Origin: Archaeoglobaceae archaeon
GTDB lineage: Archaea > Halobacteriota > Archaeoglobi > Archaeoglobales > Archaeoglobaceae
Assembly (NCBI GenBank): GCA_026986375.1
Contig: JALSOQ010000030.1
Location: 1-64,000 of the forward strand
Reading direction: 5' to 3'
DNA length: 64,000 nucleotides
The notes beneath the pieces were generated by a model. It had not been told where the DNA came from. It did not search any database and worked only from the letters and a program-made list of their open reading frames with translations. Positions within the stretch are counted from its first letter, which is position 1, and each line of letters starts with the position of its first letter. Shown here piece after piece: positions 1-64,000 of the stretch. The translations under genes and the position numbers were made by a program.

Positions 1-1288
1 TCTTAATGAACTCTTCTAAAATCCATACCTGTCTATCTTTGTCTATTTGCAAATTGACATTCAAAGCCTCTCTTATTGGATCTTCTATGAGTATGCTCGC
101 TTGGAGTTTTGAAATTCCTATATATTCAACAGCTTTTAATTTTTGATTTTCAATACCACCGATTTCTATGAGATACATATTTTCTAAAGAGAATTTTGCC
201 TTGTTTTCAACAAGTTCATCTAAGATTGATGACCACGTTATATAAAATAGTTTCTTAAAATTATCTTTTACCTTTTCTTTTTTTATTTTAAATCTTTTAT
301 TAATATTGTAGCAAATTTTTAAATTATTTATATAGAACATTATATTTCTACCCACTATAAACTGAAAAGCATTTGAGAACGACAGTAGTAATACGTACAC
401 GGGTATACTCAGCTTTAAACTGTGTTCTATTTCATTTACCGTTAGTGGTTGAGTATACCCAATATTTGGAAACTCTGTAGGAGAATATAAAAAGGGATTT
501 ATTGTTGAATCTGGATAAATTTCATAAGATAATCCTTCTTTAGCTTTCTTTTTACTAATTTTTAAAGCAAAATCTAACAATTGATCAAATTCTTCTCTTA
601 ATAAATAATATAAATATACAAACGAGCTAAATAAGTCTTTCTTGGGATTATACAAAAAGAAATTCCTATGATCCGCTGGAGGATTTAATTCAAAATTAAT
701 AATCAAGTTAGAAATCAGTTTTTCAACATTATTAAATCGATTATTAGCATCATCTAAAATTCTTCGAATATTACTATCTAATTTTTCTTGAAACTTTCTT
801 TTTTCTTTTTCCAACGATTTTAGTTTTCTTTCAATTTCTTCGTTTTTCTCATGTATTTGTTCCTCAATCTTTAAAATATCAGCATTCAACTTCGAAATTT
901 TCTTTTTTACTTTATTCAAGTTAGATCTCTCCGCATTTTTAAGCTTACGGAGTTCATCTTCTTTCTTTCTCTTTTTCTCTTTTAAATTGGATATTTCCTT
1001 TCCAATATTTGTAATTTCTTTAAATGTTCCTCTAATTCTAGAATGGTAAAATAAATAGGCAAACGGAAAGTATCCGTAATAAACAAGCTCTGGATTTTCT
1101 TTAATTTTTTTCTGTAACTCATCCAAATCCCAGCCATAAACCTCCTTCATCAGATTGACGAATCCCAAAATTCCAGCATCGATAAACCAGTTACCAGTGA
1201 ACCTTAACTCATGAGATCCACTACCACCTAAGTTGGAGTTACCAACATCTTTCTCAAAGAATTCATCGAGTGTCGCAATTTTACTCAT
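1..1288 (-). CDS. Cas8a1/Cst1-like CRISPR-Cas protein, 3' end cut by window edge
   Basis: This reading frame is open from ATG at 1288 to the window edge, giving about 429 residues of an incomplete protein. The N-terminus has an FTGNWFIDAGILGF motif (about residues 30-43), which I recognise from the Cas8a1/Cst1 large subunit of type I CRISPR effector complexes. Residues about 90-175 are very rich in Lys and Glu and read as a long coiled coil. No paired CxxC motif is visible in the part present. The start overlaps the cas6 stop in an ATGA, so the two are co-transcribed. Base composition is very AT-rich: 301-360 holds only 10 G/C in 60. The family call is by motif and neighbour, not by search. 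Confidence 0.72.
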   Translation of the reverse strand, partial: MSKIATLDEFFEKDVGNSNLGGSGSHELRFTGNWFIDAGILGFVNLMKEVYGWDLDELQKKIKENPELVYYGYFPFAYLFYHSRIRGTFKEITNIGKEISNLKEKKRKKEDELRKLKNAERSNLNKVKKKISKLNADILKIEEQIHEKNEEIERKLKSLEKEKRKFQEKLDSNIRRILDDANNRFNNVEKLISNLIINFELNPPADHRNFFLYNPKKDLFSSFVYLYYLLREEFDQLLDFALKISKKKAKEGLSYEIYPDSTINPFLYSPTEFPNIGYTQPLTVNEIEHSLKLSIPVYVLLLSFSNAFQFIVGRNIMFYINNLKICYNINKRFKIKKEKVKDNFKKLFYITWSSILDELVENKAKFSLENMYLIEIGGIENQKLKAVEYIGISKLQASILIEDPIREALNVNLQIDKDRQVWILEEFIK

Positions 1289-1989
1289 ACTACCTTCACC
1301 ATCCCGAAACCCATACTGTTTCTCTCTCCAAACCCGGCCTTATACCCTATCTCCAACAACTCCCTACTTCCTTTAGCGTCGAAGACCATCTCAACGCAAC
1401 GGTGGAAGGTGTTCTTTATCCTTATCCTCTTAGGCTTGACCTTCAGAGGCTTTACCTCCAATTCGGAGTTCGAAGGTTCACTTCCATAAAGAACTTTGAA
1501 CTTCTTTATAAGATTTTTCCTTAAATTTTCGTAGAACTTCGGATCGTTGGGATACAAATCTAAGGTTTTCCCATCCCTGACAGTTGTAACGCTTATGGGT
1601 GATAGCGTAATAAACCTCCCCTTACTCCCTATTTTTGGCTCTCTTATAATTCTAATTTCCGAAACTACGAATTTTGCTCCTCCGATTTTTATTTCGGGAT
1701 CTTTCAGCAGACCTTCTATGAACGCTTTAGCTACATCTTTTCTCGGCGTCGAGAAGTAGAGGTTAACGAAATCGGATTTCAAAACGATCTTGTCTCCCGA
1801 TATTCTGAATTCCCTGTTCGGAACCATTAACCTGCTAAACGTCCAAAGCTTTATTCCCGGTTTGTGCAGTTCTAAAGAAAGATCTGGATCCGATCTCTGA
1901 ATACATCTGTAAATCATGCTCGCAACGTGGTAGGAGTAGTTCAGATCCAAAACGGAACTCGAAACTCTAAGCTCGATCCGAATTCGCAT
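1285..1989 (-). CDS. cas6: CRISPR-associated endoribonuclease Cas6
   Basis: This 234-residue protein fits the length of Cas6, the RAMP-fold endoribonuclease that cuts precursor CRISPR RNA inside its repeats. The C-terminal glycine-rich loop typical of the family is clear (GFGERNSMGFGMVKV, roughly residues 219-233). The N-terminal part resembles the first ferredoxin-like fold. It is the first gene of an operon with the Cas8-like gene downstream (4-base ATGA overlap). No CRISPR repeats are visible here, so the array must lie outside the window. A catalytic His cannot be assigned with confidence by eye. Confidence 0.88.
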   Translation of the reverse strand: MRIRIELRVSSSVLDLNYSYHVASMIYRCIQRSDPDLSLELHKPGIKLWTFSRLMVPNREFRISGDKIVLKSDFVNLYFSTPRKDVAKAFIEGLLKDPEIKIGGAKFVVSEIRIIREPKIGSKGRFITLSPISVTTVRDGKTLDLYPNDPKFYENLRKNLIKKFKVLYGSEPSNSELEVKPLKVKPKRIRIKNTFHRCVEMVFDAKGSRELLEIGYKAGFGERNSMGFGMVKVV

Positions 1990-2010
1990 TCAGCTTCAAT
2001 ACGTTCTTTT

Positions 2011-2019
2011 CATTTAAAA
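2011..2019 (-). promoter_or_regulatory. TATA box of the cas6-cas8 operon
   Basis: On the minus strand TTTTAAATG is centred about 26 bases before the cas6 ATG, the spacing expected for a leaderless archaeal transcript. It overlaps the pyrK stop codon, so the cas operon seems to have its own promoter inside the 3' end of pyrK. Confidence 0.5.
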
Positions 2020-2718
2020 CTCTTTTGGCAGTTCAATTCCCCTGAAAACCGGCCCCTCGACGCAAACCCTCGCTCCGTTCTCCAAAACGCACGAACCGCA
2101 CAGTCCTATACCGCACCTCATGTAGTTTTCGAGCGAGAACTCCGCCTTATCCAAAACGTTCTTAGCCTTAAAGAGCTCGAAAAGGCCTCTCAGCATGGGC
2201 TTCGGTCCGCAACAGTATATCCTCTCGAACTTCGAAAGATCGATACTTTTAACGAGCTCCACGACGTTTCCTCTAAAACCTTCCGACCCGTCGTCCGTCG
2301 CGAATATGGCGTTTTCGAATTCATCGACCCATATCAGATCCTTAGCCGTTCTCGCTCCGAACACCACCAAGACCTCCGCTCCTCTGTCGATTAGGTAGTC
2401 GTGCAAAAATTTCAGAGGAGCTATCCCTATTCCTCCCGCAACTATCAATGCCTTATCCGAAGGAGTGAAGGGTCTGCCGAACGGTCCCCTCAATCCTATC
2501 AGATCCTTAGGTTTCGAATTCACGAGAGCTTCCGTGGTCTCACCTACCGCCTTCACCGTAACGGAGTTCGGCGAGGATAGACTTAGGGGAATCTCCTCGT
2601 ATCCGAAAACGTTTACCATCAGAAACTGTCCCGGGAAAGATGGAATTTTCCGCTCGAACTTTATCGTCGCGACTCTTTCGTTGTGCCTTATTACATCATC
2701 AATCCTAACGCAGAACAT
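2014..2718 (-). CDS. pyrK: Dihydroorotate dehydrogenase electron transfer subunit PyrK
   Basis: PyrK passes electrons from dihydroorotate dehydrogenase (PyrD) through FAD and a [2Fe-2S] cluster to NAD+ in pyrimidine synthesis. The 234-residue protein has the flavin-binding IPLSLS segment (43-48), the NAD-binding GGIGIAPL (95-102), CCGPKPML (169-176), and four cluster cysteines, Cys202, Cys207, Cys210 and Cys219. The length is normal for the family. PyrD is not adjacent: the neighbours are reverse gyrase (divergent) and cas6 (downstream). The ATG is about 26 bases from a shared TATA element. Confidence 0.93.
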   Translation of the reverse strand: MFCVRIDDVIRHNERVATIKFERKIPSFPGQFLMVNVFGYEEIPLSLSSPNSVTVKAVGETTEALVNSKPKDLIGLRGPFGRPFTPSDKALIVAGGIGIAPLKFLHDYLIDRGAEVLVVFGARTAKDLIWVDEFENAIFATDDGSEGFRGNVVELVKSIDLSKFERIYCCGPKPMLRGLFELFKAKNVLDKAEFSLENYMRCGIGLCGSCVLENGARVCVEGPVFRGIELPKEF

Positions 2719-2737
2719 CGCAATCGATACTCCAAAA

Positions 2738-2750
2738 CGTTTTTAACTTT
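2738..2750. promoter_or_regulatory. Shared TATA element between pyrK and reverse gyrase
   Basis: The short stretch CGTTTTTAACTTT lies almost midway between the two divergent start codons, about 26 bases from each (2718 and 2770). It reads as a TATA-like element in both directions (GTTAAAAAC on the minus strand). This supports leaderless transcription of both genes and the choice of ATG 2770 for reverse gyrase. Confidence 0.55.
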
Positions 2751-2769
2751 TTGCCGGCTCAATCCGATT

Positions 2770-5700
2770 ATGATTCAAGCCGTTTACGCTGATCTCTGTC
2801 AGGTTTGCGGTAACGACTTCACGGTCGAAGAGGCTTTGAAAGCCTTCTGCGAAAAGAAGAGGATGAAGATGTGTAGGTATAAGTTCGATAAGATCGTAGA
2901 GGAGTTCTTGGAGTTCTTCAAGAAGATAGTAGGCGAGCCCCGTTCGATTCAACGTTTCTGGGCGAAGAGGATTTTGAGGGGAGAGAGCTTCGCGGCCGTA
3001 GCCCCTACGGGAATAGGAAAAACGACTTTCGGATCGGCAGTAGCTCTTTTCTTGGCTTTGAGGGGAAAGAGGAGTTACATAATCCTTCCGACGACGCTTT
3101 TAGTAAAGCAGGTTACGGAAGATCTCGCGAAGTTCTGCGAAAAGGCGGGAATTAAAGCTGGACTGAACGATGAGGGTGACGTTAGGATAGCGTACTACCA
3201 TGGGGGACTTAAGAAGGAGGAGAAAGAGAAGTTTTTCGAAATTTTGAATGATAGGAGGTTCGACGTCCTCGTAACGACTACGCAGTTCCTTTCGAGGAAC
3301 TTCTCATCGCTCAAGGGAACGACGTTCGACTTCATATTCGTCGACGACGTCGATTCCGTCTTGAAAGCTTCTAAGAACGTCGACAGAATCCTCCAGCTTT
3401 TGGGATTCTACTACGATGCGAAGGAGAGGAAGTGGAAGGGAAAGGCGAAGGGCTGTCTGATGGTTTCCACGGCAACGGCAAAGAAGGGACAGAAGGTTCA
3501 GCTGTTCAGGGAACTGCTAAACTTCGACGTCGGAACTTCGACTCATGCGGTGAGAAACATAGAGGATGTGGCGATAAACAGCGAGGACATAGATCTGTTG
3601 TGCGAGATAATGAGGAAGATGGGGACAGGAGGGCTGATATACGCGAGGACTTCGGAGGAAGCTGAAAGTCTATACGAGATCCTTAAGGAGAGGGGATTCA
3701 AGGTAGGAATCGTCACGGCTGGGAAGAAGAAGGACTACGAACTGTTCGAAAAGGGGGAGATAGATCACCTCGTCGGAACCGCCTATTACTACGGAACTTT
3801 GGTGAGAGGGTTGGATTTACCCGAAAGAATAAGGTTCGCGGTTTTCTTTGGAGCTCCCGTTTTCAGAGTGAAGCTTGAAGACATAGACACGGCAAGCGTG
3901 GGAATAATCAGAACCCTCGCCCTTATCTTCAGAACGCACGAGGATGTAAAGAAGTTCGTTCCTTACCTCTCCGTTCTGGATAAGAGGGAGGATCTTCTTA
4001 AGGAGCTTAGGGAAGTCCTGAAGAGGTTGCTCGAAGAGGGAAAGGTGGAGGAGAGGGACATAGTCGTTAGGAAGGGAGAGATAATATTTCCGGACGTTAG
4101 AACTTATATCCAAGGTTCTGGAAGAACTTCGAGGCTGTTTGCGGGAGGCATCACGAAGGGGGCATCTTTCCTTTTCGAGAAGGACGAAGAAATTCTGAAG
4201 GCGTTCGTTCAGAGGGCGAGCTACTACGACATCGAATTCAAGAGCTTGGATGAGGTGGATTTCGAAAAACTCATCAAGGAGATAAACGAGACGAGGGAGA
4301 GGTTTAGGAGGAAGGCGGAATTCGACGCGATAAAGCCGGCCCTCTTCATAGTAGAAAGCCCGACCAAGGCGAGGCAGATCTCAAGGTTCTTCGGACAGCC
4401 GAGCGTAAAGGTGTTCACGGATGAGAAGGGTGAAATTGAGCTCGTGGCTTACGAAGTTCCCACTGCGGAGCACGTTTTGCTCGTAACAGCATGCATAGGG
4501 CACGTGACGGATCTGATAACCAACAGGGGATTCCACGGCGTTTTGGTGAACGGCAGATTCGTTCCCATTTACGCATCTATAAAGCGTTGCAGGGATTGCA
4601 ACTACCAGTGGACTGAGGAGAGGGAGGAGTGTCCTAAGTGCGGGAGCAAGAACGTTGACGATTCTAAGAGGAGGATCAACGCACTGAGGAAGTTAGCACA
4701 CGATGCTGAGATGATAATAGTAGGGACGGATCCCGATTCCGAAGGGGAGAAGATCGCTTGGGATCTGAAGAACCTTTTGGCCGGATGTGGGGAGATAAGG
4801 AGGGCGGAATTCCACGAGGTAACGAGGAGAGCCGTAAGTGAGGCTCTGAAGAATTTGAGAGACATAGACGAGAACTTAGTTAAGGCTCAGATAGTGAGAA
4901 GGATAGAGGATCGCTGGATAGGTTTCGTTTTAAGCCAGAAGCTCTGGAACGTTTTCGGAGACAGGAATCTGTCAGCCGGAAGAGCGCAGACGCCGGTTTT
5001 GGGCTGGGTTATAGAGAGGTTCAACGAATACAAGCAGAAGAAAAAGATAGCCATAATAAGGGATTTGGATCTAACTCTCGAAGTTAATGAGAAAAAGACG
5101 GGGAAGACAAAGCTCGAACTCGAAATAGAGCTTCTGGAGGAGAGGGAGGAGGAGAAGAACCCACTACCGCCCTACACTACCGACACCATGCTCAGGGATG
5201 CTAACGCTATTCTGAAGATTCCCGCAAAGGAGGCCATGAAGCTCGCCCAAGATTTGTTTGAGTCGGGTTTAACGACCTACCATCGAACCGACTCTACGAG
5301 GGTGAGCGACGTCGGATTGAGGATAGCCAAGGAGTTTTTGGGCGAAGATTTCGTTCCGAGGGAGTGGTTCATGGAAGGTGCTCACGAGTGCATAAGACCT
5401 ACGAGGCCGATTCCGAAGGATACTCTTCAGAGGTTGATTCACGAGGGGGTTATCCAAGTGGAGGGGATAACTTGGAGGCACCTCGCCCTATACGATCTAA
5501 TCTTCAGACGTTTCATGGCGAGCCAGTGCAGACCCTACAGAGTTAGGGTGGCGAGATACCTCATTAGATACGACGGAAGAGAAGTGGAGGAGGAGAGGGT
5601 TCTCTCAGCTGAAGGAAAAGCTGTGGAGCTTTACAAGTGGTGCGTTTGGGTTAAGAAGGAGCTACCTACCGGAAGGATAGAAGTTGAGGCGGAGATAAGG

Positions 5701-6021
5701 ACCGTTCCCAAAGCTCCCCTTTTCACCCAGTCGGATATAGTCCAGCTGATGAAGGAGAGGGGCATAGGAAGACCTTCGACCTACGCCACGATCGTGGACA
5801 GGTTGTTCATCAGGAACTACGTTATAGAGAAAAACGGAAGGGTCATTCCGACGAAGAGGGGGATAGAGGTTTATAAGTATCTGGCGAGCAATTACGGAAA
5901 GTTCGTTTCCGAGGAGAGGACGAGGCTGTTGGAGGAGAAGATGGATTCCATAGAGAGGGGAGAGCTCGATTACTACAAGGCCCTTCAAGAGCTTTACGAT
6001 GAAATAAGGCAGATCGCTTAG
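2770..6021 (+). CDS. rgy: Reverse gyrase
   Basis: Reverse gyrase uses ATP to introduce positive supercoils and is a hallmark of hyperthermophiles. The protein has 1083 residues: an N-terminal zinc-finger set (Cys10, Cys13, Cys27, Cys35), a helicase domain with Walker A APTGIGKT (79-86) and Asp box (Asp192 to Asp195), a switch to type IA topoisomerase at VESPTK (Glu529), a second zinc finger (Cys607, Cys610, Cys621, Cys624), the Toprim Asp654/Asp656, and the catalytic Tyr837 in TYHRTDS. An in-frame start at 2683 would overlap the pyrK coding region. ATG 2770 is preferred because it lies about 26 bases after the TATA element and begins just before the conserved Cys finger. Confidence 0.97.
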   Translation: MIQAVYADLCQVCGNDFTVEEALKAFCEKKRMKMCRYKFDKIVEEFLEFFKKIVGEPRSIQRFWAKRILRGESFAAVAPTGIGKTTFGSAVALFLALRGKRSYIILPTTLLVKQVTEDLAKFCEKAGIKAGLNDEGDVRIAYYHGGLKKEEKEKFFEILNDRRFDVLVTTTQFLSRNFSSLKGTTFDFIFVDDVDSVLKASKNVDRILQLLGFYYDAKERKWKGKAKGCLMVSTATAKKGQKVQLFRELLNFDVGTSTHAVRNIEDVAINSEDIDLLCEIMRKMGTGGLIYARTSEEAESLYEILKERGFKVGIVTAGKKKDYELFEKGEIDHLVGTAYYYGTLVRGLDLPERIRFAVFFGAPVFRVKLEDIDTASVGIIRTLALIFRTHEDVKKFVPYLSVLDKREDLLKELREVLKRLLEEGKVEERDIVVRKGEIIFPDVRTYIQGSGRTSRLFAGGITKGASFLFEKDEEILKAFVQRASYYDIEFKSLDEVDFEKLIKEINETRERFRRKAEFDAIKPALFIVESPTKARQISRFFGQPSVKVFTDEKGEIELVAYEVPTAEHVLLVTACIGHVTDLITNRGFHGVLVNGRFVPIYASIKRCRDCNYQWTEEREECPKCGSKNVDDSKRRINALRKLAHDAEMIIVGTDPDSEGEKIAWDLKNLLAGCGEIRRAEFHEVTRRAVSEALKNLRDIDENLVKAQIVRRIEDRWIGFVLSQKLWNVFGDRNLSAGRAQTPVLGWVIERFNEYKQKKKIAIIRDLDLTLEVNEKKTGKTKLELEIELLEEREEEKNPLPPYTTDTMLRDANAILKIPAKEAMKLAQDLFESGLTTYHRTDSTRVSDVGLRIAKEFLGEDFVPREWFMEGAHECIRPTRPIPKDTLQRLIHEGVIQVEGITWRHLALYDLIFRRFMASQCRPYRVRVARYLIRYDGREVEEERVLSAEGKAVELYKWCVWVKKELPTGRIEVEAEIRTVPKAPLFTQSDIVQLMKERGIGRPSTYATIVDRLFIRNYVIEKNGRVIPTKRGIEVYKYLASNYGKFVSEERTRLLEEKMDSIERGELDYYKALQELYDEIRQIA

Positions 6022-7793
6022 CGGGAAATTAGTTTCGCCCTGACCTTTGCGTATGCCCTTATTATATCTCCCTTCGTGAGTATTCCCAAGAGTTTCGTCT
6101 CGTCGTCTCTCGGAACGACCAGAAGTCTTCCTATGTTGTGGTTGACTATTTTAGCCAAAGCGGATCTTAAATTCTCGTCTGGGTAGGCTACTATCAGCTT
6201 CTTCGTCATAACATCCCTAACTCTAACCCTTCCCCTCTCCTCAACCGGAACTTTCTCCACATCCTCGAAGGTGATTATTCCCACGAGCTTCCCGTTTTCG
6301 ATGACGGGATAACCTATGTAACCCGTCCTCTCTATAAGCCTTAGAACGTCCAGAACCGTGTTTTCGGGAGAGACCGTGGTAACCCTCTCCGCCGGAACCA
6401 TCGCCTCCTCTACCTTCACCTCTTCGAGCAGATCTATCAGCATCTCGCTTCTATGAGCGGGACTTTCAACTCTCGTCGGAACCTGCTTCGTGTATAGGGT
6501 GTATTCTCCAGTTACCATGTAAGCGACAACCGACGCGACCATCGTCGCCGGCAGTAGGTTGTAGCTCCCGGTTATCTCTAAAACGAGTATTATAGCGGTC
6601 AGCGGCGTCTTAGAAACTCCTGCCAGAAACGCGGCCATTCCTACGAGTGCGTAAGCTTCGGGCTGTATGCTGGGGATGAATTTGTGGAAGAACAGTCCAA
6701 CCGCTCCGCCTAAAAAGCTACCGATGACGAGGGATGGAGCGAACAGACCTCCGCTCCCACCACTACCCACAGTTAATGCCGTTGCGAATATCTTGGCGAA
6801 CGTCAGGAAGAGCAGAAATGCTATCGTAAATTTCGCACAGTCGGAAAGAACCATCTGGCTGAATCCGTATCCCGTCCCAAGTATCTCGTGGACGTAAGCA
6901 CCCATGATACCTACTATCAAACCGCCGATCGCTGGCTTTACGTGGTCGGGAACCTTCAGCTTTTTGAACAGCTTTTTGGAGTAGTGGTAGCTGAAGATGT
7001 AAACGAGCCCCACGATCCCGGCAACGACGCCCAAAACTGCATACGTCACAAATTCAAAAGGAGAGGTGATGTTGAGAGGGGGAACGTTGAATATCCTGAT
7101 CTGCCCGAACGGAACTCCGGCTATCTCAGAAAGGATAGTTTCGAGGACTGTGTATGCGACTATCGAAGAAGTTATAGCCGGAATCAGGGCTTCTATTTCG
7201 TAATCCCTCTTGTAGAGGACTTCTATGCCGAAGAATGCTCCGCCCATCGGAGCCAAGAAGACGCTTCCTATTCCTCCCGCCATCCCGCTTACGAGTAAAA
7301 TCCTCCTGTCCTTGTCGGACAGCTTAAGCAGATTTGCTACCGTGGATCCTATTCCTCCGCCTATCTGCGTTATCGGTCCCTCCCTTCCCGCACTCCCACC
7401 GCTTCCTATCGTTATTGCGGAAATAACGGTCTTTATCAGAGGCACCCTCGCCCTAACGAAGCCCCTAAACCTGTGAAACGCCTCTATGACGTGCCCCGTT
7501 CCTCCCCCGGCGGTTTCCGGGGCCAAGGTGTATGCGACTATTCCGACTATTAACCCTCCAAGAGCAGGAAGAACTGACAGAGGAAGTATTCCGAGGTGGA
7601 AGTGTAACCTCAGGACATCTATCTCCCCTCCCGGTTTGGGTAATCTAAAGCTGTCCAATCCCGATAGAAAGAAGTCCGTAAAGAACTGGGTGAGACAGTA
7701 GAGTGCGAAGGATGCTAGCCCCGTGATAACCCCAACGATTACCGAAAGTCCCAAAAGTATCGTGAACCTCAGAGGTGGCTTTTTATCACCCAT
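6018..7793 (-). CDS. ClC-family chloride channel with C-terminal CBS pair
   Basis: This 591-residue membrane protein has a ClC core (about residues 10-425) and a C-terminal tandem CBS domain (about 455-585), a module that often binds adenine nucleotides. The ClC signature GSGGSAGREGP is at 130-140, with Glu138 as the gating glutamate. At the position after Glu191, where exchangers such as E. coli ClC carry the proton glutamate, I see Val192 (IEV), as in animal ClC channels. The gene converges on reverse gyrase and overlaps its stop by four bases. Function as an anion channel rather than an exchanger is inference. Confidence 0.93.
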   Translation of the reverse strand: MGDKKPPLRFTILLGLSVIVGVITGLASFALYCLTQFFTDFFLSGLDSFRLPKPGGEIDVLRLHFHLGILPLSVLPALGGLIVGIVAYTLAPETAGGGTGHVIEAFHRFRGFVRARVPLIKTVISAITIGSGGSAGREGPITQIGGGIGSTVANLLKLSDKDRRILLVSGMAGGIGSVFLAPMGGAFFGIEVLYKRDYEIEALIPAITSSIVAYTVLETILSEIAGVPFGQIRIFNVPPLNITSPFEFVTYAVLGVVAGIVGLVYIFSYHYSKKLFKKLKVPDHVKPAIGGLIVGIMGAYVHEILGTGYGFSQMVLSDCAKFTIAFLLFLTFAKIFATALTVGSGGSGGLFAPSLVIGSFLGGAVGLFFHKFIPSIQPEAYALVGMAAFLAGVSKTPLTAIILVLEITGSYNLLPATMVASVVAYMVTGEYTLYTKQVPTRVESPAHRSEMLIDLLEEVKVEEAMVPAERVTTVSPENTVLDVLRLIERTGYIGYPVIENGKLVGIITFEDVEKVPVEERGRVRVRDVMTKKLIVAYPDENLRSALAKIVNHNIGRLLVVPRDDETKLLGILTKGDIIRAYAKVRAKLISR

Positions 7794-7813
7794 TCCGTTA
7801 TTGGGTAATGGGT
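7788..7813. repeat. Inverted repeat at the ClC start
   Basis: The 7-base arms ACCCATT (7788-7794) and AATGGGT (7807-7813) are perfectly complementary and separated by 12 bases. The left arm covers the ClC start codon, and the right arm abuts the AT-rich promoter zone (about 7814-7826) shared with the divergent DUF523 gene. It could be an operator or a chance match. Confidence 0.35.
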
Positions 7814-7840
7814 TTGTATTAAAAAACCCTTCTATTTGGC

Positions 7841-8305
7841 ATGATAGTCCTTGTCAGCGCGTGCATGCTGGGTGTGAACTGCAGATATGACGGAGGTAAC
7901 GTGAGAGATGAGAAGTTAATAACGATTATCGAGAAAGAGAACGTGGTTCCAATTCCCGTATGTCCGGAACAACTCGGAGGACTGCCGACTCCGAGGAAGA
8001 AGTGTGAGATAGTCGGAGGAGACGGATTCGACGTTTTGGAAGGTAATGCGAGGGTCGTATCCGAGGACGGTGTGGATCTAACCGAGCACTTCTTGAAAGG
8101 AGCAGAAGAGGTGCTGAAAATAGCGAAGATCGTAAAAGCGGATTTGGCCGTTATGAGGGATGGAAGTCCATCATGCGGATGCGGAAGGATATATGACGGA
8201 TCGTTCAGCGGAAAAAAGGTGGAAGGATACGGGGTTACTTCGGCTTTACTGATCCGGAACGGGTTTAGGGTCGTAAGCGTCGAAGATTTAAATTTTCAAC
8301 TTTAA
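7841..8305 (+). CDS. DUF523 protein, TudS-type desulfidase family
   Basis: The 154-residue protein covers the whole DUF523 (YbbK) domain. It has the start SACMLGVNCRYDG with Cys8 and Cys14, the CPEQLGGLPTPR motif with Cys41, and GSPSCGCG with Cys112 and Cys114. The bacterial family member TudS is a [4Fe-4S] thiouracil desulfidase whose cluster is held by three cysteines at equivalent motifs (Cys8, Cys41 and Cys112 here). A role in removing sulfur from thiolated pyrimidines is therefore reasonable but inferred. The start is fixed because the family begins right at this motif. It is divergent from the ClC gene. Confidence 0.85.
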   Translation: MIVLVSACMLGVNCRYDGGNVRDEKLITIIEKENVVPIPVCPEQLGGLPTPRKKCEIVGGDGFDVLEGNARVVSEDGVDLTEHFLKGAEEVLKIAKIVKADLAVMRDGSPSCGCGRIYDGSFSGKKVEGYGVTSALLIRNGFRVVSVEDLNFQL

Positions 8306-8371
8306 ATCGGCGCCAGCTTCGGGAAGCAAACGGTTTTATAACTTGAGGAGAACTGCGGGGAGGTGATGCTC

Positions 8372-8827
8372 ATGGAGGAAGTCAGCAAGATCATCACTCT
8401 ATGCGGTAGGGACTGGGCGAAGATAGGTGTCGAGTTCATATTTTTGGGAGGTAAGCAGGAGTGCGAGAGTTGCAGACTCAAGAACATCTGTTTGAGGCTT
8501 AGGGAAGGAGCGAAATACAAGATCGTCGGGCTCAGAGATGGGGAGGTTCACGAATGTCCCCTGCACGATGAGGGTGTTGTGGCGGTTGAGGTGGTCGAAC
8601 TGCCGATAGTCGCACTGATAGATTCGAAGATGGCGGTGGAAGGGGCGAAGATAAGGTTCGAAGGAAAGAGGTGCAACGTCCTCGACTGCGAGATGTTCAA
8701 CCTCTGCAACCCCGTAGAGCTTAAGGACGGAGATTCTGTTGTGGTTGAAAAGGTGATAGGAGACGCTCCGGCCGAATGCAAGAGGGGGTTCAGTTTGAAG
8801 GTCGTGGAGCTCAGGAGGGAGGAATAA
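8372..8827 (+). CDS. UPF0179 family protein
   Basis: I recognise the archaeal UPF0179 family, which has no established function. The 151-residue protein carries two cysteine clusters: Cys31-x2-Cys34-x5-Cys40 near the N-terminus and a Cys-x5-Cys-x5-Cys set in the second half, plus a further Cys at the ECPLHDE motif. These suggest a metal or Fe-S site. Three in-frame starts exist (GTG 8363, ATG 8366, ATG 8372). I chose 8372 because GGAGGTGA sits at normal Shine-Dalgarno distance from it. A TATA-like TTTTATAAC lies upstream near 8334. Confidence 0.8.
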   Translation: MEEVSKIITLCGRDWAKIGVEFIFLGGKQECESCRLKNICLRLREGAKYKIVGLRDGEVHECPLHDEGVVAVEVVELPIVALIDSKMAVEGAKIRFEGKRCNVLDCEMFNLCNPVELKDGDSVVVEKVIGDAPAECKRGFSLKVVELRREE

Positions 8828-8856
8828 ATTTTTATTTTTCTGGACAAAATACCTCT

Positions 8857-9093
8857 ATGGCCATCGGCTTCGTTCTGATAAAGGTTTTTCCGACGAAGGA
8901 GAGGGAGGTTTACGAAAAGCTCGCCGAGCTCGATGAAGTTGAGGAGCTCTACCCTCTCTTCGGAGAATACGATTTGATTGCCAAGATAGTAGTTAGGGAC
9001 TTCGAACACTTAAGCGAGGTGGTTCTGAAGAAGATCAGGACGATCGACGGCGTCGTCGAAACCAAGACATTAACCGGTGCGGTATGGAAATAA
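8857..9093 (+). CDS. Stand-alone Lrp/AsnC effector-binding (RAM) domain protein
   Basis: The 78-residue protein is a single alpha-beta sandwich of the Lrp/AsnC ligand-binding type: the strand FVLIKVFP, the helix after it, then ELYPLFGEYDLIAKIVV and a final strand ETKTLTG. There is no DNA-binding helix-turn-helix. Such single-domain proteins usually bind amino acids or modulate full-length regulators. The start at 8857 removes a nonhomologous leader inside UPF0179 and lies at leaderless distance from an AT-rich TATA-like stretch at about 8827-8840. Its end overlaps the priS start by ten bases. Confidence 0.82.
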   Translation: MAIGFVLIKVFPTKEREVYEKLAELDEVEELYPLFGEYDLIAKIVVRDFEHLSEVVLKKIRTIDGVVETKTLTGAVWK

Positions 9094-10118
9094 CGAGGCT
9101 TTTCCTTATCAAGAAGTTCGGAGAGTATTACGCCAACGCAGATCTATACATTCCTAAAGATTTGGAGAAGAGAGAATTTGCGTTCGTCCCGCTCGAACAG
9201 TTTCCCGACTTCGTAATGCACAGGCATATGGCTTTCTCTTCGGATCACGAGTTGAAAACTTATTTGAGATCGAACGTTCCTGCTCACGCTTATTATTCGA
9301 CGGCTTACTACTCAAATCCTTCAGCGGAGATGGAGGAGAAGGGTTGGATGGGAGCGGATCTGATATTCGACATAGACGCGGATCATCTCCCTAAAAGATC
9401 GCTGAAAGCTGCGAAGATCGAGGTTCTGAAGCTCGTAAAGATCCTTGAGGAAGACTTTGGCGTGGATGAGAGGTGTGTCGAGATCGTGTTTTCGGGAAGA
9501 AGAGGTTATCACGTCCACATATACGACGAGAGGTTTAGGAGTTTGGGTTCCGCCGAGAGGAGGGAGATAGTCGATTATCTAACGCTTAACAGCTTGAAAA
9601 ATCCAGAAAGCAGGCAGATGAAGAGAATAGCCAGGTGTATAGCCAAATACGTAGAGAACGCCATTAAGGACGGAAGGATTGAAAGGATGCTCGAAAAAGA
9701 AAACGAAGCTATGAAAACAATTCTGAAAACCAACCTGAAGGTTATAGCGGAGGGAGATTTCTCCTTACTACCAAAGGAGGTTTTCGACAGAGCTTACAAC
9801 CTCTGCCTTTCGAGACTCGCTGTTCACGTAGATCCTCCGGTTACCGCAGACATAAAGAGGCTAATAAGGCTCCCCAACTCTTTACACGGAAAGACAGGGC
9901 TTAAGGTTACTCCGATCCCTTTGGACGAGTTCGAGGATTTCGATCCTTTGAGGGACGCAGTCGTTTTCGGTGATGAGATGGTGAAGGTAAGGATTTTGAA
10001 GAGGGTGAGGGTAAGGTTGAAGGGAGAGGAGTTCCGACTTACGCCGGGGAAGGGTAAGGTTCCGGAATATCTTGCGGTATTCCTGATTTGCAGGGGTGTA
10101 GCGCTTTATGGACATTGA
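9084..10118 (+). CDS. priS: DNA primase small (catalytic) subunit PriS
   Basis: PriS makes RNA/DNA primers with the large subunit PriL. The 344-residue protein has the catalytic FDIDAD motif (95-100, metal ligands Asp96 and Asp98), the SGRRGYHVH motif around residue 137, and the conserved RLPNSLHGKTGL near the C-terminus. The length matches archaeal PriS. It is followed by the GINS gene with an overlap of 11 bases, a pairing common in Euryarchaeota. PriL is not in the window. Confidence 0.95.
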   Translation: MEITRLFLIKKFGEYYANADLYIPKDLEKREFAFVPLEQFPDFVMHRHMAFSSDHELKTYLRSNVPAHAYYSTAYYSNPSAEMEEKGWMGADLIFDIDADHLPKRSLKAAKIEVLKLVKILEEDFGVDERCVEIVFSGRRGYHVHIYDERFRSLGSAERREIVDYLTLNSLKNPESRQMKRIARCIAKYVENAIKDGRIERMLEKENEAMKTILKTNLKVIAEGDFSLLPKEVFDRAYNLCLSRLAVHVDPPVTADIKRLIRLPNSLHGKTGLKVTPIPLDEFEDFDPLRDAVVFGDEMVKVRILKRVRVRLKGEEFRLTPGKGKVPEYLAVFLICRGVALYGH

Positions 10119-10644
10119 CGAACTTCTGACGATCCTCGAAAAGTCGAAGGATAGATTGCACAAGATCGACGAAGACCTATACGACAGAATCAAGGATAGG
10201 ATAGAGGAGCTTGAGGAGAGGAAGAAGGATGCGAGTAGCGAGGAGGAGATCGCGAGGATTGAGGACGAGATAAGGACTCTCAAGAGGATAATGAAGATGA
10301 TCTTCGTTTCGAGAACGAAAAAGATAATAAAGATGGCCTGGGCGAAGGTCTGCGATGGGGAAGTCGAGGAGCTGGACAGCATGACGTCGGCGGAGAGAAG
10401 TCTGTTCGAGAAGCTCGTGGAAGTTTTGGAGAACTTCAAGAAACTTATTTTGGAGAGGGTTAGGAAGGAAAAGAGGGAGGAGAAGTTCGTTCTCGTTAGG
10501 ATAAAGAAGGACGTTCCCGAGTTCGTCGGCATCGACGGAAAGACATATAAGCTGAAGAGGGAGGATATCGTGTTGTTACCCGAACTCAACGCTAAAGCTT
10601 TAATAAAAGATGGTGCGGCAGAAGAGATCGAGGTGAGAAGATGA
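10108..10644 (+). CDS. GINS complex protein, Gins51 type
   Basis: This 178-residue protein is helical and charged over its first 125 residues, then ends in a small beta domain (about 126-178, [15 protein letters not shown]). That order (alpha domain then beta domain) is the Gins51/Sld5-like arrangement. GINS joins MCM and GAN/Cdc45 in the replicative helicase. Position directly after priS, with overlapping ends, fits the usual archaeal replication cluster. The stop overlaps the eL42 start. Confidence 0.88.
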
Positions 10645-10922
10645 AGTATCCGAAGAAGGTTAGGACGTTCTGTCCGTTCTGCGGAAGGCACACGATCCAC
10701 GAAGTGGAGAAGGTAGGTAGGGGTAAGCAGAGCTCTCTCAAGTGGATCAACAGGCAGAAGAAGAGGAGAGGGAAAGTGGGGAACTTGGGTAAGTTCAGCA
10801 AAGTCCCCGGTGGTGACAAGCCGACGAAGAGGGTCAACATAAGGTTCAGGTGCACTGAATGTAAGAAGGCTCACTGCAGGCCGACTTGGAGGGTGAAGAG
10901 GTTCGAGTTGGTCGAGAGGTGA
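10641..10922 (+). CDS. rpl44e: Ribosomal protein eL42 (L44e)
   Basis: This 93-residue basic protein of the 50S subunit has a zinc ribbon formed by Cys11-x2-Cys14 and Cys71-x2-Cys74. The sequence ([17 protein letters not shown] at the start, [10 protein letters not shown] in the middle) is characteristic of L44e. It overlaps the GINS gene by four bases and is followed by eS27 after 11 bases, so replication and translation genes share one operon. Confidence 0.97.
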
Positions 10923-10933
10923 GGTGATCAGCC

Positions 10934-11116
10934 ATGGAGGAGAGGATGCCGAAGAGCAAGTTTCTCAAGGTGAAGTGCCCCGACTGTGAGAACGTTCAGA
11001 TAATATTCGACCACCCCTCCACGGTCGTGAAGTGTCTCGTGTGCGGAAGGACGTTGGCGGAGCCGACGGGAGGAAAGGGCAACATAAAGGCGGAAGTTTT
11101 GGAAGTTTACGGCTGA
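10934..11116 (+). CDS. rps27e: Ribosomal protein eS27
   Basis: This 60-residue small-subunit protein has a zinc ribbon: Cys15-x2-Cys18 and Cys34-x2-Cys37. GAGGTGAT upstream is spaced correctly for the ATG at 10934. A second ATG at 10946 is possible but lies directly against its own GGAGAGG. It is the last gene of the priS-GINS-eL42-eS27 group and is followed by a T run. Confidence 0.96.
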
Positions 11117-11122
11117 TTTTTT
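11117..11122 (+). terminator. T-run terminator after eS27
   Basis: Six consecutive T residues directly follow the eS27 stop codon. Archaeal transcription commonly ends at such runs without a hairpin. Confidence 0.5.
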
Positions 11123-11162
11123 ATCTTCATGACGAAACGGATTTATAATCTTTTGGGCTAAA

Positions 11163-11170
11163 GTATATAT
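11163..11170 (+). promoter_or_regulatory. TATA box of the KaiC-like operon
   Basis: GTATATAT is centred 27 bases upstream of the ATG at 11194, with no Shine-Dalgarno sequence between them. This is a leaderless promoter pattern. Confidence 0.6.
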
Positions 11171-11193
11171 TCTTCTTCGATTAAAATTATAAC

Positions 11194-12051
11194 ATGGCAA
11201 AGTTCTACGAATTGGGCGAACTCGAAAGCAGAGCACCCAAACTGTTCGGAATACCCACCGGGACGAAGTTGGACGAGATGTTTTACAAGATCGAGGAGGA
11301 GGACGGAAAGTTCGTTAAGAAACCGTTGGGTGGCATTCCTCACTTGGCGGTTTTGAACGTAACCGGAGTTCCCGATACCGGTAAGAGCGTTTTGGCTGAG
11401 CAGTTCGCTGTCACTCAGGCTAATTTAGGTTACAGGGTTCTGTTCGTAACGGTTGAGAGTCCCGCTAACTTCCTCTACACCGCTTTGAAGCACAAGGCTC
11501 AGGCTTTGGGAGCGGATTTCGAGAAAGTGGAGAAGAACGTCGTAGTGATAGATGCGTCGGAAAACGACGAGTTGAGGGAGAATCCTAAGGCTCTGATAGA
11601 TACGATGGCTTACGCGATAAAGGAGAAGAGGGTTACGAACACGATAATAGACAGCATAACCGGTTTATACGAGCACAAGGAAGTGATGGCGAGGCAGATA
11701 GTCAGGCAGTTCTTCAACTTCCTTAAGAAGTTCAGGCAGACGGCCATACTCGTTTCGCAGAAGAGATCCGCTCAGGCGAGCGAGAGCGCTGAAGCTGCTG
11801 GTGGTTTGGCCGTCGCCCACATAGTGGACGGGACGATAGTTCTGGATAAGAAGCTGATAGAGACGAGGTGGGACGTTAACTTATACGGTCTTCCCATCGG
11901 TAGCGTTATCAGGACGATAAGAATAGACGGTTGCAGGCTCTGCGGGCACGATTCGAGGACTTGGGTTTTCGAAATCACGGAATTGGGGACTATAAACATT
12001 ATCTGTCCTCTCAGCGAGTTCATAAAGAGGAGGGGAAGGGTGGAGGAGTAA
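11194..12051 (+). CDS. KaiC-domain (RecA-fold) ATPase, archaeal TIGR03880-like
   Basis: The 285-residue protein is a single RecA/KaiC-type ATPase with Walker A GVPDTGKS (58-65), a Walker B strand NTIIDSITG in the middle, and an unusual C-terminal CxxC (GCRLCGHD). From memory it matches the archaeal KaiC-like family TIGR03880, whose role is unknown. The close downstream gene, 13 bases away, belongs to the accompanying near-KaiC family. It probably acts as a signalling or DNA/RNA-associated ATPase with that partner; this is inference. Confidence 0.82.
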   Translation: MAKFYELGELESRAPKLFGIPTGTKLDEMFYKIEEEDGKFVKKPLGGIPHLAVLNVTGVPDTGKSVLAEQFAVTQANLGYRVLFVTVESPANFLYTALKHKAQALGADFEKVEKNVVVIDASENDELRENPKALIDTMAYAIKEKRVTNTIIDSITGLYEHKEVMARQIVRQFFNFLKKFRQTAILVSQKRSAQASESAEAAGGLAVAHIVDGTIVLDKKLIETRWDVNLYGLPIGSVIRTIRIDGCRLCGHDSRTWVFEITELGTINIICPLSEFIKRRGRVEE

Positions 12052-12064
12052 GGAGGTGATGTGA

Positions 12065-12670
12065 ATGGAGGTTATAGCAAAACCGAAGGGTGGGGATATA
12101 GATAAGATGGCGGAGAAGGTGTTCTTCGAGAGCATAAGGATTTTGGGCGGTTTGAGGAAGCTGATAGAATACAGAAACCTAACGTGGCTCCCGAGCTTGG
12201 CCGAAGCCGCTTACGTGATAGTTCTGAAGAACGAGGCGTTCAAGACATACAAGGAGATAGCTAAAGAGCTCGGAATTACGGAACAGACTGCGAAGAACAT
12301 AGCCACCGCGGATGAGGAGGAGGTCAAGAAGTATATCGAGGGTGAGCTTGAGGAAAGACCGAAGGAGCACATAGCCGGAGGAATAGCGAAACTCGCATAC
12401 AGAAAGCTGAAGGAGGAGGGGAAGCTTGAGGAGGACGAAGTGGAGATAAAGCACGATGAAATAGAGGTCTTGGGAATAGACTGGGCGGTCCACGTGCTGA
12501 CGAGGATAAAGGGACTCGACTTTCCGGTTGAGAAGGATCGGCTGATGGAGAGGCTCAAGGGATTGGTAATAAAGGGCAAGAAGGCGGAGGAAATACTTGA
12601 GAAGCTCGAATATCCGATAAAGAGCCCGGCAGAGCTACTGCACAATATAAAGGTTCACCTCGAAGAATAA
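12065..12670 (+). CDS. KaiC-associated regulatory protein (TIGR03879-like N-terminus)
   Basis: This 201-residue soluble, highly charged protein has a likely helix-turn-helix in its first half (YKEIAKELGITEQTAKNI, about residues 62-79). The rest is Lys/Glu-rich helix. It resembles the small regulatory domain that I recall being found next to archaeal KaiC-like ATPases (TIGR03879). A Shine-Dalgarno sequence (GGAGGTGAT) ends just before the ATG. It forms a two-gene operon with the ATPase upstream. Confidence 0.7.
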   Translation: MEVIAKPKGGDIDKMAEKVFFESIRILGGLRKLIEYRNLTWLPSLAEAAYVIVLKNEAFKTYKEIAKELGITEQTAKNIATADEEEVKKYIEGELEERPKEHIAGGIAKLAYRKLKEEGKLEEDEVEIKHDEIEVLGIDWAVHVLTRIKGLDFPVEKDRLMERLKGLVIKGKKAEEILEKLEYPIKSPAELLHNIKVHLEE

Positions 12671-12697
12671 TTTTTTAAAAATTATATATTTTTGTTA
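12671..12697. terminator. Bidirectional AT-rich terminator
   Basis: The gap between two convergent genes is almost pure A and T. A run of six T follows the upstream stop on the plus strand (12671-12676), and five A (12677-12681) give a T run for the gene on the minus strand. Confidence 0.5.
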
Positions 12698-12699
12698 TA

Positions 12700-14457
12700 C
12701 TATCTTCCACCCGCTCCGCCACCTCCGAATCCTCCTCCCGCTCCGAATCCCCCTCCACCTCCTCCGGAACTTCTCGCCACCGCAGTTCTGACACCGTGGA
12801 AGGAATGCAGTCCGTAGAACGTCGTAACTTCCGGAATGCTCACGTTCAAGGCCTTCATCGCCTTAACTACTTTCTCTCCAACTCCCAAGGCCGTTCCGTA
12901 AACGAGCCAGTCCTTCCATATCGCAACATCCTCGGGGGCGTATTTCTTTATCATCGCCATATCCGACAGAAACCTCCTGAACGCATCCCACTCAAGCTTC
13001 TCCTTGTAGCTCTCTCCCTTCCACCTTCCGAACAACTGAGACGGCGTTAAAGCGCAAACGAGGGATTGTCCGAACAGTGTGGCCGACAAAACGAGTAGTG
13101 CTGATATATCGGAATACGTTCCATCCAGCATGGCTCCGATTCCGACGCAGACTATTACCACGAGAACTGAGATCGCCGAAATTATTGTGAATATTGTTTT
13201 TCCCTTGTTTTCGACGAACTCTCCTGATATTCTCGAATCTGAATGGTTCATCACGGAGTCGAGCCAGCTTGATACAACGCTCGGATTTTTCCTCGCAAGC
13301 TCCTTCAACCTCTTCGTATCGAAAACTCCATTTTCCGAAAACCTCTTTATGAATGCTAAAACGAGCTTCTCGTATTCGTCCCCGTTCTCCTTCAGCACTC
13401 TTATCCTCAACTCCTTCGATTTCCTGATGGTTCCATCCTCGTATGTTTCTATCTCCAAGAATCCCCTCCTCTGCAGGTCCAAAAGCGTCGCGTAGAATCC
13501 GTCGGAATCGAACTTGAACGCGTCCCCCTTGAAAACCAAGTTGACCACCCAAGGCTTTCTCTTCTTTGGAACGTAGCTGAGGAATTCCGGAACTACGAAC
13601 TCCTTTTCTCTCCCGTATCTGTAGTAAACGAAAGCCACGAATGCTGGAAACGCCAGGACGATTGCTGTTATGGTGTATCTTATAACCTTTAGAGTCGTAG
13701 ATGTCAGGGAATACCAGAAGTTGGCCGATTCCGTTTTTCCGAGGACGTCGTCCGTTCTCGTTACGAATCCTCTTAAAGTGTTGTGCTTGAGAACCATCTC
13801 AACTTCGACGAGAGAATCGGAAGGAGATGAGCCTTCCAAAATCCAAACATCTCCCTTCCTCATCACCTTGCAGTCGAAGTGGGGGTAGAGCCTGATCACA
13901 TCTCCATTCGGATCGACTATCTCTATTCTTACGCGATCGTATGGAACGTGCCTATCGGCCAGCTTGAGATTAACGTGATCGAATCTGCCGTCTGTCATGA
14001 TGGGAGGAAAAATTCTGAAATCGTATTCCGCCCTGTAATCCCCAACTTCGAATTTCGGCAACCTTATTATCCCGACCTCGTTCCTTTCCGCGAGCTCTTC
14101 GGCGAGAACCTTCGCGTTACCGTCACCCCAAACCTTCACCTTTCCGAGGTAATCCTTCGCGTAGGGAACCCCATCCCCCTTAACTTTTAAGAGCTCAACG
14201 TGGGGCTTGTCGATCCATCCGAAAGACATAGGAACTTCCCAGTTTCTGTAAAGCATTCTGAACTTCGACTCGTGAACGTGGTAAACGTATTCTTCCTGAA
14301 GGGTTATGCTTCCGTTCAGAACTATCTTAGCGTCGTAATCTACGGTGAGAGGGCCGTTCCATCCGATCGAAAGGGAAAACAGAACCCCTCCTATTCCTAT
14401 GGCGGAAACCAAAACGAGAACTACCGCCAACTGCTTCAACTCGCTCACACGCTCCAC
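12700..14457 (-). CDS. DUF2207 membrane protein with Gly-rich tail
   Basis: This 585-residue protein has the DUF2207 (YciQ-like) layout: an N-terminal membrane segment (about 10-32), a large outside beta domain, a second membrane segment near 255-278, a cytoplasmic domain, two more hydrophobic segments around 420-470, and a tail ending in long glycine runs. Such tails are typical of this family. It overlaps the lemA gene upstream by 13 bases, and DUF2207 and LemA proteins are commonly neighbours. The biochemical function is unknown; a cell-envelope role is inferred. Confidence 0.85.
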
Positions 14458-15014
14458 CTCAGCTCTGGTCTTCTTTCCACCTCTTCGAACTCGAGGTATG
14501 GCATCTTCCTGAACCCGAAGATCGCCGCAACTATGTTCGAAGGAACGGTGTCTATCTTAGTGTTGAACTCCTGAACTATGTTGTTGTAGGTGTATCTGTG
14601 CCTCGCTATCTCGTCCTCAACCTCCTTCACGGCATCCATCAGCTTCTGAACGGTCTGGGACGTCTTCAAATCCGGATAATTCTCCACCGCAACGAGGATG
14701 TTTCCGAGAATTCTCCTCGACTCTCTGTCTATCTTCTGAACGTCTTCGGCGGAAGTCACCTTCAGAACTTCAGTCCTCATCTTCGTTATGTTTTCGAGTG
14801 TTTCCCTCTCGAATCTGGCGTAGCTCTGGACGGATTCGAGCAATTCGGCGAGCATGTCCAATCTCTTCTTCAAGGCAACCTTTATCTGACCCAACGTAGC
14901 TTCGGCACCGTTTTTAAGCTGTTGAAATCTATTGTATATCGAAACGACCATGAGAACGAAGGCTACTACCACTATCAGAAATCCGGCTAAGAGGAGGATG
15001 AGTCCTAAATCCAT
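14445..15014 (-). CDS. lemA: LemA family protein
   Basis: The 189-residue protein has one N-terminal membrane helix (about 4-25) followed by a long helical-bundle domain with the typical LemA segment [21 protein letters not shown]. The C-terminal part ends in the expected [14 protein letters not shown] stretch. LemA proteins are membrane anchored, and their function is not established. It starts an operon with DUF2207. A TATA-like TTTAATAAC lies about 22 bases before the ATG. Confidence 0.93.
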
Positions 15015-15037
15015 GCCCGATTTTGGACGAAGTTATT

Positions 15038-15044
15038 AAAAAAA
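15038..15044 (-). terminator. T-run terminator after argG
   Basis: Seven A residues on the plus strand give seven T residues directly after the argG stop on the coding strand. The same AT-rich stretch leads into the lemA promoter. Confidence 0.45.
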
Positions 15045-16244
15045 TTATTGTTGTTTTTCGGATCTAAATTTTGACATAACTTCTCCGTATATCCTCCCCT
15101 GCAACCCGTGGAACCTCGAAAATCCTTCGGCATACTTCTGGTCTATCGCCGTAGTATCGAAAGACGTCAGTTCCGGCTTGTAGAGGGAGAACTCCGAGTA
15201 TCTGGCAACCGGAGTGACCGAACCTTTGAATAGCTTGACCTTTACCCAGCCGGTAACCCTCTCCTGCGTTTTATCTATGAAAGCGTTTAGAGCATCGAAG
15301 AGGGGGTCGTTCGTCAGTCCGTAGTAAACCAGCTCGGCCCACTCCTCTTCAACGAATCTCTTAAACTTCAGCTCCCTCCTGCTCAAAACGAGCTTTTCCA
15401 AATCCCTGTGTGCAGTGATTAGGATCGTAGCGGCCGGATGCTCGTAGCACTCTCTCGACTTAAGGCCGAGAACCCTGTCCTCGATCATATCCGTTCTACC
15501 GATGCCGTGCCTACCTCCGATCTCGTTGAGCGTTCTTATCAACTCGAACCCGTCCATCCTCTCATCGTTCAACGCCACCGGAACACCTCTTTCAAATTCG
15601 ATCTTTACGATCTCCGGCTCGTCAGGTGCTTTAGCGGGATCGGTAGTCCACTCCCATATTTCTTCCTGAGGTATAAACGTTGGATCTTCCAGATTTCCAC
15701 CTTCCACACTCCTGCTCCATAGATTTTCGTCTATGCTGTAAGGTTTTTCCTTCGTGACCGGAACCTCTATTCCGTGCTTCTTTGCATATTCTATCTCCCA
15801 CTCCCTCGTTAAGTTCAGCTCCCTCATCGGTGCTATAACTCTGAAACCGTGCTGGTAGAACACGTTTTCGAATCTAAGTTGATCGTTTCCCTTTCCTGTG
15901 CATCCGTGGGCTATAGCATCCGCGTTTTCCTTCTTCGCTATTTCGACGACCTTCTCCGCTATTATCGGCCTCGCCAATGCTGTTCCCAAGACGTAACCCT
16001 CGTATTCGCCGTTCGCCTTTATGAGCTGGAAAAGGGCATTGACGTATTCCTTTTTTGCATCCACCGTGTAGTGCTTGTCCGCATACTTCCTTCCCCTCTC
16101 CTCAGCTTTCCTTATTTCCTCCTCCGGCTGTCCTATGTCCACCGTAACCGTAATAACCTCGTCGAAACCGTATCTCTCCTTCAGCAGAGGAATACAGACT
16201 GTAGTATCCAGACCGCCGGAATAAGATAGAACGACCTTACACAT
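15045..16244 (-). CDS. argG: Argininosuccinate synthase
   Basis: ArgG joins citrulline and aspartate with ATP in arginine synthesis. The 399-residue length is normal. The N-terminal PP-loop SYSGGLDTT (7-15) binds ATP, and the conserved [10 protein letters not shown] and [14 protein letters not shown] motifs are present. Its partner argH is on the plus strand about 5.5 kb away, so the two steps are not in one operon here. Confidence 0.98.
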
Positions 16245-16268
16245 AACCGTCCTAACCTCGATGAACTT

Positions 16269-17297
16269 TTATCTCTTTCGAACGAGGTGGTAGAACAAAT
16301 CCCTACGACGTATGACCTTATCCAAAACATCACCTCTACTGTTTCCAGAAGCTAAAATGGAGACTACCGGTTCGCCTCTCCCTACAACATCCCCAACGTT
16401 TGGAATGTCGGCGAAGAAACCATTTCCCGTCAAATCAGCATTGATCCTTAAGGCTCTTTCCGAAAAAAGAATCGCCCTGCATGCGAACCTTTTGGGCTTT
16501 GGAACTTCGGGAACCTTTCCTTCACAAGCTTTAACGTGCAATTCGAATAAGTTTAGATCAAGACTCCACTCCACGGAATCCAGAGATCCCTGAAACCTCG
16601 GATTCATCTCCAGAACGTAAGGTTTATCGGATAGAACGAAATCCACTCCAACCGATCCAATCACGTCAAATAGCTCGATCACATCTAAAGCAGTTTCGAT
16701 CAACATCCTTCTGACTTCGGAATTCAGCTTGAGAGGAGTAACGTTTCCGCAGTAAACGAAACCTTCGGTGTTCATCTCCTTCCATCCGGATAAAATTTCG
16801 TTCACTGAAACCGGCACGGCATTCCTCCCGTCTGTGAGTAGAGACACGGAACAGGGGATGCCCTCAACGAACCTCTGGCTTATGTATCCTTCAGGAACGC
16901 TCGAATCTATTCTAACTCCCAGACCTCCTCCCCCTCTTATGGGTTTTATCACGAACGGAGGGTCTGGGTCGAGTTCAGGAAAAGAGATTCCAGCATTTTC
17001 GAGCTTTCTATAAAACTTCAACTTATCGACGATTTTTTCGGCAACTTTCGGATCTACACCCAAAACTTCCGACTTCACCTTCAAGTCCTCGCATCCAGAA
17101 GTCAGAACTACTTTTGCGTTGAACTTTTCCGCTATTTCATCTACAAACCTTGCGTCGAACTCTTTTACCTTCCAGACTTCCGCGTAGAGCTTCAAGTCCG
17201 CATCCGCAAACTTGGTTACAGCAAAAACTTTCCATCCAGCTTTTTTCGCGGATTCCGCCACGTTCCTGACGTTATGTCCTACCACCACTACCCTCAT
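16269..17297 (-). CDS. ATP-grasp ligase (COG2232-like)
   Basis: The 342-residue protein has an N-terminal Rossmann-like segment (VVVVGHNVRN), then an ATP-grasp domain with the glycine-rich loop IKPIRGGGGLGVR (about 117-129) and the metal-binding VLEMNPRFQGS. It likely joins a carboxylate to an amine or similar nucleophile using ATP. I place it near the archaeal COG2232 group from memory; the substrate is unknown. Its start overlaps the trxB coding end by 26 bases, suggesting translational coupling with trxB. Confidence 0.8.
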   Translation of the reverse strand: MRVVVVGHNVRNVAESAKKAGWKVFAVTKFADADLKLYAEVWKVKEFDARFVDEIAEKFNAKVVLTSGCEDLKVKSEVLGVDPKVAEKIVDKLKFYRKLENAGISFPELDPDPPFVIKPIRGGGGLGVRIDSSVPEGYISQRFVEGIPCSVSLLTDGRNAVPVSVNEILSGWKEMNTEGFVYCGNVTPLKLNSEVRRMLIETALDVIELFDVIGSVGVDFVLSDKPYVLEMNPRFQGSLDSVEWSLDLNLFELHVKACEGKVPEVPKPKRFACRAILFSERALRINADLTGNGFFADIPNVGDVVGRGEPVVSILASGNSRGDVLDKVIRRRDLFYHLVRKR

Positions 17298-18198
17298 CTT
17301 TCAGGTATTCATATGCGGAATACGCGGCGATCGCTCCATCCCCGCACGCGGTAATCGCCTGCTTCAGAGGATTGTCGCAACAGTCCCCAGCCGCGAAAAC
17401 ACCCTCCACGTTCGTCCTCTGCTTTTTGTCCACTTTTATGTATCCGTAGGAGTTCATCTCAACGCCGAGCTTGGAGGCTATTTCGGTTTGAGGCTGAATA
17501 CCTACGGCTATGAAAACACCCTCCACCTCCAAAACCTTCCTCTCACCCGTTTTTATATTTCTTACGACGATCCTTTCCACCCTACTTTCCCCCTCTATTC
17601 TCTCCACAACCGTATTCCACAGAACGGGTATTCCCTTATCGAACAACTGTTTTTGCAGTAATTCGTCTGCTCTAAATTTGTCTCTCCTGTGGATCACTAC
17701 AACGTCGCAACCCAAATCTTTAAGGTATATGGCATCTGCCAAGGCTGTGTTTCCACCTCCGATTACCGCAACTCTCTTCCCTTTGAAGAAGAAGCCGTCG
17801 CAAACGGCGCAGTAGCTGACACCTCTACCAACGAACTTCTTCTCCCCCTCCACACCCAGTTCCCTGTGCTTTCCTCCGGTCGCTATTATTATCGTCCTTG
17901 CCTTATATTCACCGGAATCCGTCTTCACGAAGAAATAACCGTCCCCTTTTCTGACGTCCTCTACCCTCTCCACTTTATGCTCCGCTCCGAACTTCGAAGC
18001 TTGTTCCTTCATTTTCATTATCAAATCCAACCCGCTTCCTTCGTAACCGGGGAAGTTTTCTATGAAGGGGACTATCGCAAGCTGGGATATTTGGGTGGGA
18101 TCTTCGAAAACTACAGTCTTCAACCCGTATCTCGCGGAATAAATCGCGGCAGTAAGACCTGCGGGGCCGGCACCTATTATCGCGACATCGAACTCCAT
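17272..18198 (-). CDS. trxB: Thioredoxin reductase
   Basis: The 308-residue flavoprotein has the FAD motif GAGPAG (9-14), the redox pair Cys130-Ala-Val-Cys133-Asp, the nucleotide-binding GGGNTA (147-152), the HRRDKFR motif typical of NADPH preference, and the C-terminal FAAGDC segment. It reduces thioredoxin-like proteins. It heads an operon with the ATP-grasp gene and is divergent from thiD, with a palindromic TATA element between them. Confidence 0.95.
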   Translation of the reverse strand: MEFDVAIIGAGPAGLTAAIYSARYGLKTVVFEDPTQISQLAIVPFIENFPGYEGSGLDLIMKMKEQASKFGAEHKVERVEDVRKGDGYFFVKTDSGEYKARTIIIATGGKHRELGVEGEKKFVGRGVSYCAVCDGFFFKGKRVAVIGGGNTALADAIYLKDLGCDVVVIHRRDKFRADELLQKQLFDKGIPVLWNTVVERIEGESRVERIVVRNIKTGERKVLEVEGVFIAVGIQPQTEIASKLGVEMNSYGYIKVDKKQRTNVEGVFAAGDCCDNPLKQAITACGDGAIAAYSAYEYLKDEGSGGRT

Positions 18199-18220
18199 AG
18201 AGGGCGAGAGTCATTAAGCG

Positions 18221-18230
18221 AAATATATTT
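18221..18230. promoter_or_regulatory. Palindromic TATA element shared by trxB and thiD
   Basis: AAATATATTT is its own reverse complement. Its centre lies about 27 bases from the trxB start (18198) and about 29 bases from the thiD start (18255). One box therefore appears to direct both leaderless transcripts. Confidence 0.6.
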
Positions 18231-18254
18231 TACTAAAAATCACGACGGATCGAA

Positions 18255-18989
18255 ATGAAAAGTGTTTTGACGATAGCCGGTCTGGATCCGAGCGGAGGCG
18301 CGGGAATTTTGGCGGACGTCAGGACGATAAGGGCTTTGGGTTTCCATCCCTCCTCCGTCGTTACTGTTATAACTTTCCAGAACACATGCGAGATATTCGG
18401 GGTTGAGGTGGTCGATGCCGATTCGATTCGTAGGCAGATCTCGGCGGTCTTGAACGACTTGGATTTGGCCGGGATAAAGATAGGACTCGTCTGCTCGGAG
18501 GAATCGGCAAGAGCAATAGCGGATTCGATTTCGGATTTGGAAGTTCCAAAGGTTCTGGATCCTGTTCTGAAGGCTACGGTGGGATTCGAATTCTCGAATG
18601 TTAGGGTTTACGAGGTGTTAGCTGAGATCTGCGACGTCGTAACTCCGAACGCATACGAAGCTTCCGCGATGTCCGGGATAGAGGTTGGGGATTTGGATTC
18701 CGCTCTGAAGGCTTGCAGAATCATCCGAAATAAGTTCGGTTGCAACGTCGTGGTTACGGGAGGGAGTTTGGGCGGTAGGGACTTGATACACGATGGAACG
18801 GTAATCGAGCACGGGATGATTAGGGGAGAGGTGCACGGAACGGGATGCGTTTACAGCACCGCCTTAACCTGTTACCTCGCGAAGGGATTAGAGTTGAGAG
18901 AAGCTTGTAAGAGGGCGAGGGAATTCGTTCATAAGGCTGTTTTGAATTCCGTCGAAGTTGGGAGATGTTTGAGGGTTGTAAACGTTTGA
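18255..18989 (+). CDS. thiD: Hydroxymethylpyrimidine (phosphate) kinase ThiD
   Basis: ThiD phosphorylates HMP and HMP-phosphate for thiamine synthesis. The 244-residue ribokinase-fold protein has the family start TIAGLDPSGGAGILAD, the VTVITFQNT segment, PNAYEA, and the anion-hole GEVHGTGCVYSTAL near the C-terminus. It is a single-domain enzyme without the ThiN fusion found in many archaea. It is divergent from trxB. Confidence 0.93.
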   Translation: MKSVLTIAGLDPSGGAGILADVRTIRALGFHPSSVVTVITFQNTCEIFGVEVVDADSIRRQISAVLNDLDLAGIKIGLVCSEESARAIADSISDLEVPKVLDPVLKATVGFEFSNVRVYEVLAEICDVVTPNAYEASAMSGIEVGDLDSALKACRIIRNKFGCNVVVTGGSLGGRDLIHDGTVIEHGMIRGEVHGTGCVYSTALTCYLAKGLELREACKRAREFVHKAVLNSVEVGRCLRVVNV

Positions 18990-19033
18990 GAGAAAAATCT
19001 TAAATATACTTTGCCGGAAGAGCCTAAAAATGT

Positions 19034-20437
19034 ATGAAGTTCGACGTCGTAATCGTCGGAGCAGGTCCAGGCGGGCTTTTCGCCGCTTACAAGCTCGTCG
19101 GAAAGATGGACGTTGCGATTTTCGAACTCGGTAGGGACATCGATAAAAGGAAGTGTCCGAGCGACCTTTCCGAGAGTTTCTGCACGAAATGCAAGCCCTG
19201 CAATATAACATTCGGAGTGGGAGGGGCTGGAGGGCTTTCCGACGGAAAGCTGAACTACGCGATTCCCGAATACCCGTCGAGCTACACCGTTGGAGGGGAT
19301 CTGATAGATCTGGTCGATGCCGAATACCTCCTCAAGAAGATGGAGGAAGTCGATAGGATATTTTTGGAGCACGGAGCACCGAACGAGGTTTACGGAACCG
19401 ATAAGGAAAAGATAGAGGAGTTCATGAGGAGGGCGAATGCTGCGGGAATAGAGTTCGTTCCGCTGAAGCAGAGGCACGTCGGAAGTGATGAGCTTCCCAA
19501 AGTGATAGGGAGCATAGAGAGGTATTTGAAGGAGAACGGCGTCAAAATTTTCACCGAAACGACGGTCGTGGACATAAATCCGAAGGAGAAGAAGATCACG
19601 TTGCATGACGGAAGGCAGGTCGAATACGAGTATCTGATTCTGGGCGTTGGGAGGGGGGGTTCCGAGTGGCTCGAAAGGTGGGTGAAGCAATACGGAATAG
19701 AGGTGAGCGAGAACGCGAAGGCGATAGACGTAGGAGTTAGAGTGGAGGTTCCGGCTTCGATAATGGACGAGATAACATCTGTTATATACGATCCTAAGCT
19801 CAGGATAGTTACCAAGAGGCACGACGATTACGTTAGAACCTTCTGCACGTGCCCGAGGGGATGGGTGATAAGGGAAGATTACGGAGACTTCTGCTTGGTG
19901 AACGGACACAGCAAAGCCAAGGAGAAGACGAACAACACGAACTTCGCCCTCTTAGGGCATTACGAGTTTACGGAGCCGTTCGAATATCCGAACGATTGGG
20001 GGAGGGATCTCGCCAGAATTACTACTAAACTTGGGGGAGGAAATCCGATAGTTCAGAGGCTTAAGGATCTTCGCTTGGGTAGGAGGAGCACGGAGAGGAG
20101 GATAAAGAATAACCGCCTCGTCCAGCCGACGTTGAAGACGGCGATTCCCGGAGACATAAGCCTTGCTTATCCGGGTAGGGTTGTGGACGACATACTCGAC
20201 GCCTTGGAAGCTTTGGACAAGGTGATTCCCGGAGTTGCGGACGACTCCACGCTTCTCTACGCTCCGGAGATAAAGTTCTACTCTCTGAAGCTCAAGGTAA
20301 GTCCGGAGATGGAAACCAGCATCCCGAACGTTTACGCGATAGGAGACGGGGCGGGGATAAGCAGGGGAATAGTAGGAGCGGCAGTAACCGGGCTCATAGC
20401 GGCGGAGAGCATACTTAGGAAGGAGAAAAGGGCATGA
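19034..20437 (+). CDS. FAD-dependent dehydrogenase, COG2509-like
   Basis: The 467-residue protein has the dinucleotide motif GAGPGG near its N-terminus, a short Cys segment (CTKCKPC, about 49-55), the glycine-rich GVGGAGGLSDGKLN, and a C-terminal YAIGDGAGISRGIVGA segment that binds FAD. The architecture matches uncharacterised FAD-dependent dehydrogenases. The substrate is unknown. A TATA-like CTTAAATATAC lies about 30 bases upstream of the ATG. Another ATG four bases earlier is out of frame. The stop overlaps the next gene in ATGA. Confidence 0.88.
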   Translation: MKFDVVIVGAGPGGLFAAYKLVGKMDVAIFELGRDIDKRKCPSDLSESFCTKCKPCNITFGVGGAGGLSDGKLNYAIPEYPSSYTVGGDLIDLVDAEYLLKKMEEVDRIFLEHGAPNEVYGTDKEKIEEFMRRANAAGIEFVPLKQRHVGSDELPKVIGSIERYLKENGVKIFTETTVVDINPKEKKITLHDGRQVEYEYLILGVGRGGSEWLERWVKQYGIEVSENAKAIDVGVRVEVPASIMDEITSVIYDPKLRIVTKRHDDYVRTFCTCPRGWVIREDYGDFCLVNGHSKAKEKTNNTNFALLGHYEFTEPFEYPNDWGRDLARITTKLGGGNPIVQRLKDLRLGRRSTERRIKNNRLVQPTLKTAIPGDISLAYPGRVVDDILDALEALDKVIPGVADDSTLLYAPEIKFYSLKLKVSPEMETSIPNVYAIGDGAGISRGIVGAAVTGLIAAESILRKEKRA

Positions 20438-20919
20438 ACGTCCTCGTCTCCGTGCACGACAAGACCGGTTTGGTAGAGTTTTTTAGGAAACTGCCGAACT
20501 TAAGGATATACGCAACTGAGGGGACTGCGAAGTTTTTAGAGAAGAACGGTATAGATGTTAGGAGGCTTTCAGAGATAACGGGGCTTGTTGAGAGTAGGAA
20601 TTTGAAGACTTTGCATCCTGAAGTCTTTCGGAGGATATATTCGGGGTTCTTCGATGTGGTCGTGGTTAACCTTTACGAGAACGAAATAGACGTTGGAGGA
20701 TCGGCGATTCTGAAAGCGGCTGTTAAAAACTATGAGCGTGTTCTTCCAGTTTCGAATCCGAAAAGATACGACGAAGTTGCCGAAAGAATTAGGATGAATC
20801 GAGTCGATGAAGATTTCAGGTTGAAGCTTGTTATAGAAGCGTTGGAGCACGTGATCGAGCACGACAGGAGAGCGTTAGAAAAGCTGAGAAGGAAAACTAA
20901 AAATATCCAAAAGACGTAA
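20434..20919 (+). CDS. purH: IMP cyclohydrolase-like protein (PurH N-terminal domain only)
   Basis: The 161-residue protein matches the MGS-fold IMP cyclohydrolase half of PurH: VSVHDKTGLVEF at the start, IYATEGTAKFLEKNGI, the LKTLHPEV motif, DVVVVNLYENEIDVGGSAIL and AAVKNYERVLPV. The C-terminal AICAR transformylase domain of bacterial PurH is absent, so it would close the purine ring only after another enzyme makes FAICAR. It is also somewhat shorter than the usual domain. The ATGA overlap with the FAD enzyme indicates co-transcription. Confidence 0.78.
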   Translation: MNVLVSVHDKTGLVEFFRKLPNLRIYATEGTAKFLEKNGIDVRRLSEITGLVESRNLKTLHPEVFRRIYSGFFDVVVVNLYENEIDVGGSAILKAAVKNYERVLPVSNPKRYDEVAERIRMNRVDEDFRLKLVIEALEHVIEHDRRALEKLRRKTKNIQKT

Positions 20920-20949
20920 ATTCTAACAAATTCTTCCGAAGGTGATAAA

Positions 20950-21465
20950 ATGGTCAGAAGAGCCAAGCTCGTAAACGATATCGTCGAACTCGTTCCGATC
21001 CTTCAGCTGTTTTCCACCGACACATACAGAAACGTTTACGAAACGTTGCTTACGGAATGGCTGACGTTCAAAGAACTTAAGGATAGATTCGGGGAAGGAG
21101 CGGAGGAGGCCCTCAAAATTCTGAAACACGCGGGGATGCTCGAAGCGAAATGGAGGATGCCGTCCGATCCGGCCGGAAAACCGGAGAAGGAATATCACGT
21201 CAGCTACACACACATAAGCGCGAACTTCTACGCATCTCTCAAGGATCTGAACAAGATACTCGAAGTCGTATTCATGCCGGACGACGAGTTCGAGGAGATA
21301 GTGCAGAGGATAGTTAACGAGGTGAAGGCGGGAAGGATGTCCGTTCAGCACATAAGCAAGAGCTTGGGACTGGATCCGATAACGATTAGGGCGGTGGCGA
21401 AGAAGTCGCTAAAGCTTAACCTCAAGGGGCAGATAGTCGAACTCGCCAAGGAAGAGGAGCTATGA
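20950..21465 (+). CDS. Predicted winged-helix transcriptional regulator (ArsR-like)
   Basis: The 171-residue protein has an N-terminal winged-helix segment (TLLTEWLTFKELKDRF, EEALKILKHAGMLEAKW) and a C-terminal helical part with a second HTH-like element (SVQHISKSLGLDPITIRAVA, about 136-155). It resembles archaeal COG1777-type regulators. GGTGAT precedes the ATG by four bases. It starts an overlapping group with the MJ1316-domain gene and argH, so it may control them; that is inference. Confidence 0.75.
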   Translation: MVRRAKLVNDIVELVPILQLFSTDTYRNVYETLLTEWLTFKELKDRFGEGAEEALKILKHAGMLEAKWRMPSDPAGKPEKEYHVSYTHISANFYASLKDLNKILEVVFMPDDEFEEIVQRIVNEVKAGRMSVQHISKSLGLDPITIRAVAKKSLKLNLKGQIVELAKEEEL

Positions 21466-21713
21466 CGATAAGGGAAATCCTGAACAAGTTCAAGTGGCAT
21501 CCCGATTACGACTTCGAGAAGGTCGTCATCGTCTATATAGATCGTCCGAAGGGTTTTTCCGAGCTTAGAGGGGACGAGATAGAGGAGATCGGGCACAAGT
21601 TCCTATACCTCTACTCCGGAGTTGCGATTCCTATGCACAGGATCGTTGAGATAAGATACGGGGATAGGGTGATCTGGAGGAAGGGAAATGTCGGTCGTGA
21701 GGAGCAGGCTTAA
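21462..21713 (+). CDS. MJ1316/DUF504 domain protein (UPF0248)
   Basis: The 83-residue protein covers the complete DUF504 domain: IREILNKFKWHP at the start, then VIVYIDRPKG and PMHRIVEIRYGDRVIW. The MJ1316 domain has been proposed to recognise cyclic or phosphorylated RNA ends. Its start overlaps the regulator stop and its end overlaps argH by 26 bases, so it is translated within one operon. Confidence 0.9.
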   Translation: MTIREILNKFKWHPDYDFEKVVIVYIDRPKGFSELRGDEIEEIGHKFLYLYSGVAIPMHRIVEIRYGDRVIWRKGNVGREEQA

Positions 21714-23142
21714 AAGGGGCATGGATCCTCTTGCGTTGGAGTTCTCCTCCTCCCTCGATTCGGACAGGAAGATATTCCACTACGACATCCTCGTGGACAT
21801 CGCCCACGTTTTGGGACTGCTAAAGTGCGGGATTATAAACGAGAAAGACGCCGGAGCGATAATTGAAGCTCTGCTCGAAATAAGGGAGGAGGGGTTCGAA
21901 ACCCTTCCGAAAGACTGCGAGGACGTTCACGAGGCGATAGAGAAAGAGGTTACGAAGAGGACTCCGGCCGGAAAGAAGATGCATACGGCGAGGAGCAGGA
22001 ACGACGAAGTCGCCACTTGCTTGAGAATGTTCGCGAGGGACAAGCTTATCTCGCTCGCCTTCTCACTGCTCGACTTGAGGAGGGTTCTGCTGAGAATAGC
22101 CGAAGAGAACACAGACACGATAATGCCCGGTTTTACCCACCTCCAATACGCCCAGCCCACCCTTTTGGCACACCACATGCTCGCATACCACGACATGATA
22201 ACGAGGGACTTCGAGAGGGTTCTGAACGCGTTCGCGAGAGCTAACCTATCACCCTTAGGCTCCGCGGCTTTTGCTGGCACATCTTTCGAGATCGACAGAG
22301 AATACACCGCAGAACTTTTGGGTTTCGACGGAATCGTTGAGAACTGTTGCGATGCGGTTGCTAGCAGGGACTTTTTGATAGAATCTGTGTTCGTATCCGC
22401 CTCTTCGATACTGACGATCAGCAGAATCGCGGAGGAGATAATTCTGTGGAGTTCCGAGTTCGGATTCGTTGAGTTGCCAGACGAGTATTCTTCCTCATCT
22501 TCGATAATGCCCCAGAAGAAGAATCCGGACATAGCGGAGTTGATAAGGGCAAAGGCCGGAAGGATTTTGGGGAATCTGGCCGGAGCCATGGCGATATACA
22601 AGGCCATGCCTCTCACATACAACAGGGACTTTCAGGAGATGAACGTCCTTCTGTTCGAATCCCTCGAAACTGCAGATTTAGCCGTTACGCTGATCGCGAG
22701 GATGCTCGAAAAAACCGAATTCAAAAAGGACGTCATGCTCGAAAAGGCGTTGAGAGGTTTCTCGAACGCAACGGATGTGGCGGATTCTCTCGTAAGAAAA
22801 GGAATCCCTTTCAGAGATGCCCACAGAATAGTTGGGAGAGTTGTGGCGGAGGGGAAGGATCTTTCCGCCGAAAATTTGAGGAAAGTTGTGGAGGAGTTCG
22901 GGTATTCCGTGGAAATCGGGGAACTGAAAATTGACGCTAAATCCATAGTCGAAAGCAGGAGGGTTCTGGGTGGAACATCGAAATCCGAAATTTCGAGGAT
23001 GATTGAGAAGAGATCGGAATCGCTCGAAAGGGATGCGGAAATGTTGAACGAAATAGCCGACAGTATAGCCGAAAGGATTGAGAGACTTTACGAGAACGCT
23101 CTGAAAGTCCTGACGAACCTCCGAACGTCCGAAGTGAGGTAA
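21688..23142 (+). CDS. argH: Argininosuccinate lyase
   Basis: ArgH splits argininosuccinate to arginine and fumarate, the step after ArgG. The 484-residue protein has the fumarase/aspartase-superfamily signature SSSIMPQKKNPD with Ser near 270-272 and Lys277, the HTARSRND motif and GFTHLQYAQP. The start lies within the DUF504 gene. Its 3' end overlaps the convergent DUF1464 gene by 55 bases, a rather long tail-to-tail overlap. Confidence 0.97.
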   Translation: MSVVRSRLKRGMDPLALEFSSSLDSDRKIFHYDILVDIAHVLGLLKCGIINEKDAGAIIEALLEIREEGFETLPKDCEDVHEAIEKEVTKRTPAGKKMHTARSRNDEVATCLRMFARDKLISLAFSLLDLRRVLLRIAEENTDTIMPGFTHLQYAQPTLLAHHMLAYHDMITRDFERVLNAFARANLSPLGSAAFAGTSFEIDREYTAELLGFDGIVENCCDAVASRDFLIESVFVSASSILTISRIAEEIILWSSEFGFVELPDEYSSSSSIMPQKKNPDIAELIRAKAGRILGNLAGAMAIYKAMPLTYNRDFQEMNVLLFESLETADLAVTLIARMLEKTEFKKDVMLEKALRGFSNATDVADSLVRKGIPFRDAHRIVGRVVAEGKDLSAENLRKVVEEFGYSVEIGELKIDAKSIVESRRVLGGTSKSEISRMIEKRSESLERDAEMLNEIADSIAERIERLYENALKVLTNLRTSEVR

Positions 23143-24125
23143 TCCAAAACCGTTCCCTTAGCTTTCTTTATTTCGAGCCAATCTACTATGTTTACGAATT
23201 TCCCTTCGGCAAGTCCGTCGGCGATTATCGCCGCTCCTTCGGCGGATTGCTTTCCGAACCCGAAACCCTCAAGCTTTACGGCCTTAATCCCGCTGAAATC
23301 TACGAAATCTTTCAGGAAGATGTCGAAGAACCTTCCCGAAACCACGACTTCGTAATCTTTCAGAGAAACACCCACCGCCCGGATACCTTTCACTACGAAC
23401 TCGCACATCCACTCGACCGCAAAATCCGGAAGATCTTCCATTCTCTCCACTTCGATTCCTTTCTCCTTCAACAGACTCCTTATCCCTCCGCAGAATAGCA
23501 TCGACTTCGGAAAATCACCGAGGAGGTAGGCGAGCTCCCCGTCCAGAGCACCCAGAGAAGAAAAGGACGGAAATCCGGTCGTTCCCCCTATTCCGTCCAC
23601 GATCTTTCCACCCTTGACCGCTACGAAGGCGTTGAACCCGTATCCAGCCTCTACCAAAACGAAGTTCTGCCTTTCGAACGGAATTCCTTCCTTGCTAAAC
23701 TGATACATCGCCAGAGCTACCGAACAGAGCTTGTCGGAGGTTCCCATATCTATTCGGTTCAGCTTTCTGTGCTCCGGCACGGTGGGAAGGTGGATTATTC
23801 CGGGAATCGTCCAAGTCCTCCCCCCCAAATCGCTTTTCCTTATAATGTCTATGATCCTCCTTACACCCATGAGGGTTTCGTCGAAGTTGAGCGTCATCAG
23901 GGCTACATCCCTATCGTCGAGCTCGCTGAACCTCTTAACTGGCAATCCGTATCCTGATAGTCCCGCTATAATCTCCGCATCGACCTCTTCGAGAACCTTC
24001 AAAACTATTTTCGGATTTTTTCTCACTTCGGAAGTCGGAAACGTCCTCCTATCCAAAGGTCTATCCCCTTCCATCGCAACTATTTCGAAAGACGATGTTC
24101 CCGCATCTATCCCTACTACTGCCAT
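23088..24125 (-). CDS. DUF1464 family, predicted kinase (ASKHA fold)
   Basis: The 345-residue protein begins with VVGIDAGTSSFEIVAMEGD, the phosphate-binding loop of the actin/sugar-kinase/Hsp70 superfamily, and has a later glycine-rich FCGGIRSLL. It matches the archaeal DUF1464 family, annotated as predicted butyrate kinase-like; the substrate is unknown. It is the last gene of an operon with an RNA ligase and two CBS proteins, overlapping the ligase by ten bases. Confidence 0.82.
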   Translation of the reverse strand: MAVVGIDAGTSSFEIVAMEGDRPLDRRTFPTSEVRKNPKIVLKVLEEVDAEIIAGLSGYGLPVKRFSELDDRDVALMTLNFDETLMGVRRIIDIIRKSDLGGRTWTIPGIIHLPTVPEHRKLNRIDMGTSDKLCSVALAMYQFSKEGIPFERQNFVLVEAGYGFNAFVAVKGGKIVDGIGGTTGFPSFSSLGALDGELAYLLGDFPKSMLFCGGIRSLLKEKGIEVERMEDLPDFAVEWMCEFVVKGIRAVGVSLKDYEVVVSGRFFDIFLKDFVDFSGIKAVKLEGFGFGKQSAEGAAIIADGLAEGKFVNIVDWLEIKKAKGTVLDYLTSDVRRFVRTFRAFS

Positions 24126-25261
24126 AGGTTACCTTCGAGTATGTGCCTTATTCTGTCGGTGGTCGATTTCATGTGCCTGTAAAACCAAACGACGTAGCTT
24201 CTGTTTTCTTCTATCGGCTCCGAAAATTCCGCGTTTACTCCCATCCTCCTCACGTGCTCTTTAAAGAGTTCGAAGACCTCCAAGTCGTAGAACCTCAGCC
24301 TCATCCTGTCGCAAACCTTTTTTCCCTCCCTCACTTCCCTTATGCTCTCCACCATTGCTTTGAGAATAGCTTCTCCCAATCTCGTGCATCTCCTCTTGAA
24401 TTCTTCTTCATCGTCCAGTTCGAAAGCCTGAAAACCTTCCCTTATTATCCTCGAAAACATGAAGTCCTTGCCGTATTCCCCAAAGAACCTGAAGGCAAAG
24501 CTTAGATCGGAGCAGTTCGACTCGCTCGTCGTGTATTTTATAGGTTGCCTTTTCATGTTCGGATCCTTTATCACTATTCCTTCCCTCCCCTTCCTTCCTA
24601 ACTCCCTTATCACATCTTTCGCAACTTCGTGCGCCTCGGAAACGTGAACTTCCGCCAATATTGGTGCTAACTTGAATCCGTATTCATCGGCGAGTTTTTC
24701 CTTCTCCCTTATCGGCAGAGCCTCGTTAGTTCTCCTATCCCTAACGTCGAAAACGTAGAAGTCTATTTCTTTAATCCCGTAAACATCCTTCGGAACGAAG
24801 GGCGATTCTTCCCCGACAGCTTCGCAACATAGCATCAGGTTCGGGTGATCTTTGAAGAAGTCGGGATTTATCAGCATTCGAGCCTTTTCCGTAGTGTAGG
24901 GGCATATGTATCCTCCCCTCGTTATCGCGTATAGGTTTTCTCCGAACATCACGATTCTAACGTTGTATCCGTTCATCTTCTCCTCGAAAACCACTTCTCC
25001 CCTGAAGTGTTTCTTTATCGTCGGGTAAAGCGTTAACGCCCTCCTTATCTTCGGATATCCCCTAACTATTTGAACTCCATCGACCGTTTTCGCTATCAGA
25101 GTTCCCTCCTCGTATTCTCCGAACTTCCTGTCGAGCTTGAACGCGTCGATTACGTCCGAAAAAAACGGATGCCTTATGAAAGCCTGCTTTAGTATGTTCT
25201 TCTCCTCTAATCTCCTGGCCGCTACTGGCGAGAGCCCCAAAGCTTCGGCAACGAACTTCAT
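24116..25261 (-). CDS. ATP-dependent RNA ligase, Rnl3 family
   Basis: The 381-residue enzyme matches the archaeal Rnl3 group (MTH1020-like). Motif I is EEKMNGYNVR with the adenylated lysine at Lys95; motif IV is GREGIVIKDP and motif V is PIKYTT. The C-terminal helical part that makes homodimers is present. These ligases can join 5'-phosphate and 3'-OH RNA ends and circularise RNA. The start overlaps the stop of the CBS gene in ATGA, and its end overlaps DUF1464, so it sits inside a four-gene operon. Confidence 0.92.
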   Translation of the reverse strand: MKFVAEALGLSPVAARRLEEKNILKQAFIRHPFFSDVIDAFKLDRKFGEYEEGTLIAKTVDGVQIVRGYPKIRRALTLYPTIKKHFRGEVVFEEKMNGYNVRIVMFGENLYAITRGGYICPYTTEKARMLINPDFFKDHPNLMLCCEAVGEESPFVPKDVYGIKEIDFYVFDVRDRRTNEALPIREKEKLADEYGFKLAPILAEVHVSEAHEVAKDVIRELGRKGREGIVIKDPNMKRQPIKYTTSESNCSDLSFAFRFFGEYGKDFMFSRIIREGFQAFELDDEEEFKRRCTRLGEAILKAMVESIREVREGKKVCDRMRLRFYDLEVFELFKEHVRRMGVNAEFSEPIEENRSYVVWFYRHMKSTTDRIRHILEGNLWQ

Positions 25262-26118
25262 GCTTTGGAGTAGAGGAAGTTCATCAAATCCCTTTCCGTT
25301 ATTATGCCTTCGAGCCTTCCATCCTCCACGATCAGCGCGACTCCTACTCCTTCAGCCACCATCCTTCTAACGACATCCGAAATCCTGTCGATCGGTCTGA
25401 ACGTGATCGGTTCTCTGTGCAACCCCTCTTTTGAGAGCATTAAGGTGAGGGGTTTCTGCAAAGCGTCTCTCACATCACCGGTCTCTATGACTTTGAACGC
25501 CTCCTTGGTGAAATACCTCAGAATTTCCCTCGCGGTTATCAAACCGAGCATAATCCCGTCCTTTATCACCGGCAACCTCCTGATCTTCTTAGATATCATT
25601 ATTTTCATCGCCTCCTCTATCGTCGTTTCGGGATTCGCTGTTATGACGCCCGTTGTCATGTAATCTCTCACGTATCCGTCCAACTTCTTCTGATTCGCCA
25701 GATACTTCAGCATGTCCTTTTCCGTTATTATCCCTACCACTCTGTCTTCCTCGTCCACTATCGGGCAACCTCCGACCCTCTTTTCGAGCATCAACTCTAA
25801 GGCATCCTGCCAAGACGCGTCGCAGTCCACGGCAACGACATCTCTCACCATAATCTCGTCCACGCATTCGTTGACCGCAGCCGAGAGGTTTCCGTTGAAC
25901 CTTTCGACCACTATTTTGTGCTTCTCTCCTCCTCCGAAGAAGTTCACCAAGTCCGTAGCTGAAATTATCCCTTCGAGCCTCTTCGTTCCCGCATCCGCTA
26001 TGGGCATCCTCCTGAAGTTGCAGTTCACCATCGTCTTCAGAGCGTTCATTATCGTTGAGCGGGGAGGGATGGTTTTCACGTCCTTGGTCGCTAAATCCAT
26101 AACGCTACCGAACTTCAT
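25258..26118 (-). CDS. Four-CBS-domain protein
   Basis: The 286-residue protein is made only of CBS repeats, four by eye, with motifs such as RRMPIADAGTKRLEGIIS, GGCPIVDEEDRVVGIITEKD, RRLPVIKDGIMLGLITA and ALIVEDGRLEGIITERD. CBS pairs bind AMP, ATP, SAM or related ligands, so it is a likely sensor. I use the ATG at 26118, which overlaps the TGA of the upstream CBS gene by one base. A TTG three bases earlier is less likely. It precedes the RNA ligase. Confidence 0.93.
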   Translation of the reverse strand: MKFGSVMDLATKDVKTIPPRSTIMNALKTMVNCNFRRMPIADAGTKRLEGIISATDLVNFFGGGEKHKIVVERFNGNLSAAVNECVDEIMVRDVVAVDCDASWQDALELMLEKRVGGCPIVDEEDRVVGIITEKDMLKYLANQKKLDGYVRDYMTTGVITANPETTIEEAMKIMISKKIRRLPVIKDGIMLGLITAREILRYFTKEAFKVIETGDVRDALQKPLTLMLSKEGLHREPITFRPIDRISDVVRRMVAEGVGVALIVEDGRLEGIITERDLMNFLYSKA

Positions 26119-26648
26119 CAATACCCCTCTCTACAGTCCTCACACAACTTCAAGCCGTCGACATCCACCAACTTTTCGGTAAACCTTCCACACTTCTCAC
26201 ACTTACCCCCGATCTCCTCCGATTCGACGTGTGGATTATCCAAAAGACTTGCGAATTCTCCCAAATCTATCGCGACGCTTAGAACGTCGCTGTCCGTTAT
26301 AATCCCGATAAGATTCCCGCCGTCATCGACGACGGGCAACCTCCTGATCCCCCTCTTCTTCATGATGTCCGTCGCCTCTCTGAGTGAGGTCGTGGGCTTT
26401 ACCGTTATCAGTGGGGTGCTCATTATCTCTTCAAGCCTAACCTTCGCGGGCACCTTGTTCCTCGCCACGACCTTCTTGAGGATGTCCCTCTCGGTGACTA
26501 TTCCGATCGGTTTACCGTTTTCCACGATTATTATGCTACCGACACCGCATTCTATCATTTTCCTCGATGCGTTGAGGAGAGATTCGTCCTTTCTCGCTGT
26601 GCAGACGTCCCTCGTCATCACTTCCTTCACTGGAATGTCCGATTGCAT
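26118..26648 (-). CDS. CBS-pair protein with C-terminal zinc ribbon
   Basis: The 176-residue protein has a CBS pair (about 5-125: KEVMTRDVCTARKDE, GKPIGIVTERDILKK, RRLPVVDDGGNLIGIITDSD) and a C-terminal zinc ribbon (CEKCGRF ... CEDC, about 147-175). The CBS-zinc ribbon combination is common in archaea, and its partner is unknown. ATG 26648 is chosen because GGTGAT is four bases upstream. A TATA-like GCTTTAAAAAC lies near 26685. It heads the CBS-RNA ligase-DUF1464 operon. Confidence 0.92.
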   Translation of the reverse strand: MQSDIPVKEVMTRDVCTARKDESLLNASRKMIECGVGSIIIVENGKPIGIVTERDILKKVVARNKVPAKVRLEEIMSTPLITVKPTTSLREATDIMKKRGIRRLPVVDDGGNLIGIITDSDVLSVAIDLGEFASLLDNPHVESEEIGGKCEKCGRFTEKLVDVDGLKLCEDCREGY

Positions 26649-26699
26649 AAGCATCACCTTTTAAAAGTTTCTGCTTAGTTTTTAAAGCTTTTTGCAAGT

Positions 26700-26969
26700 T
26701 CATCCTCCGGCGATGGGAGGGAAGATCGCAATCCTATCACCGTCCTTGAGCTCTATCTTTTCGATATCCTTGACGTTCCTACCGTTTATCGTGATTATTC
26801 TGTCATCTCTAATCTCACCCTTTTCGTTAAAAACCTCGTAATAGAAATCCTCACCCAAAATCTTGGACGCGTTTGCTATTGCGGATTCGAAATCCTCGCA
26901 TTCCACCTCTATCTCCTTTACACCGAACTTCTCCCTGAGAGTTGCGAACAGCGCTATCTTTACCCTCAT
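26700..26969 (-). CDS. moaD: MoaD/ThiS-family ubiquitin-like sulfur carrier
   Basis: The 89-residue beta-grasp protein starts MRVKIALFATLREKFGVKE and ends in the diglycine PPIAGG needed for adenylation and thiocarboxylate formation. It resembles archaeal MoaD for molybdopterin synthesis, though SAMP-type protein modification is also possible. An in-frame start at 27011 would lie upstream of the shared TATA element at 26991-27000, so the internal ATG at 26969 (26 bases from that element) is chosen. No other molybdopterin gene is adjacent. Confidence 0.85.
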   Translation of the reverse strand: MRVKIALFATLREKFGVKEIEVECEDFESAIANASKILGEDFYYEVFNEKGEIRDDRIITINGRNVKDIEKIELKDGDRIAIFPPIAGG

Positions 26970-26990
26970 CCCCAACGTTTCGAGCAACGG

Positions 26991-27000
26991 TTTTATAAAA
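26991..27000. promoter_or_regulatory. Palindromic TATA element shared by moaD and the aminotransferase
   Basis: TTTTATAAAA is a perfect palindrome. Its centre is about 26 bases from the moaD ATG (26969) and about 25 bases from the aminotransferase ATG (27020). Both genes would be leaderless from one box. Confidence 0.65.
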
Positions 27001-27019
27001 CATTCCCCCAACTTCGCCC

Positions 27020-28150
27020 ATGGATCTCCTCATGATTCCTGGGCCGGTCCAGTTGCACGAGCGAATTATTAGGGCGATGGCGAGGCAGATGATCGGGCAC
27101 AGAACCAAGGACTTCTCCGAAATACTTGAATACTGCACAGAAATGCTGAAGAAATGCTTCGGAACAAAGCACGACGTCTTCATAATTTCGGGATCCGGAA
27201 CTGCTGGGATGGAAGCGGCCGTAGCTTCTTTCTCGAAAGTTAGGCGGATTACGTGCATAGACAACGGGAAGTTCGGAGATAGATTTGTCAGAATTGCTCA
27301 GCGTTATACCGAAGTGGACGCTCTCAGATTCGAATGGGGGACGTCCATAGACCTCGATGCAGTCGAGATGTCTCTTGCTGAAGGATCAGAAGCCGTAGCG
27401 TTCGTCCACAACGAAACTTCCACTGGCATTCTGAATCCGGCAAAGGAGATAGCCAAGATAGCTAAGAAATACGACGCACTCGTTATAATGGACGGAATTA
27501 CGAGCGTCGGCGGAGATGAAGTGAAGATGGACGAGTGGGGGATCGATGTTGCGATCGTAGGCTCTCAGAAGTGTCTCGGCGCTCCTCCGGGACTTTGTGC
27601 GGTTGCCGTAAACGAGAGGGCTTGGGAGTTTTACAACGAGAGGTGTCCGTTCTATTTAGACCTGATGGCATACAGGAAGAAGGCGAAGGATCTTCAGACA
27701 CCATACACTCCAGCAATTCCCCTGTTCTTCGCACTGCATGAAGCTCTTAAAATAATAGAGGAGGAAGGGCTTGAGAACAGGATAAGGAGGCACAGAACTA
27801 TGGCGAAAGCCGTGAGGGAGTGGGCGAAGGCGTTGGGATTGGAGCTCTTCCCAAAGCTTAACGAATACAGCGCTTATTCTAATACCGTCACCGCTATAAA
27901 GATGCCCAACGGGATTACGGACAGGGAACTGAGAGGAGGGCTCAGGGAGGAATACGGAATACTCGTGTCCGGAGGGCAGGAGCATTTGAAAGGGAAGATA
28001 TTCAGAATAGGGACGATGGGCAACGTCGGGAGGAGGGAGGTGATTGCTACTCTCGCCGGGTTGGAGGACGTTATGAGGAGGAAGGATGTCATAGAAGGCT
28101 CCGCTTTAGACGTTGCGATGGAAGTTCTGGCGAGCAAAACGCAGAAATAA
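27020..28150 (+). CDS. Class V aminotransferase (alanine-glyoxylate/serine-pyruvate type)
   Basis: The 376-residue PLP enzyme begins MIPGPVQLHERI and carries GSGTAGMEAA, the aspartate motif VIMDGITSVGG, and the PLP lysine in GSQKCLGAPPG (Lys184). This pattern fits the alanine:glyoxylate or serine:pyruvate aminotransferases of archaea; the exact substrate pair cannot be read. The riboflavin synthase gene follows after 21 bases and may be co-transcribed. Confidence 0.9.
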   Translation: MDLLMIPGPVQLHERIIRAMARQMIGHRTKDFSEILEYCTEMLKKCFGTKHDVFIISGSGTAGMEAAVASFSKVRRITCIDNGKFGDRFVRIAQRYTEVDALRFEWGTSIDLDAVEMSLAEGSEAVAFVHNETSTGILNPAKEIAKIAKKYDALVIMDGITSVGGDEVKMDEWGIDVAIVGSQKCLGAPPGLCAVAVNERAWEFYNERCPFYLDLMAYRKKAKDLQTPYTPAIPLFFALHEALKIIEEEGLENRIRRHRTMAKAVREWAKALGLELFPKLNEYSAYSNTVTAIKMPNGITDRELRGGLREEYGILVSGGQEHLKGKIFRIGTMGNVGRREVIATLAGLEDVMRRKDVIEGSALDVAMEVLASKTQK

Positions 28151-28162
28151 GGTCGGGACTAA

Positions 28163-29098
<936 letters not shown>

Positions 29099-29155
29099 TG
29101 GATTGAGGTTCGTTGCAACATTTTTAAATTTTGCCATCGAATTTTAAAGATTCGC

Positions 29156-29920
29156 TCAACCATTTTCGTTCGAACGTAAAGGATCGACATCCAATCTGAT
29201 CGCTGTTCTCTTTTTCCCCGACTTAACCTCCAAGAAGGTCGAATTGCCAGCATAGGTCAAATCGGATAGGACGTATGGAGGGCCGTTCAATCGGAACGTT
29301 TTTACTATTCCCTTACCCACAACATCCCCGAAAACGACCACTCCCCTCTCAACGGCTGAAGGTCTCCACGTGAATTCGTGATGACCTCCATCGGTTTCGA
29401 GCAGAGTTTCGGGCACCTTCAGGCGTAAACCGTCGTTGACCCTCAGAATTCTGACTTTGGTCTTACCTTCGCATAAGATCTCACCGGACAGAACGTCCCC
29501 GCCTTCAAGAGTCAGTTTAATCCAATCCTCCTCTATACAACTCGTTTGAGGCGTAACTTTCAACCTGAGATCGCATATCGGTGCCAAGTGTATCTGTCTC
29601 GGAAAAATTATTCCACCCTTTCCCAACCTGACGCATCTGACGTAACAAACGCCCTCGTAGTTTTTGTCCAAGAATCCGCCGTAAAAGGGCTCGATTTCGA
29701 CGTTCAAAACTCCGTCTATTTCAAAACTTTCCTCCCTCTCGAAGTGGTATATGCTACCGTTGATTGCCGGAGTCGGGCCGATCATAGTTTTGTCCAGATA
29801 GTAGTTCCTCAACCTTCTGCCGAAGTAGAGGATCCCAACTTCTCCCCTCTTCTCTTTCGTGAAGGCTTTGAGCTCGTTGGAATAGTAGCTGACGTTCCAA
29901 ACTTCGGGCTTTTTAAACAT
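29156..29920 (-). CDS. Hypothetical protein of unknown function
   Basis: I do not recognise this 254-residue protein. It has no signal peptide or membrane segment and appears rich in beta strands, with alternating hydrophobic stretches (WIKLTLEGGDVLSGEIL, GVVVFGDVVGKGIVKTFRL). Six cysteines lie mainly in the middle third, with no clear metal motif. Its start faces the GPN GTPase stop about 35 bases away on the same strand, so it is likely the third gene of the serA-GPN operon. Confidence 0.75.
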   Translation of the reverse strand: MFKKPEVWNVSYYSNELKAFTKEKRGEVGILYFGRRLRNYYLDKTMIGPTPAINGSIYHFEREESFEIDGVLNVEIEPFYGGFLDKNYEGVCYVRCVRLGKGGIIFPRQIHLAPICDLRLKVTPQTSCIEEDWIKLTLEGGDVLSGEILCEGKTKVRILRVNDGLRLKVPETLLETDGGHHEFTWRPSAVERGVVVFGDVVGKGIVKTFRLNGPPYVLSDLTYAGNSTFLEVKSGKKRTAIRLDVDPLRSNENG

Positions 29921-29954
29921 GCCAATTGGGTTCTCTCCCGGAGAAATATAAAGG

Positions 29955-30656
29955 TTAGCTCAAATCTCCGCACGAACAGAAAACCTCGTTTATTATCGAA
30001 AGAACGTCATCGAATCCCTCCCCCTTCAAAGCGGAGATCTTTATCGTTCTGTATCTTACCGTAGTTTCTTCGACGAAGTCGACGAGCTTTTCCATCAACT
30101 CCGCCAAGACTCCCCCTTCTCTGAGCTTTGCCCTCACCTCCGAAAGCGTTAGGTTGAAGTCAACGACGTCGCACTTGTTGAAGACCGTAACGGTCGGAAT
30201 TCCCGTTCTCAGAGCTATCACTGCGTTCTGGGCTAAGATGGAAACGTAATTTTCGGGGCTCATCGCTATCTCCGAATCTACCACGAACAGAGCTACGGTT
30301 GTGTCGTGTTCGGCAATCCTCCTTGCAACTTCCATTCCGGCTTTGAGGTAGAGGAAGAGCTCCATCTGGCCGGGTGTGTCGTATAGAACGTAATCTCCTT
30401 TCAACAGCAGATCTTCTACGTGCTCCAAAGCGAGCTCCATCGACTTTATAAGAGCTCCGTTTATTCCCAGACCGTATTCTTTCATCACCTCCTCAGTCTT
30501 AACAAAGTTTCTGACGTCCGCTTGGGCCTCGTATATGGGATCCGAAGCCGGATCCAAATTCACCGCTTTGGCGTCGTAGTCGCTGAGGTAGTCCAAAAAC
30601 GATTTTACGAAAGTGCTCTTCCCGCTTCCGGCCGGACCTATCACGAGGACGTTCAT
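29955..30656 (-). CDS. GPN-loop GTPase
   Basis: The 233-residue GTPase has a P-loop GPAGSGKST (7-15), LDPASDP after the second strand, DTPGQMELF, and the NKCD base-specificity motif. The family-defining Gly-Pro-Asn insertion loop here reads Gly64-Ile65-Asn66, so the proline is replaced. GPN GTPases work as dimers; the eukaryotic relatives help RNA polymerase II assembly. Its ATG overlaps the serA stop, giving co-transcription with serA. Confidence 0.92.
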   Translation of the reverse strand: MNVLVIGPAGSGKSTFVKSFLDYLSDYDAKAVNLDPASDPIYEAQADVRNFVKTEEVMKEYGLGINGALIKSMELALEHVEDLLLKGDYVLYDTPGQMELFLYLKAGMEVARRIAEHDTTVALFVVDSEIAMSPENYVSILAQNAVIALRTGIPTVTVFNKCDVVDFNLTLSEVRAKLREGGVLAELMEKLVDFVEETTVRYRTIKISALKGEGFDDVLSIINEVFCSCGDLS

Positions 30657-32230
30657 AGGTAAACGTAAGTCGCGTCGAGTATTCCGTCCAACTCCACCAT
30701 CTTCCTCAAAACTTCATCGCTCGGAGGATCGTCCACGAGGAGGAGCATCAGCTGAATTCCTCCCCTCCCTCCGTATCTTCCCACTATCATTCCAGCGATG
30801 TTTATGTTGTGCTTGCCGAAGAGCGTTCCCACCCTTCCTATTACTCCGGGCTTGTCCTCGTGCAGGGATATTATGTAATGCCCCCTCGGAACGAAATCCA
30901 CCTTATACTTGTCTATCATAAGAACTCGGGGCTCGTCGCCGAAGCACGTTCCGGCCAGATATATCCCCTTGCCGTCTTCCACGCTGACCTCTATCAGGCT
31001 TTCGTAGTGCTCCACATCTTCCGTCTTAGCCTCCTCCACGACTATACCTCTATCCCTCGCTATGGGCAAGGCTGAAACCAAGTTGACGCTCTCTCCGAGT
31101 ATGTAACTCAATATGCCCTTGAGCAAAGCCCTCGTAACGAATTCTGTATTCTTTTCTGCAATCTTACCCCTGTATGTCACCTTAACCTGCCTGAACTGCC
31201 CCTTTAGCCTCGCGACCGCCATCTTACCCATCTTTTCGGCGAGTTCCATGAAGGGGAGTAGGTATTGGTAGTCCTCCGGCCCCACCTTGGGCAAGTTGAC
31301 GGCATTCTTCACCGGCAAACCCTTCGCGAAGTTTATGAACTCCTCCGCTATTATCATTCCGACGCTGAGCTGAGCTTCCTTGGTCGAAGCTCCTATGTGC
31401 GGTGTAGTGACGACGTTGTCCAACTTGAGCAGGGGATTGTCCGGATCCGGAGGTTCCTTCTCGTAAACGTCCAACCCAGCTCCGGCCACCTTCCCCTTAA
31501 CTATCGCATCATACAAAGCCTTCTCGTTTACTATTCCTCCCCTTGCGGCGTTTATTATTATGACTCCTTTCTTCATCATCTCGAATTCCTCGTAGGAGAT
31601 CAGGTTTTCGGTCTCTTTCGTTTTCGGAACGTGGATCGTTATTATGTCCGAATTTTTAAGAAGTTCCTCGAAGCTGACGAGCTTAGCTCCGACGTCCTTG
31701 GCTCTCTCCTCGCTGACGTATGGATCGTATGCGAGTATGTTGACGTCGAAAGCCCTCAGCCTTTTTGCAACTTCGTAACCTATCCTTCCGAGCCCTATTA
31801 TTCCTACGGTCTTTCCTCTAAGCTCGGTTCCTATGAACTTCTTCCTCTCCCATCTTCCCTCCTTTACGCTCCTATCCGCCTGAGGGATCTTCCTCGCCAC
31901 AGCCAAAATCAGACCTATCGTCAGTTCGGCTGCGGAAATAGTGTTCCCACCGGGAGCGTTCACGACTATTATCCCTTTCTCTGTTGCGGTCTTAAGATCT
32001 ATGTTGTCAACTCCAACTCCAGCCCTTCCTATGATTTTGAGCCTCCTTCCCGCCTCTATCACCTCTTTGGTAACTTTGGTCCTGCTCCTGACGATCAAAC
32101 CGTCGTATTCGGGAATGATCTTGATAAGCTCCTCATGGCTTATATCCGGCTTTACGTCAACTTCCAAGCCTTCCTTTCTCATAAGAGCTATGGCGTCCTC
32201 CGAAATCGGATCCGCTACGAGCACTCTCAT
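30653..32230 (-). CDS. serA: D-3-phosphoglycerate dehydrogenase
   Basis: SerA oxidises 3-phosphoglycerate as the first step of serine synthesis. The 525-residue long form has the substrate/NAD domains with IVRSRTKVTKEVI, the Rossmann motif GLGRIG, AARGGIVNE, the catalytic EKEPPDPDNPL and TPHIGAST, a middle ASB domain, and a C-terminal ACT domain (HEDKPGVIGRVGTLFGKH) that usually binds serine. It heads an operon with the GPN GTPase and the unknown protein. Confidence 0.96.
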   Translation of the reverse strand: MRVLVADPISEDAIALMRKEGLEVDVKPDISHEELIKIIPEYDGLIVRSRTKVTKEVIEAGRRLKIIGRAGVGVDNIDLKTATEKGIIVVNAPGGNTISAAELTIGLILAVARKIPQADRSVKEGRWERKKFIGTELRGKTVGIIGLGRIGYEVAKRLRAFDVNILAYDPYVSEERAKDVGAKLVSFEELLKNSDIITIHVPKTKETENLISYEEFEMMKKGVIIINAARGGIVNEKALYDAIVKGKVAGAGLDVYEKEPPDPDNPLLKLDNVVTTPHIGASTKEAQLSVGMIIAEEFINFAKGLPVKNAVNLPKVGPEDYQYLLPFMELAEKMGKMAVARLKGQFRQVKVTYRGKIAEKNTEFVTRALLKGILSYILGESVNLVSALPIARDRGIVVEEAKTEDVEHYESLIEVSVEDGKGIYLAGTCFGDEPRVLMIDKYKVDFVPRGHYIISLHEDKPGVIGRVGTLFGKHNINIAGMIVGRYGGRGGIQLMLLLVDDPPSDEVLRKMVELDGILDATYVYL

Positions 32231-32254
32231 TTGAAAAGGGCTAAGAATGTCTGA

Positions 32255-32941
32255 TTATAAATGTTTGGATTCGGAAACCAGTATGCCGACTATTTCGTAT
32301 ATCCTCCTCTTCGGAACCCTATCCTTTGCCTTCTCTATGAAATCCTTCAGCCTACCAATTTCTATAACGGGAACGCTCGGATTTATCAGATCCACCCTGC
32401 AGTTTTCGTTCGTAAGAACTACGACGCCGTGAACGAACTGGTCGCATCCGTGCCTTCTAAGGAAGTCCCTCAGAGCCAAAGCGTTCCTCTTCGCCTGCCT
32501 GCTGAAGCTTCTCACCCTCCTTATCCTCCCGTTCTTGACCTTAAACCACTCCTCTCCCTCGCAGACGAAATGACCTCTTATGTTCTTCGTCTCTATCGCG
32601 AAAACTCCCGTAGGCCCTATAACGACGTGATCTATGTTCCCCGCTCCTTTAGGCAACCTGACGTTGTTTATCACGACGTATGAATCGCTGAGAGTCTTCA
32701 GAACTCTTTCCACCTCCATTTCCCCCTCCACACCCTTCCTGTATTTGACGAACTTTCCATACGTCTTGTAAAGCCTGTGACTCGTTAAAGCCAGCGCTCC
32801 GGCAACTATAGGTACGGACTGGGGAAATAGCAACGCTACAGCGATTCCGATCGGATATAGCAGAGATAGAGCGAGCAACTTGCTCCTGTGCATCCTTGCA
32901 AGCTTGGACAGGTGGTCGTTCTGTCCTATGATCTTCGCCAT
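32255..32941 (-). CDS. NERD-domain protein with N-terminal membrane segment
   Basis: The 228-residue protein has a hydrophobic N-terminal region (about 20-55, probably one or two membrane helices) and then a NERD domain: GVEGEMEVERVL, GNIDHVVIGPTGVFAIETKN and VHGVVVLTN. NERD is a nuclease-related PD-(D/E)XK-like fold; Asp in NIDHVV and the Glu-x-Lys of IETKN are visible. A GTG at 32965 is too close to the TATA box (TATAAATA near 32973), so the ATG at 32941 is chosen. Confidence 0.85.
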   Translation of the reverse strand: MAKIIGQNDHLSKLARMHRSKLLALSLLYPIGIAVALLFPQSVPIVAGALALTSHRLYKTYGKFVKYRKGVEGEMEVERVLKTLSDSYVVINNVRLPKGAGNIDHVVIGPTGVFAIETKNIRGHFVCEGEEWFKVKNGRIRRVRSFSRQAKRNALALRDFLRRHGCDQFVHGVVVLTNENCRVDLINPSVPVIEIGRLKDFIEKAKDRVPKRRIYEIVGILVSESKHL

Positions 32942-32971
32942 GCCAATTTCAATGGTAACCTTCACGGATAT

Positions 32972-34024
32972 TTATACCTTCCATCCCCTAACGGAAATCC
33001 TTCTCCCCATTGCCCTGTTTATCACAACTCTGAAGAAGGCGGTTATGCATATCATCGTCCAGAGCGGAGAATAGAGGAAGTAGTAAATCGGTAGTAGTTT
33101 AAAGTCTATTTCGTAGTCGAAAACCTTCGATAGCGTCGAAATCGTTATGAACCATATCAGGAAGGATGCAAGCGCTGATAGTAGGTTTTTTATCGTATGA
33201 ACTTCGAAGACCGTGAGCATCGCGATGGAAAGGAGTTTGGGGGAGATGAAAACCATTAACGGGATTAATAGATAGAGTAATTTTATTATCAAATCGTCCG
33301 GGAGTATGAACTCGAAGAACATGCCTACGAGGGCTGGATAGAAAAGGAAGAGATATGGTATCCAGAGCCTCGGCCTCCTTACGATCTTAAAAAAGTTTTC
33401 TATTAAAACATCCGCTCCACCCAAGCTCCACCTCTCCCTCTGAGCGAACCACTCCTTCAAGCTCGAAGGCGCCTTCGTTACAGCCTTACCACCCACACCC
33501 ACCTTAAAACCTCTCAATCCCAATCTCACTCCTAAGTCGGTGTCCTCATTAATCTTTCCCCTGAAACCCCCTATTTCCTCTAAGACTTTCTTCTTTACCA
33601 TTAAAGCCGCTCCGTTCAGGCTGAGGCAGGAGTTGAACTTCTCCGCTATTTTTGACGTGAGAAACATTACAAAGTAGTCTATTCCGACGAGCCTTTCCAG
33701 AATGGAGCTTCCCAACACCTCCTTTCTAATTTCTATGGCATCTTTTCCGTTCGTTTCTGCAAGTTCGACTATTTTAGTATCCGAATCTAAAAATAGGACG
33801 GTTTCACCGCTTACGAGTTTTAACGCGTCGTTGAGAGCCTTCCACTTTCCCCTCCTAACATCGCTGACGCTCGCCTTTACGCAGTATCTATCGATCGACC
33901 TTCTTAGGTTCTCATCCGGTTCATCTACGGCTAAAACTACCTCGTATCCGTTTTTGAGTAGAAATTTTATGTTATCTTCAACGAATTCCCCGTTTCTGTA
34001 TGCTACTATTACGGCGGATTTCAT
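32972..34024 (-). CDS. Family 2 membrane glycosyltransferase
   Basis: The 350-residue protein (from ATG 34024) has a GT-A fold with the metal motif FLDSDT, the catalytic EDTD (in NEDTDLG) and the QRERWSLGG motif of processive GT2 enzymes, followed by about four membrane helices (about 220-340). It likely transfers sugar onto a lipid or polymer at the membrane. The start was moved from 34105 because residues before MKSAVIVAYR lie within the upstream lipoprotein gene and have no GT-like sequence. ATGA overlap couples it to that gene. Confidence 0.87.
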   Translation of the reverse strand: MKSAVIVAYRNGEFVEDNIKFLLKNGYEVVLAVDEPDENLRRSIDRYCVKASVSDVRRGKWKALNDALKLVSGETVLFLDSDTKIVELAETNGKDAIEIRKEVLGSSILERLVGIDYFVMFLTSKIAEKFNSCLSLNGAALMVKKKVLEEIGGFRGKINEDTDLGVRLGLRGFKVGVGGKAVTKAPSSLKEWFAQRERWSLGGADVLIENFFKIVRRPRLWIPYLFLFYPALVGMFFEFILPDDLIIKLLYLLIPLMVFISPKLLSIAMLTVFEVHTIKNLLSALASFLIWFITISTLSKVFDYEIDFKLLPIYYFLYSPLWTMICITAFFRVVINRAMGRRISVRGWKV

Positions 34025-34515
34025 GACACCTTCAATATGAATTCCCTTATCTCCTTCGAACTCATGTTGTGCGGGATTATGTATATCATGTAGTTGTCCT
34101 TGCACCAGAAGTAGTGGGTTTCGTTCCTTCCCGGAGGTCTTACGTAGTATACATTCATATCGTCAACCTTCATAGTCTTTACGTCCTTCCACCCGTATTC
34201 GATCATGGATTTTGCCATCCTATCCGTCTCCTCCTTCGCCACGCTCGAGTTGGGATACACCGTTACCCATACCGTAACGAACTTCGAAGAGTTGGGACTG
34301 ATATAGTGCATCATGGCTATGTCCTTGACGAACCTGATCTTTCCAATGTGCATCATTTGAACGAACTTCAGAGCGGGCTCACCTTTAAGGCAGACTATCT
34401 TCACCATTCCCATTACCTCGTTCGGTGTAACGTTCGTAGCGTTCAGAATTGAGTGGTGTTGCTGTGCGCATCCCAGCAGAACTACTGCTATAAGAACTAC
34501 CGCAAATCTCTTCAT
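34021..34515 (-). CDS. Predicted lipoprotein of unknown function
   Basis: The 164-residue protein has a signal peptide with a lipobox LLGC (Cys16), followed by a polar domain. I see no known family. Pairs of Met (VQMMHI, AMMHYI) and a few His are noticeable. Its stop overlaps the glycosyltransferase start, suggesting a shared surface role. A TATA-like ATTTTATTTC lies just upstream at about 34525-34535. Confidence 0.72.
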   Translation of the reverse strand: MKRFAVVLIAVVLLGCAQQHHSILNATNVTPNEVMGMVKIVCLKGEPALKFVQMMHIGKIRFVKDIAMMHYISPNSSKFVTVWVTVYPNSSVAKEETDRMAKSMIEYGWKDVKTMKVDDMNVYYVRPPGRNETHYFWCKDNYMIYIIPHNMSSKEIREFILKVS

Positions 34516-34547
34516 CGCTTTAACTGAAATAAAATAGTTAATAATCG

Positions 34548-34937
34548 TTATGAATCAGGAACGAATTTAGTTCCGTAGTATATTATTCCACTTTCTCCCT
34601 CCTCCCCGTATTTCCTGAACACAGCCCTCACCCTCATTCCCACTCTAACCTCTTCCGGCTTGCAGACGAGTTGCGAAGTGATGATCGGCCCCTCGTCGAG
34701 CTGAATCAATGCGACGACGTAAGGTTTCATCATCTTGAAGTTCTCCGGAGCGTCGTGGACTATAGAATAGCTGATAACCTTCCCCTTTCCGCTCAGCTGA
34801 ACCTCCTTAATCTTGCTCTTCCTCCTGCACTTCGGACAGAGGTTGCGGGGCGGGTAGTAGTATGTCCTGCAGTTCTCGCAGTAGGTTCCGACGAGGTTGT
34901 ATCTATACCTTATCTTCCTCCAAAACCTCGGAAGCAT
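34548..34937 (-). CDS. DUF35 zinc-ribbon/OB-fold protein of the thiolase-HMGCS complex
   Basis: The 129-residue protein has an N-terminal rubredoxin-like zinc ribbon (Cys20-x2-Cys23, Cys34-x2-Cys37) and a C-terminal OB fold (SGKGKVISYSIVHDAPENF ... VVALIQLDEGPIITSQLV). In archaea, DUF35 proteins bridge acetoacetyl-CoA thiolase and HMG-CoA synthase and help pass the intermediate between them. Gene order HTH-HMGCS-thiolase-DUF35 supports this role directly. It is the last gene of the operon. Confidence 0.93.
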   Translation of the reverse strand: MLPRFWRKIRYRYNLVGTYCENCRTYYYPPRNLCPKCRRKSKIKEVQLSGKGKVISYSIVHDAPENFKMMKPYVVALIQLDEGPIITSQLVCKPEEVRVGMRVRAVFRKYGEEGESGIIYYGTKFVPDS

Positions 34938-34941
34938 GCCA

Positions 34942-36102
34942 TCACCTCTCGAAGATCGTAACGACGGCAGTCGCTCCAGTCCCTCCTATGTTTAGAGCTA
35001 AACCCTTCTCAGCATCAACCTGCCTCTTCCCCGCATCTCCCCTAAGCTGTAGAACTATCTCCACCGCCTGCCTTATTCCCGTGGCGCCTATCGCATGTCC
35101 GCAAGCCTTGAGACCTCCGGAAGGATTTACGGGAATTTCTCCGTTGAGCTCCGTAACACCTTCCCTGATAAGCTCGGCACCCTTCCCCTTCTCCGTAAAA
35201 CCGAGATCCTCGTAAGCGATTATTTCCGCTATGGTGAATGAGTCGTGGACTTCCGCAACATCCACGTCCTTCGGCTCTATTCCGGCGTGCTTGTAAGCTT
35301 GCCTCGAAGCATGAACTACGGCATCCATCGTCGTTACGTCCCTCCTGCTGTGCAGTGCAAGGTAATCGCTCGCCTGACAGCATGCGGATATATAGACGGG
35401 CGTATCCGTGTATTCCCTCGCAACCTCCTCGCTCGCGAGTATAACCACCGCGGCTCCATCCGAAATAGGAGCGCAGTCGAAGAGTCTGAGAGGTTCTGCG
35501 ACGTAAGGAGAATTCAAAGCGACTTCGAGCGAAATCTCCCTTCTGAATTGAGCTTTCGGATTGTTGACGGCATTTCTATGGTTTTTAACGCTAACCCTCG
35601 CAAGATCCTCCTCCGTTGTTCCGAACCTATCCATGTGCATCCTCGCCATCATAGCGAACAAGGCCGGCAGATTCGCCCCACAGAATACCTCCCACTCCCT
35701 GTCGGCTGCAGAAGAGAGGATGTCCATCGCGGTCTCCGCTCCGACGTCCGTAACCTTCTCCGCCCCGGCCGCTATAACGACATCGTGAACCCCGGACGCG
35801 ACTGCCATGTAGGCCATTCTCAATGCCAGTCCTCCGCTCGCGTCTCCAGCTTCCACCCTCGTTGCGGGGATGTGTAGCTCAGCCAACCCGGCGTAATCCG
35901 CTATCAACGCCGCTACATGTTCCTGTGCCAGATATCTCCCACCGCTCATGTTTCCGATATACATAGCCTCTATCTCCTTTCCCTCCAGTCCCGCATCTTC
36001 CAAAGCTTCGATTCCTGCGGATATGACTATGTCCCTGAAGTTCATGTCCCAGAGCTCCCCGAACTTCGAGCATCCGACTCCTATAACCGCAACCCTTCTC
36101 AT
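34942..36102 (-). CDS. Thiolase-family acetoacetyl-CoA thiolase-like protein
   Basis: This 386-residue SCP2-type thiolase-fold protein is expected to condense two acetyl-CoA for mevalonate synthesis. The His and Cys motifs are present ([18 protein letters not shown]). At the usual nucleophile site, where thiolases read VEAACASGG, this protein reads VEAGDASGG: the Cys position is Asp. The DNA reads GAC unambiguously. It lies between HMG-CoA synthase and DUF35. Whether it condenses acetyl-CoA or mainly serves as a channel subunit cannot be told from sequence. Confidence 0.88.
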
Positions 36103-36106
36103 GATA

Positions 36107-37144
36107 TCACCCGAACCTTATCTTCCTCCTAAGCTTGACGTAAAGCCCGTAATCGATGTGTTCTCCTTCCATAACCTTATCCCAAACCCTCGGCGTTCTA
36201 TCGAAGTTCTCTATCTCGTCCGTAACGATCAGAGAAAAAGCGTCGCTCCCCGCTCCCGAACCGAAGGAAACCAGGAGAATCCTATCACCCGGCTTGGCTT
36301 CATCCAAAACGGCACAAAGCCCTATCAGAGATGATCCGGAGTAAGTGTTCCCTATGTGCGAAACGACCAAACCGGGTTTTATCTGCTCCATGCCGAATCC
36401 GAGCATCTTCGCAACTCTAACCGGAAACTTTCCGTTTGGCTGATGAAAAACGGCGTAACTGAAATCGGAAGGCTTAAGACCGAGTTTCTCCATCAAACCG
36501 TTAGCTGCGGACGTTATATGTCTGAAGTAGGCGGGAACTCCGGTGAATCTTCCGCCGTGGCTCGGATAAGGTTGCCCCTCCCTCCTCCAGAAGTCCGGAG
36601 TATCGGAGGTGAAAGAGTAAGTTCCCTCCACTTCCGCTATAACACCATCCCTTCCTATTAATAACGCCGCTCCTCCTGCTCCGGCAGAATACTCCAAAGC
36701 GTCTCCCGGTCTGCTCTGGCTCGTGTCAGCTCCTATGGCGAGTCCGTATTCTATCATTCCCGCCTTCACCAACCCCATGCACATCTGCATTCCGGCCGTT
36801 CCCGCCTTGCACGCGAACTCTAAGTCGGCTGCGAAGTATTCGTTTCCTATCCCCAGAGCTTCACCAACTATCGTTGCGGTCGGTTTTACCGCGTAGGGAT
36901 GAGATTCGCTTCCAACGTAAACCGCCCCTATCCTCTTAGGATCTATCTTTGCCCTCCTCACAGCCTCCCTCGCAGCCTCGACGGCTATGGTTGCGGTATC
37001 TTCGTCCAAATCCGGAACGGACTTCTGCAATATTCCCAAACCGTTTTTTATCGTCTCAGCGTTGTCTCCCCATATTCTCGCGATCTCCTCAACCCTTATC
37101 CTGTATTTAGGGACATACGTTCCGTATGAAACTATACCCACCAT
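36107..37144 (-). CDS. hmgs: Hydroxymethylglutaryl-CoA synthase
   Basis: The 345-residue enzyme makes HMG-CoA for isoprenoid (archaeal lipid) synthesis. Catalytic residues are visible: Glu80 in [11 protein letters not shown], the nucleophile Cys112 in [10 protein letters not shown], and the His of FHQPNGKFP. Start and length agree with archaeal HMGCS. It is preceded, nine bases away, by an HTH regulator on the same strand and followed by thiolase and DUF35. Confidence 0.96.
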
Positions 37145-37153
37145 GCGACCACC

Positions 37154-37849
37154 TCACAAACTCCTAAGGGCCTTTATCATGTCGTCGAGCGGCATCTGAG
37201 TAGCTATGAGGGGTATCCTTTCTATCTCCGCAATCTTTATCGCGATCTCATCCACGTTCTCCGCATCTATACCGTGCAAAACTACGACGGCAGGCTTGAG
37301 GTTCGCGACCCTCACGGCAACCATCGGAGACCTACCGGTCGAAACTTTCGTGAATATCAAAGCTCTTTCCGTCGTAAACCCGTAGAGTCTGTAGAAATCG
37401 TAGGCGTTCAGCGAGAGAATGGCCTTTATGCTATCGACGATCGTATATCCGCTGACGAATTTGTCGAAGTCGGTGAGCATTTCTCCATCTATCGCCCTCA
37501 CGAACTTCCTAACATCGATGATCTCACCGAACTCCCTCATGTCGAGTATTACGTCCAGTTTAAATCCAGTCAAGAGGTCCTTGTATTTCGACACGGTTCT
37601 ATATCCCCTTTCCTTGTCTATCTCGAGCATAGCCTCTATTATTCTTCTTACAAAACTTACTCCTGGAGACTTTCTCCTGTCGCTCTCGTAATCGCTTATG
37701 ACGGAAGGAGAAACTCCGAGCTTTTGAGCCAACTCCTTTTGCGAAATTTCGAATATCTGTCTCCACTTCTTTATCGTTTTACCCGGGGCGTCCGAGAAGA
37801 CGATATCTCCGGATATCTTGTCGGCGAGCGCCTTGATGAGAGTATCCAT
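37154..37849 (-). CDS. Cro/C1-type HTH regulator heading the mevalonate operon
   Basis: The 231-residue protein has an XRE-type helix-turn-helix (WRQIFEISQKELAQKLGVSPSVISDYE, about residues 29-55) and a larger C-terminal domain of unknown ligand (about 95-231), similar to archaeal COG1709. I chose ATG 37849 over the upstream TTG because TTTATAAATT at 37871-37880 then lies 27 bases ahead. The location directly before HMGCS suggests it controls lipid precursor synthesis. Confidence 0.85.
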   Translation of the reverse strand: MDTLIKALADKISGDIVFSDAPGKTIKKWRQIFEISQKELAQKLGVSPSVISDYESDRRKSPGVSFVRRIIEAMLEIDKERGYRTVSKYKDLLTGFKLDVILDMREFGEIIDVRKFVRAIDGEMLTDFDKFVSGYTIVDSIKAILSLNAYDFYRLYGFTTERALIFTKVSTGRSPMVAVRVANLKPAVVVLHGIDAENVDEIAIKIAEIERIPLIATQMPLDDMIKALRSL

Positions 37850-37870
37850 GAAATTCGAACTTCGACGCAA

Positions 37871-37880
37871 TTTATAAATT
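37871..37880 (-). promoter_or_regulatory. TATA box of the HTH-mevalonate operon
   Basis: TTTATAAATT, read on the minus strand as AATTTATAAA, is about 27 bases before ATG 37849. The palindrome 37882-37899 directly abuts its upstream side. Confidence 0.65.
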
Positions 37881-37881
37881 T

Positions 37882-37899
37882 ATCGAATGTCAATTCGAT
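37882..37899. promoter_or_regulatory. 18-base palindrome, candidate operator
   Basis: The arms ATCGAAT (37882-37888) and ATTCGAT (37893-37899) are exact reverse complements around a 4-base centre. The site is just upstream of the TATA box where BRE and TFB bind, the usual place for autoregulation or activation by a dimeric HTH protein. Confidence 0.6.
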
Positions 37900-37934
37900 T
37901 ATCGACGTATTAAATCGAGATAAAAAAATGAATT

Positions 37935-38126
37935 TTATTCACAGACGTCTACACTTATAGCGCCGTTCGGGCAAGTTTCAACGCAGGAGCAACATTCCTG
38001 GCAATCTTCAGGCCTGGCGGGATGGGATTTTCCGTCCTCACCGATTTCGAAGACCTCCCCCGGGCAAACACCTACGCATTCACCACAACCGTCGCACTTG
38101 TCCGGATCAACCTTGATTTCAGCCAT
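37935..38126 (-). CDS. Ferredoxin, 2[4Fe-4S] type
   Basis: The 63-residue protein has two cluster motifs: CDGCGECVGVCP (about 11-22) and a second set CQECCSCVETCP (about 43-54), with the Cys arrangement of low-potential two-cluster ferredoxins. The ATG at 38126 is preferred to the GTG six bases earlier. It follows dsrD on the same strand and is a plausible electron carrier to DsrAB. Confidence 0.93.
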   Translation of the reverse strand: MAEIKVDPDKCDGCGECVGVCPGEVFEIGEDGKSHPARPEDCQECCSCVETCPNGAISVDVCE

Positions 38127-38191
38127 AACCACACCCCCAACAGCGTATAATGTCGAAGTATTTAAACCTTTTCAATTAAAAATGTAAAAAA

Positions 38192-38443
38192 TTATTCCGC
38201 GGCACCCATTTCCGATCTCTTCTTCTCCATTTCTTCAAGTTTTTCCGGCGTCGTAACGTAAGTTGTCGAACCGGAAGACCAATACGTAGCCTTTCCTTCG
38301 TTTATCAACTCCTGCACGATCTTGTCGAGCTCCCTCTTCTTAACTCTTAGAACCTTCGCCAGATCCCTAACCTGCCAAGGCTTCTTTGCAAGATACTCCA
38401 AAACCTTCTGTTTCAGTTCCTCCACATTTACCTCTTCCGCCAT
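38192..38443 (-). CDS. dsrD: DsrD, dissimilatory sulfite reductase accessory protein
   Basis: The 83-residue winged-helix protein matches DsrD: KKPWQVRDLAKVLRVKKRELDKIVQEL and a wing with TYWSSGSTTYVTT. DsrD activates DsrAB in sulfate reducers. It directly follows dsrB, which is the usual dsrABD order, and supports reductive rather than oxidative use of the sulfite reductase. Confidence 0.95.
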   Translation of the reverse strand: MAEEVNVEELKQKVLEYLAKKPWQVRDLAKVLRVKKRELDKIVQELINEGKATYWSSGSTTYVTTPEKLEEMEKKRSEMGAAE

Positions 38444-38487
38444 TTTAGGTCACCAATATAAAAATTGGGGAAAGGTGTATATACGCT

Positions 38488-39618
38488 TTACCATCTGAAC
38501 GCGGCGGAAGTTCTGTAGGATGCGTAGATGTATGGTGTCCTCCTGTAGTCGTCTATCAGTTTCTCGGTGAAGTCCAAGCCCGTCAGTTCGAAGAACTTCT
38601 CCCAGCCGATCCTGTGAATCCACTCCGCAATTCTTTCGTATTTCTCCGCATGCGTGGCCCAAGTTTCGAGGATCTTCTTTACCGTCTGAACTACCTCAGG
38701 CCACCTCGGCGGGTTGTTTGGAAGCCATGGAACTACTACTTTCGACAGCTGTGGCGGATATCTCGCATCCGAAACCTTTCCAGCTACGAGTATAGCCACA
38801 CCGTCGTTCTCTGGGTCGAATATCGGCATACCCGGACACATCGTGTAACAGTTACCGCAGTACATGCACTTGTCCTTGTCCAATACGACCGTCTTCCTCT
38901 TCATGTCCGGCTTTAGAGCACCGGTAGGACATGCCGCTACTGTTGAAGGAATCTCACAAGTTCTCCTAACGGCATCGTCGTCGATTTTAGGCACCTTCCT
39001 GTGAACTCCTACCATAGATATGTCCGAAGCGTGAACGGCACCGCACATGTTCGCGCAGCATGCCAACGAAATCCTGCACTGTGCCGGAAGCTTGTAATCT
39101 ACGAAGTAGTCGTATAGCTCGTCCATTACAGACTTTACTATACCGGAAGCGTCGGTAGCGGGGGTGTGGCAGTGAACCCAACCCTGTGTGTGGATGATGT
39201 TAGATAGGCAGTATCTGGCGTTCGTAGTATCCCTCGTTCCACCACACGGGAATCCCAACTTCTCCTGGACCTCTTGAATGAGAGGCTCGATCTTGTCAGG
39301 ATCCGTTAGGAAGAATTCAACGTTGTGCCTGCTCGTGAACCTCAAGTAACCGTCGGAGTATTTGTCTGCAATGTCGCAGATGTCCCTGATAGTGTATATA
39401 CTGAGCAATCTCGGAGATCCGAACCTTACGACGTATAGGACATCTCCAGACTCCGCAACCCTTTTAATAACACCCGGCCTTACTGCCTCGTGATACTTCC
39501 ACTTTCCGTAGTTCTTCTTGATTATCGGGTGCATCATTATCTCGTAGTGCGGTGGGCCGAAATCGGTTTTAGGCTGAACGGTCTCTTCCGGTTCCTTCTC
39601 AACTTCCTGCGCTACCAC
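38488..39618 (-). CDS. dsrB: Dissimilatory sulfite reductase beta subunit
   Basis: DsrB forms the active-site subunit of siroheme sulfite reductase. Motifs include TDFGPPHYE at the start, [31 protein letters not shown] (siroheme/Fe-S ligands), [13 protein letters not shown] and a ferredoxin-like [16 protein letters not shown] chose the GTG at 39618 because GGGAGG lies eight bases before it. A GTG at 39627 overlaps that Shine-Dalgarno sequence. The result is 376 residues, the family norm. Confidence 0.97.
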
Positions 39619-39633
39619 ACAAAACACCTCCCA

Positions 39634-40887
39634 TCACGGGTTCAACTCCCTCCAGAATATGAACGGGTTGTTTCTCGGAGCGTAAACCATCCTAACATCC
39701 GCCTTCTGCCCGATCACCTTTAGGAATTCGTCCATTCCCTTCCTCCAGATGAGCTCTCCGACTCTCTCTCTGAACTTACCTTCCTCGTCCCACCACTCCC
39801 AGATCGCTTCCAAGATTTCACAGCACTTCTCTATCAACTCGTTCTCCGGAATGAACGGCACCGCGACCCATCCAATTATAGCTCCATCCACGAACGGCGC
39901 CTTACCGCCGATGAGTATCGTAGCTCCTCTCTCCTTACCCGGCTTCAAGGCTTTCGGCATCACGTTTATGCAGTGCATGCACCTTATGCAGTTCTTGTTG
40001 TCTATCTTGAGCTCCTTACCGTCCCAGCTTATTGCCTTAGTCGGGCACTTCTTTACCACGTGCTCCTCGATGTCGATTACTTTGGCGTATTCCCTGACTG
40101 CCTCCTGATCGATCTGGATTTCGTCCTTCCATGTTCCTATTATCGCGAAGTCTGCCCTCGCCTTCGAAGCTATACAGTCGTTCGGACATCCGGCGCACTT
40201 TATTTTGAACTTGTATGGCCACATCGGCCTGTGCAATTCGTTCTGATACCTCATCGTGAACTCGTAGCAAGCCTTCAGCGTGTCGTAGCACGCGAACTCA
40301 CAGAGCGAGGGGCCCATGCAGCATGAAGGAGTTCTCAAGTCTGAACCCGAACCACCGATGTCGAACGGTGCTGGAGAACCGTAGAATTTGTCGAGGTATG
40401 CCAAGGCGTTCGCCATCGGCTGCAAGTGCTCGGTCCTCGTTCCGAGCAGGATTATATCTCCAGTGGAACCGTGGAAGTTCGTCAAACCGGAACCCCACTT
40501 CTCCCAAGCGTCGCAGAGTGCTCTCAAAGCCTTCGTCGTGTAGAACCAGCCAGCGGGCATGTTAACTCTAATCGTGTGGAAGTGCCAGACTTCCGGAACT
40601 TTGTCCTCCAAGTCACAGTATCTACCTATAACTCCTCCACCGTATCCTATAACGGAAACGATACCACCGTGCTTCCAGTGCGTTCTCTTCTCCTTATAAG
40701 CGAGTTCGAGAACCTTCAGCAGACCCTTAGCGGAGCCGGGCAACTTTATCTTTTTACCAGCTTTCATCGCCTTTTCCTGCTCTATTGCGGCCCTCTTGAT
40801 TTCCTTTACAAAGGACGGCCATGGACCTTTCTCCAATTCGTCGAGCAAAGGAGTTTCGGGCAATTCAACACCATCTACTACTGGCAT
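39634..40887 (-). CDS. dsrA: Dissimilatory sulfite reductase alpha subunit
   Basis: The 417-residue DsrA has [20 protein letters not shown] at the start, [11 protein letters not shown], the siroheme-cluster region [23 protein letters not shown] and a ferredoxin-like insert ([12 protein letters not shown] with KKCPTKA upstream). It pairs with DsrB to reduce sulfite to sulfide with siroheme. It is the first gene of the dsrA-dsrB-dsrD operon, with a strong Shine-Dalgarno GGGGAGGTGA. Confidence 0.98.
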
Positions 40888-40934
40888 TCATTCACCTCCC
40901 CTAAAATCTCCGTTGTATTCTATTTATCCGCGTC

Positions 40935-40944
40935 CATATTTAAG
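40935..40944 (-). promoter_or_regulatory. TATA box of the dsr operon
   Basis: On the minus strand this reads CTTAAATATG. It lies about 53 bases from the dsrA ATG, so the mRNA should have a leader of roughly 25-30 bases. That leader includes the Shine-Dalgarno GGGGAGGTGA at about 40892-40901, unlike the many leaderless genes here. Confidence 0.5.
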
Positions 40945-40978
40945 ATTTTCGAATTCTACTTTGATAAAATTATTCTTA

Positions 40979-40991
40979 TTTGAAATTCAAA
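40979..40991. promoter_or_regulatory. Inverted repeat between dsrA and cobA
   Basis: TTTGAA and TTCAAA surround a single base. The site is about 40 bases upstream of the dsr TATA box and about 53 bases before the cobA ATG. It could be a shared operator, though AT-rich repeats arise easily by chance. Confidence 0.35.
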
Positions 40992-41043
40992 AAACGAAAA
41001 CGTTTTAGTGATTTTCTGATATTTGCCGGATAAAGGTGATCCA

Positions 41044-41793
41044 ATGGTAGGGAAAGTATACATCGTCGGTGCGGGACCGGGGGATCCAGATCTACTCACT
41101 TTAAAGGCTTTGAGAGCGATAGAGAAAGCTGACGTCGTATTATACGACAGACTCGTCGGAGACGAAATTATTGAGATGCTCAAGAGGATGGGAAAGGAAC
41201 TCATATATGTAGGTAAGAACAGCGACGAGAGAGGTGGAAGAAGGCAGGAGGAGATAAACGAGTTAATGCTAAAACTCGCAAAAGAAGGAAAAATAGTCGT
41301 TCGGCTTAAGGGAGGAGATCCTTTTGTTTTTGGAAGGGGAGGAGTCGAGGCTGAATACTTGGCCGAGCATGGTATCCCGTTCGAAGTGATACCGGGAGTT
41401 AGCTCCATAAACTCCGTTCCGGCTTCAGCTGGCATCCCTCTTACTCATCCATCCCTCTCTTCATCGATACTTGTTGTGACTGGCAAGGATGGCGTGGAGA
41501 GGTGGTGCGAATCGATTTTGAACGGAACTTTAGTGATTCTTATGGGAAGAAATAATATAAAAGAAATTTGTAATAGATTAATCAAAGCTGGGAGAAGTCC
41601 GAATACCCCGATTGCGGTCATAGAGAACGGAACTTTAAAAAATCAGAGAGTATTTTTCGGCACGCTGAAAAATATAGCCGATATCATTGAAAAGGAGGAT
41701 TTGAAGGGGCCCACGCTAATAGTCGTTGGAGATGTCGTTAACGTTGCCAAAAAAATAAACTCGGTCAATCCCAAAATCGTCTCGTCCTTATAA
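41044..41793 (+). CDS. cobA: Uroporphyrinogen-III C-methyltransferase
   Basis: The 249-residue enzyme methylates uroporphyrinogen III at C2 and C7 with SAM to make precorrin-2, the entry to siroheme and cobalamin. Motifs: YIVGAGPGDPDLLTLKA at the start, VRLKGGDPFVFGRGGVE, and PGVSSINSVPASAGIPLTH. A start at 41023 is possible, but GGTGAT just before ATG 41044 and the family start favour 41044. It is divergent from dsrAB, which requires siroheme. Confidence 0.95.
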   Translation: MVGKVYIVGAGPGDPDLLTLKALRAIEKADVVLYDRLVGDEIIEMLKRMGKELIYVGKNSDERGGRRQEEINELMLKLAKEGKIVVRLKGGDPFVFGRGGVEAEYLAEHGIPFEVIPGVSSINSVPASAGIPLTHPSLSSSILVVTGKDGVERWCESILNGTLVILMGRNNIKEICNRLIKAGRSPNTPIAVIENGTLKNQRVFFGTLKNIADIIEKEDLKGPTLIVVGDVVNVAKKINSVNPKIVSSL

Positions 41794-44449
41794 ATCTCTT
41801 TTCTGCTTCGAGCAACTCCGCAAAGAATTCATCTTCGTTCCTGAAAGGTTTTGAAAGTATCTTTGCCGCAGTCTCAGCTCCTACACCGAACGTATTCAAA
41901 GCGTAAACTGCTCTTTTGCCGTAGGTCATGACCAAATTCGCTATTCTAAACAGCTCCTTCCTACCGAATTCTTCAAGCTTTCTTCTCGCGTTTACGCATG
42001 CGACGAGCTTAGATCCGCATTTGATGCATTCCAAGCTTTCGATGAGTTTAACCTTCATCTTCATCGTACATCCACAATTTAGGCAGTGGAGAATGCAATC
42101 CTCCTCTTCGATTCTCTTCTTAAAGATCCTAAGAATAGCTTTCGTCGGTTTAGATGGGGTCAGAAGGTCTGTAAGCTGATTTCTCGATATGTTTGAGATA
42201 GGGCTTAGCTCGGAATAGACCGAAATTTGAATCTCTCCGTTTCTGATTTTTCCGATCACTTCCTTAGTTTTTTGGACGTCCAACTTCTCGAAGAAGATCT
42301 CCCTGATTGCTTCTCTGTAAATCGGCGTTTCTTTAAGCTTTGGAACGAGCTTTCTTAAATTTATCTTTGTTGTGTCGATTGATTTGCTTAAATAACCGAA
42401 TTTCCTCGCACAATGAACGATCTTCCACTGCATGAGCTTTGTTTCAATTAGTGCTCTTTCAGCCAGATACTCCACAGCTTCTGGCTCTATCGATTTGAGA
42501 ATCTCCGCAACCTCTTCAGCTTTGGCTGGCGTGAGCTTGATTCTGTATGGATCCACTTCAACTCCAACACTACTTCCTTTTCTTGCAGATAAAAGCAAGG
42601 CTAAAATTCTTGCAAGGGTTTCGTTCACCCTGTGCCCGAAACAGCAGTTTACGACCACCAGACCTTCGCCTTCGACCGTAATTCTGCTATCTGTCGGAAC
42701 GACAAATCCCTTCGATATCTGCTCCCTTATAATCGAAATTACCTCTCTGCAAGCCTCTTCGTTAGTGTTGAACGTTTCCTTCAGAATCTCGATTATCTCG
42801 CCCTCTTTGATCCCGGAAACTATCATTCCGGCTATCCATCCTCTGACCTTTCCAACCCCTTGGGCAACTTCGAACGGAACCGGTATCTCCTCGCCAACCC
42901 ATGAAGGAATCACTCCCTCCTCCTCAACCGGCTCGACCTTAACGACATCGTTTATGGCTACGATTCTCCAAAGCTCTCCTCTCATTGCGAAGACGTTGCC
43001 TTCGAACGAAGAGACAAAGCTTTCATCCAGATAGCCTATTGTTCTTCCTGAGGTTATGTCGATGACCTTGAACCTTCTCTCGTCGGGAATCATCGATACG
43101 TTATCGTAGAAGTATCTTCTCGTCTTTCTCGTTGGCTTTATGATCTCACCATCGAAGGCGATTACCCTATCATCGGCCAAAAACCTGCAGATTTCAAGAA
43201 AATCTTCAAACTTTAGATTTCTAAATGGATAAGCTCTTGATATTATTTCATAACATTTCTTGGCATCTATCTGTCCGTATTCCAGAGCCATGGCGCATAT
43301 CTGATTTGCTAAAACGTCCAAGCTTAATTCGTGCAATCTCGTCTTCTCGATCTCTTCCTCTTCGGCTCTCTTAACTATAACCCATGATTCGAGGATGTCG
43401 TCGAAGTTTTCTGCAATTATATAACCTTTGGAGATTCTATCCGCCTTATGTCCACTTCTCCCAACCCTCTGAATCAATCTAACAACTTCCCTCGGGCTGT
43501 TGAATTGAATAACTACGTCTACATGCCCAATGTCTATTCCGAGCTCCATCGACGAAGTGCAGATCAAAGCCTTGAGTTCGCCTTTGCTGAACTTCTCCTC
43601 AGCTTCGATCCTCGCCGTTCTTGAGAGGGATCCGTGATGAACTTCGACATCCAAAATCTCTTTGAGCTTCAAGCCTAAGGCTTCGGCGGTTTGCCTCGTA
43701 TTTACGAATATAAGGACCGATTTATGCGATTCGACTATCTCCCTTATCGCTTCAAGTTCTTTGGCAAATTCTTCATTGATCCCAAGCCTTTCCGCCAAAT
43801 CGGTCTCTTTTTCTGGCTTTATAACGTAGAACTCATATAACTTCCTACCCTTCCACACCAAAACTTCCGAAATTCCGAAGAATCTCGCAACATCCTCTGC
43901 ATTCTTAACGGTAGCAGATAATCCGACGATCTGGAAATTGGTAAGCTCCCTGAGCCTCTCCAAAGCAACTGTCAACTGCACTCCCCTTTCGGATTCCGCA
44001 AGCTCGTGGACTTCATCTACAACGACAAACCTAACGTTTTTCAACGACTCTCTGAGCCTCTTGCCCAAAAACAAAATTTGAAAGGTTTCCGGCGTTGTGA
44101 TAAGAATTTGAGGTGGATTGATGGACTGTTTTCTTCTTTCAACTTCGGCAGTATCTCCGTGCCTAACAGATATGCTAAATCCCAATTTCTTTGCGAGCAA
44201 ATGGAATCTTCTGAGCAAATCTCTGTTTAAGGCTCTGAGAGGTGTTATGTAGATCAGCGTGATCCCATCGGATTTAATTTTTAACATTTTATTTAGAATT
44301 GGGATAATAGCACATTCTGTCTTACCACTTCCAGTGGGAGCTACTATCAGTAAATTCCTACCTTCAGCTACCTTGGGAATCGCAACCTTCTGAAGCTCGT
44401 TGAGTTTTTTAATTCCGATATCCCTGAGGGCTTCAACGAGTTTCTGCAT
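41765..44449 (-). CDS. Lhr-type superfamily 2 helicase
   Basis: The 894-residue protein has Q-like and Walker A motifs (APTGSGKTECA, about 35-45), DEVHELAESE, SATVKN, and the C-domain motifs STSSMELGIDIGHVD-like and QRVGRSGH. After the RecA pair come a winged-helix and Lhr-specific region, a zinc ribbon (CLNCGC ... CIKCGSK, about 787-810), and a helix-hairpin-helix end. Lhr helicases unwind DNA and RNA in repair and RNA metabolism. Its 3' end overlaps cobA tail to tail by 29 bases. Confidence 0.9.
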   Translation of the reverse strand: MQKLVEALRDIGIKKLNELQKVAIPKVAEGRNLLIVAPTGSGKTECAIIPILNKMLKIKSDGITLIYITPLRALNRDLLRRFHLLAKKLGFSISVRHGDTAEVERRKQSINPPQILITTPETFQILFLGKRLRESLKNVRFVVVDEVHELAESERGVQLTVALERLRELTNFQIVGLSATVKNAEDVARFFGISEVLVWKGRKLYEFYVIKPEKETDLAERLGINEEFAKELEAIREIVESHKSVLIFVNTRQTAEALGLKLKEILDVEVHHGSLSRTARIEAEEKFSKGELKALICTSSMELGIDIGHVDVVIQFNSPREVVRLIQRVGRSGHKADRISKGYIIAENFDDILESWVIVKRAEEEEIEKTRLHELSLDVLANQICAMALEYGQIDAKKCYEIISRAYPFRNLKFEDFLEICRFLADDRVIAFDGEIIKPTRKTRRYFYDNVSMIPDERRFKVIDITSGRTIGYLDESFVSSFEGNVFAMRGELWRIVAINDVVKVEPVEEEGVIPSWVGEEIPVPFEVAQGVGKVRGWIAGMIVSGIKEGEIIEILKETFNTNEEACREVISIIREQISKGFVVPTDSRITVEGEGLVVVNCCFGHRVNETLARILALLLSARKGSSVGVEVDPYRIKLTPAKAEEVAEILKSIEPEAVEYLAERALIETKLMQWKIVHCARKFGYLSKSIDTTKINLRKLVPKLKETPIYREAIREIFFEKLDVQKTKEVIGKIRNGEIQISVYSELSPISNISRNQLTDLLTPSKPTKAILRIFKKRIEEEDCILHCLNCGCTMKMKVKLIESLECIKCGSKLVACVNARRKLEEFGRKELFRIANLVMTYGKRAVYALNTFGVGAETAAKILSKPFRNEDEFFAELLEAEKRFIRTRRFWD

Positions 44450-44500
44450 TCCATTCGATTTGGACAGATGGATATTTAAGGCTTAAATCGAACTCCCTTC

Positions 44501-45694
44501 ATGCATCTAAAGCTTGAAAACGTCAGTTCAGGCTATGTCAAAGAGGTAATAAGGGAGATAAACTTTGAAGCTCATTATGGAGAGTTTATTGGAATAGTTG
44601 GGCCGAACGGAAGTGGAAAAACGACTCTGATAAGAACGATCGCCAAACTCTTAAAGCCCAAAGGGGGGGCAATATATCTGAACGGAGAAAATATTGCGAA
44701 GATAAAAATTAAAGACCTCGCCAAGGTCATCGCGGTAGTCCCTCAAAATTTTCAGGTTGATTTCAATTTTAACGTTGAAGATGTCGTTCTTATGGGAAGA
44801 ACCCCTCACTTGGGCAGATTCGAGCTTGAGGGTGAGAGAGATTTCGAGATAGCGTTTAAAGCTATGAGGATGGTCGGTTGCGGACATTTGGTTGGGCGAA
44901 GTGTGAATGAGATAAGCGGTGGGGAGTTGCAGAAGGTTATCATCGCCAGAGCTTTGGCTCAGGAACCGAAGGTTCTACTTTTGGACGAGCCGACGGCTCA
45001 TCTGGATATAAACCATCAAATCGAAATTATGAACATGCTTAGGAAGCTTGCAGAAGGTGGTATTTTGGTTATAGCCGTAATTCACGATATCAATTTGGCG
45101 TTGCAGTTCTGCTCGAAGCTGATTTTGATGAAGGACGGCAGAATCGTTACTTTCGGTAAGCCCGAAGAGATCGTGGAGCATATCAAGGAAATTTTTGGAA
45201 TCGATGTCATAGTCAGGAGGCATCCGATTACCGGCAAGTTCTACGTTTTACCTGTTAAGCTTGAGAAAATTGGAAAGGCTAAGGTTCACGTTATATGTGG
45301 AGGTGGTAGCGGAGCCAAGCTGATGCTAAGTCTTGAAAGAGCTTCTGCCGGAGTTTTAAACGTCCTCGATACCGACTGGGAAATAGCAAACGGCTTGGGA
45401 TTTGAAATCGTTAGTGAGGCTCCTTTCTCTCCGATAACCGAAGAATCTCATGAGAAAAATCTTAGGCTGATCGATAAAGCCGATAGAGTAATATTGGCGG
45501 ATGTCCCGTTCGGTTACGGAAATTTAAAGAATTTGGAAGCTGCTTTATACGCATCGGAACTTGGTAAGTTGATCGTGATTGAGAAAACTCCGATTGAGAG
45601 GAGGGATTTCACGAACGGCAGGGCCACTGAGCTATACAGAAAGCTCAAAGCCAAATTCGTAAAGAATGAAGAAGAGGCTATATCATCTCTGTGA
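44501..45694 (+). CDS. ABC transporter ATPase with an extra C-terminal domain, orphan
   Basis: The first 250 residues form an iron-siderophore/cobalamin-type ABC ATPase: Walker A GPNGSGKTT (34-42), the Q-loop VPQNFQ, signature ISGGELQKV, Walker B VLLLDEPTAHLD and the switch histidine in VIHDIN. Residues about 262-397 are an extra alpha/beta domain (VHVICGGGSGAKLM, DKADRVILADVPFG, LIVIEKTPIERRDF). No permease or binding-protein gene lies within the window nearby. The substrate is unknown; an iron or corrinoid importer is possible. Confidence 0.88.
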   Translation: MHLKLENVSSGYVKEVIREINFEAHYGEFIGIVGPNGSGKTTLIRTIAKLLKPKGGAIYLNGENIAKIKIKDLAKVIAVVPQNFQVDFNFNVEDVVLMGRTPHLGRFELEGERDFEIAFKAMRMVGCGHLVGRSVNEISGGELQKVIIARALAQEPKVLLLDEPTAHLDINHQIEIMNMLRKLAEGGILVIAVIHDINLALQFCSKLILMKDGRIVTFGKPEEIVEHIKEIFGIDVIVRRHPITGKFYVLPVKLEKIGKAKVHVICGGGSGAKLMLSLERASAGVLNVLDTDWEIANGLGFEIVSEAPFSPITEESHEKNLRLIDKADRVILADVPFGYGNLKNLEAALYASELGKLIVIEKTPIERRDFTNGRATELYRKLKAKFVKNEEEAISSL

Positions 45695-46441
45695 AAGCTT
45701 TTTGGCCGAAGAAATCATCGCATCGACAATTCCGAAATCTATACGATGCTCCATCAACTTGAGCAATCCTTCTATTGTCGTTCCCGCCGGAGTTGTTACC
45801 CTCTCTATTACAGCTTCCGGCTCCTCCAAATCCAACAGCTCCGAAGCTCCCTTGAAAAGTCCCGACGTGAGTTTCCTCGCCAGATCCTTGCTCAAACCAA
45901 GCTTTAAGCCGGCGTAAACGAAGGACTGAAAGATCTTAGCCATGAAAGCTATCGCACTCGAATACGCCGTGATCGCATCCAACAAGCCTTCGTCTTCGAC
46001 CTTGATGACATCTCCCAAGCATTCGAACATGAGTTCGAGCTCGAACTCCTCTTCAGGAGCCAAATCCTTCGTATAGTAAGCGGTTACCGAGCTTCCGACT
46101 TCGGCCGATATGTTCGTCATAGCCCTTACGACCTTACAGCCGACGATCTCCTTAATCTCGTCGATCTTAACTCCGGCAACGAAGCTGACCAAAATCTTAC
46201 CATTTAAATTATCTTTCAATTCAGATAAAACGTTGAAAACGTCCTTCGGCTTTACAACAACGAAAACAACATCGGAATCATCGACGGCACGAACGTTATC
46301 GGAACAAACCTCGCAACCGACATCTTCCAAAAACCTTATCCTTTCGACATTCCTCCTCGTCACAACAACTTTATACCTCTTGGCCAAAGTCTTCGCGAGA
46401 GCACAACCTAAGTTACCACCTCCCACTATCGCTACATCCAT
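45683..46441 (-). CDS. proC: Pyrroline-5-carboxylate reductase-like protein
   Basis: The 252-residue protein begins AIVGGGNLGCALAKTLAKRY, the NADP-binding loop, and has VVFVVVKPKDV and a C-terminal segment (TPAGTTIEGLLKLMEHR) typical of ProC. It would reduce P5C to proline. The length is slightly short but complete. Its last 12 bases overlap the convergent ABC ATPase gene. It follows the TrmB regulator on the same strand by eight bases and may be under its control. Confidence 0.9.
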   Translation of the reverse strand: MDVAIVGGGNLGCALAKTLAKRYKVVVTRRNVERIRFLEDVGCEVCSDNVRAVDDSDVVFVVVKPKDVFNVLSELKDNLNGKILVSFVAGVKIDEIKEIVGCKVVRAMTNISAEVGSSVTAYYTKDLAPEEEFELELMFECLGDVIKVEDEGLLDAITAYSSAIAFMAKIFQSFVYAGLKLGLSKDLARKLTSGLFKGASELLDLEEPEAVIERVTTPAGTTIEGLLKLMEHRIDFGIVDAMISSAKKLSQR

Positions 46442-46449
46442 GGCCGGAT

Positions 46450-47145
46450 TTAATCATCACTGTTTTTGATCCTTGCGACGATCTCGGAGTTGAGTATCGA
46501 ATTTAGGAACATCTTGTAAAACTCGACGAACCCCTCTCCGCTTCCGACAATAGCTATGGTCTGTCCGTTTTTGAAGAATATTGCGACGACTTTTCCGTCG
46601 ACTAATATCATTCCGTGCTTCGATTTGGTTCTGAATTTGGCGGTGTATGCTTTTTGGACGTTTTTCAAATCTTCAACATTGGTGGCGCATGCCGTAACTT
46701 TCGCCTTACACTCGTTTATTATCGACAGTATTTCTTCCGGAATGAACGACGCGACTATCGTAACCTCCTTCGCATTAGATATAAGCTCGGCTATCTTTTC
46801 GATCGCGACGTTACCCCTATATATCTTCACTTCCTCGGTCTTCTCTGCTTCTATTACCGGAAGCTTTTCTCTGAGAAATCTGATGTTCTCCTCCACCTTC
46901 TTAGAGAAAATTTTCATTAAATCTTCAGAGTTAAGGGCTTTGAACTTCATAGGCTTTCCGTATGCCTCCACAAGTCCCTTGGCCATCAGAGACTTTATGA
47001 CGTCGTAAACCGAAGTCCTTGGAACTCCGCTAAACTCGGCTATCTCCTTTGCCGTAAGCTCACCCTTCGCTATCAAAGCGAGCAAAACCTTTGCTTCGTA
47101 TTCAGATAGGCCGAAAGTTTTGAGAGCCTCAACGAGTTTATTCAT
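46450..47145 (-). CDS. TrmB-family transcriptional regulator
   Basis: The 231-residue protein has the TrmB winged helix (LVEALKTFGLSEYEAKVLLAL, GELTAKEIAEFSGVPRTSVYDVIKSL) followed by a short C-terminal effector domain of the PLD-like type (KIYRGNVAIEKIAELISNAKEV). TrmB proteins sense sugars or other ligands. It lies upstream of proC and divergent from the secreted-protein/exporter genes. ATG 47145 is about 26 bases from the TATA-like TATAAATATT at about 47167-47177. Confidence 0.93.
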   Translation of the reverse strand: MNKLVEALKTFGLSEYEAKVLLALIAKGELTAKEIAEFSGVPRTSVYDVIKSLMAKGLVEAYGKPMKFKALNSEDLMKIFSKKVEENIRFLREKLPVIEAEKTEEVKIYRGNVAIEKIAELISNAKEVTIVASFIPEEILSIINECKAKVTACATNVEDLKNVQKAYTAKFRTKSKHGMILVDGKVVAIFFKNGQTIAIVGSGEGFVEFYKMFLNSILNSEIVARIKNSDD

Positions 47146-47164
47146 CGAGAATCGTTAGCACGTA

Positions 47165-47180
47165 AAATATTTATAACATT
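47165..47180. promoter_or_regulatory. Divergent promoter of trmB and the secreted protein gene
   Basis: An AT-rich AATATTTATAACATT supplies a TATA box 26 bases from the trmB start. The plus-strand gene starts 47 bases away with a GGGGG Shine-Dalgarno. An imperfect repeat (TTGTAG, then CTACGACAA) follows at 47183-47203 and could be a TrmB site. Confidence 0.4.
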
Positions 47181-47217
47181 ATTTGTAGCAATAACTACGA
47201 CAATAGGGGGTATAATC

Positions 47218-49008
47218 GTGAAAAGGCTAATTTTAACGTTAATTTTAATTGTAATATTAACGAGGGTCGCGAACGGGCTATACATCAAAGAGAAACCGAG
47301 CGTAACCGTTTCGATAGCCGGAACTAATCACCTCCATAGAGGAACGAACGTCCTAACGCTGATAGCGTTCAATCCCGCAAAGCAGGAGAGGATAATATAC
47401 GATAACCCGGAGCAGGCGGCGTTCTTCAAGGGTAGGGAGAGTCTGCTTTTTACGGCATACAACGTCTCCTTCGAGTTGGAGGGAAACGAGTTCATAGAGG
47501 TCAAGACGCCCGTTCAAAGGATTCCTGCGATGCCCCCTATGAAGCCGTTTCAGCTGAAGTTCGTCTTGAAGGTCAAGGATTCCGCCAAAGCCGGGAGATA
47601 CGAGCTAAAGCTGAAGGTCAGATACGACATAATAAACGACGTCGACGTGGATTTCAGCGTTCAGTCCTATCCCAAGCAGACTGTATATAATTTAAGCGGA
47701 AACGCGAGCCAGATTGGAACGGTGACGAATTACGAGGTAGAGCAATTCCTGAACGAGCTCGACATAGATTATTACCACAAGAAGATAGAGATTCCGATAG
47801 TCGTTTTCGTGGATAAGGAGGACGTAAAGCTCGAAGTTGTGAAAGTGAGTGCCGAAAACTTCATCGCCAAGGGTAAGGGTTTGCTAACGGTTGAGGTCAA
47901 AAACGTAGGCGAGAAAGTTGGGAGGAACGCATATCTCGTTCTAATAACCCCTAAGGGATTCTCGGTGGTTTCTCAGATTAAACCCAACGCCGTGCCTCCG
48001 GCGACTATGCCCATGCCGGCTATGCCCATGACGACTCCTACGATGATTCCACCTACGATGCCTTCCGCGACGCCTTCCGTCGGAGCGGTGCTTTCGTCCG
48101 CTACGGTATTCGTCGGAGATCTAAAACCGGGCCAAATAGTGAAGGCTACTTTTCCCGTGAAGATAGATGTGGACGACGGAGGAAACTACACGTTCGAGAT
48201 TAAGGCGGTTTACTTGGACGAATACGGTAACGTCGTAGAATCTAAGCCCGTCCCATTCGGAGTTTACGTAGCTCCTCCGCCGAAGGTTGAAATAAGAGGT
48301 GTGGAGAGCAGGGTTTACGTTGGGAGTAGCGGAGATGTCGTCGTAAGGCTTACGATAAACGAGCCCCTCAAGGAGGCGAGCGCGATTTTGAGAGTTAACC
48401 TACCCCTCTCAACGCTGAGCTCGGAATACTACCTCGGCAATGTCGTTCCGGGCAAGGAATACGTTGCGATCTTCAAGGTCGAAGCTCTGAAGGACACCGT
48501 GGCTGTAGTTTATCCCGCGACGTTGGTGATCAAATACAAGTCGCTCAACGAGTGGACGGAAACCGATCCGGTGAGGATAGGGATCAAGGTCAATCCGAAG
48601 ATCCGCTTCGAGGTCATAGGAGTCCCTAAGATAGCTCAGGGTGAGGAGAAGATTGTAACGGTCAAAATAAAGAACTTGGGCAACTTTACGGTCAGAGAAG
48701 CTACGGCGAGGATAACGATAGTCGATCCCTTCACTTCTACGGACGACACCGCATACATAGGAACTTTAAGGCCGGGTGAATCCAAGAACATAAGCTTCAA
48801 GCTTAAGGTGGACAGAGACGCCACTCCAAAGCTCTACGGACTCAACTTGGAGGTGAAATACAAGGATCCGGAGGGAGATTGGGCGATAAGCGAGCCTACG
48901 AAGATGGTGATAGAGGTAACACCGGCTAAACCTAACTACGCTCTGTTTGGAGGAATTTTGGGCATAATCGTGCTGACGGCCATAGGCTACCTACTTAGGA
49001 GGAAGTGA
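47218..49008 (+). CDS. Secreted, membrane-anchored protein with S-layer/CARDB-like repeats
   Basis: The 596-residue protein has a signal peptide (about 1-20), three or so Ig-like domains of the NEW3/CARDB type (about 225-330, 355-460, 465-570, e.g. GLLTVEVKNVGEKVG, EKIVTVKIKNLGNFTV), and a C-terminal membrane helix (YALFGGILGIIVLTAIGYLL) followed by RRK. A Met-Pro-Thr-rich linker occurs at about 261-282. The gene starts with GTG after GGGGG. It is followed by an RND exporter one base later. Confidence 0.85.
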   Translation: MKRLILTLILIVILTRVANGLYIKEKPSVTVSIAGTNHLHRGTNVLTLIAFNPAKQERIIYDNPEQAAFFKGRESLLFTAYNVSFELEGNEFIEVKTPVQRIPAMPPMKPFQLKFVLKVKDSAKAGRYELKLKVRYDIINDVDVDFSVQSYPKQTVYNLSGNASQIGTVTNYEVEQFLNELDIDYYHKKIEIPIVVFVDKEDVKLEVVKVSAENFIAKGKGLLTVEVKNVGEKVGRNAYLVLITPKGFSVVSQIKPNAVPPATMPMPAMPMTTPTMIPPTMPSATPSVGAVLSSATVFVGDLKPGQIVKATFPVKIDVDDGGNYTFEIKAVYLDEYGNVVESKPVPFGVYVAPPPKVEIRGVESRVYVGSSGDVVVRLTINEPLKEASAILRVNLPLSTLSSEYYLGNVVPGKEYVAIFKVEALKDTVAVVYPATLVIKYKSLNEWTETDPVRIGIKVNPKIRFEVIGVPKIAQGEEKIVTVKIKNLGNFTVREATARITIVDPFTSTDDTAYIGTLRPGESKNISFKLKVDRDATPKLYGLNLEVKYKDPEGDWAISEPTKMVIEVTPAKPNYALFGGILGIIVLTAIGYLLRRK

Positions 49009-49009
49009 G

Positions 49010-51169
49010 GTGATAGTTAGAATAGTTCGAAGGTATCCTTTCCTCGTAATAGGATTGACCCTCTCAATCCTCATTTTTGCCCTCTACTCAGCCCAGCACG
49101 TCGTTTACGAATACAGCATGGACACCTTCTTCAGCAAAAACGACGTGATATACAGCCAGTATAAGCTCTTCACGAAGGACTTCAGAGTGGGATCGGAGAA
49201 CGTCTTCATCCTCGTCAAATCTGATGACGTAACGAAGAGAGATGTTTTGGAATACATGCTGAGGTTAGGAAACGAGCTCGAAAAGTTGAAGTACGTCGAA
49301 AACGTCGTGTCTCCGGCATCTATCCTCGTTTCTATCTACGGCAAAATTCCCGAAAATCCGATAGTCGTCGAGAAAACTTTGAGCAAGTTCCACGATCTAA
49401 TTCCAACGAACACCCTCGCCCTAATTTCCGTAACTATTTCCGCGACGACTTCCGAGCAGAGAAACGAGTTGGCGAAGCAGATAGAGAGGGTTGTGGAGTT
49501 CACTCCTAGGCCAGTGGGTGTTGAGGTTTCCGTCACGGGCTCCCCCGTTTTGGGATACCAGATAATGAAATCCGTTCAGGAGAGTGTCAGGATAACCACC
49601 ACCGCTTCCGCGATACTGATGGTTGTGATACTCTTCTTAGTATTCAGCGGAGTAGTTAGGAGGAAGGCATTCGCCCTCGTCCCTCTGCTAATTTCCATAA
49701 TGTCCGTAATATTCGTTTACGGAGCTATGCCGATTTTGGGAATTCCGATGACGGAAGTTACGAACGGGTTCATGCCGATTCTAATCGGTTTGGCGATAGA
49801 ATACGCGGCACAACTTCAGAGTAGGTTCGAGGAGGAGAGAAAGGAGGGAAGGGGGACGGACGAGTCCATAGAGATAGCCATAAGATCGACGGGACTCGCG
49901 ATAGCCCTCGCAATGCTTACAACGGTAATCGGATTTCTTTCGATGCTCTTCTCAGGCGTTCCAGCCTTGGGATGGTTCGGAATTCTTTCTGCGTTGGGTT
50001 TGGTCGTGGCCTTCGTTTTAACCTTGACGTTCCTCCCGTCCTTCCTGAAGGTCACGGACAAGGATGTGAAGGTGGAGAGGAGGGAGGAGGGTATAGGAGC
50101 TTTGGAAATCGCCCTGAGCTTTTTGGCGAGGATTACGGCCAAGAGATACAGAACCATATTGATAGCCACGGTGCTGATAATCGTCTTCGGCTTCTACAGT
50201 TCCACTCAGATAAAGCTCGAAACGAACCCGAGAAACTACGTTCCCCAAGACCTTCCGGCTATAACCTCCTTTAAGGAGCTCGAAAGGGTCGTGGGCGGAC
50301 AGCACTACTACGTAATAATATTGGACACGGACGGAATAAATCTTGAAGCCGTTAAGAAGGCGGACGAGCTCGGAAGATACATAGCTCAGAGGGAAAGCTA
50401 CGTCGACAACTACGAATCCTTGGCGAAAGAGATCGTAAACATATACGGCAGGATGCCCGAAAACGAGGTGGAATTCGAGCTCATGTTCGAAAACCTCCCC
50501 TCATACGTCAAGGACAAATACGTTTCCGGGAACGAGCTCGCGATATACCTCGCCACTCACGTCAAGTCGTTCGACGAGGAGGAGAAGTTATACGAATCCA
50601 TTCAGAAGGACGTCAGGTTCTTCGGATGGCACAGCTTCTACGTTTCCGGCTATACTCCTCTTTTGATGGAGATGGGAAGACTGATGCTCCACGGGCAGAG
50701 CAGGATGACGATCGCCGCATACGTGTTCATAGTCGTTCTGATGTTCTTCGTTTACAGATCTCTGACCAAATCCATAGTTCCCCTCGTCTCGATAACCACC
50801 GTAATAGCCATAGTGAACGCGTTCATGTTCGTGTTCGGCATAAAGCAGACGATGCTCAGCACGACAATGAATTCGATGGTGCTGGGACTGGGAATAGACT
50901 TCTCGATACACGTCCTTGAGAGGTATTTGGAGGAGAGGAGGAACTACGATCCGATGACCGCAGTCATTAGGACTGTGGAAAGGACGGGAAAGGCCATAAC
51001 AACTTCCGCATTAACGATGGCTGGAGGATTCGGAGCCCTTTTGATATCTCCGTTCCCGTTGATGCAGGATTTCGGAGTTCTCTCCCTTATCGCCATACTC
51101 TTCAGCCTCCTCGCGAGCCTTACCGTGGTTCCGGCCTTTTTGATGATAACGGAAAGATTCAAGAGATAA
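49010..51169 (+). CDS. RND-family exporter (MMPL/HAE3 type)
   Basis: The 719-residue protein has two repeats, each with one N-terminal helix, a large outside loop and five more helices, giving about 12 membrane segments. It resembles the archaeal HAE3 (MMPL) family, with the conserved FMPILIGLAIEYAAQLQSRFEEER and GLGIDFSIHVLERYLEER sites. Substrates are often lipids or amphiphiles. The GTG start lies one base after the secreted protein gene, so both are translated together. Confidence 0.9.
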   Translation: MIVRIVRRYPFLVIGLTLSILIFALYSAQHVVYEYSMDTFFSKNDVIYSQYKLFTKDFRVGSENVFILVKSDDVTKRDVLEYMLRLGNELEKLKYVENVVSPASILVSIYGKIPENPIVVEKTLSKFHDLIPTNTLALISVTISATTSEQRNELAKQIERVVEFTPRPVGVEVSVTGSPVLGYQIMKSVQESVRITTTASAILMVVILFLVFSGVVRRKAFALVPLLISIMSVIFVYGAMPILGIPMTEVTNGFMPILIGLAIEYAAQLQSRFEEERKEGRGTDESIEIAIRSTGLAIALAMLTTVIGFLSMLFSGVPALGWFGILSALGLVVAFVLTLTFLPSFLKVTDKDVKVERREEGIGALEIALSFLARITAKRYRTILIATVLIIVFGFYSSTQIKLETNPRNYVPQDLPAITSFKELERVVGGQHYYVIILDTDGINLEAVKKADELGRYIAQRESYVDNYESLAKEIVNIYGRMPENEVEFELMFENLPSYVKDKYVSGNELAIYLATHVKSFDEEEKLYESIQKDVRFFGWHSFYVSGYTPLLMEMGRLMLHGQSRMTIAAYVFIVVLMFFVYRSLTKSIVPLVSITTVIAIVNAFMFVFGIKQTMLSTTMNSMVLGLGIDFSIHVLERYLEERRNYDPMTAVIRTVERTGKAITTSALTMAGGFGALLISPFPLMQDFGVLSLIAILFSLLASLTVVPAFLMITERFKR

Positions 51170-51908
51170 CTTCGAAAGGAATGTCTTCCTCCAAAAGTCT
51201 TCTCAGCAGATCGTCAACCAAACTTTCCGTGCAGACCGCCACGACCTTGCAACCATGGTGGACAGCCTCGACGCATACCTCTTTGGCCCCGAAGAAAACC
51301 GGAGTGATTCCCGCTTTTTTACAGGCCACAAGCGCTTCGACTCCAAGAGATACCACCAAATCGGTGTTTTTGGTAACTTCCTTCAAACGTTTCAGATTAA
51401 CGGCCCTACTTCCTCCCTCGCAAACGTCTGGAACCTTGAAGACAGATACCTTCTTCTTTTCAGGTGGTTTGAACTCTTTGGGCTTTATCAAGACCTCCTC
51501 CCCGTCTCTGGCAGACGTAAGTGCTACCGAGTTAGAATTCTCACTTTTCCTGCAGTATACGAGCCCCCTTTCGAACCAGAACTCGACCTCTTCCCCCTTC
51601 TCGACATCTCCGACCGCTATCGCTATCACCGAGCTCGAATAAATCTTCCTCAGTATGTGTTCCGAAAATAGATGGAGGTCGAATATGTTCCTGATGAGCC
51701 AGCTTAATCCCTTCTCAGTAACCTCGTAGTATCCCTTCTGCAACTGCCTGACGTATCCTTCTGCTATCAGATCTTTGAAATGCTCCGAAATCGCTTGAGG
51801 AGTCAGTCCTAATTTTTCTGCTATCTCCCTTTGATTTGATTTACTCGTTACGAGCTCCGCCAACACGAGCAGTTTTACCGTATCTCTTCTGCTTAACAAA
51901 ACCTTCAT
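51159..51908 (-). CDS. Winged-helix regulator with C-terminal effector domain
   Basis: The 249-residue protein has a MarR-like winged helix (LVLAELVTSKSNQREIAEKLGLTPQAISEHFKDL) and a C-terminal part with an alpha/beta domain (TDLVVSLGVEALVACKKAG, VVAVCTESLVDDLL). I recognise the archaeal class but no specific function. ATG 51908 is preferred over TTG 51914. Its 3' end overlaps the exporter by 11 bases, and its start lies within the YkgJ-type gene upstream, so the two are linked. Confidence 0.83.
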   Translation of the reverse strand: MKVLLSRRDTVKLLVLAELVTSKSNQREIAEKLGLTPQAISEHFKDLIAEGYVRQLQKGYYEVTEKGLSWLIRNIFDLHLFSEHILRKIYSSSVIAIAVGDVEKGEEVEFWFERGLVYCRKSENSNSVALTSARDGEEVLIKPKEFKPPEKKKVSVFKVPDVCEGGSRAVNLKRLKEVTKNTDLVVSLGVEALVACKKAGITPVFFGAKEVCVEAVHHGCKVVAVCTESLVDDLLRRLLEEDIPFEVIS

Positions 51909-52353
51909 ACCCAACCCCGCGTGCGGTTATGTAGTCGATACTTCTCTTTTCACCCAAATAAATCTGCACGGCCTCTTCCACGAGCTTTCTCATCATAAAA
52001 CTTGGCTTTCCCAAAACGACGTTAGGACACGTAGAAACGTCGACATAAACGTAGAAAACCTCCCCTTCATATTCGAACTCCGCCAACTCATCTCCCTTCC
52101 TTCGAACGTTGAACGGGTAGAGCTTGCATGCGGTCGGCTTGAGCTCTCCTTGGAGGACACACAGATTCCCGTGCTGAAACGGACATATTCCTCCGATCTT
52201 CCTGATGTAAAACTTTCCCGCCCTTTCCTCAACGAAGCCCGTCCCTCTAAGCTTTAGATATTCGTAAAACCTGAGCGGAACTCTGTATTCCCTACAACAC
52301 CTCCCGCACGCAACGCAGTGCCAGGAGTGAACCTTCCTCCAAGGGACGAGCAT
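51841..52353 (-). CDS. YkgJ-family cysteine cluster protein
   Basis: The 170-residue protein has the zinc/Fe-S cysteine cluster HCVACGRCCREY near the N-terminus, then GICPFQHGNLCVLQ and PTACKLYPF. This is the YkgJ/CxxCxxCC family, with a putative metal site. The function is unknown. ATG 52353 is chosen; a TTG 18 bases upstream is less likely. Its 3' end overlaps the next gene by 68 bases in a different frame. Confidence 0.88.
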   Translation of the reverse strand: MLVPWRKVHSWHCVACGRCCREYRVPLRFYEYLKLRGTGFVEERAGKFYIRKIGGICPFQHGNLCVLQGELKPTACKLYPFNVRRKGDELAEFEYEGEVFYVYVDVSTCPNVVLGKPSFMMRKLVEEAVQIYLGEKRSIDYITARGVGYEGFVKQKRYGKTARVGGARNE

Positions 52354-52389
52354 GTTTCGTAATATACTCAACTGCTTAAGCGTTTATCG

Positions 52390-52833
52390 CTAAAACACCT
52401 CGTCGAATTCCACGTATTCGTCTGGCAAATCTTCGAACTGTCCCGCCTGATCCAAAACCTTCTCTTCGATGTATATTGGACATCCCAGCCTAACTGCTAT
52501 AGCTATGCTATCGCTCGGCCTTGCATCCACTTCGATCTCGTGATCGTTCTGCTTGAGGACGATCCTCGCGTAAAAAGTGTTGTCTATTAGGTCGTCTATT
52601 ACGATCTTTTCGACCTTAGCGTTAAGCTTACCGAGTATGTCAACGAGTAAATCGTGGGTCATGGGTCTCGGAGGAACCTGATTTCTTAACGCGGAGTGAA
52701 TGGCCATTGCCTCCGCAATTCCTATGTAAATGGGAAGAAATCTTCCGTCCTCAGCCCTGAGAACTACGACGGGCGAAAGTCCGAACACGCTCGGAGCGGC
52801 AAATACACCGAATACCTCGGCTATCAACTCCAT
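52390..52833 (-). CDS. Bifunctional nuclease (BFN/DUF151) domain protein
   Basis: The 147-residue protein has the BFN domain: VVVLRAEDGRFLPIYIGIAEA, MTHDLLVDILGKL and ARPSDSIAIAVRLGCPIYI. The plant founding member is a bifunctional nuclease; archaeal members are untested. It is alone on the minus strand between YkgJ and DUF1614. Confidence 0.92.
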   Translation of the reverse strand: MELIAEVFGVFAAPSVFGLSPVVVLRAEDGRFLPIYIGIAEAMAIHSALRNQVPPRPMTHDLLVDILGKLNAKVEKIVIDDLIDNTFYARIVLKQNDHEIEVDARPSDSIAIAVRLGCPIYIEEKVLDQAGQFEDLPDEYVEFDEVF

Positions 52834-52875
52834 TAATCGATTCGTAACACTGAACGTATTAATACTTTGCCGTCA

Positions 52876-53565
52876 CTATATAATGAGCAGAGAGAACACC
52901 ACGGCAAATATTCCAGTCAGAAATATTCCGTCGAACGTGCCGGCACCACCTATGCTTACGACTCCGCTTCCTATCTTTTCTATGTCCTTGAGGTGAAGGA
53001 TGTCAGCACCGAACAGAGCCGAAAGGACACCGGAAGAGAAAGCCATTTTGGGCAGAAGCAGGAGGGGTAGGTGGAAGGCGGAAACGACCAAGTAGCTCGC
53101 GAGAGCGGAAATGAGGGGAGGGACGAACATAGGCACGACTATACCCAACCCCGGAACTGGTTTGGCGTAGAAGTATATGACGGCCGAACAAAAGGCGAAA
53201 GTTATCAGCCAAGGAACTACCGGAAGTTCCGTTAAAAGCTTTAGGGCGAGAATCGAAGGCAGAACACAACCTCCCAAGTTCACGGCGACGACTATTCTCC
53301 TCTGCTCCGTTACGGTGTAATATATGAATCCGAAGAGGGAGTAGCTCCTTACTACCACATCGCCCTCCTTTTCGTATATAGGGATGTTTATAAAACTACC
53401 TAATATTATTAGGGTGAAAACCGTCAGCGCGCTCAGGTAATCCAATCCGAAAACGATTTGAAAGATCTTCGGAGTGGTCAGAACGAACAAAACTACGAAG
53501 AACGGAAGGAGAACGAACAGGAAGAAGAACGGGAGAAGAAGGGGAGGAAAAACGAACCTTCTCAT
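52876..53565 (-). CDS. DUF1614 membrane protein
   Basis: The 229-residue protein has about seven hydrophobic segments and the conserved DUF1614 pieces GSFINIPIYEK, VAVNLGGCVLPS and a C-terminal IGGAGTFDGIFLTG. The function is unknown. Its start overlaps the PRC-barrel gene stop by four bases. GGAGG-like sequence is absent, so translation may depend on that coupling. Confidence 0.88.
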   Translation of the reverse strand: MRRFVFPPLLLPFFFLFVLLPFFVVLFVLTTPKIFQIVFGLDYLSALTVFTLIILGSFINIPIYEKEGDVVVRSYSLFGFIYYTVTEQRRIVVAVNLGGCVLPSILALKLLTELPVVPWLITFAFCSAVIYFYAKPVPGLGIVVPMFVPPLISALASYLVVSAFHLPLLLLPKMAFSSGVLSALFGADILHLKDIEKIGSGVVSIGGAGTFDGIFLTGIFAVVFSLLII

Positions 53566-53798
53566 CTGATCTTCCTCTTGTCTATCACGATGTAATCGCT
53601 TATCGCCTTCACGCTCTCGAAAGGAATGACGTAAAGTCCGTCCTCCATTTTAAGCCCGGGGATCTCCCTCACAGGTTTTACGAGCAAGCTTATCAGCGTT
53701 CCGCTTTTCAGATCGACCATGATGTTGTAGAGTTGTCCTACAACGGTTCCGTCCGACAGCGTAACCGTCTTCTTAGCCAAAGACCTTGCTGTTATCAT
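53562..53798 (-). CDS. PRC-barrel domain protein
   Basis: The 78-residue protein is a single PRC-barrel: ITARSLAKKTVTLSDGTVVGQLYNIMVD and a second half ending YVIPFESVKAISDYIVI. PRC-barrel proteins bind RNA or membrane complexes, and archaeal ones are mostly untested. ATG 53798 is chosen because GGTGAT is four bases upstream. It is co-transcribed with DUF1614. Confidence 0.9.
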   Translation of the reverse strand: MITARSLAKKTVTLSDGTVVGQLYNIMVDLKSGTLISLLVKPVREIPGLKMEDGLYVIPFESVKAISDYIVIDKRKIR

Positions 53799-53839
53799 GA
53801 CAATCACCAACGGAGAACTTTACAGAAAAATATTTAAAT

Positions 53840-56266
53840 TTAGCCATATCCTACGAAAGTCTTCGCCGAAACCTTCGCCCTCTCCCTCTTCGCCTTCTCC
53901 TCGAACCTCTCGTAGAAGCTGAGTAAGGTTTCGTTCACGCTCGGCTTTATCTTCTTCAAAGCTTCGAGGAAGTGCCTCATCTCCACCTTCTCCGCGTCTA
54001 TGTTCTCCCTCAAAGCGAGCATTACCGCCTCCCTGCAAACGGCCTCGATGTCCGCTCCTACGTAGCCTTCCGTAAGCTCCGCAAGTTCCTCCAGATCGAC
54101 GTCATCGGCCAAGGGCATGTTCCTCGTGTGTATCTTGAATATCGCCAGCCTGCTCTTCTTGTCCGGAGGTCTGACGTAAACGAGTCTGTCGAACCTTCCC
54201 GGCCTGAGCAAAGCCGGATCCAATATGTCGGGTCTGTTAGTTGCTCCTATCACTATCACACCTTCGAGCTCCTCCAGTCCGTCCATCTCGGTCAGAAGCT
54301 GGTTGACCACTCTCTCTACGGCCCTATTTCCTTCGTCCAGCCCTCTCATCTGAGCTATCGCGTCTATCTCGTCGAAGAAGATTATGCAAGGAGCCACCTG
54401 CCTCGCCTTCTTGAAGATCTTCCTTATCGCCCTTTCACTCTCTCCCAACCACTTGTTCAGAAGCTCGGGCCCCTTGACGCTTATGAAGTTCGCGTTAGCT
54501 TCATTCGCAACGGCTTTGGCTATCAGAGTCTTTCCAGTTCCGGGCGGGCCGTATAAAAGCACGCCCTTAGGAGGTTTGATCCCGAACTTCTTGAACTTCT
54601 CCGGATACTTCAAAGGCCACTCAACGGCCTCTATGACCTCCCTCTTAACGTCTTCGAGCCCGCCGACGTCGTCCCAAGTTACCTTCGGAACCTCCACTAA
54701 GACTTCCCTCATCGCAGAAGGCTCTATCTCCTTCAGAGCTTCCTTGAAGTCGTCCATCGTAACCTTTATGGACTCTAAAACCTCTATCGGAATCTCGTCA
54801 GCGTTCAGATCTATCTTCGGCAGATACCTCCTCAATGCCTTCATCGCGGCCTCCTTGCAGAGCGCTTCGATGTCCGCTCCAACGAATCCGTGGGTCTGAT
54901 CGGCTAAATACTTCAGCATAGCCTTTATTATCTCCCTTTCGAGCTCCGGTATTATCTCGGCCGGCAGAATCCTGTGAACGATCTCCTTTACTTCCTCCTT
55001 CTTCTCAGCATCCTTCACCTCATCGAAAGCCATCTCAAGCTTCTCCAATATCTCCTCGTTCCCATCCTCGCTATAATTCCTGTGGAGGGACCTCAAAGCC
55101 TCCAAAACGAATTCCCTGTCGTATTCCGGCTCCAAAGGCATGTTCCTCGTGTGAATCTGGAGGATCTCGAACCTTCCCTCCCTATCCGGCACTCCGATCT
55201 CTATCTCCCTGTCGAACCTTCCCGGTCTCCTCAATGCCGGATCTATGGCATCTATCCTGTTCGTAGCTCCTATGACTATAACCTGCCCCCTCTCCTCCAA
55301 TCCGTCCATCAACGCCAAAAGCTGGGCAACGACCCTCCTCTCCACCTCTCCCGTAACCTCGTCTCTCCTCGGAGCTATGGCATCTATTTCGTCGATGAAT
55401 ATTATCGAAGGTGCGTTCTCCTTCGCCTCCTCGAAAATCTCCCTCAGCCTCTGCTCCGACTCACCGTAGAACTTGCTCATTATCTCCGGCCCGTTTATCG
55501 TGAAGAAAGAGGCGCCTATCTCGTTCGCAACGGCTTTAGCTATGAGAGTCTTTCCAGTGCCCGGTGGACCGTATAAAAGCACGCCCTTGGGGGGATCTAT
55601 TCCCAAACGCTGGAAGAGTTCGGGATACTTCAGCGGAAGCTCTATTATCTCCCTTACCTTCTGCAACTCCTCCTTCAGCCCTCCTATGTCCTCGTAAGTA
55701 ACTCCGGCCTTCCCGAACCTCTCGAACCCCTTGGCCGGGCGATCTCTGTATATCACCTTGGTCGTCTCGTCTATTATCACCGGCCCCTTTGGCTCGGTCT
55801 TAACCGCGACGAAAACCAATGCCTGATTCTGGTTGAACCTTCCGAATCCGGCCAAAGCCGGTGCGCTTACGAGTGGGACCAAATCTCCTTCAACGAGAGG
55901 TCTCTTAAGAAGCTGGTGCTTGAGATACTCCCCGATATCCATTCCGTAAATCCTGAAGTCCATCTTGCGGAGAGGGGCCAATATTACGACCTTAGCCGGC
56001 TGGTAGTCCGCCCTCCTTACCTTCACTATATCTCCCACACCAACTCCGGCGTTTTCCCTTATGAATCGGTCTATCCTTATTATGTTCTTTCCCCAATCCC
56101 TCTTCGGAGCCCTCCAGACTTTCGCGACGGTCTTTCTCCTTCCTTCTATCTCTATTATGTCTCCCGGCGATATTCTGAGCTTTAGCATCGCGTCCGGATC
56201 GAGTCTCGCTATGCCCCTCCCCGAATCGCTGGGATAAGCCTGATTCACTTTGAGCGTTAGTTCCAT
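53840..56266 (-). CDS. cdc48: Cdc48/VCP AAA ATPase
   Basis: The 808-residue protein has the N-terminal double-psi barrel ([19 protein letters not shown] ... GDIIEIEG) followed by two AAA modules, each with [17 protein letters not shown] (Walker A near 229-237 and 570-578), DEIDAIA and GATNR. It forms hexamers that unfold or remodel proteins, feeding the proteasome. ATG 56266 is chosen over two earlier codons because GGTGAT is four bases before it. Confidence 0.97.
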
Positions 56267-56300
56267 GCCCATCACCTACATATCTTAAAACCAATCAAGA

Positions 56301-56311
56301 CTATAAAAAGC
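56301..56311 (-). promoter_or_regulatory. TATA box of cdc48
   Basis: On the minus strand CTTTTTATAG is about 40 bases before ATG 56266. This gives a short leader that contains GGTGAT. A second AT-rich element at 56281-56290 (ATCTTAAAAC region) lies at leaderless distance from the divergent larC. Confidence 0.5.
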
Positions 56312-56314
56312 CTT

Positions 56315-57106
56315 ATGGTGAAGCTGATCGTGTTCGATATAGAGAGAGTGTCGTTCGACGATTTTCTATCCGCGCTGATCGAAATATCGCCCAACGGTTA
56401 CGAAGGGTTGGAGAGTAAAGAAAGGGCCAGAAGGATCTTGGAGGATTTTAAGAGGATGGGTTACGAGCTCTTCGTAACCCCCATTCCAATGCCTCTGGAC
56501 AATTCCGCTTTAAAGCTCTTGGAGAATTCCGGGATTGAGGTCAGGCCGGAGAAGTCGGAGGTGTCCGCGGAGGTAATCTCGATTCTGAGGGATTTCTGCA
56601 GAACGATTAAAGAGCCTTTCAGAATTTTGGAAATTAGAGAATACGGAGGTTTTAGGATAATATTCGGTGAGTTTTTCGAATCGGACGAGGTGATCGTTTT
56701 AGAGACGAATTTAGATGACGTGAGCGGGGAGATAATCGCGAACGCTTTGAGAAAGCTTGAAGAGATTAGCTTGGACGTTTCAGCCGTTCACTGCATTGGA
56801 AAGAAGGGTAGGCCGGCCGTTACGATTCGAGCGTTGTGCAAGATGGAGGATGTGGAGGGGGTTGCGAAGGTAATGATGGAGGAAACGGGGAGCTTGGGTG
56901 TCAGGCTCATACCGGTCAGGAGGATCGTGGAGGGGAGGAGAATAGAGATTCGAGATGTCGAGGTGTTCGGGAGGAAGTATAGGGTGAGGGTAAAATTTTC
57001 GTCGTCCTCAATCCTAAAGCCGGAATTCGAAGACGTGAGGAGGATTTCGGAAGAATTGGGATTGCCGACGATTGCGGTTTATAAGGAAATACTTAGAAAA
57101 CTCTAA
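56315..57106 (+). CDS. LarC-like (DUF111) protein, short form
   Basis: LarC inserts nickel into the pincer nucleotide cofactor. This 263-residue protein keeps the C-terminal LarC part (LETNLDDVSGEIIANALRKLEE, about 130-151, and GRPAVTIRALCK). Its N-terminus lacks the glycine-rich SGISGDM motif: IVFDIERVSFDDFLSAL is in its place. It is about 130 residues shorter than usual LarC. LarB and LarE are not nearby. It may have another metal-binding role. Confidence 0.78.
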   Translation: MVKLIVFDIERVSFDDFLSALIEISPNGYEGLESKERARRILEDFKRMGYELFVTPIPMPLDNSALKLLENSGIEVRPEKSEVSAEVISILRDFCRTIKEPFRILEIREYGGFRIIFGEFFESDEVIVLETNLDDVSGEIIANALRKLEEISLDVSAVHCIGKKGRPAVTIRALCKMEDVEGVAKVMMEETGSLGVRLIPVRRIVEGRRIEIRDVEVFGRKYRVRVKFSSSSILKPEFEDVRRISEELGLPTIAVYKEILRKL

Positions 57107-57131
57107 TTACCGACCCGGAAAGGAGAGGACG

Positions 57132-57791
57132 ATGAAACTTCCCACGGGCAGCAAGTGTCTCGACTCCCTGCTCGACGGAGGAATAGAGACCGGAACGATC
57201 ACCCAGATATACGGGGCGAGCGGGACGGGTAAGACATCCATATGTCTGATGCTCTCATACAACACCGCCAAATCGGGATACAAGGTCGCATACGTAGATA
57301 CCGAGGGATTATCGCCGGAGAGGGTTTCCCAGATATTCGAAGACAAAGACGTTCTCAAGAACGTTTTCGTTTACGACGTAATCGATTTCAAACAGCAGAG
57401 TTCCGCCATAAAGGAACTTGCAAGGCTCTGCAAGGACGAAGAGGTAAAGCTGATAGTCGTGGATTCCTTCACTTTCCTATACAGGAGCGAGCTCGAAGAT
57501 GTCGAGAGGCAGATAAAGGTCAAGAGAGAGCTTATAGCCCAGCTGACCTTTCTTTTGGGACTCGCGAGGAAGTTCGATCTTGCAGTAGTAATAACCAATC
57601 AGGTCTTTGCCGATGTGAAAACCGGGGAGGAAAGGCCTTTGGGCGGACCGAGCATCGATCACATATCCAAAGTCATAATCGGACTGGAGAGGTTGAACAA
57701 GCACAGGAAGGCTGTTCTCGTAAAGCATCGCTCCAAGCCCGAGGGGATGAGTTGCACGTTTATGATTACGAATAGGGGTATAGAACCTTGA
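57132..57791 (+). CDS. radB: DNA repair and recombination protein RadB
   Basis: RadB is the euryarchaeal RadA paralog that modulates strand exchange and Holliday junction cutting. The 219-residue protein has Walker A GASGTGKT (28-35), Walker B LIVVDSFTFLYR and the loop VITNQVFADVKTGEERPLGG. The N-terminal HhH domain of RadA is absent, as expected. Start 57132 removes a leader overlapping LarC. It follows larC by 25 bases. Confidence 0.96.
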   Translation: MKLPTGSKCLDSLLDGGIETGTITQIYGASGTGKTSICLMLSYNTAKSGYKVAYVDTEGLSPERVSQIFEDKDVLKNVFVYDVIDFKQQSSAIKELARLCKDEEVKLIVVDSFTFLYRSELEDVERQIKVKRELIAQLTFLLGLARKFDLAVVITNQVFADVKTGEERPLGGPSIDHISKVIIGLERLNKHRKAVLVKHRSKPEGMSCTFMITNRGIEP

Positions 57792-57828
57792 TCGAAATTT
57801 CTAAATATTCAACTATCAACATTATATT

Positions 57829-58452
57829 ATGAAAGAATTGATAGAAGGGATATATTATTTAAAGAAGGGTGCAATGCTAAATTTGGTAGCCATAGGCTTG
57901 ATGTTTATTTCACTGCTATATATGGGTTTGACTGTGGGGTTCGTAAATCCGGAGGATCCGAACGCTTTTCTCTTGGCATTGAGTGCCATGGGTTCCTTGA
58001 TTTTTGCGATCGTGGTCAGTGTAATCCTCTCGATAATCGGATTCATCATATACTTCAAAGCGACCGGACACCTGAAAAATTATAATAGGGAGCTCGGAAT
58101 AGGAAGGACCGGAATGGTTCTGCAGATAGTCGGAATAGCTTTGATATTCCTTCCATTACTGTTTCTGACCTTGGCCATCGCCACGAAATCGGAAGGATTG
58201 GTGGCGGTTGCTGTCGGCTTCATTCTCCTTGCATTCGCCGGTGTGGTGATGATCATAGTAGGGGCGGTGTTCTTCGGTATCATGCTTCTCAGACTGGGCG
58301 ACGTGGATTCTGGATTCAAGACGGCCGGGATAATATACTTGGTCGGAATGGTGTTAAGTTTCGTTTTGGGGGTGATAGGTCAAATTTTGGGAATAATTTC
58401 GACGTATCTAATATACTCAAGCTCCAAGAGGTTCTTGGAGGCGAAAGTTTAA
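57829..58452 (+). CDS. DUF996 membrane protein
   Basis: The 207-residue protein has about five hydrophobic helices (around 17-40, 48-76, 93-115, 125-150 and 165-198) and begins KELIEGIYYLKKGAMLNLVAIGL, similar to archaeal DUF996. The function is unknown. A TATA-like CTAAATATTC at 57801-57810 is about 24 bases before the ATG, and no Shine-Dalgarno is seen, so it is likely leaderless. Confidence 0.82.
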   Translation: MKELIEGIYYLKKGAMLNLVAIGLMFISLLYMGLTVGFVNPEDPNAFLLALSAMGSLIFAIVVSVILSIIGFIIYFKATGHLKNYNRELGIGRTGMVLQIVGIALIFLPLLFLTLAIATKSEGLVAVAVGFILLAFAGVVMIIVGAVFFGIMLLRLGDVDSGFKTAGIIYLVGMVLSFVLGVIGQILGIISTYLIYSSSKRFLEAKV

Positions 58453-58478
58453 ATGAAAGCTAAATATAAAACTGAACT

Positions 58479-59084
58479 ATGACAGAATGGATACCGATGG
58501 AGGTAAAAATGTGCTTTGATCACTTTTGGAATAGGCTACCAAAAACTGTAAAGCGTAAGGAGGATTTGGCTTTTGAAGTTTTTAGGGCGGTAATGAGCCG
58601 CAATTTAAGGTTAAAATACGAATTCGATGACGATACCGTGGCCAAACTGATAGATTGCGGTCTGATTTTAGATAAATACTCTAAGGACATGATAAAACAT
58701 CTCGTGGAAATCGCTGAGGATAGGATAAGCAAGGCAAACGAGCTTGAAAGGAAGGTTCTGGCGTTCTTTCTGAATTTAAAGCCTGAATATTGGTATGATT
58801 CCGGTGAATTTTGCACTTTGGGCACCTTTCAACGACTAACTGTGATATTCGACAGGATGTTCGATGAATGCTTGTTAGCCGAGGAGCATTTGACGGTGGG
58901 GCACAGTAATCTGGTATTCTGGGAGCTCGGAGATATTATGGTTAAACTTGGAATCGGCTACTGGATTCCTTACATTTCGAGCAGCTATCACGTTTATTTG
59001 GATTTCGTGATTCCTAAATTTTTATTCGATGTTCTTAAGCGAAGAGCTGAAGCACTGCCTAAAATCGACGGATTTGATGAGTGA
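58479..59084 (+). CDS. Hypothetical protein, partner of a likely nuclease
   Basis: I do not recognise this 201-residue protein. It appears almost fully helical and acidic, with aromatic-rich segments (LNLKPEYWYDSGEF, LGIGYWIPYISSSYHVY). No signal, membrane helix or metal cluster is visible. Stretch 58561-58620 holds 23 G/C in 60, lower than most of the window. The stop overlaps the next gene by four bases, so the two form an operon. A start at 58497 is also possible. Confidence 0.7.
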   Translation: MTEWIPMEVKMCFDHFWNRLPKTVKRKEDLAFEVFRAVMSRNLRLKYEFDDDTVAKLIDCGLILDKYSKDMIKHLVEIAEDRISKANELERKVLAFFLNLKPEYWYDSGEFCTLGTFQRLTVIFDRMFDECLLAEEHLTVGHSNLVFWELGDIMVKLGIGYWIPYISSSYHVYLDFVIPKFLFDVLKRRAEALPKIDGFDE

Positions 59085-59623
59085 TTTCAGAAATTTCGAG
59101 TAAAATCTCCAATGGCGATTTGATGCCCGAATTGCACACCATATACCTATCAAAGCACGGAGATATCAAACCAAAGAAGTTCGTATTGCCGAGAATCAGA
59201 GAACCGAGATGTGAACTCGATTTAATCTATCTCATAGGCAGATACTGGGATGTGATAAGGGAGAGAACGGGTCTGGAGGAAATAGTGTTTGTTGATAAGC
59301 ATTGGGATGCTGAAGGGATATATAGGGGAAGAAAGGTCAGAATTGAAGTAAAGCTTGATGCCAAGGACTTCGATAAGGATCCAACCAAAATAGATCTCCT
59401 AATTTGCTGGAAACTTACTCCAAGCGGTTCAATTCTTAAGCAACTGCCCCTGTATGGAAGAAATGATTTGTGGATCCATAAGTATAATTTAAAGGAGAAT
59501 GAAAAGGATTGTCTTAGAAATTTGTTAAAAAGAGGAAAAACCAATTTGGTTGAAGACTTAATTAAGGAGATATTCAGATGTGTTGGTATCGAAATTATAG
59601 TGCTAAGCGAAATTTTGAAGTGA
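59081..59623 (+). CDS. Predicted PD-(D/E)XK nuclease-like protein
   Basis: The 180-residue protein has a segment typical of restriction-endonuclease-like folds: an Asp in HWDAEGIYRG (about 67-76), followed by VRIEVKLDAKDF with Glu-x-Lys (about 79-90), then DLLICWKL (about 101-108). The first and last thirds are helical. No specific family is known to me. It is translationally coupled to the helical protein upstream and followed by mtnA on the same strand after 33 bases. DNA or RNA as substrate is unknown. Confidence 0.68.
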   Translation: MISEISSKISNGDLMPELHTIYLSKHGDIKPKKFVLPRIREPRCELDLIYLIGRYWDVIRERTGLEEIVFVDKHWDAEGIYRGRKVRIEVKLDAKDFDKDPTKIDLLICWKLTPSGSILKQLPLYGRNDLWIHKYNLKENEKDCLRNLLKRGKTNLVEDLIKEIFRCVGIEIIVLSEILK

Positions 59624-59656
59624 TATTATTTATAGCCTTAGCCGTAACCCTTCATC

Positions 59657-60691
59657 ATGAGAACGATATTTTGGGATGATGGGGCTGTCAAGCTGATAGA
59701 CCAGACACTTCTGCCGGACGAATTTAAGATCATAACATGCAAGAATGTTGAGGAGTTGGCAGATGCTATAAAGAGGCTTGCGGTGAGGGGCGCTCCGGCT
59801 TTAGAAGCCGCTGGAGGTTATGGAATAGCTTTGGCATGCTTCGAGAGAGACTTTAAAGATGTTGAGGAGATGAAGGAACACTTAAAGAGGAGGGCAGAAC
59901 TCTTAGCCTCAACCCGCCCAACTGCGGTAAATCTGTTTTACGGAATCGAAAGGGTGCTGAAGAAGGCTCTGAGCGGGAGTGATGTCGAAGAGGTGAGAAA
60001 GCTGGCGCTCGAGGAGGCTGAAAGGATTGCCAAAGAGGACATCCAGAGGAACAAGCTCATAGGTAAACACGGGGCGAAACTTTTAGAGGACGGAGATACC
60101 GTGCTCACATACTGCAACACCGGGAGACTCGCTACGGTTGACTGGGGAACCGCTTTGGGAGTTATAAGGAGTGCCGTCGAAGAGGGAAAGAGAATTAAGG
60201 TGATAGCGTGCGAAACCCGTCCTCTTAATCAGGGATCAAGGCTTACATGCTGGGAGCTCATGCGGGATGGAATAGATGTGACGCTCATAGCCGATAATAT
60301 GGTCGGAATAGTCATGCAGAGGGGGATGGTGGATAAGGTTATCGTAGGAGCGGATAGGATCGTGAGGGATGCGGTATTCAACAAGATCGGGACTTACACG
60401 GTTGCCATAGTTGCGAAGGAGCATCGTATTCCTTTCTACGTCGCCGCCCCGCTCACTACCTTCGACTGGGAAAGGACAATGAACGAAGTCGTGATAGAGG
60501 AGAGAAGCAAGGACGAACTAATATATTGTAACATAAAGTGTAGGAGGAGTCTGATAGCTCCGAAGGATGTGAAGGTGTTCAATCCCGCCTTCGACGCAAC
60601 ACCACTTAAGTATGTTACGGCTCTGATCACCGAAAAGGGGGTAATCTACCCGCCATACGAGGAGAACGTTCCAAAGGTTTTGAAACAGTAA
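59657..60691 (+). CDS. mtnA: S-methyl-5-thioribose-1-phosphate isomerase (MtnA/aIF2B-like)
   Basis: The 344-residue enzyme converts MTR-1-P to MTRu-1-P in methionine salvage. Motifs include LAVRGAPALEAAGGYG, TYCNTGRLATVDWGTALGVI, the active-site cysteine in NQGSRLTCWEL, and the catalytic Asp in VGADRIVRDAVFNKIGTY. In archaea it can also act on ribose-1,5-bisphosphate-like substrates, but the Cys/Asp pair supports MtnA. TATA-like TTATTTATAG is about 27 bases before the ATG. Confidence 0.92.
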   Translation: MRTIFWDDGAVKLIDQTLLPDEFKIITCKNVEELADAIKRLAVRGAPALEAAGGYGIALACFERDFKDVEEMKEHLKRRAELLASTRPTAVNLFYGIERVLKKALSGSDVEEVRKLALEEAERIAKEDIQRNKLIGKHGAKLLEDGDTVLTYCNTGRLATVDWGTALGVIRSAVEEGKRIKVIACETRPLNQGSRLTCWELMRDGIDVTLIADNMVGIVMQRGMVDKVIVGADRIVRDAVFNKIGTYTVAIVAKEHRIPFYVAAPLTTFDWERTMNEVVIEERSKDELIYCNIKCRRSLIAPKDVKVFNPAFDATPLKYVTALITEKGVIYPPYEENVPKVLKQ

Positions 60692-60693
60692 GG

Positions 60694-61212
60694 CTAAGAT
60701 TTTCTCAATTCGTTCAGCCTGTAGAACTCCTTAATTTCTTCATCCGACGGATTCAGCGATAAAAATTTCTCGACAACTTCTGAACTAACCTTAACTTTTG
60801 GTTCTTTTCTTTCAACAAACTTGTATTCCACTCTCTGGGCATCGAACGCTGATACTATCTCCTTCAACCTCTTCAGCCCGGGACAGCCTATTCCCTGATC
60901 CAAATCCATGCCCAACGGGAAAATCCTGCAACTTCTCGGCCTTATCGGATGAATCGTGCATCTGTTATCTTTAAAAAACGGACAGGATAGCTTTACCGGA
61001 TGTTTAGCCTTAACCTTCCCGCTCAACTCTTCCATCAGTGCATCCAAATTCACATGCTTCGAGATCTCCTCAATATTTTCCATGTAGAGCTTCCCTTCTA
61101 CCGGATCGAAAACTACCTTGCTCAAAATCCTGCAACACTTTCCGCATTGCTGGCAGACGAACGGAATCCTGACGATTTCGCCGTTCTTAAGCTTTAGCTC
61201 GGCGAAGATCAT
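60694..61212 (-). CDS. YkgJ-family cysteine cluster protein (second copy)
   Basis: The 172-residue protein has FVCQQCGKCCRIL near the N-terminus and then SCPFFKDNRCTIHPIRPRSCRIFPLG and GCPGLKRL. This is the YkgJ/CxxCxxCC family with a likely Fe-S or zinc site. The function is unknown. Its start overlaps the thioredoxin-HEAT gene by four bases. It is distinct in sequence from the copy at 51841-52353. Confidence 0.9.
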   Translation of the reverse strand: MIFAELKLKNGEIVRIPFVCQQCGKCCRILSKVVFDPVEGKLYMENIEEISKHVNLDALMEELSGKVKAKHPVKLSCPFFKDNRCTIHPIRPRSCRIFPLGMDLDQGIGCPGLKRLKEIVSAFDAQRVEYKFVERKEPKVKVSSEVVEKFLSLNPSDEEIKEFYRLNELRKS

Positions 61213-62159
61213 CTTTTCTTTCTGATCTCTTCGATAGCCTCCAAAGCGGAATCCTTTACCTCTTCACTCTCGTCCTTCGCGAGCTCCTCCAAGAACTCGA
61301 TGTCGCTCTCGTCTCCGATGCTACCGAGAAGCATGGCTACATCCTCCCTTATTCTGAAATCCTCGTGCTTAAGGAGTTTTCTAATCACGTCCTTTGCAAT
61401 CTCTACGACTTTAGGATTCTCCTTCGCTATCTGCTCGATCACGACCATAGCTCCGAATCTGACCAAAAATTCCTCGTGAGCGAGTAGCTCGGCCAGAATT
61501 CTTATGTCTTCGGGATTCTTGGCGATGATCTCCTTTATCTCGTCCAACCTTCTCTCGTTCAGAAGGGTTACGAAGTATTCCTTCTTGTAATCGCCTGAAG
61601 CTCTCCTCAGCCACTCCAAAAGCTCATCCTTGGAGATGTAACCCGTGAGCTTGATTTCGCCGTTTATTATCGTCGTCGGGGCGGAGGTTATTCCGAACTT
61701 TTGCATAAGATCCGGAAACCTGCTCACGTCGATTACGTTCGACTTTATCTTAGGATTGGCTACGGCAAAGCTGTTTACGGTCTCAACGACTTTCGCGCAG
61801 TGAGGACAGATGGGCATGACGAAAACCTTTATCTCAGCTTCGAGATCTTTAACTTCCTTCATTTGAACACCGTTCGATAGCGTGATCAAAGTCTTTAGGA
61901 AGGGTTCGAGTTCCTCTTTCAGCGGGATTGCGTTGTATATGATGTTTTCCCTATCCCCTTTCTTCAAAATCATCGCCGGCTTATACAGACCTTCCCGATC
62001 TTCTACTCTATAAGAAATTTTATCACAAGCCTCAGATAAAATCCTTGCGAAGTCTTCGAAATCCTTCCAGTTTTCGTTCGGGACGACTACTATCTCGATC
62101 TCATCTCTGAGATCTTTGCAAATTCTTCCGATCTTCTCGATCTCAGCCTGAGTCAGCAT
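61209..62159 (-). CDS. Thioredoxin-fold protein with C-terminal HEAT repeats
   Basis: The 316-residue protein has an N-terminal thioredoxin-like half, then a second thioredoxin fold with CPHC (Cys118-Cys121) and the cis-proline GITSAPTTIING, as in archaeal protein disulfide oxidoreductases. About residues 205-316 form HEAT-like helical repeats (VRFGAMVVIEQIAKENPK, IREDVAMLLGSIGDESD). Start 62159 is chosen since the TATA-like AGTATATATTG at about 62187-62197 is 32 bases before it. The YkgJ gene is coupled downstream. Confidence 0.85.
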   Translation of the reverse strand: MLTQAEIEKIGRICKDLRDEIEIVVVPNENWKDFEDFARILSEACDKISYRVEDREGLYKPAMILKKGDRENIIYNAIPLKEELEPFLKTLITLSNGVQMKEVKDLEAEIKVFVMPICPHCAKVVETVNSFAVANPKIKSNVIDVSRFPDLMQKFGITSAPTTIINGEIKLTGYISKDELLEWLRRASGDYKKEYFVTLLNERRLDEIKEIIAKNPEDIRILAELLAHEEFLVRFGAMVVIEQIAKENPKVVEIAKDVIRKLLKHEDFRIREDVAMLLGSIGDESDIEFLEELAKDESEEVKDSALEAIEEIRKKR

Positions 62160-62193
62160 CGGATTAAGTTTCCATCGGGGCAATATATACTTT

Positions 62194-63054
62194 TCAGTGG
62201 CCGTAGAGTTCCTTTCTCCTCGCTTCGAGCAACTCCTCCCTAATCTTTCCGAACTCTGCGGCGGATTTTACCTTAACACCGTGCTCTTCGGCTTTCTTAA
62301 AAATCCGATCGATCCTTTCCCTCCACTTCAGATCCCTCGTTAGGTGGTGATCCAAAATTATCTCCCTGACTTTCGTCTTCTCCATCAGCTTGGATACGTT
62401 TTCGATCGACCTTTCGAGGAGCTTATTACCGAATATGTAGGGCTGATACGTCATCGGACCGTCCATAAAGACCACGTCCGGCTCGGATTCGACGATGAAC
62501 GCTATCTGATCCTCCTGCGTAGCCCCTTCGACGTCTGAAGTGTAAACGAAACGCTCCTTTCCGTCGTCTATGCAGACCTCCAAAACGAATCCCAATCTGC
62601 TGTCCTTTCCGTGAAATACCGGCTTGGAGAATACGATCTGAACATCCCCTAATTCAAAAACTTTCGAGTCCGCGAACTCGATTTTGGGCGGATTCTTCAA
62701 TTCTTTAAGCTTCTGGAGGAAATAGGCGGATCTTCCCATCTGACTTCTGTTTATCGCTTGGGTGGGATGTTTGGTCAGCAGAATTTTGCCGGCCAATACC
62801 TCCGGCTCGTTCGGGTTGTGGTGGTCGTAGTGGTAGTGCGTGATTATTACGACGTCGGCATTGAGAATTTCTTGCTTGATCTTTTGCCATAGCTCTTCCT
62901 TCCTCCTTATCTCTATTTCATGAGGAGGTAAACCGTATCTCTTCGGTCCCAGAGCAACGCTCGGATCTATGATGATTTTTAAGTCTTTAGTCTCAACTAC
63001 GGTGCACATGCTCCTCGCTCCGAACGAGTCGAATGCTATCGGCTTGATTTTCAT
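62194..63054 (-). CDS. Metallo-beta-lactamase fold hydrolase (UPF0282)
   Basis: The 286-residue protein has the metal-binding THYHYDHHN motif (about 76-84), YTSDVEGA and a late DHHLTRD. It matches the archaeal UPF0282 family of MBL-fold proteins with unknown substrate. The TATA-like CTAAATTTAAG near 63085 lies about 31 bases before ATG 63054. It is followed on the same strand by the thioredoxin-HEAT gene. Confidence 0.9.
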   Translation of the reverse strand: MKIKPIAFDSFGARSMCTVVETKDLKIIIDPSVALGPKRYGLPPHEIEIRRKEELWQKIKQEILNADVVIITHYHYDHHNPNEPEVLAGKILLTKHPTQAINRSQMGRSAYFLQKLKELKNPPKIEFADSKVFELGDVQIVFSKPVFHGKDSRLGFVLEVCIDDGKERFVYTSDVEGATQEDQIAFIVESEPDVVFMDGPMTYQPYIFGNKLLERSIENVSKLMEKTKVREIILDHHLTRDLKWRERIDRIFKKAEEHGVKVKSAAEFGKIREELLEARRKELYGH

Positions 63055-63137
63055 AGAATAGAATTACAACTGAGATGTGTCTTAAATTTAGCTTTGAAGG
63101 GTTTCAAGCAATTGGCTCTTTACTGCATTTACGAAAT

Positions 63138-63557
63138 TTAATTATGAAACCTTATATCCTTTTTCTTGATATCCCTTAGCTCAAGTTCCACTCTTTCTTT
63201 TGAAATATTCTTGCTAAACGATTCGTAATAAAAAATCGCCACTATTAATCCTCTGTATCCCAGCGATCTAATGAGAGTGTAACATACCCTAATCTGTTCT
63301 GGTTTTCTCTTTGCATCCCTACTATCAAACTTTCCCGTCGTGCATTCAACTATGCAAACCTTATCCGGAAATATAAATATGCAATCACATCCTCCATCTC
63401 TGCCAAAGTGTCTATCTGCACATTTGTCGAATCTAATTTTGAGAATGTAGTTGGATGCTTTGATCACACAGCCGTCTATGTTATTGCCAAACTTAAAGCA
63501 ATTGTCATCGTTAATTCTATCTTTTAGCGCTTTAATCAGTTTCTCTATTTCTTCCAT
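63138..63557 (-). CDS. Small protein paired with an AAA ATPase, possible PD-(D/E)XK nuclease
   Basis: The 139-residue protein (from ATG 63557; a start at 63584 is also in frame) has a pattern like nuclease folds: GCDCIFIFPDKVCIVECTTGKF (Asp, then Glu with a Lys a few residues later). The hydrophobic strand after it, RGLIVAIFYY, fits the fold. The call is tentative. Its start overlaps the ATPase gene by 26 bases, so the two are co-translated. AT-rich compared with the central window. Confidence 0.6.
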   Translation of the reverse strand: MEEIEKLIKALKDRINDDNCFKFGNNIDGCVIKASNYILKIRFDKCADRHFGRDGGCDCIFIFPDKVCIVECTTGKFDSRDAKRKPEQIRVCYTLIRSLGYRGLIVAIFYYESFSKNISKERVELELRDIKKKDIRFHN

Positions 63558-64000
63558 GAATCTTCCTCCAAACTGCTTCTTCAACGTCAGCGTATTTGTT
63601 AGAGAGTTCCATTATAACAGATGAAAATTCCTCTTCTTCGATTCCCTCCTCTGTAACCCTTACCCCCTCAACCGTTCCGTCGAGCTTGAATCTGTATATT
63701 TTCAGGGATTCTGGATCTAAGCCTTCTTCTTCTCTATAACCTAACTTCTTCTTTTCCTCTGGACTTAGCTTGTTAAGTTTTATCAGGTTATCTAGCTCAT
63801 CAAGAATTATCGGACTGTGTGTGGTTATCAGAACATCCGCATACTTGCTGAGCATTGCCAAAGCCCTCGTAACTACACTCTGCATATACGGATGGAGATG
63901 GGTTTCCGGCTCTTCTAACACTATGAATGCTCTCTCTTCCTCTATAACATATCTCAGATAGGTTACGAGAGGAGCAAGCTCCCTAACGCCAGAATGGGAT
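63532..64000 (-). CDS. AAA-type ATPase (ABC/OLD-like, AAA_15/DUF3696), 5' part cut by window edge
   Basis: The C-terminal 155 residues are present: SHSGVRELAPLVTYL, Walker B IVLEEPETHLHP, and the switch motif ADVLITTHSPIILDEL. These belong to SMC/ABC-type AAA ATPases such as OLD and DUF3696 proteins. The Walker A part lies beyond base 64000. The downstream small gene overlaps its stop, a typical arrangement in defence or repair pairs, but no specific system is identified. Confidence 0.85.
   Translation of the reverse strand, partial: SHSGVRELAPLVTYLRYVIEEERAFIVLEEPETHLHPYMQSVVTRALAMLSKYADVLITTHSPIILDELDNLIKLNKLSPEEKKKLGYREEEGLDPESLKIYRFKLDGTVEGVRVTEEGIEEEEFSSVIMELSNKYADVEEAVWRKIHGRNRETD

Follow-up and report, generated by a model that had tools for sequence, protein, structure and literature searches.

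A probable archaeal defence pair: an ABC-type ATPase with an exchanged insert and a small, predicted PD-(D/E)XK-fold partner in Archaeoglobaceae

Among the known systems closest to the locus described here are PD-T4-4, which guards E. coli against phage (PMC9519451), and WonAB, which requires both of its genes, brings about abortive infection via a stop of translation, and has been proposed to be part of a wider family joining an ABC-ATPase sensor to a nuclease effector (PMC12137116). In archaea, according to a 2026 survey, defences are poorly characterised, and divergent systems may escape homology-based tools (PMC12988326). The gene pair analysed here is an archaeal branch of the class of ABC-ATPase sensors with restriction-nuclease-fold effectors that includes WonAB and PD-T4-4. 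Namely, we consider it probable that the pair is a two-gene antiviral defence cassette, in which an ATPase senses through its insert and a PD-(D/E)XK-fold partner cuts nucleic acid.

The window, that is, the whole 64,000-nucleotide stretch of DNA that was analysed (G000:C30:1–64000), belongs to the 1.46 Mb genome of a heat-loving archaeon of the family Archaeoglobaceae, and its contig, C30, runs on to position 68159. At its right edge, on the minus strand, lie the 3' part of the ATPase gene, coding for the C-terminal end (63532..64000), and the gene for the 139-residue partner (63138..63557), whose reading frame opens with an ATG and runs from 63557 to 63138. The overlap of 26 bases between the two frames that the earlier note had described is exact (63532..63557, minus strand), with the ATPase frame ending at 63532 and the partner starting at 63557. 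As that note had also supposed, the ATPase start lies beyond the window: extension to the right gives an intact frame of 479 amino acids whose ATG is found at position 64971 of the contig (L009:9971), and this rules out a genuine truncation. A Shine-Dalgarno-like GGAGG (63565..63569, minus strand) is located inside the ATPase gene, 7 nt ahead of the partner ATG, and translation of the two genes is therefore probably coupled. On the 5' side of the ATPase gene there is a TATA-like AACCTTATATTTTTGATATCC, and the gene upstream stops 37 nt short of the ATPase start. The G+C content of the pair is 0.40 and 0.35, against approximately 0.47–0.50 in the neighbouring genes. The pair is not inside a defence island; in the genus, wherever both flanks are present, it (or, in one genome, its remnant) sits between two metallo-beta-lactamase-fold genes. 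One of these, at 62194..63054 on the minus strand, is outside the pair and marks the conserved chromosomal site. The other, upstream (L009 10009-10728), matches Apyc1 (anti-Pycsar) with E 0.003, far below the cut-off, which probably reflects general metallo-beta-lactamase similarity only.

The ATPase carries a Walker A motif (G26-PGGTGKS33), a signature-like motif (R324-SHSGVREL332), a Walker B motif (L352-EEPETHLHP361) and an H-loop (T383-THSP387), the last two containing the LEEPETHLHP and TTHSP that had been pointed out beforehand, and the key residues of these motifs are invariant in an alignment of seven relatives. Profile searches match it to AAA_15 (4.2e-24) and AAA_21 (1e-13) of Pfam and to PD-T4-4_A (1.6e-34), AriA (2.9e-28) and PDC-M47A (1.4e-26) of PADLOC, with traces of SMC_N and RecN. 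The nearest models, PD-T4-4_A and AriA, both belong to anti-phage systems. The AlphaFold2 model (pLDDT 84.8, pTM 0.87) resembles, in Foldseek, the solved structures of PtuA from retron and Septu complexes, Rad50 and SMC heads, with E-values of approximately 1e-11 to 1e-9. Neither Pfam nor PADLOC profiles find a TOPRIM domain in the protein, which stops approximately 90 residues past the H-loop. In other words, this is an ABC-type ATPase similar to PtuA, AriA and PD-T4-4_A and devoid of a TOPRIM domain. The earlier description of it as OLD-like thus stands as regards the ABC-ATPase family and the EEPE and H-loop motifs and fails as regards the OLD-type TOPRIM, whose absence rules out that the protein is an OLD nuclease.

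The partner has no significant family match in Pfam or NCBIfam, and profile searches find no TOPRIM in it either; since it lacks such a family match, homology-based tools would probably miss the pair. Its AlphaFold2 model, made from seven sequences, reaches a pLDDT of 76.7 and a pTM of 0.75, with two of the five models below pLDDT 50. The Foldseek matches of this model in the PDB, each weak when taken singly (E-values of 0.017–0.3), are mostly PD-(D/E)XK nucleases, and they include the BspD6I nickase, arenavirus cap-snatching endonucleases, Cdn1, Cas4, VC1899 and AF1548. The seven partner relatives also give weak profile matches to CARF_PDDEXK, NERD, Card1_endonuc and PDC-M29B. What is more, the protein has the motif C57-D58 ... 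E71-x-T73 ... Q88, in which D58, E71 and Q88, together with the alpha/beta fold match, fit a PD-(D/E)XK core with Thr73 at the position of the canonical Lys. Predicted fold, motif and weak profile matches all agree, and they point to a PD-(D/E)XK nuclease fold, as had been suspected from the sequence. Fifteen residues are invariant in all seven partners (C20, D28, C30, D44, C46, G56, C57, D58, E71, G75, D81, A82, Q88, C92 and R122), and a dN/dS of about 0.06-0.3 shows purifying selection on the gene. Together with the conserved pairing, this selection rules out a chance reading frame as the source of the partner. Of its 139 residues, eight are cysteines, five of them (C20, C30, C46, C57 and C92) among the invariant ones, and a candidate metal or Fe-S site at these positions is possible.

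The pattern of Glu and Lys after an Asp, on which the earlier suspicion of a nuclease had been based, is present as D58...E71-C-T-T-G-K76, except that the Lys comes five residues past the Glu and the E-x-K position holds a Thr. This replacement of the catalytic Lys is the main problem for the proposed nuclease mechanism, and the activity of the partner could be lost or altered by it. One can argue, accordingly, that in this clade the partner keeps the nuclease fold and is catalytically dead or otherwise non-nucleolytic, serving as a nucleic-acid-binding or inhibitory subunit of an ATPase that acts alone or with another effector. E-x-T does replace E-x-K in five of the seven sequences, namely those from the window, from the three congeners and from G147. 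However, D58, E71 and Q88 are invariant, purifying selection acts on the gene, and the members from Methanoperedens (ECK) and G249 (EIK) retain Lys at the canonical position, where it was seen in L019 and L022. Moreover, the position of K76 is occupied by K or R among the Thr-bearing forms, which makes K76 a candidate stand-in for the catalytic Lys; migration of this residue is known in the PD-(D/E)XK superfamily. On balance, we regard a non-cutting partner as unlikely, albeit as the most serious of the alternatives, and retain a nuclease that may use a displaced Lys.

How does the pair compare with the described systems? It shares with PD-T4-4 the gene order, the size and fold of the ATPase together with a similar C-terminal extension, and a partner with C-D ... 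[D/E]-x-K ... Q. It differs in that its partner is 139 rather than approximately 209 residues long, is Cys-rich and carries E-x-T. The ATPase scores 118 bits with PD-T4-4_A, with its best stretch at residues 281-461, as compared with 304-856 bits for plasmid members, and none of the seven partners matches PD-T4-4_B at E<=1. Because the ATPase falls below member-level scores and the partner lacks a PD-T4-4_B match, the pair is not PD-T4-4 proper. With WonAB and the "OLD-ABC ATPase + novel REase" operons it has in common the missing TOPRIM, variable inserts, a C-terminal extension and a small PD-(D/E)xK nuclease, a likeness that rests on the published description, in which WonAB is bacterial and WonB keeps its catalytic Lys, K71 (PMC12137116). 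PDC-M47, a PADLOC candidate system, is likewise an operon of an ATPase (1.4e-26) and a small nuclease, the latter with C-D ... E-M-K; its PDC-M47B profile finds no match in the archaeal partner. PARIS (AriA-AriB) has a related ATPase (2.9e-28) but a TOPRIM-like AriB, whereas the effector here is PD-(D/E)XK-like. Finally, OLD, Gabija GajA and Septu PtuA share the ABC-ATPase family, the EEPE and H-loop motifs and a PtuA-like fold, but OLD and GajA have a fused TOPRIM and Septu an HNH partner, and the pair in the window has neither. The earlier expectation of a likeness to antiviral ATPase-nuclease families was thus borne out, the nearest ATPase models being those of PD-T4-4 and PARIS.

Similar arrangements recur around more distant ATPases. 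In six archaeal cases (L059, L062–L066), the ATPase gene is directly followed by one for a protein of 158–194 amino acids with C-D … E-x-K; these pairs are of the same class, with partners that differ from that in the window and are longer. In two others the partner was unreadable: L060 is a 223-residue ATPase fragment in the stretch searched, and in L061, from genome G292, the N-terminus of the ATPase lies at the contig edge, which cuts the locus. The plasmid ATPases retrieved with the window ATPase belong to PD-T4-4 (L047 of E. albertii and L049 of Klebsiella pKPN6) and to PDC-M47 (L048 of Annamia), and their partners also bear C-D … [D/E]-x-K. Cys-Asp is the sole invariant pair in an alignment of 16 partners, and most of the sampled partners have the signature C-D…E-x-K…Q, which offers a means to recognise the effector across archaea and bacteria. 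A profile-profile comparison over the motif block between the window family and the partners of related ATPases gave E = 2e-4; with the three bacterial partners alone it was weak (E 0.017) and became clearer only after the archaeal partners were added. The locus has, in sum, the composition of the class: an OLD-like ABC ATPase that lacks TOPRIM and has inserts as well as an extension at its C-terminus, next to a small PD-(D/E)XK-fold protein. It is this partner fold, along with the recurring C-D…E-x-K partners at distant archaeal, PD-T4-4 and PDC-M47 ATPases, on which the assignment as an archaeal branch is based.

Within the genus, the ends of the ATPase and the nuclease are approximately 75–98% identical, and ATPase residues 51–230 only 19–64%. 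A close pair that shows the contrast is L016 and L017 (G117 and G273; these and L018, or G136, were equated by identical scores and lengths, and all are metagenome-assembled genomes of Archaeoglobaceae). In particular, the identity of their DNA is approximately 95% in the upstream stretch and the first ~48 codons, falls to ~50–60% over codons 49–341, and then returns to mostly 85–100% through the end of the nuclease gene. Synonymous divergence (dS) is saturated in the insert, as against 0.10 for the ATPase N-terminus, 0.14 for the nuclease and 0.26 for mtnA. At four-fold sites, 48 of 63 are identical in the ends (76%) and 6 of 37 in the insert (16%; Fisher p = 6e-9), and the boundaries, at codons ~48 and ~342, are sharp. 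From the contrast at four-fold sites, the saturated dS and the sharp boundaries it follows that the middle of the ATPase gene (codons ~49–341; approximately L016 8145-9023 versus L017 370-1248) was replaced by recombination among close relatives, the ends and the nuclease being left nearly identical. For L016 and L017, plain positive selection is ruled out as the source of the divergence, since at the boundaries synonymous sites shift as sharply as amino acids. One could object that the comparison uses metagenome-assembled genomes; chimeric assembly is unlikely, however, because separate assemblies give two allele types at an otherwise conserved site. The insert of a pseudogene in a further genome of the genus, G107, is of the L016 type.

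The insert spans the region from Walker A to Walker B, and related systems vary between these two motifs, as Insert 1/2 (PMC12137116). Because it occupies this variable region, the insert is likely the sensor. The natural swaps, in which different inserts are combined with constant ends and a constant nuclease, single it out as the likely specificity part, and the swapped alleles are ready-made pairs for testing this specificity. More tentatively, one may imagine an immune ATPase that exchanges its recognition insert as a cassette and so gains new specificities with an unchanged effector, this effector being a Cys-rich PD-(D/E)XK variant with a displaced Lys and, possibly, a bound metal.

The genes for the ATPase and its partner are also neighbours in six further genomes, at identities down to 25% for the nuclease and 36% for the ATPase: at the same site in three other genomes of the genus (L016, L017 and L018) and, further afield, in Methanoperedens (L019), G147 (L032) and G249 (L031). 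In G107, a fifth genome of the genus, the ATPase gene at this site (L034 4467-5545) is a pseudogene disrupted by changes of frame and by stop codons, and the end of the ATPase gene and the entire nuclease gene are missing. The partner profile has strong matches in 6 of the 394 genomes of the phylum and marginal ones in four others. A match in G278 proved to be due to chance, as it falls in a PAS-type sensor protein of ~600 residues; the proteins behind weak nuclease matches in G206, G332 and G341, two of which were read, are different PD-(D/E)XK-like ones of larger size, and these matches served only as a fold hint. No close relative of the partner turned up in viral contigs, phage records or plasmids, the only match being a partial one in Sinorhizobium plasmids (E = 0.03).

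Could the pair serve genome maintenance instead, as a RecF- or SMC-like repair ATPase with a processing nuclease? The SMC_N and RecN traces, the structural matches to Rad50 and SMC heads and the stable chromosomal site within the genus would fit such a role. However, most of the genomes searched (59 of the class, 394 of the phylum) lack the pair, it has decayed in a congener, its insert recombines, and the top PADLOC matches are defence ATPases; we therefore find a repair function improbable. The same patchy spread, the pseudogene and the low G+C make a housekeeping set, which the earlier note had named as grounds for refutation, unlikely. As for a selfish addiction module, or one akin to toxin-antitoxin systems, with the ATPase restraining the nuclease and the pair being kept without specific antiviral benefit, the overlap of a small effector with a large regulator, the low G+C, the patchiness and the toxicity of excess WonB in WonAB (PMC12137116) could be so explained, but a hypervariable, recombining insert suggests recognition of changing targets and related pairs do protect against phage (PMC9519451, PMC12137116), which renders it very improbable.

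Defence is, consequently, the most likely role of the pair. Computation establishes the gene pair and its recurrence, the motifs and fold class of the ATPase, the prediction of a nuclease fold and the insert exchange; from the WonAB and PD-T4-4 relatives we infer the order of events, complex formation, trigger, substrate and antiviral role. Namely, judging by its fold, the ATPase would form an ABC-type head dimer, which in the ATP-bound state would hold the small nuclease by the conserved C-terminal extension. The long middle insert would sense an invader or a cue of infection, and the binding or hydrolysis of ATP would then free, align or activate the partner. Once activated, the latter would cut nucleic acid, be it DNA, tRNA or rRNA, and the invader would be destroyed or the infected cell halted.

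Elsewhere in the window, at 58479-59623 on the plus strand, two genes for proteins of 201 and 180 amino acids overlap by 4 nt and have no Pfam match. The 180-residue product contains IVFVDKHWDAEGIYRGRKVRIEVKLDAKDF, which resembles the D...E-x-K motif of restriction nucleases.
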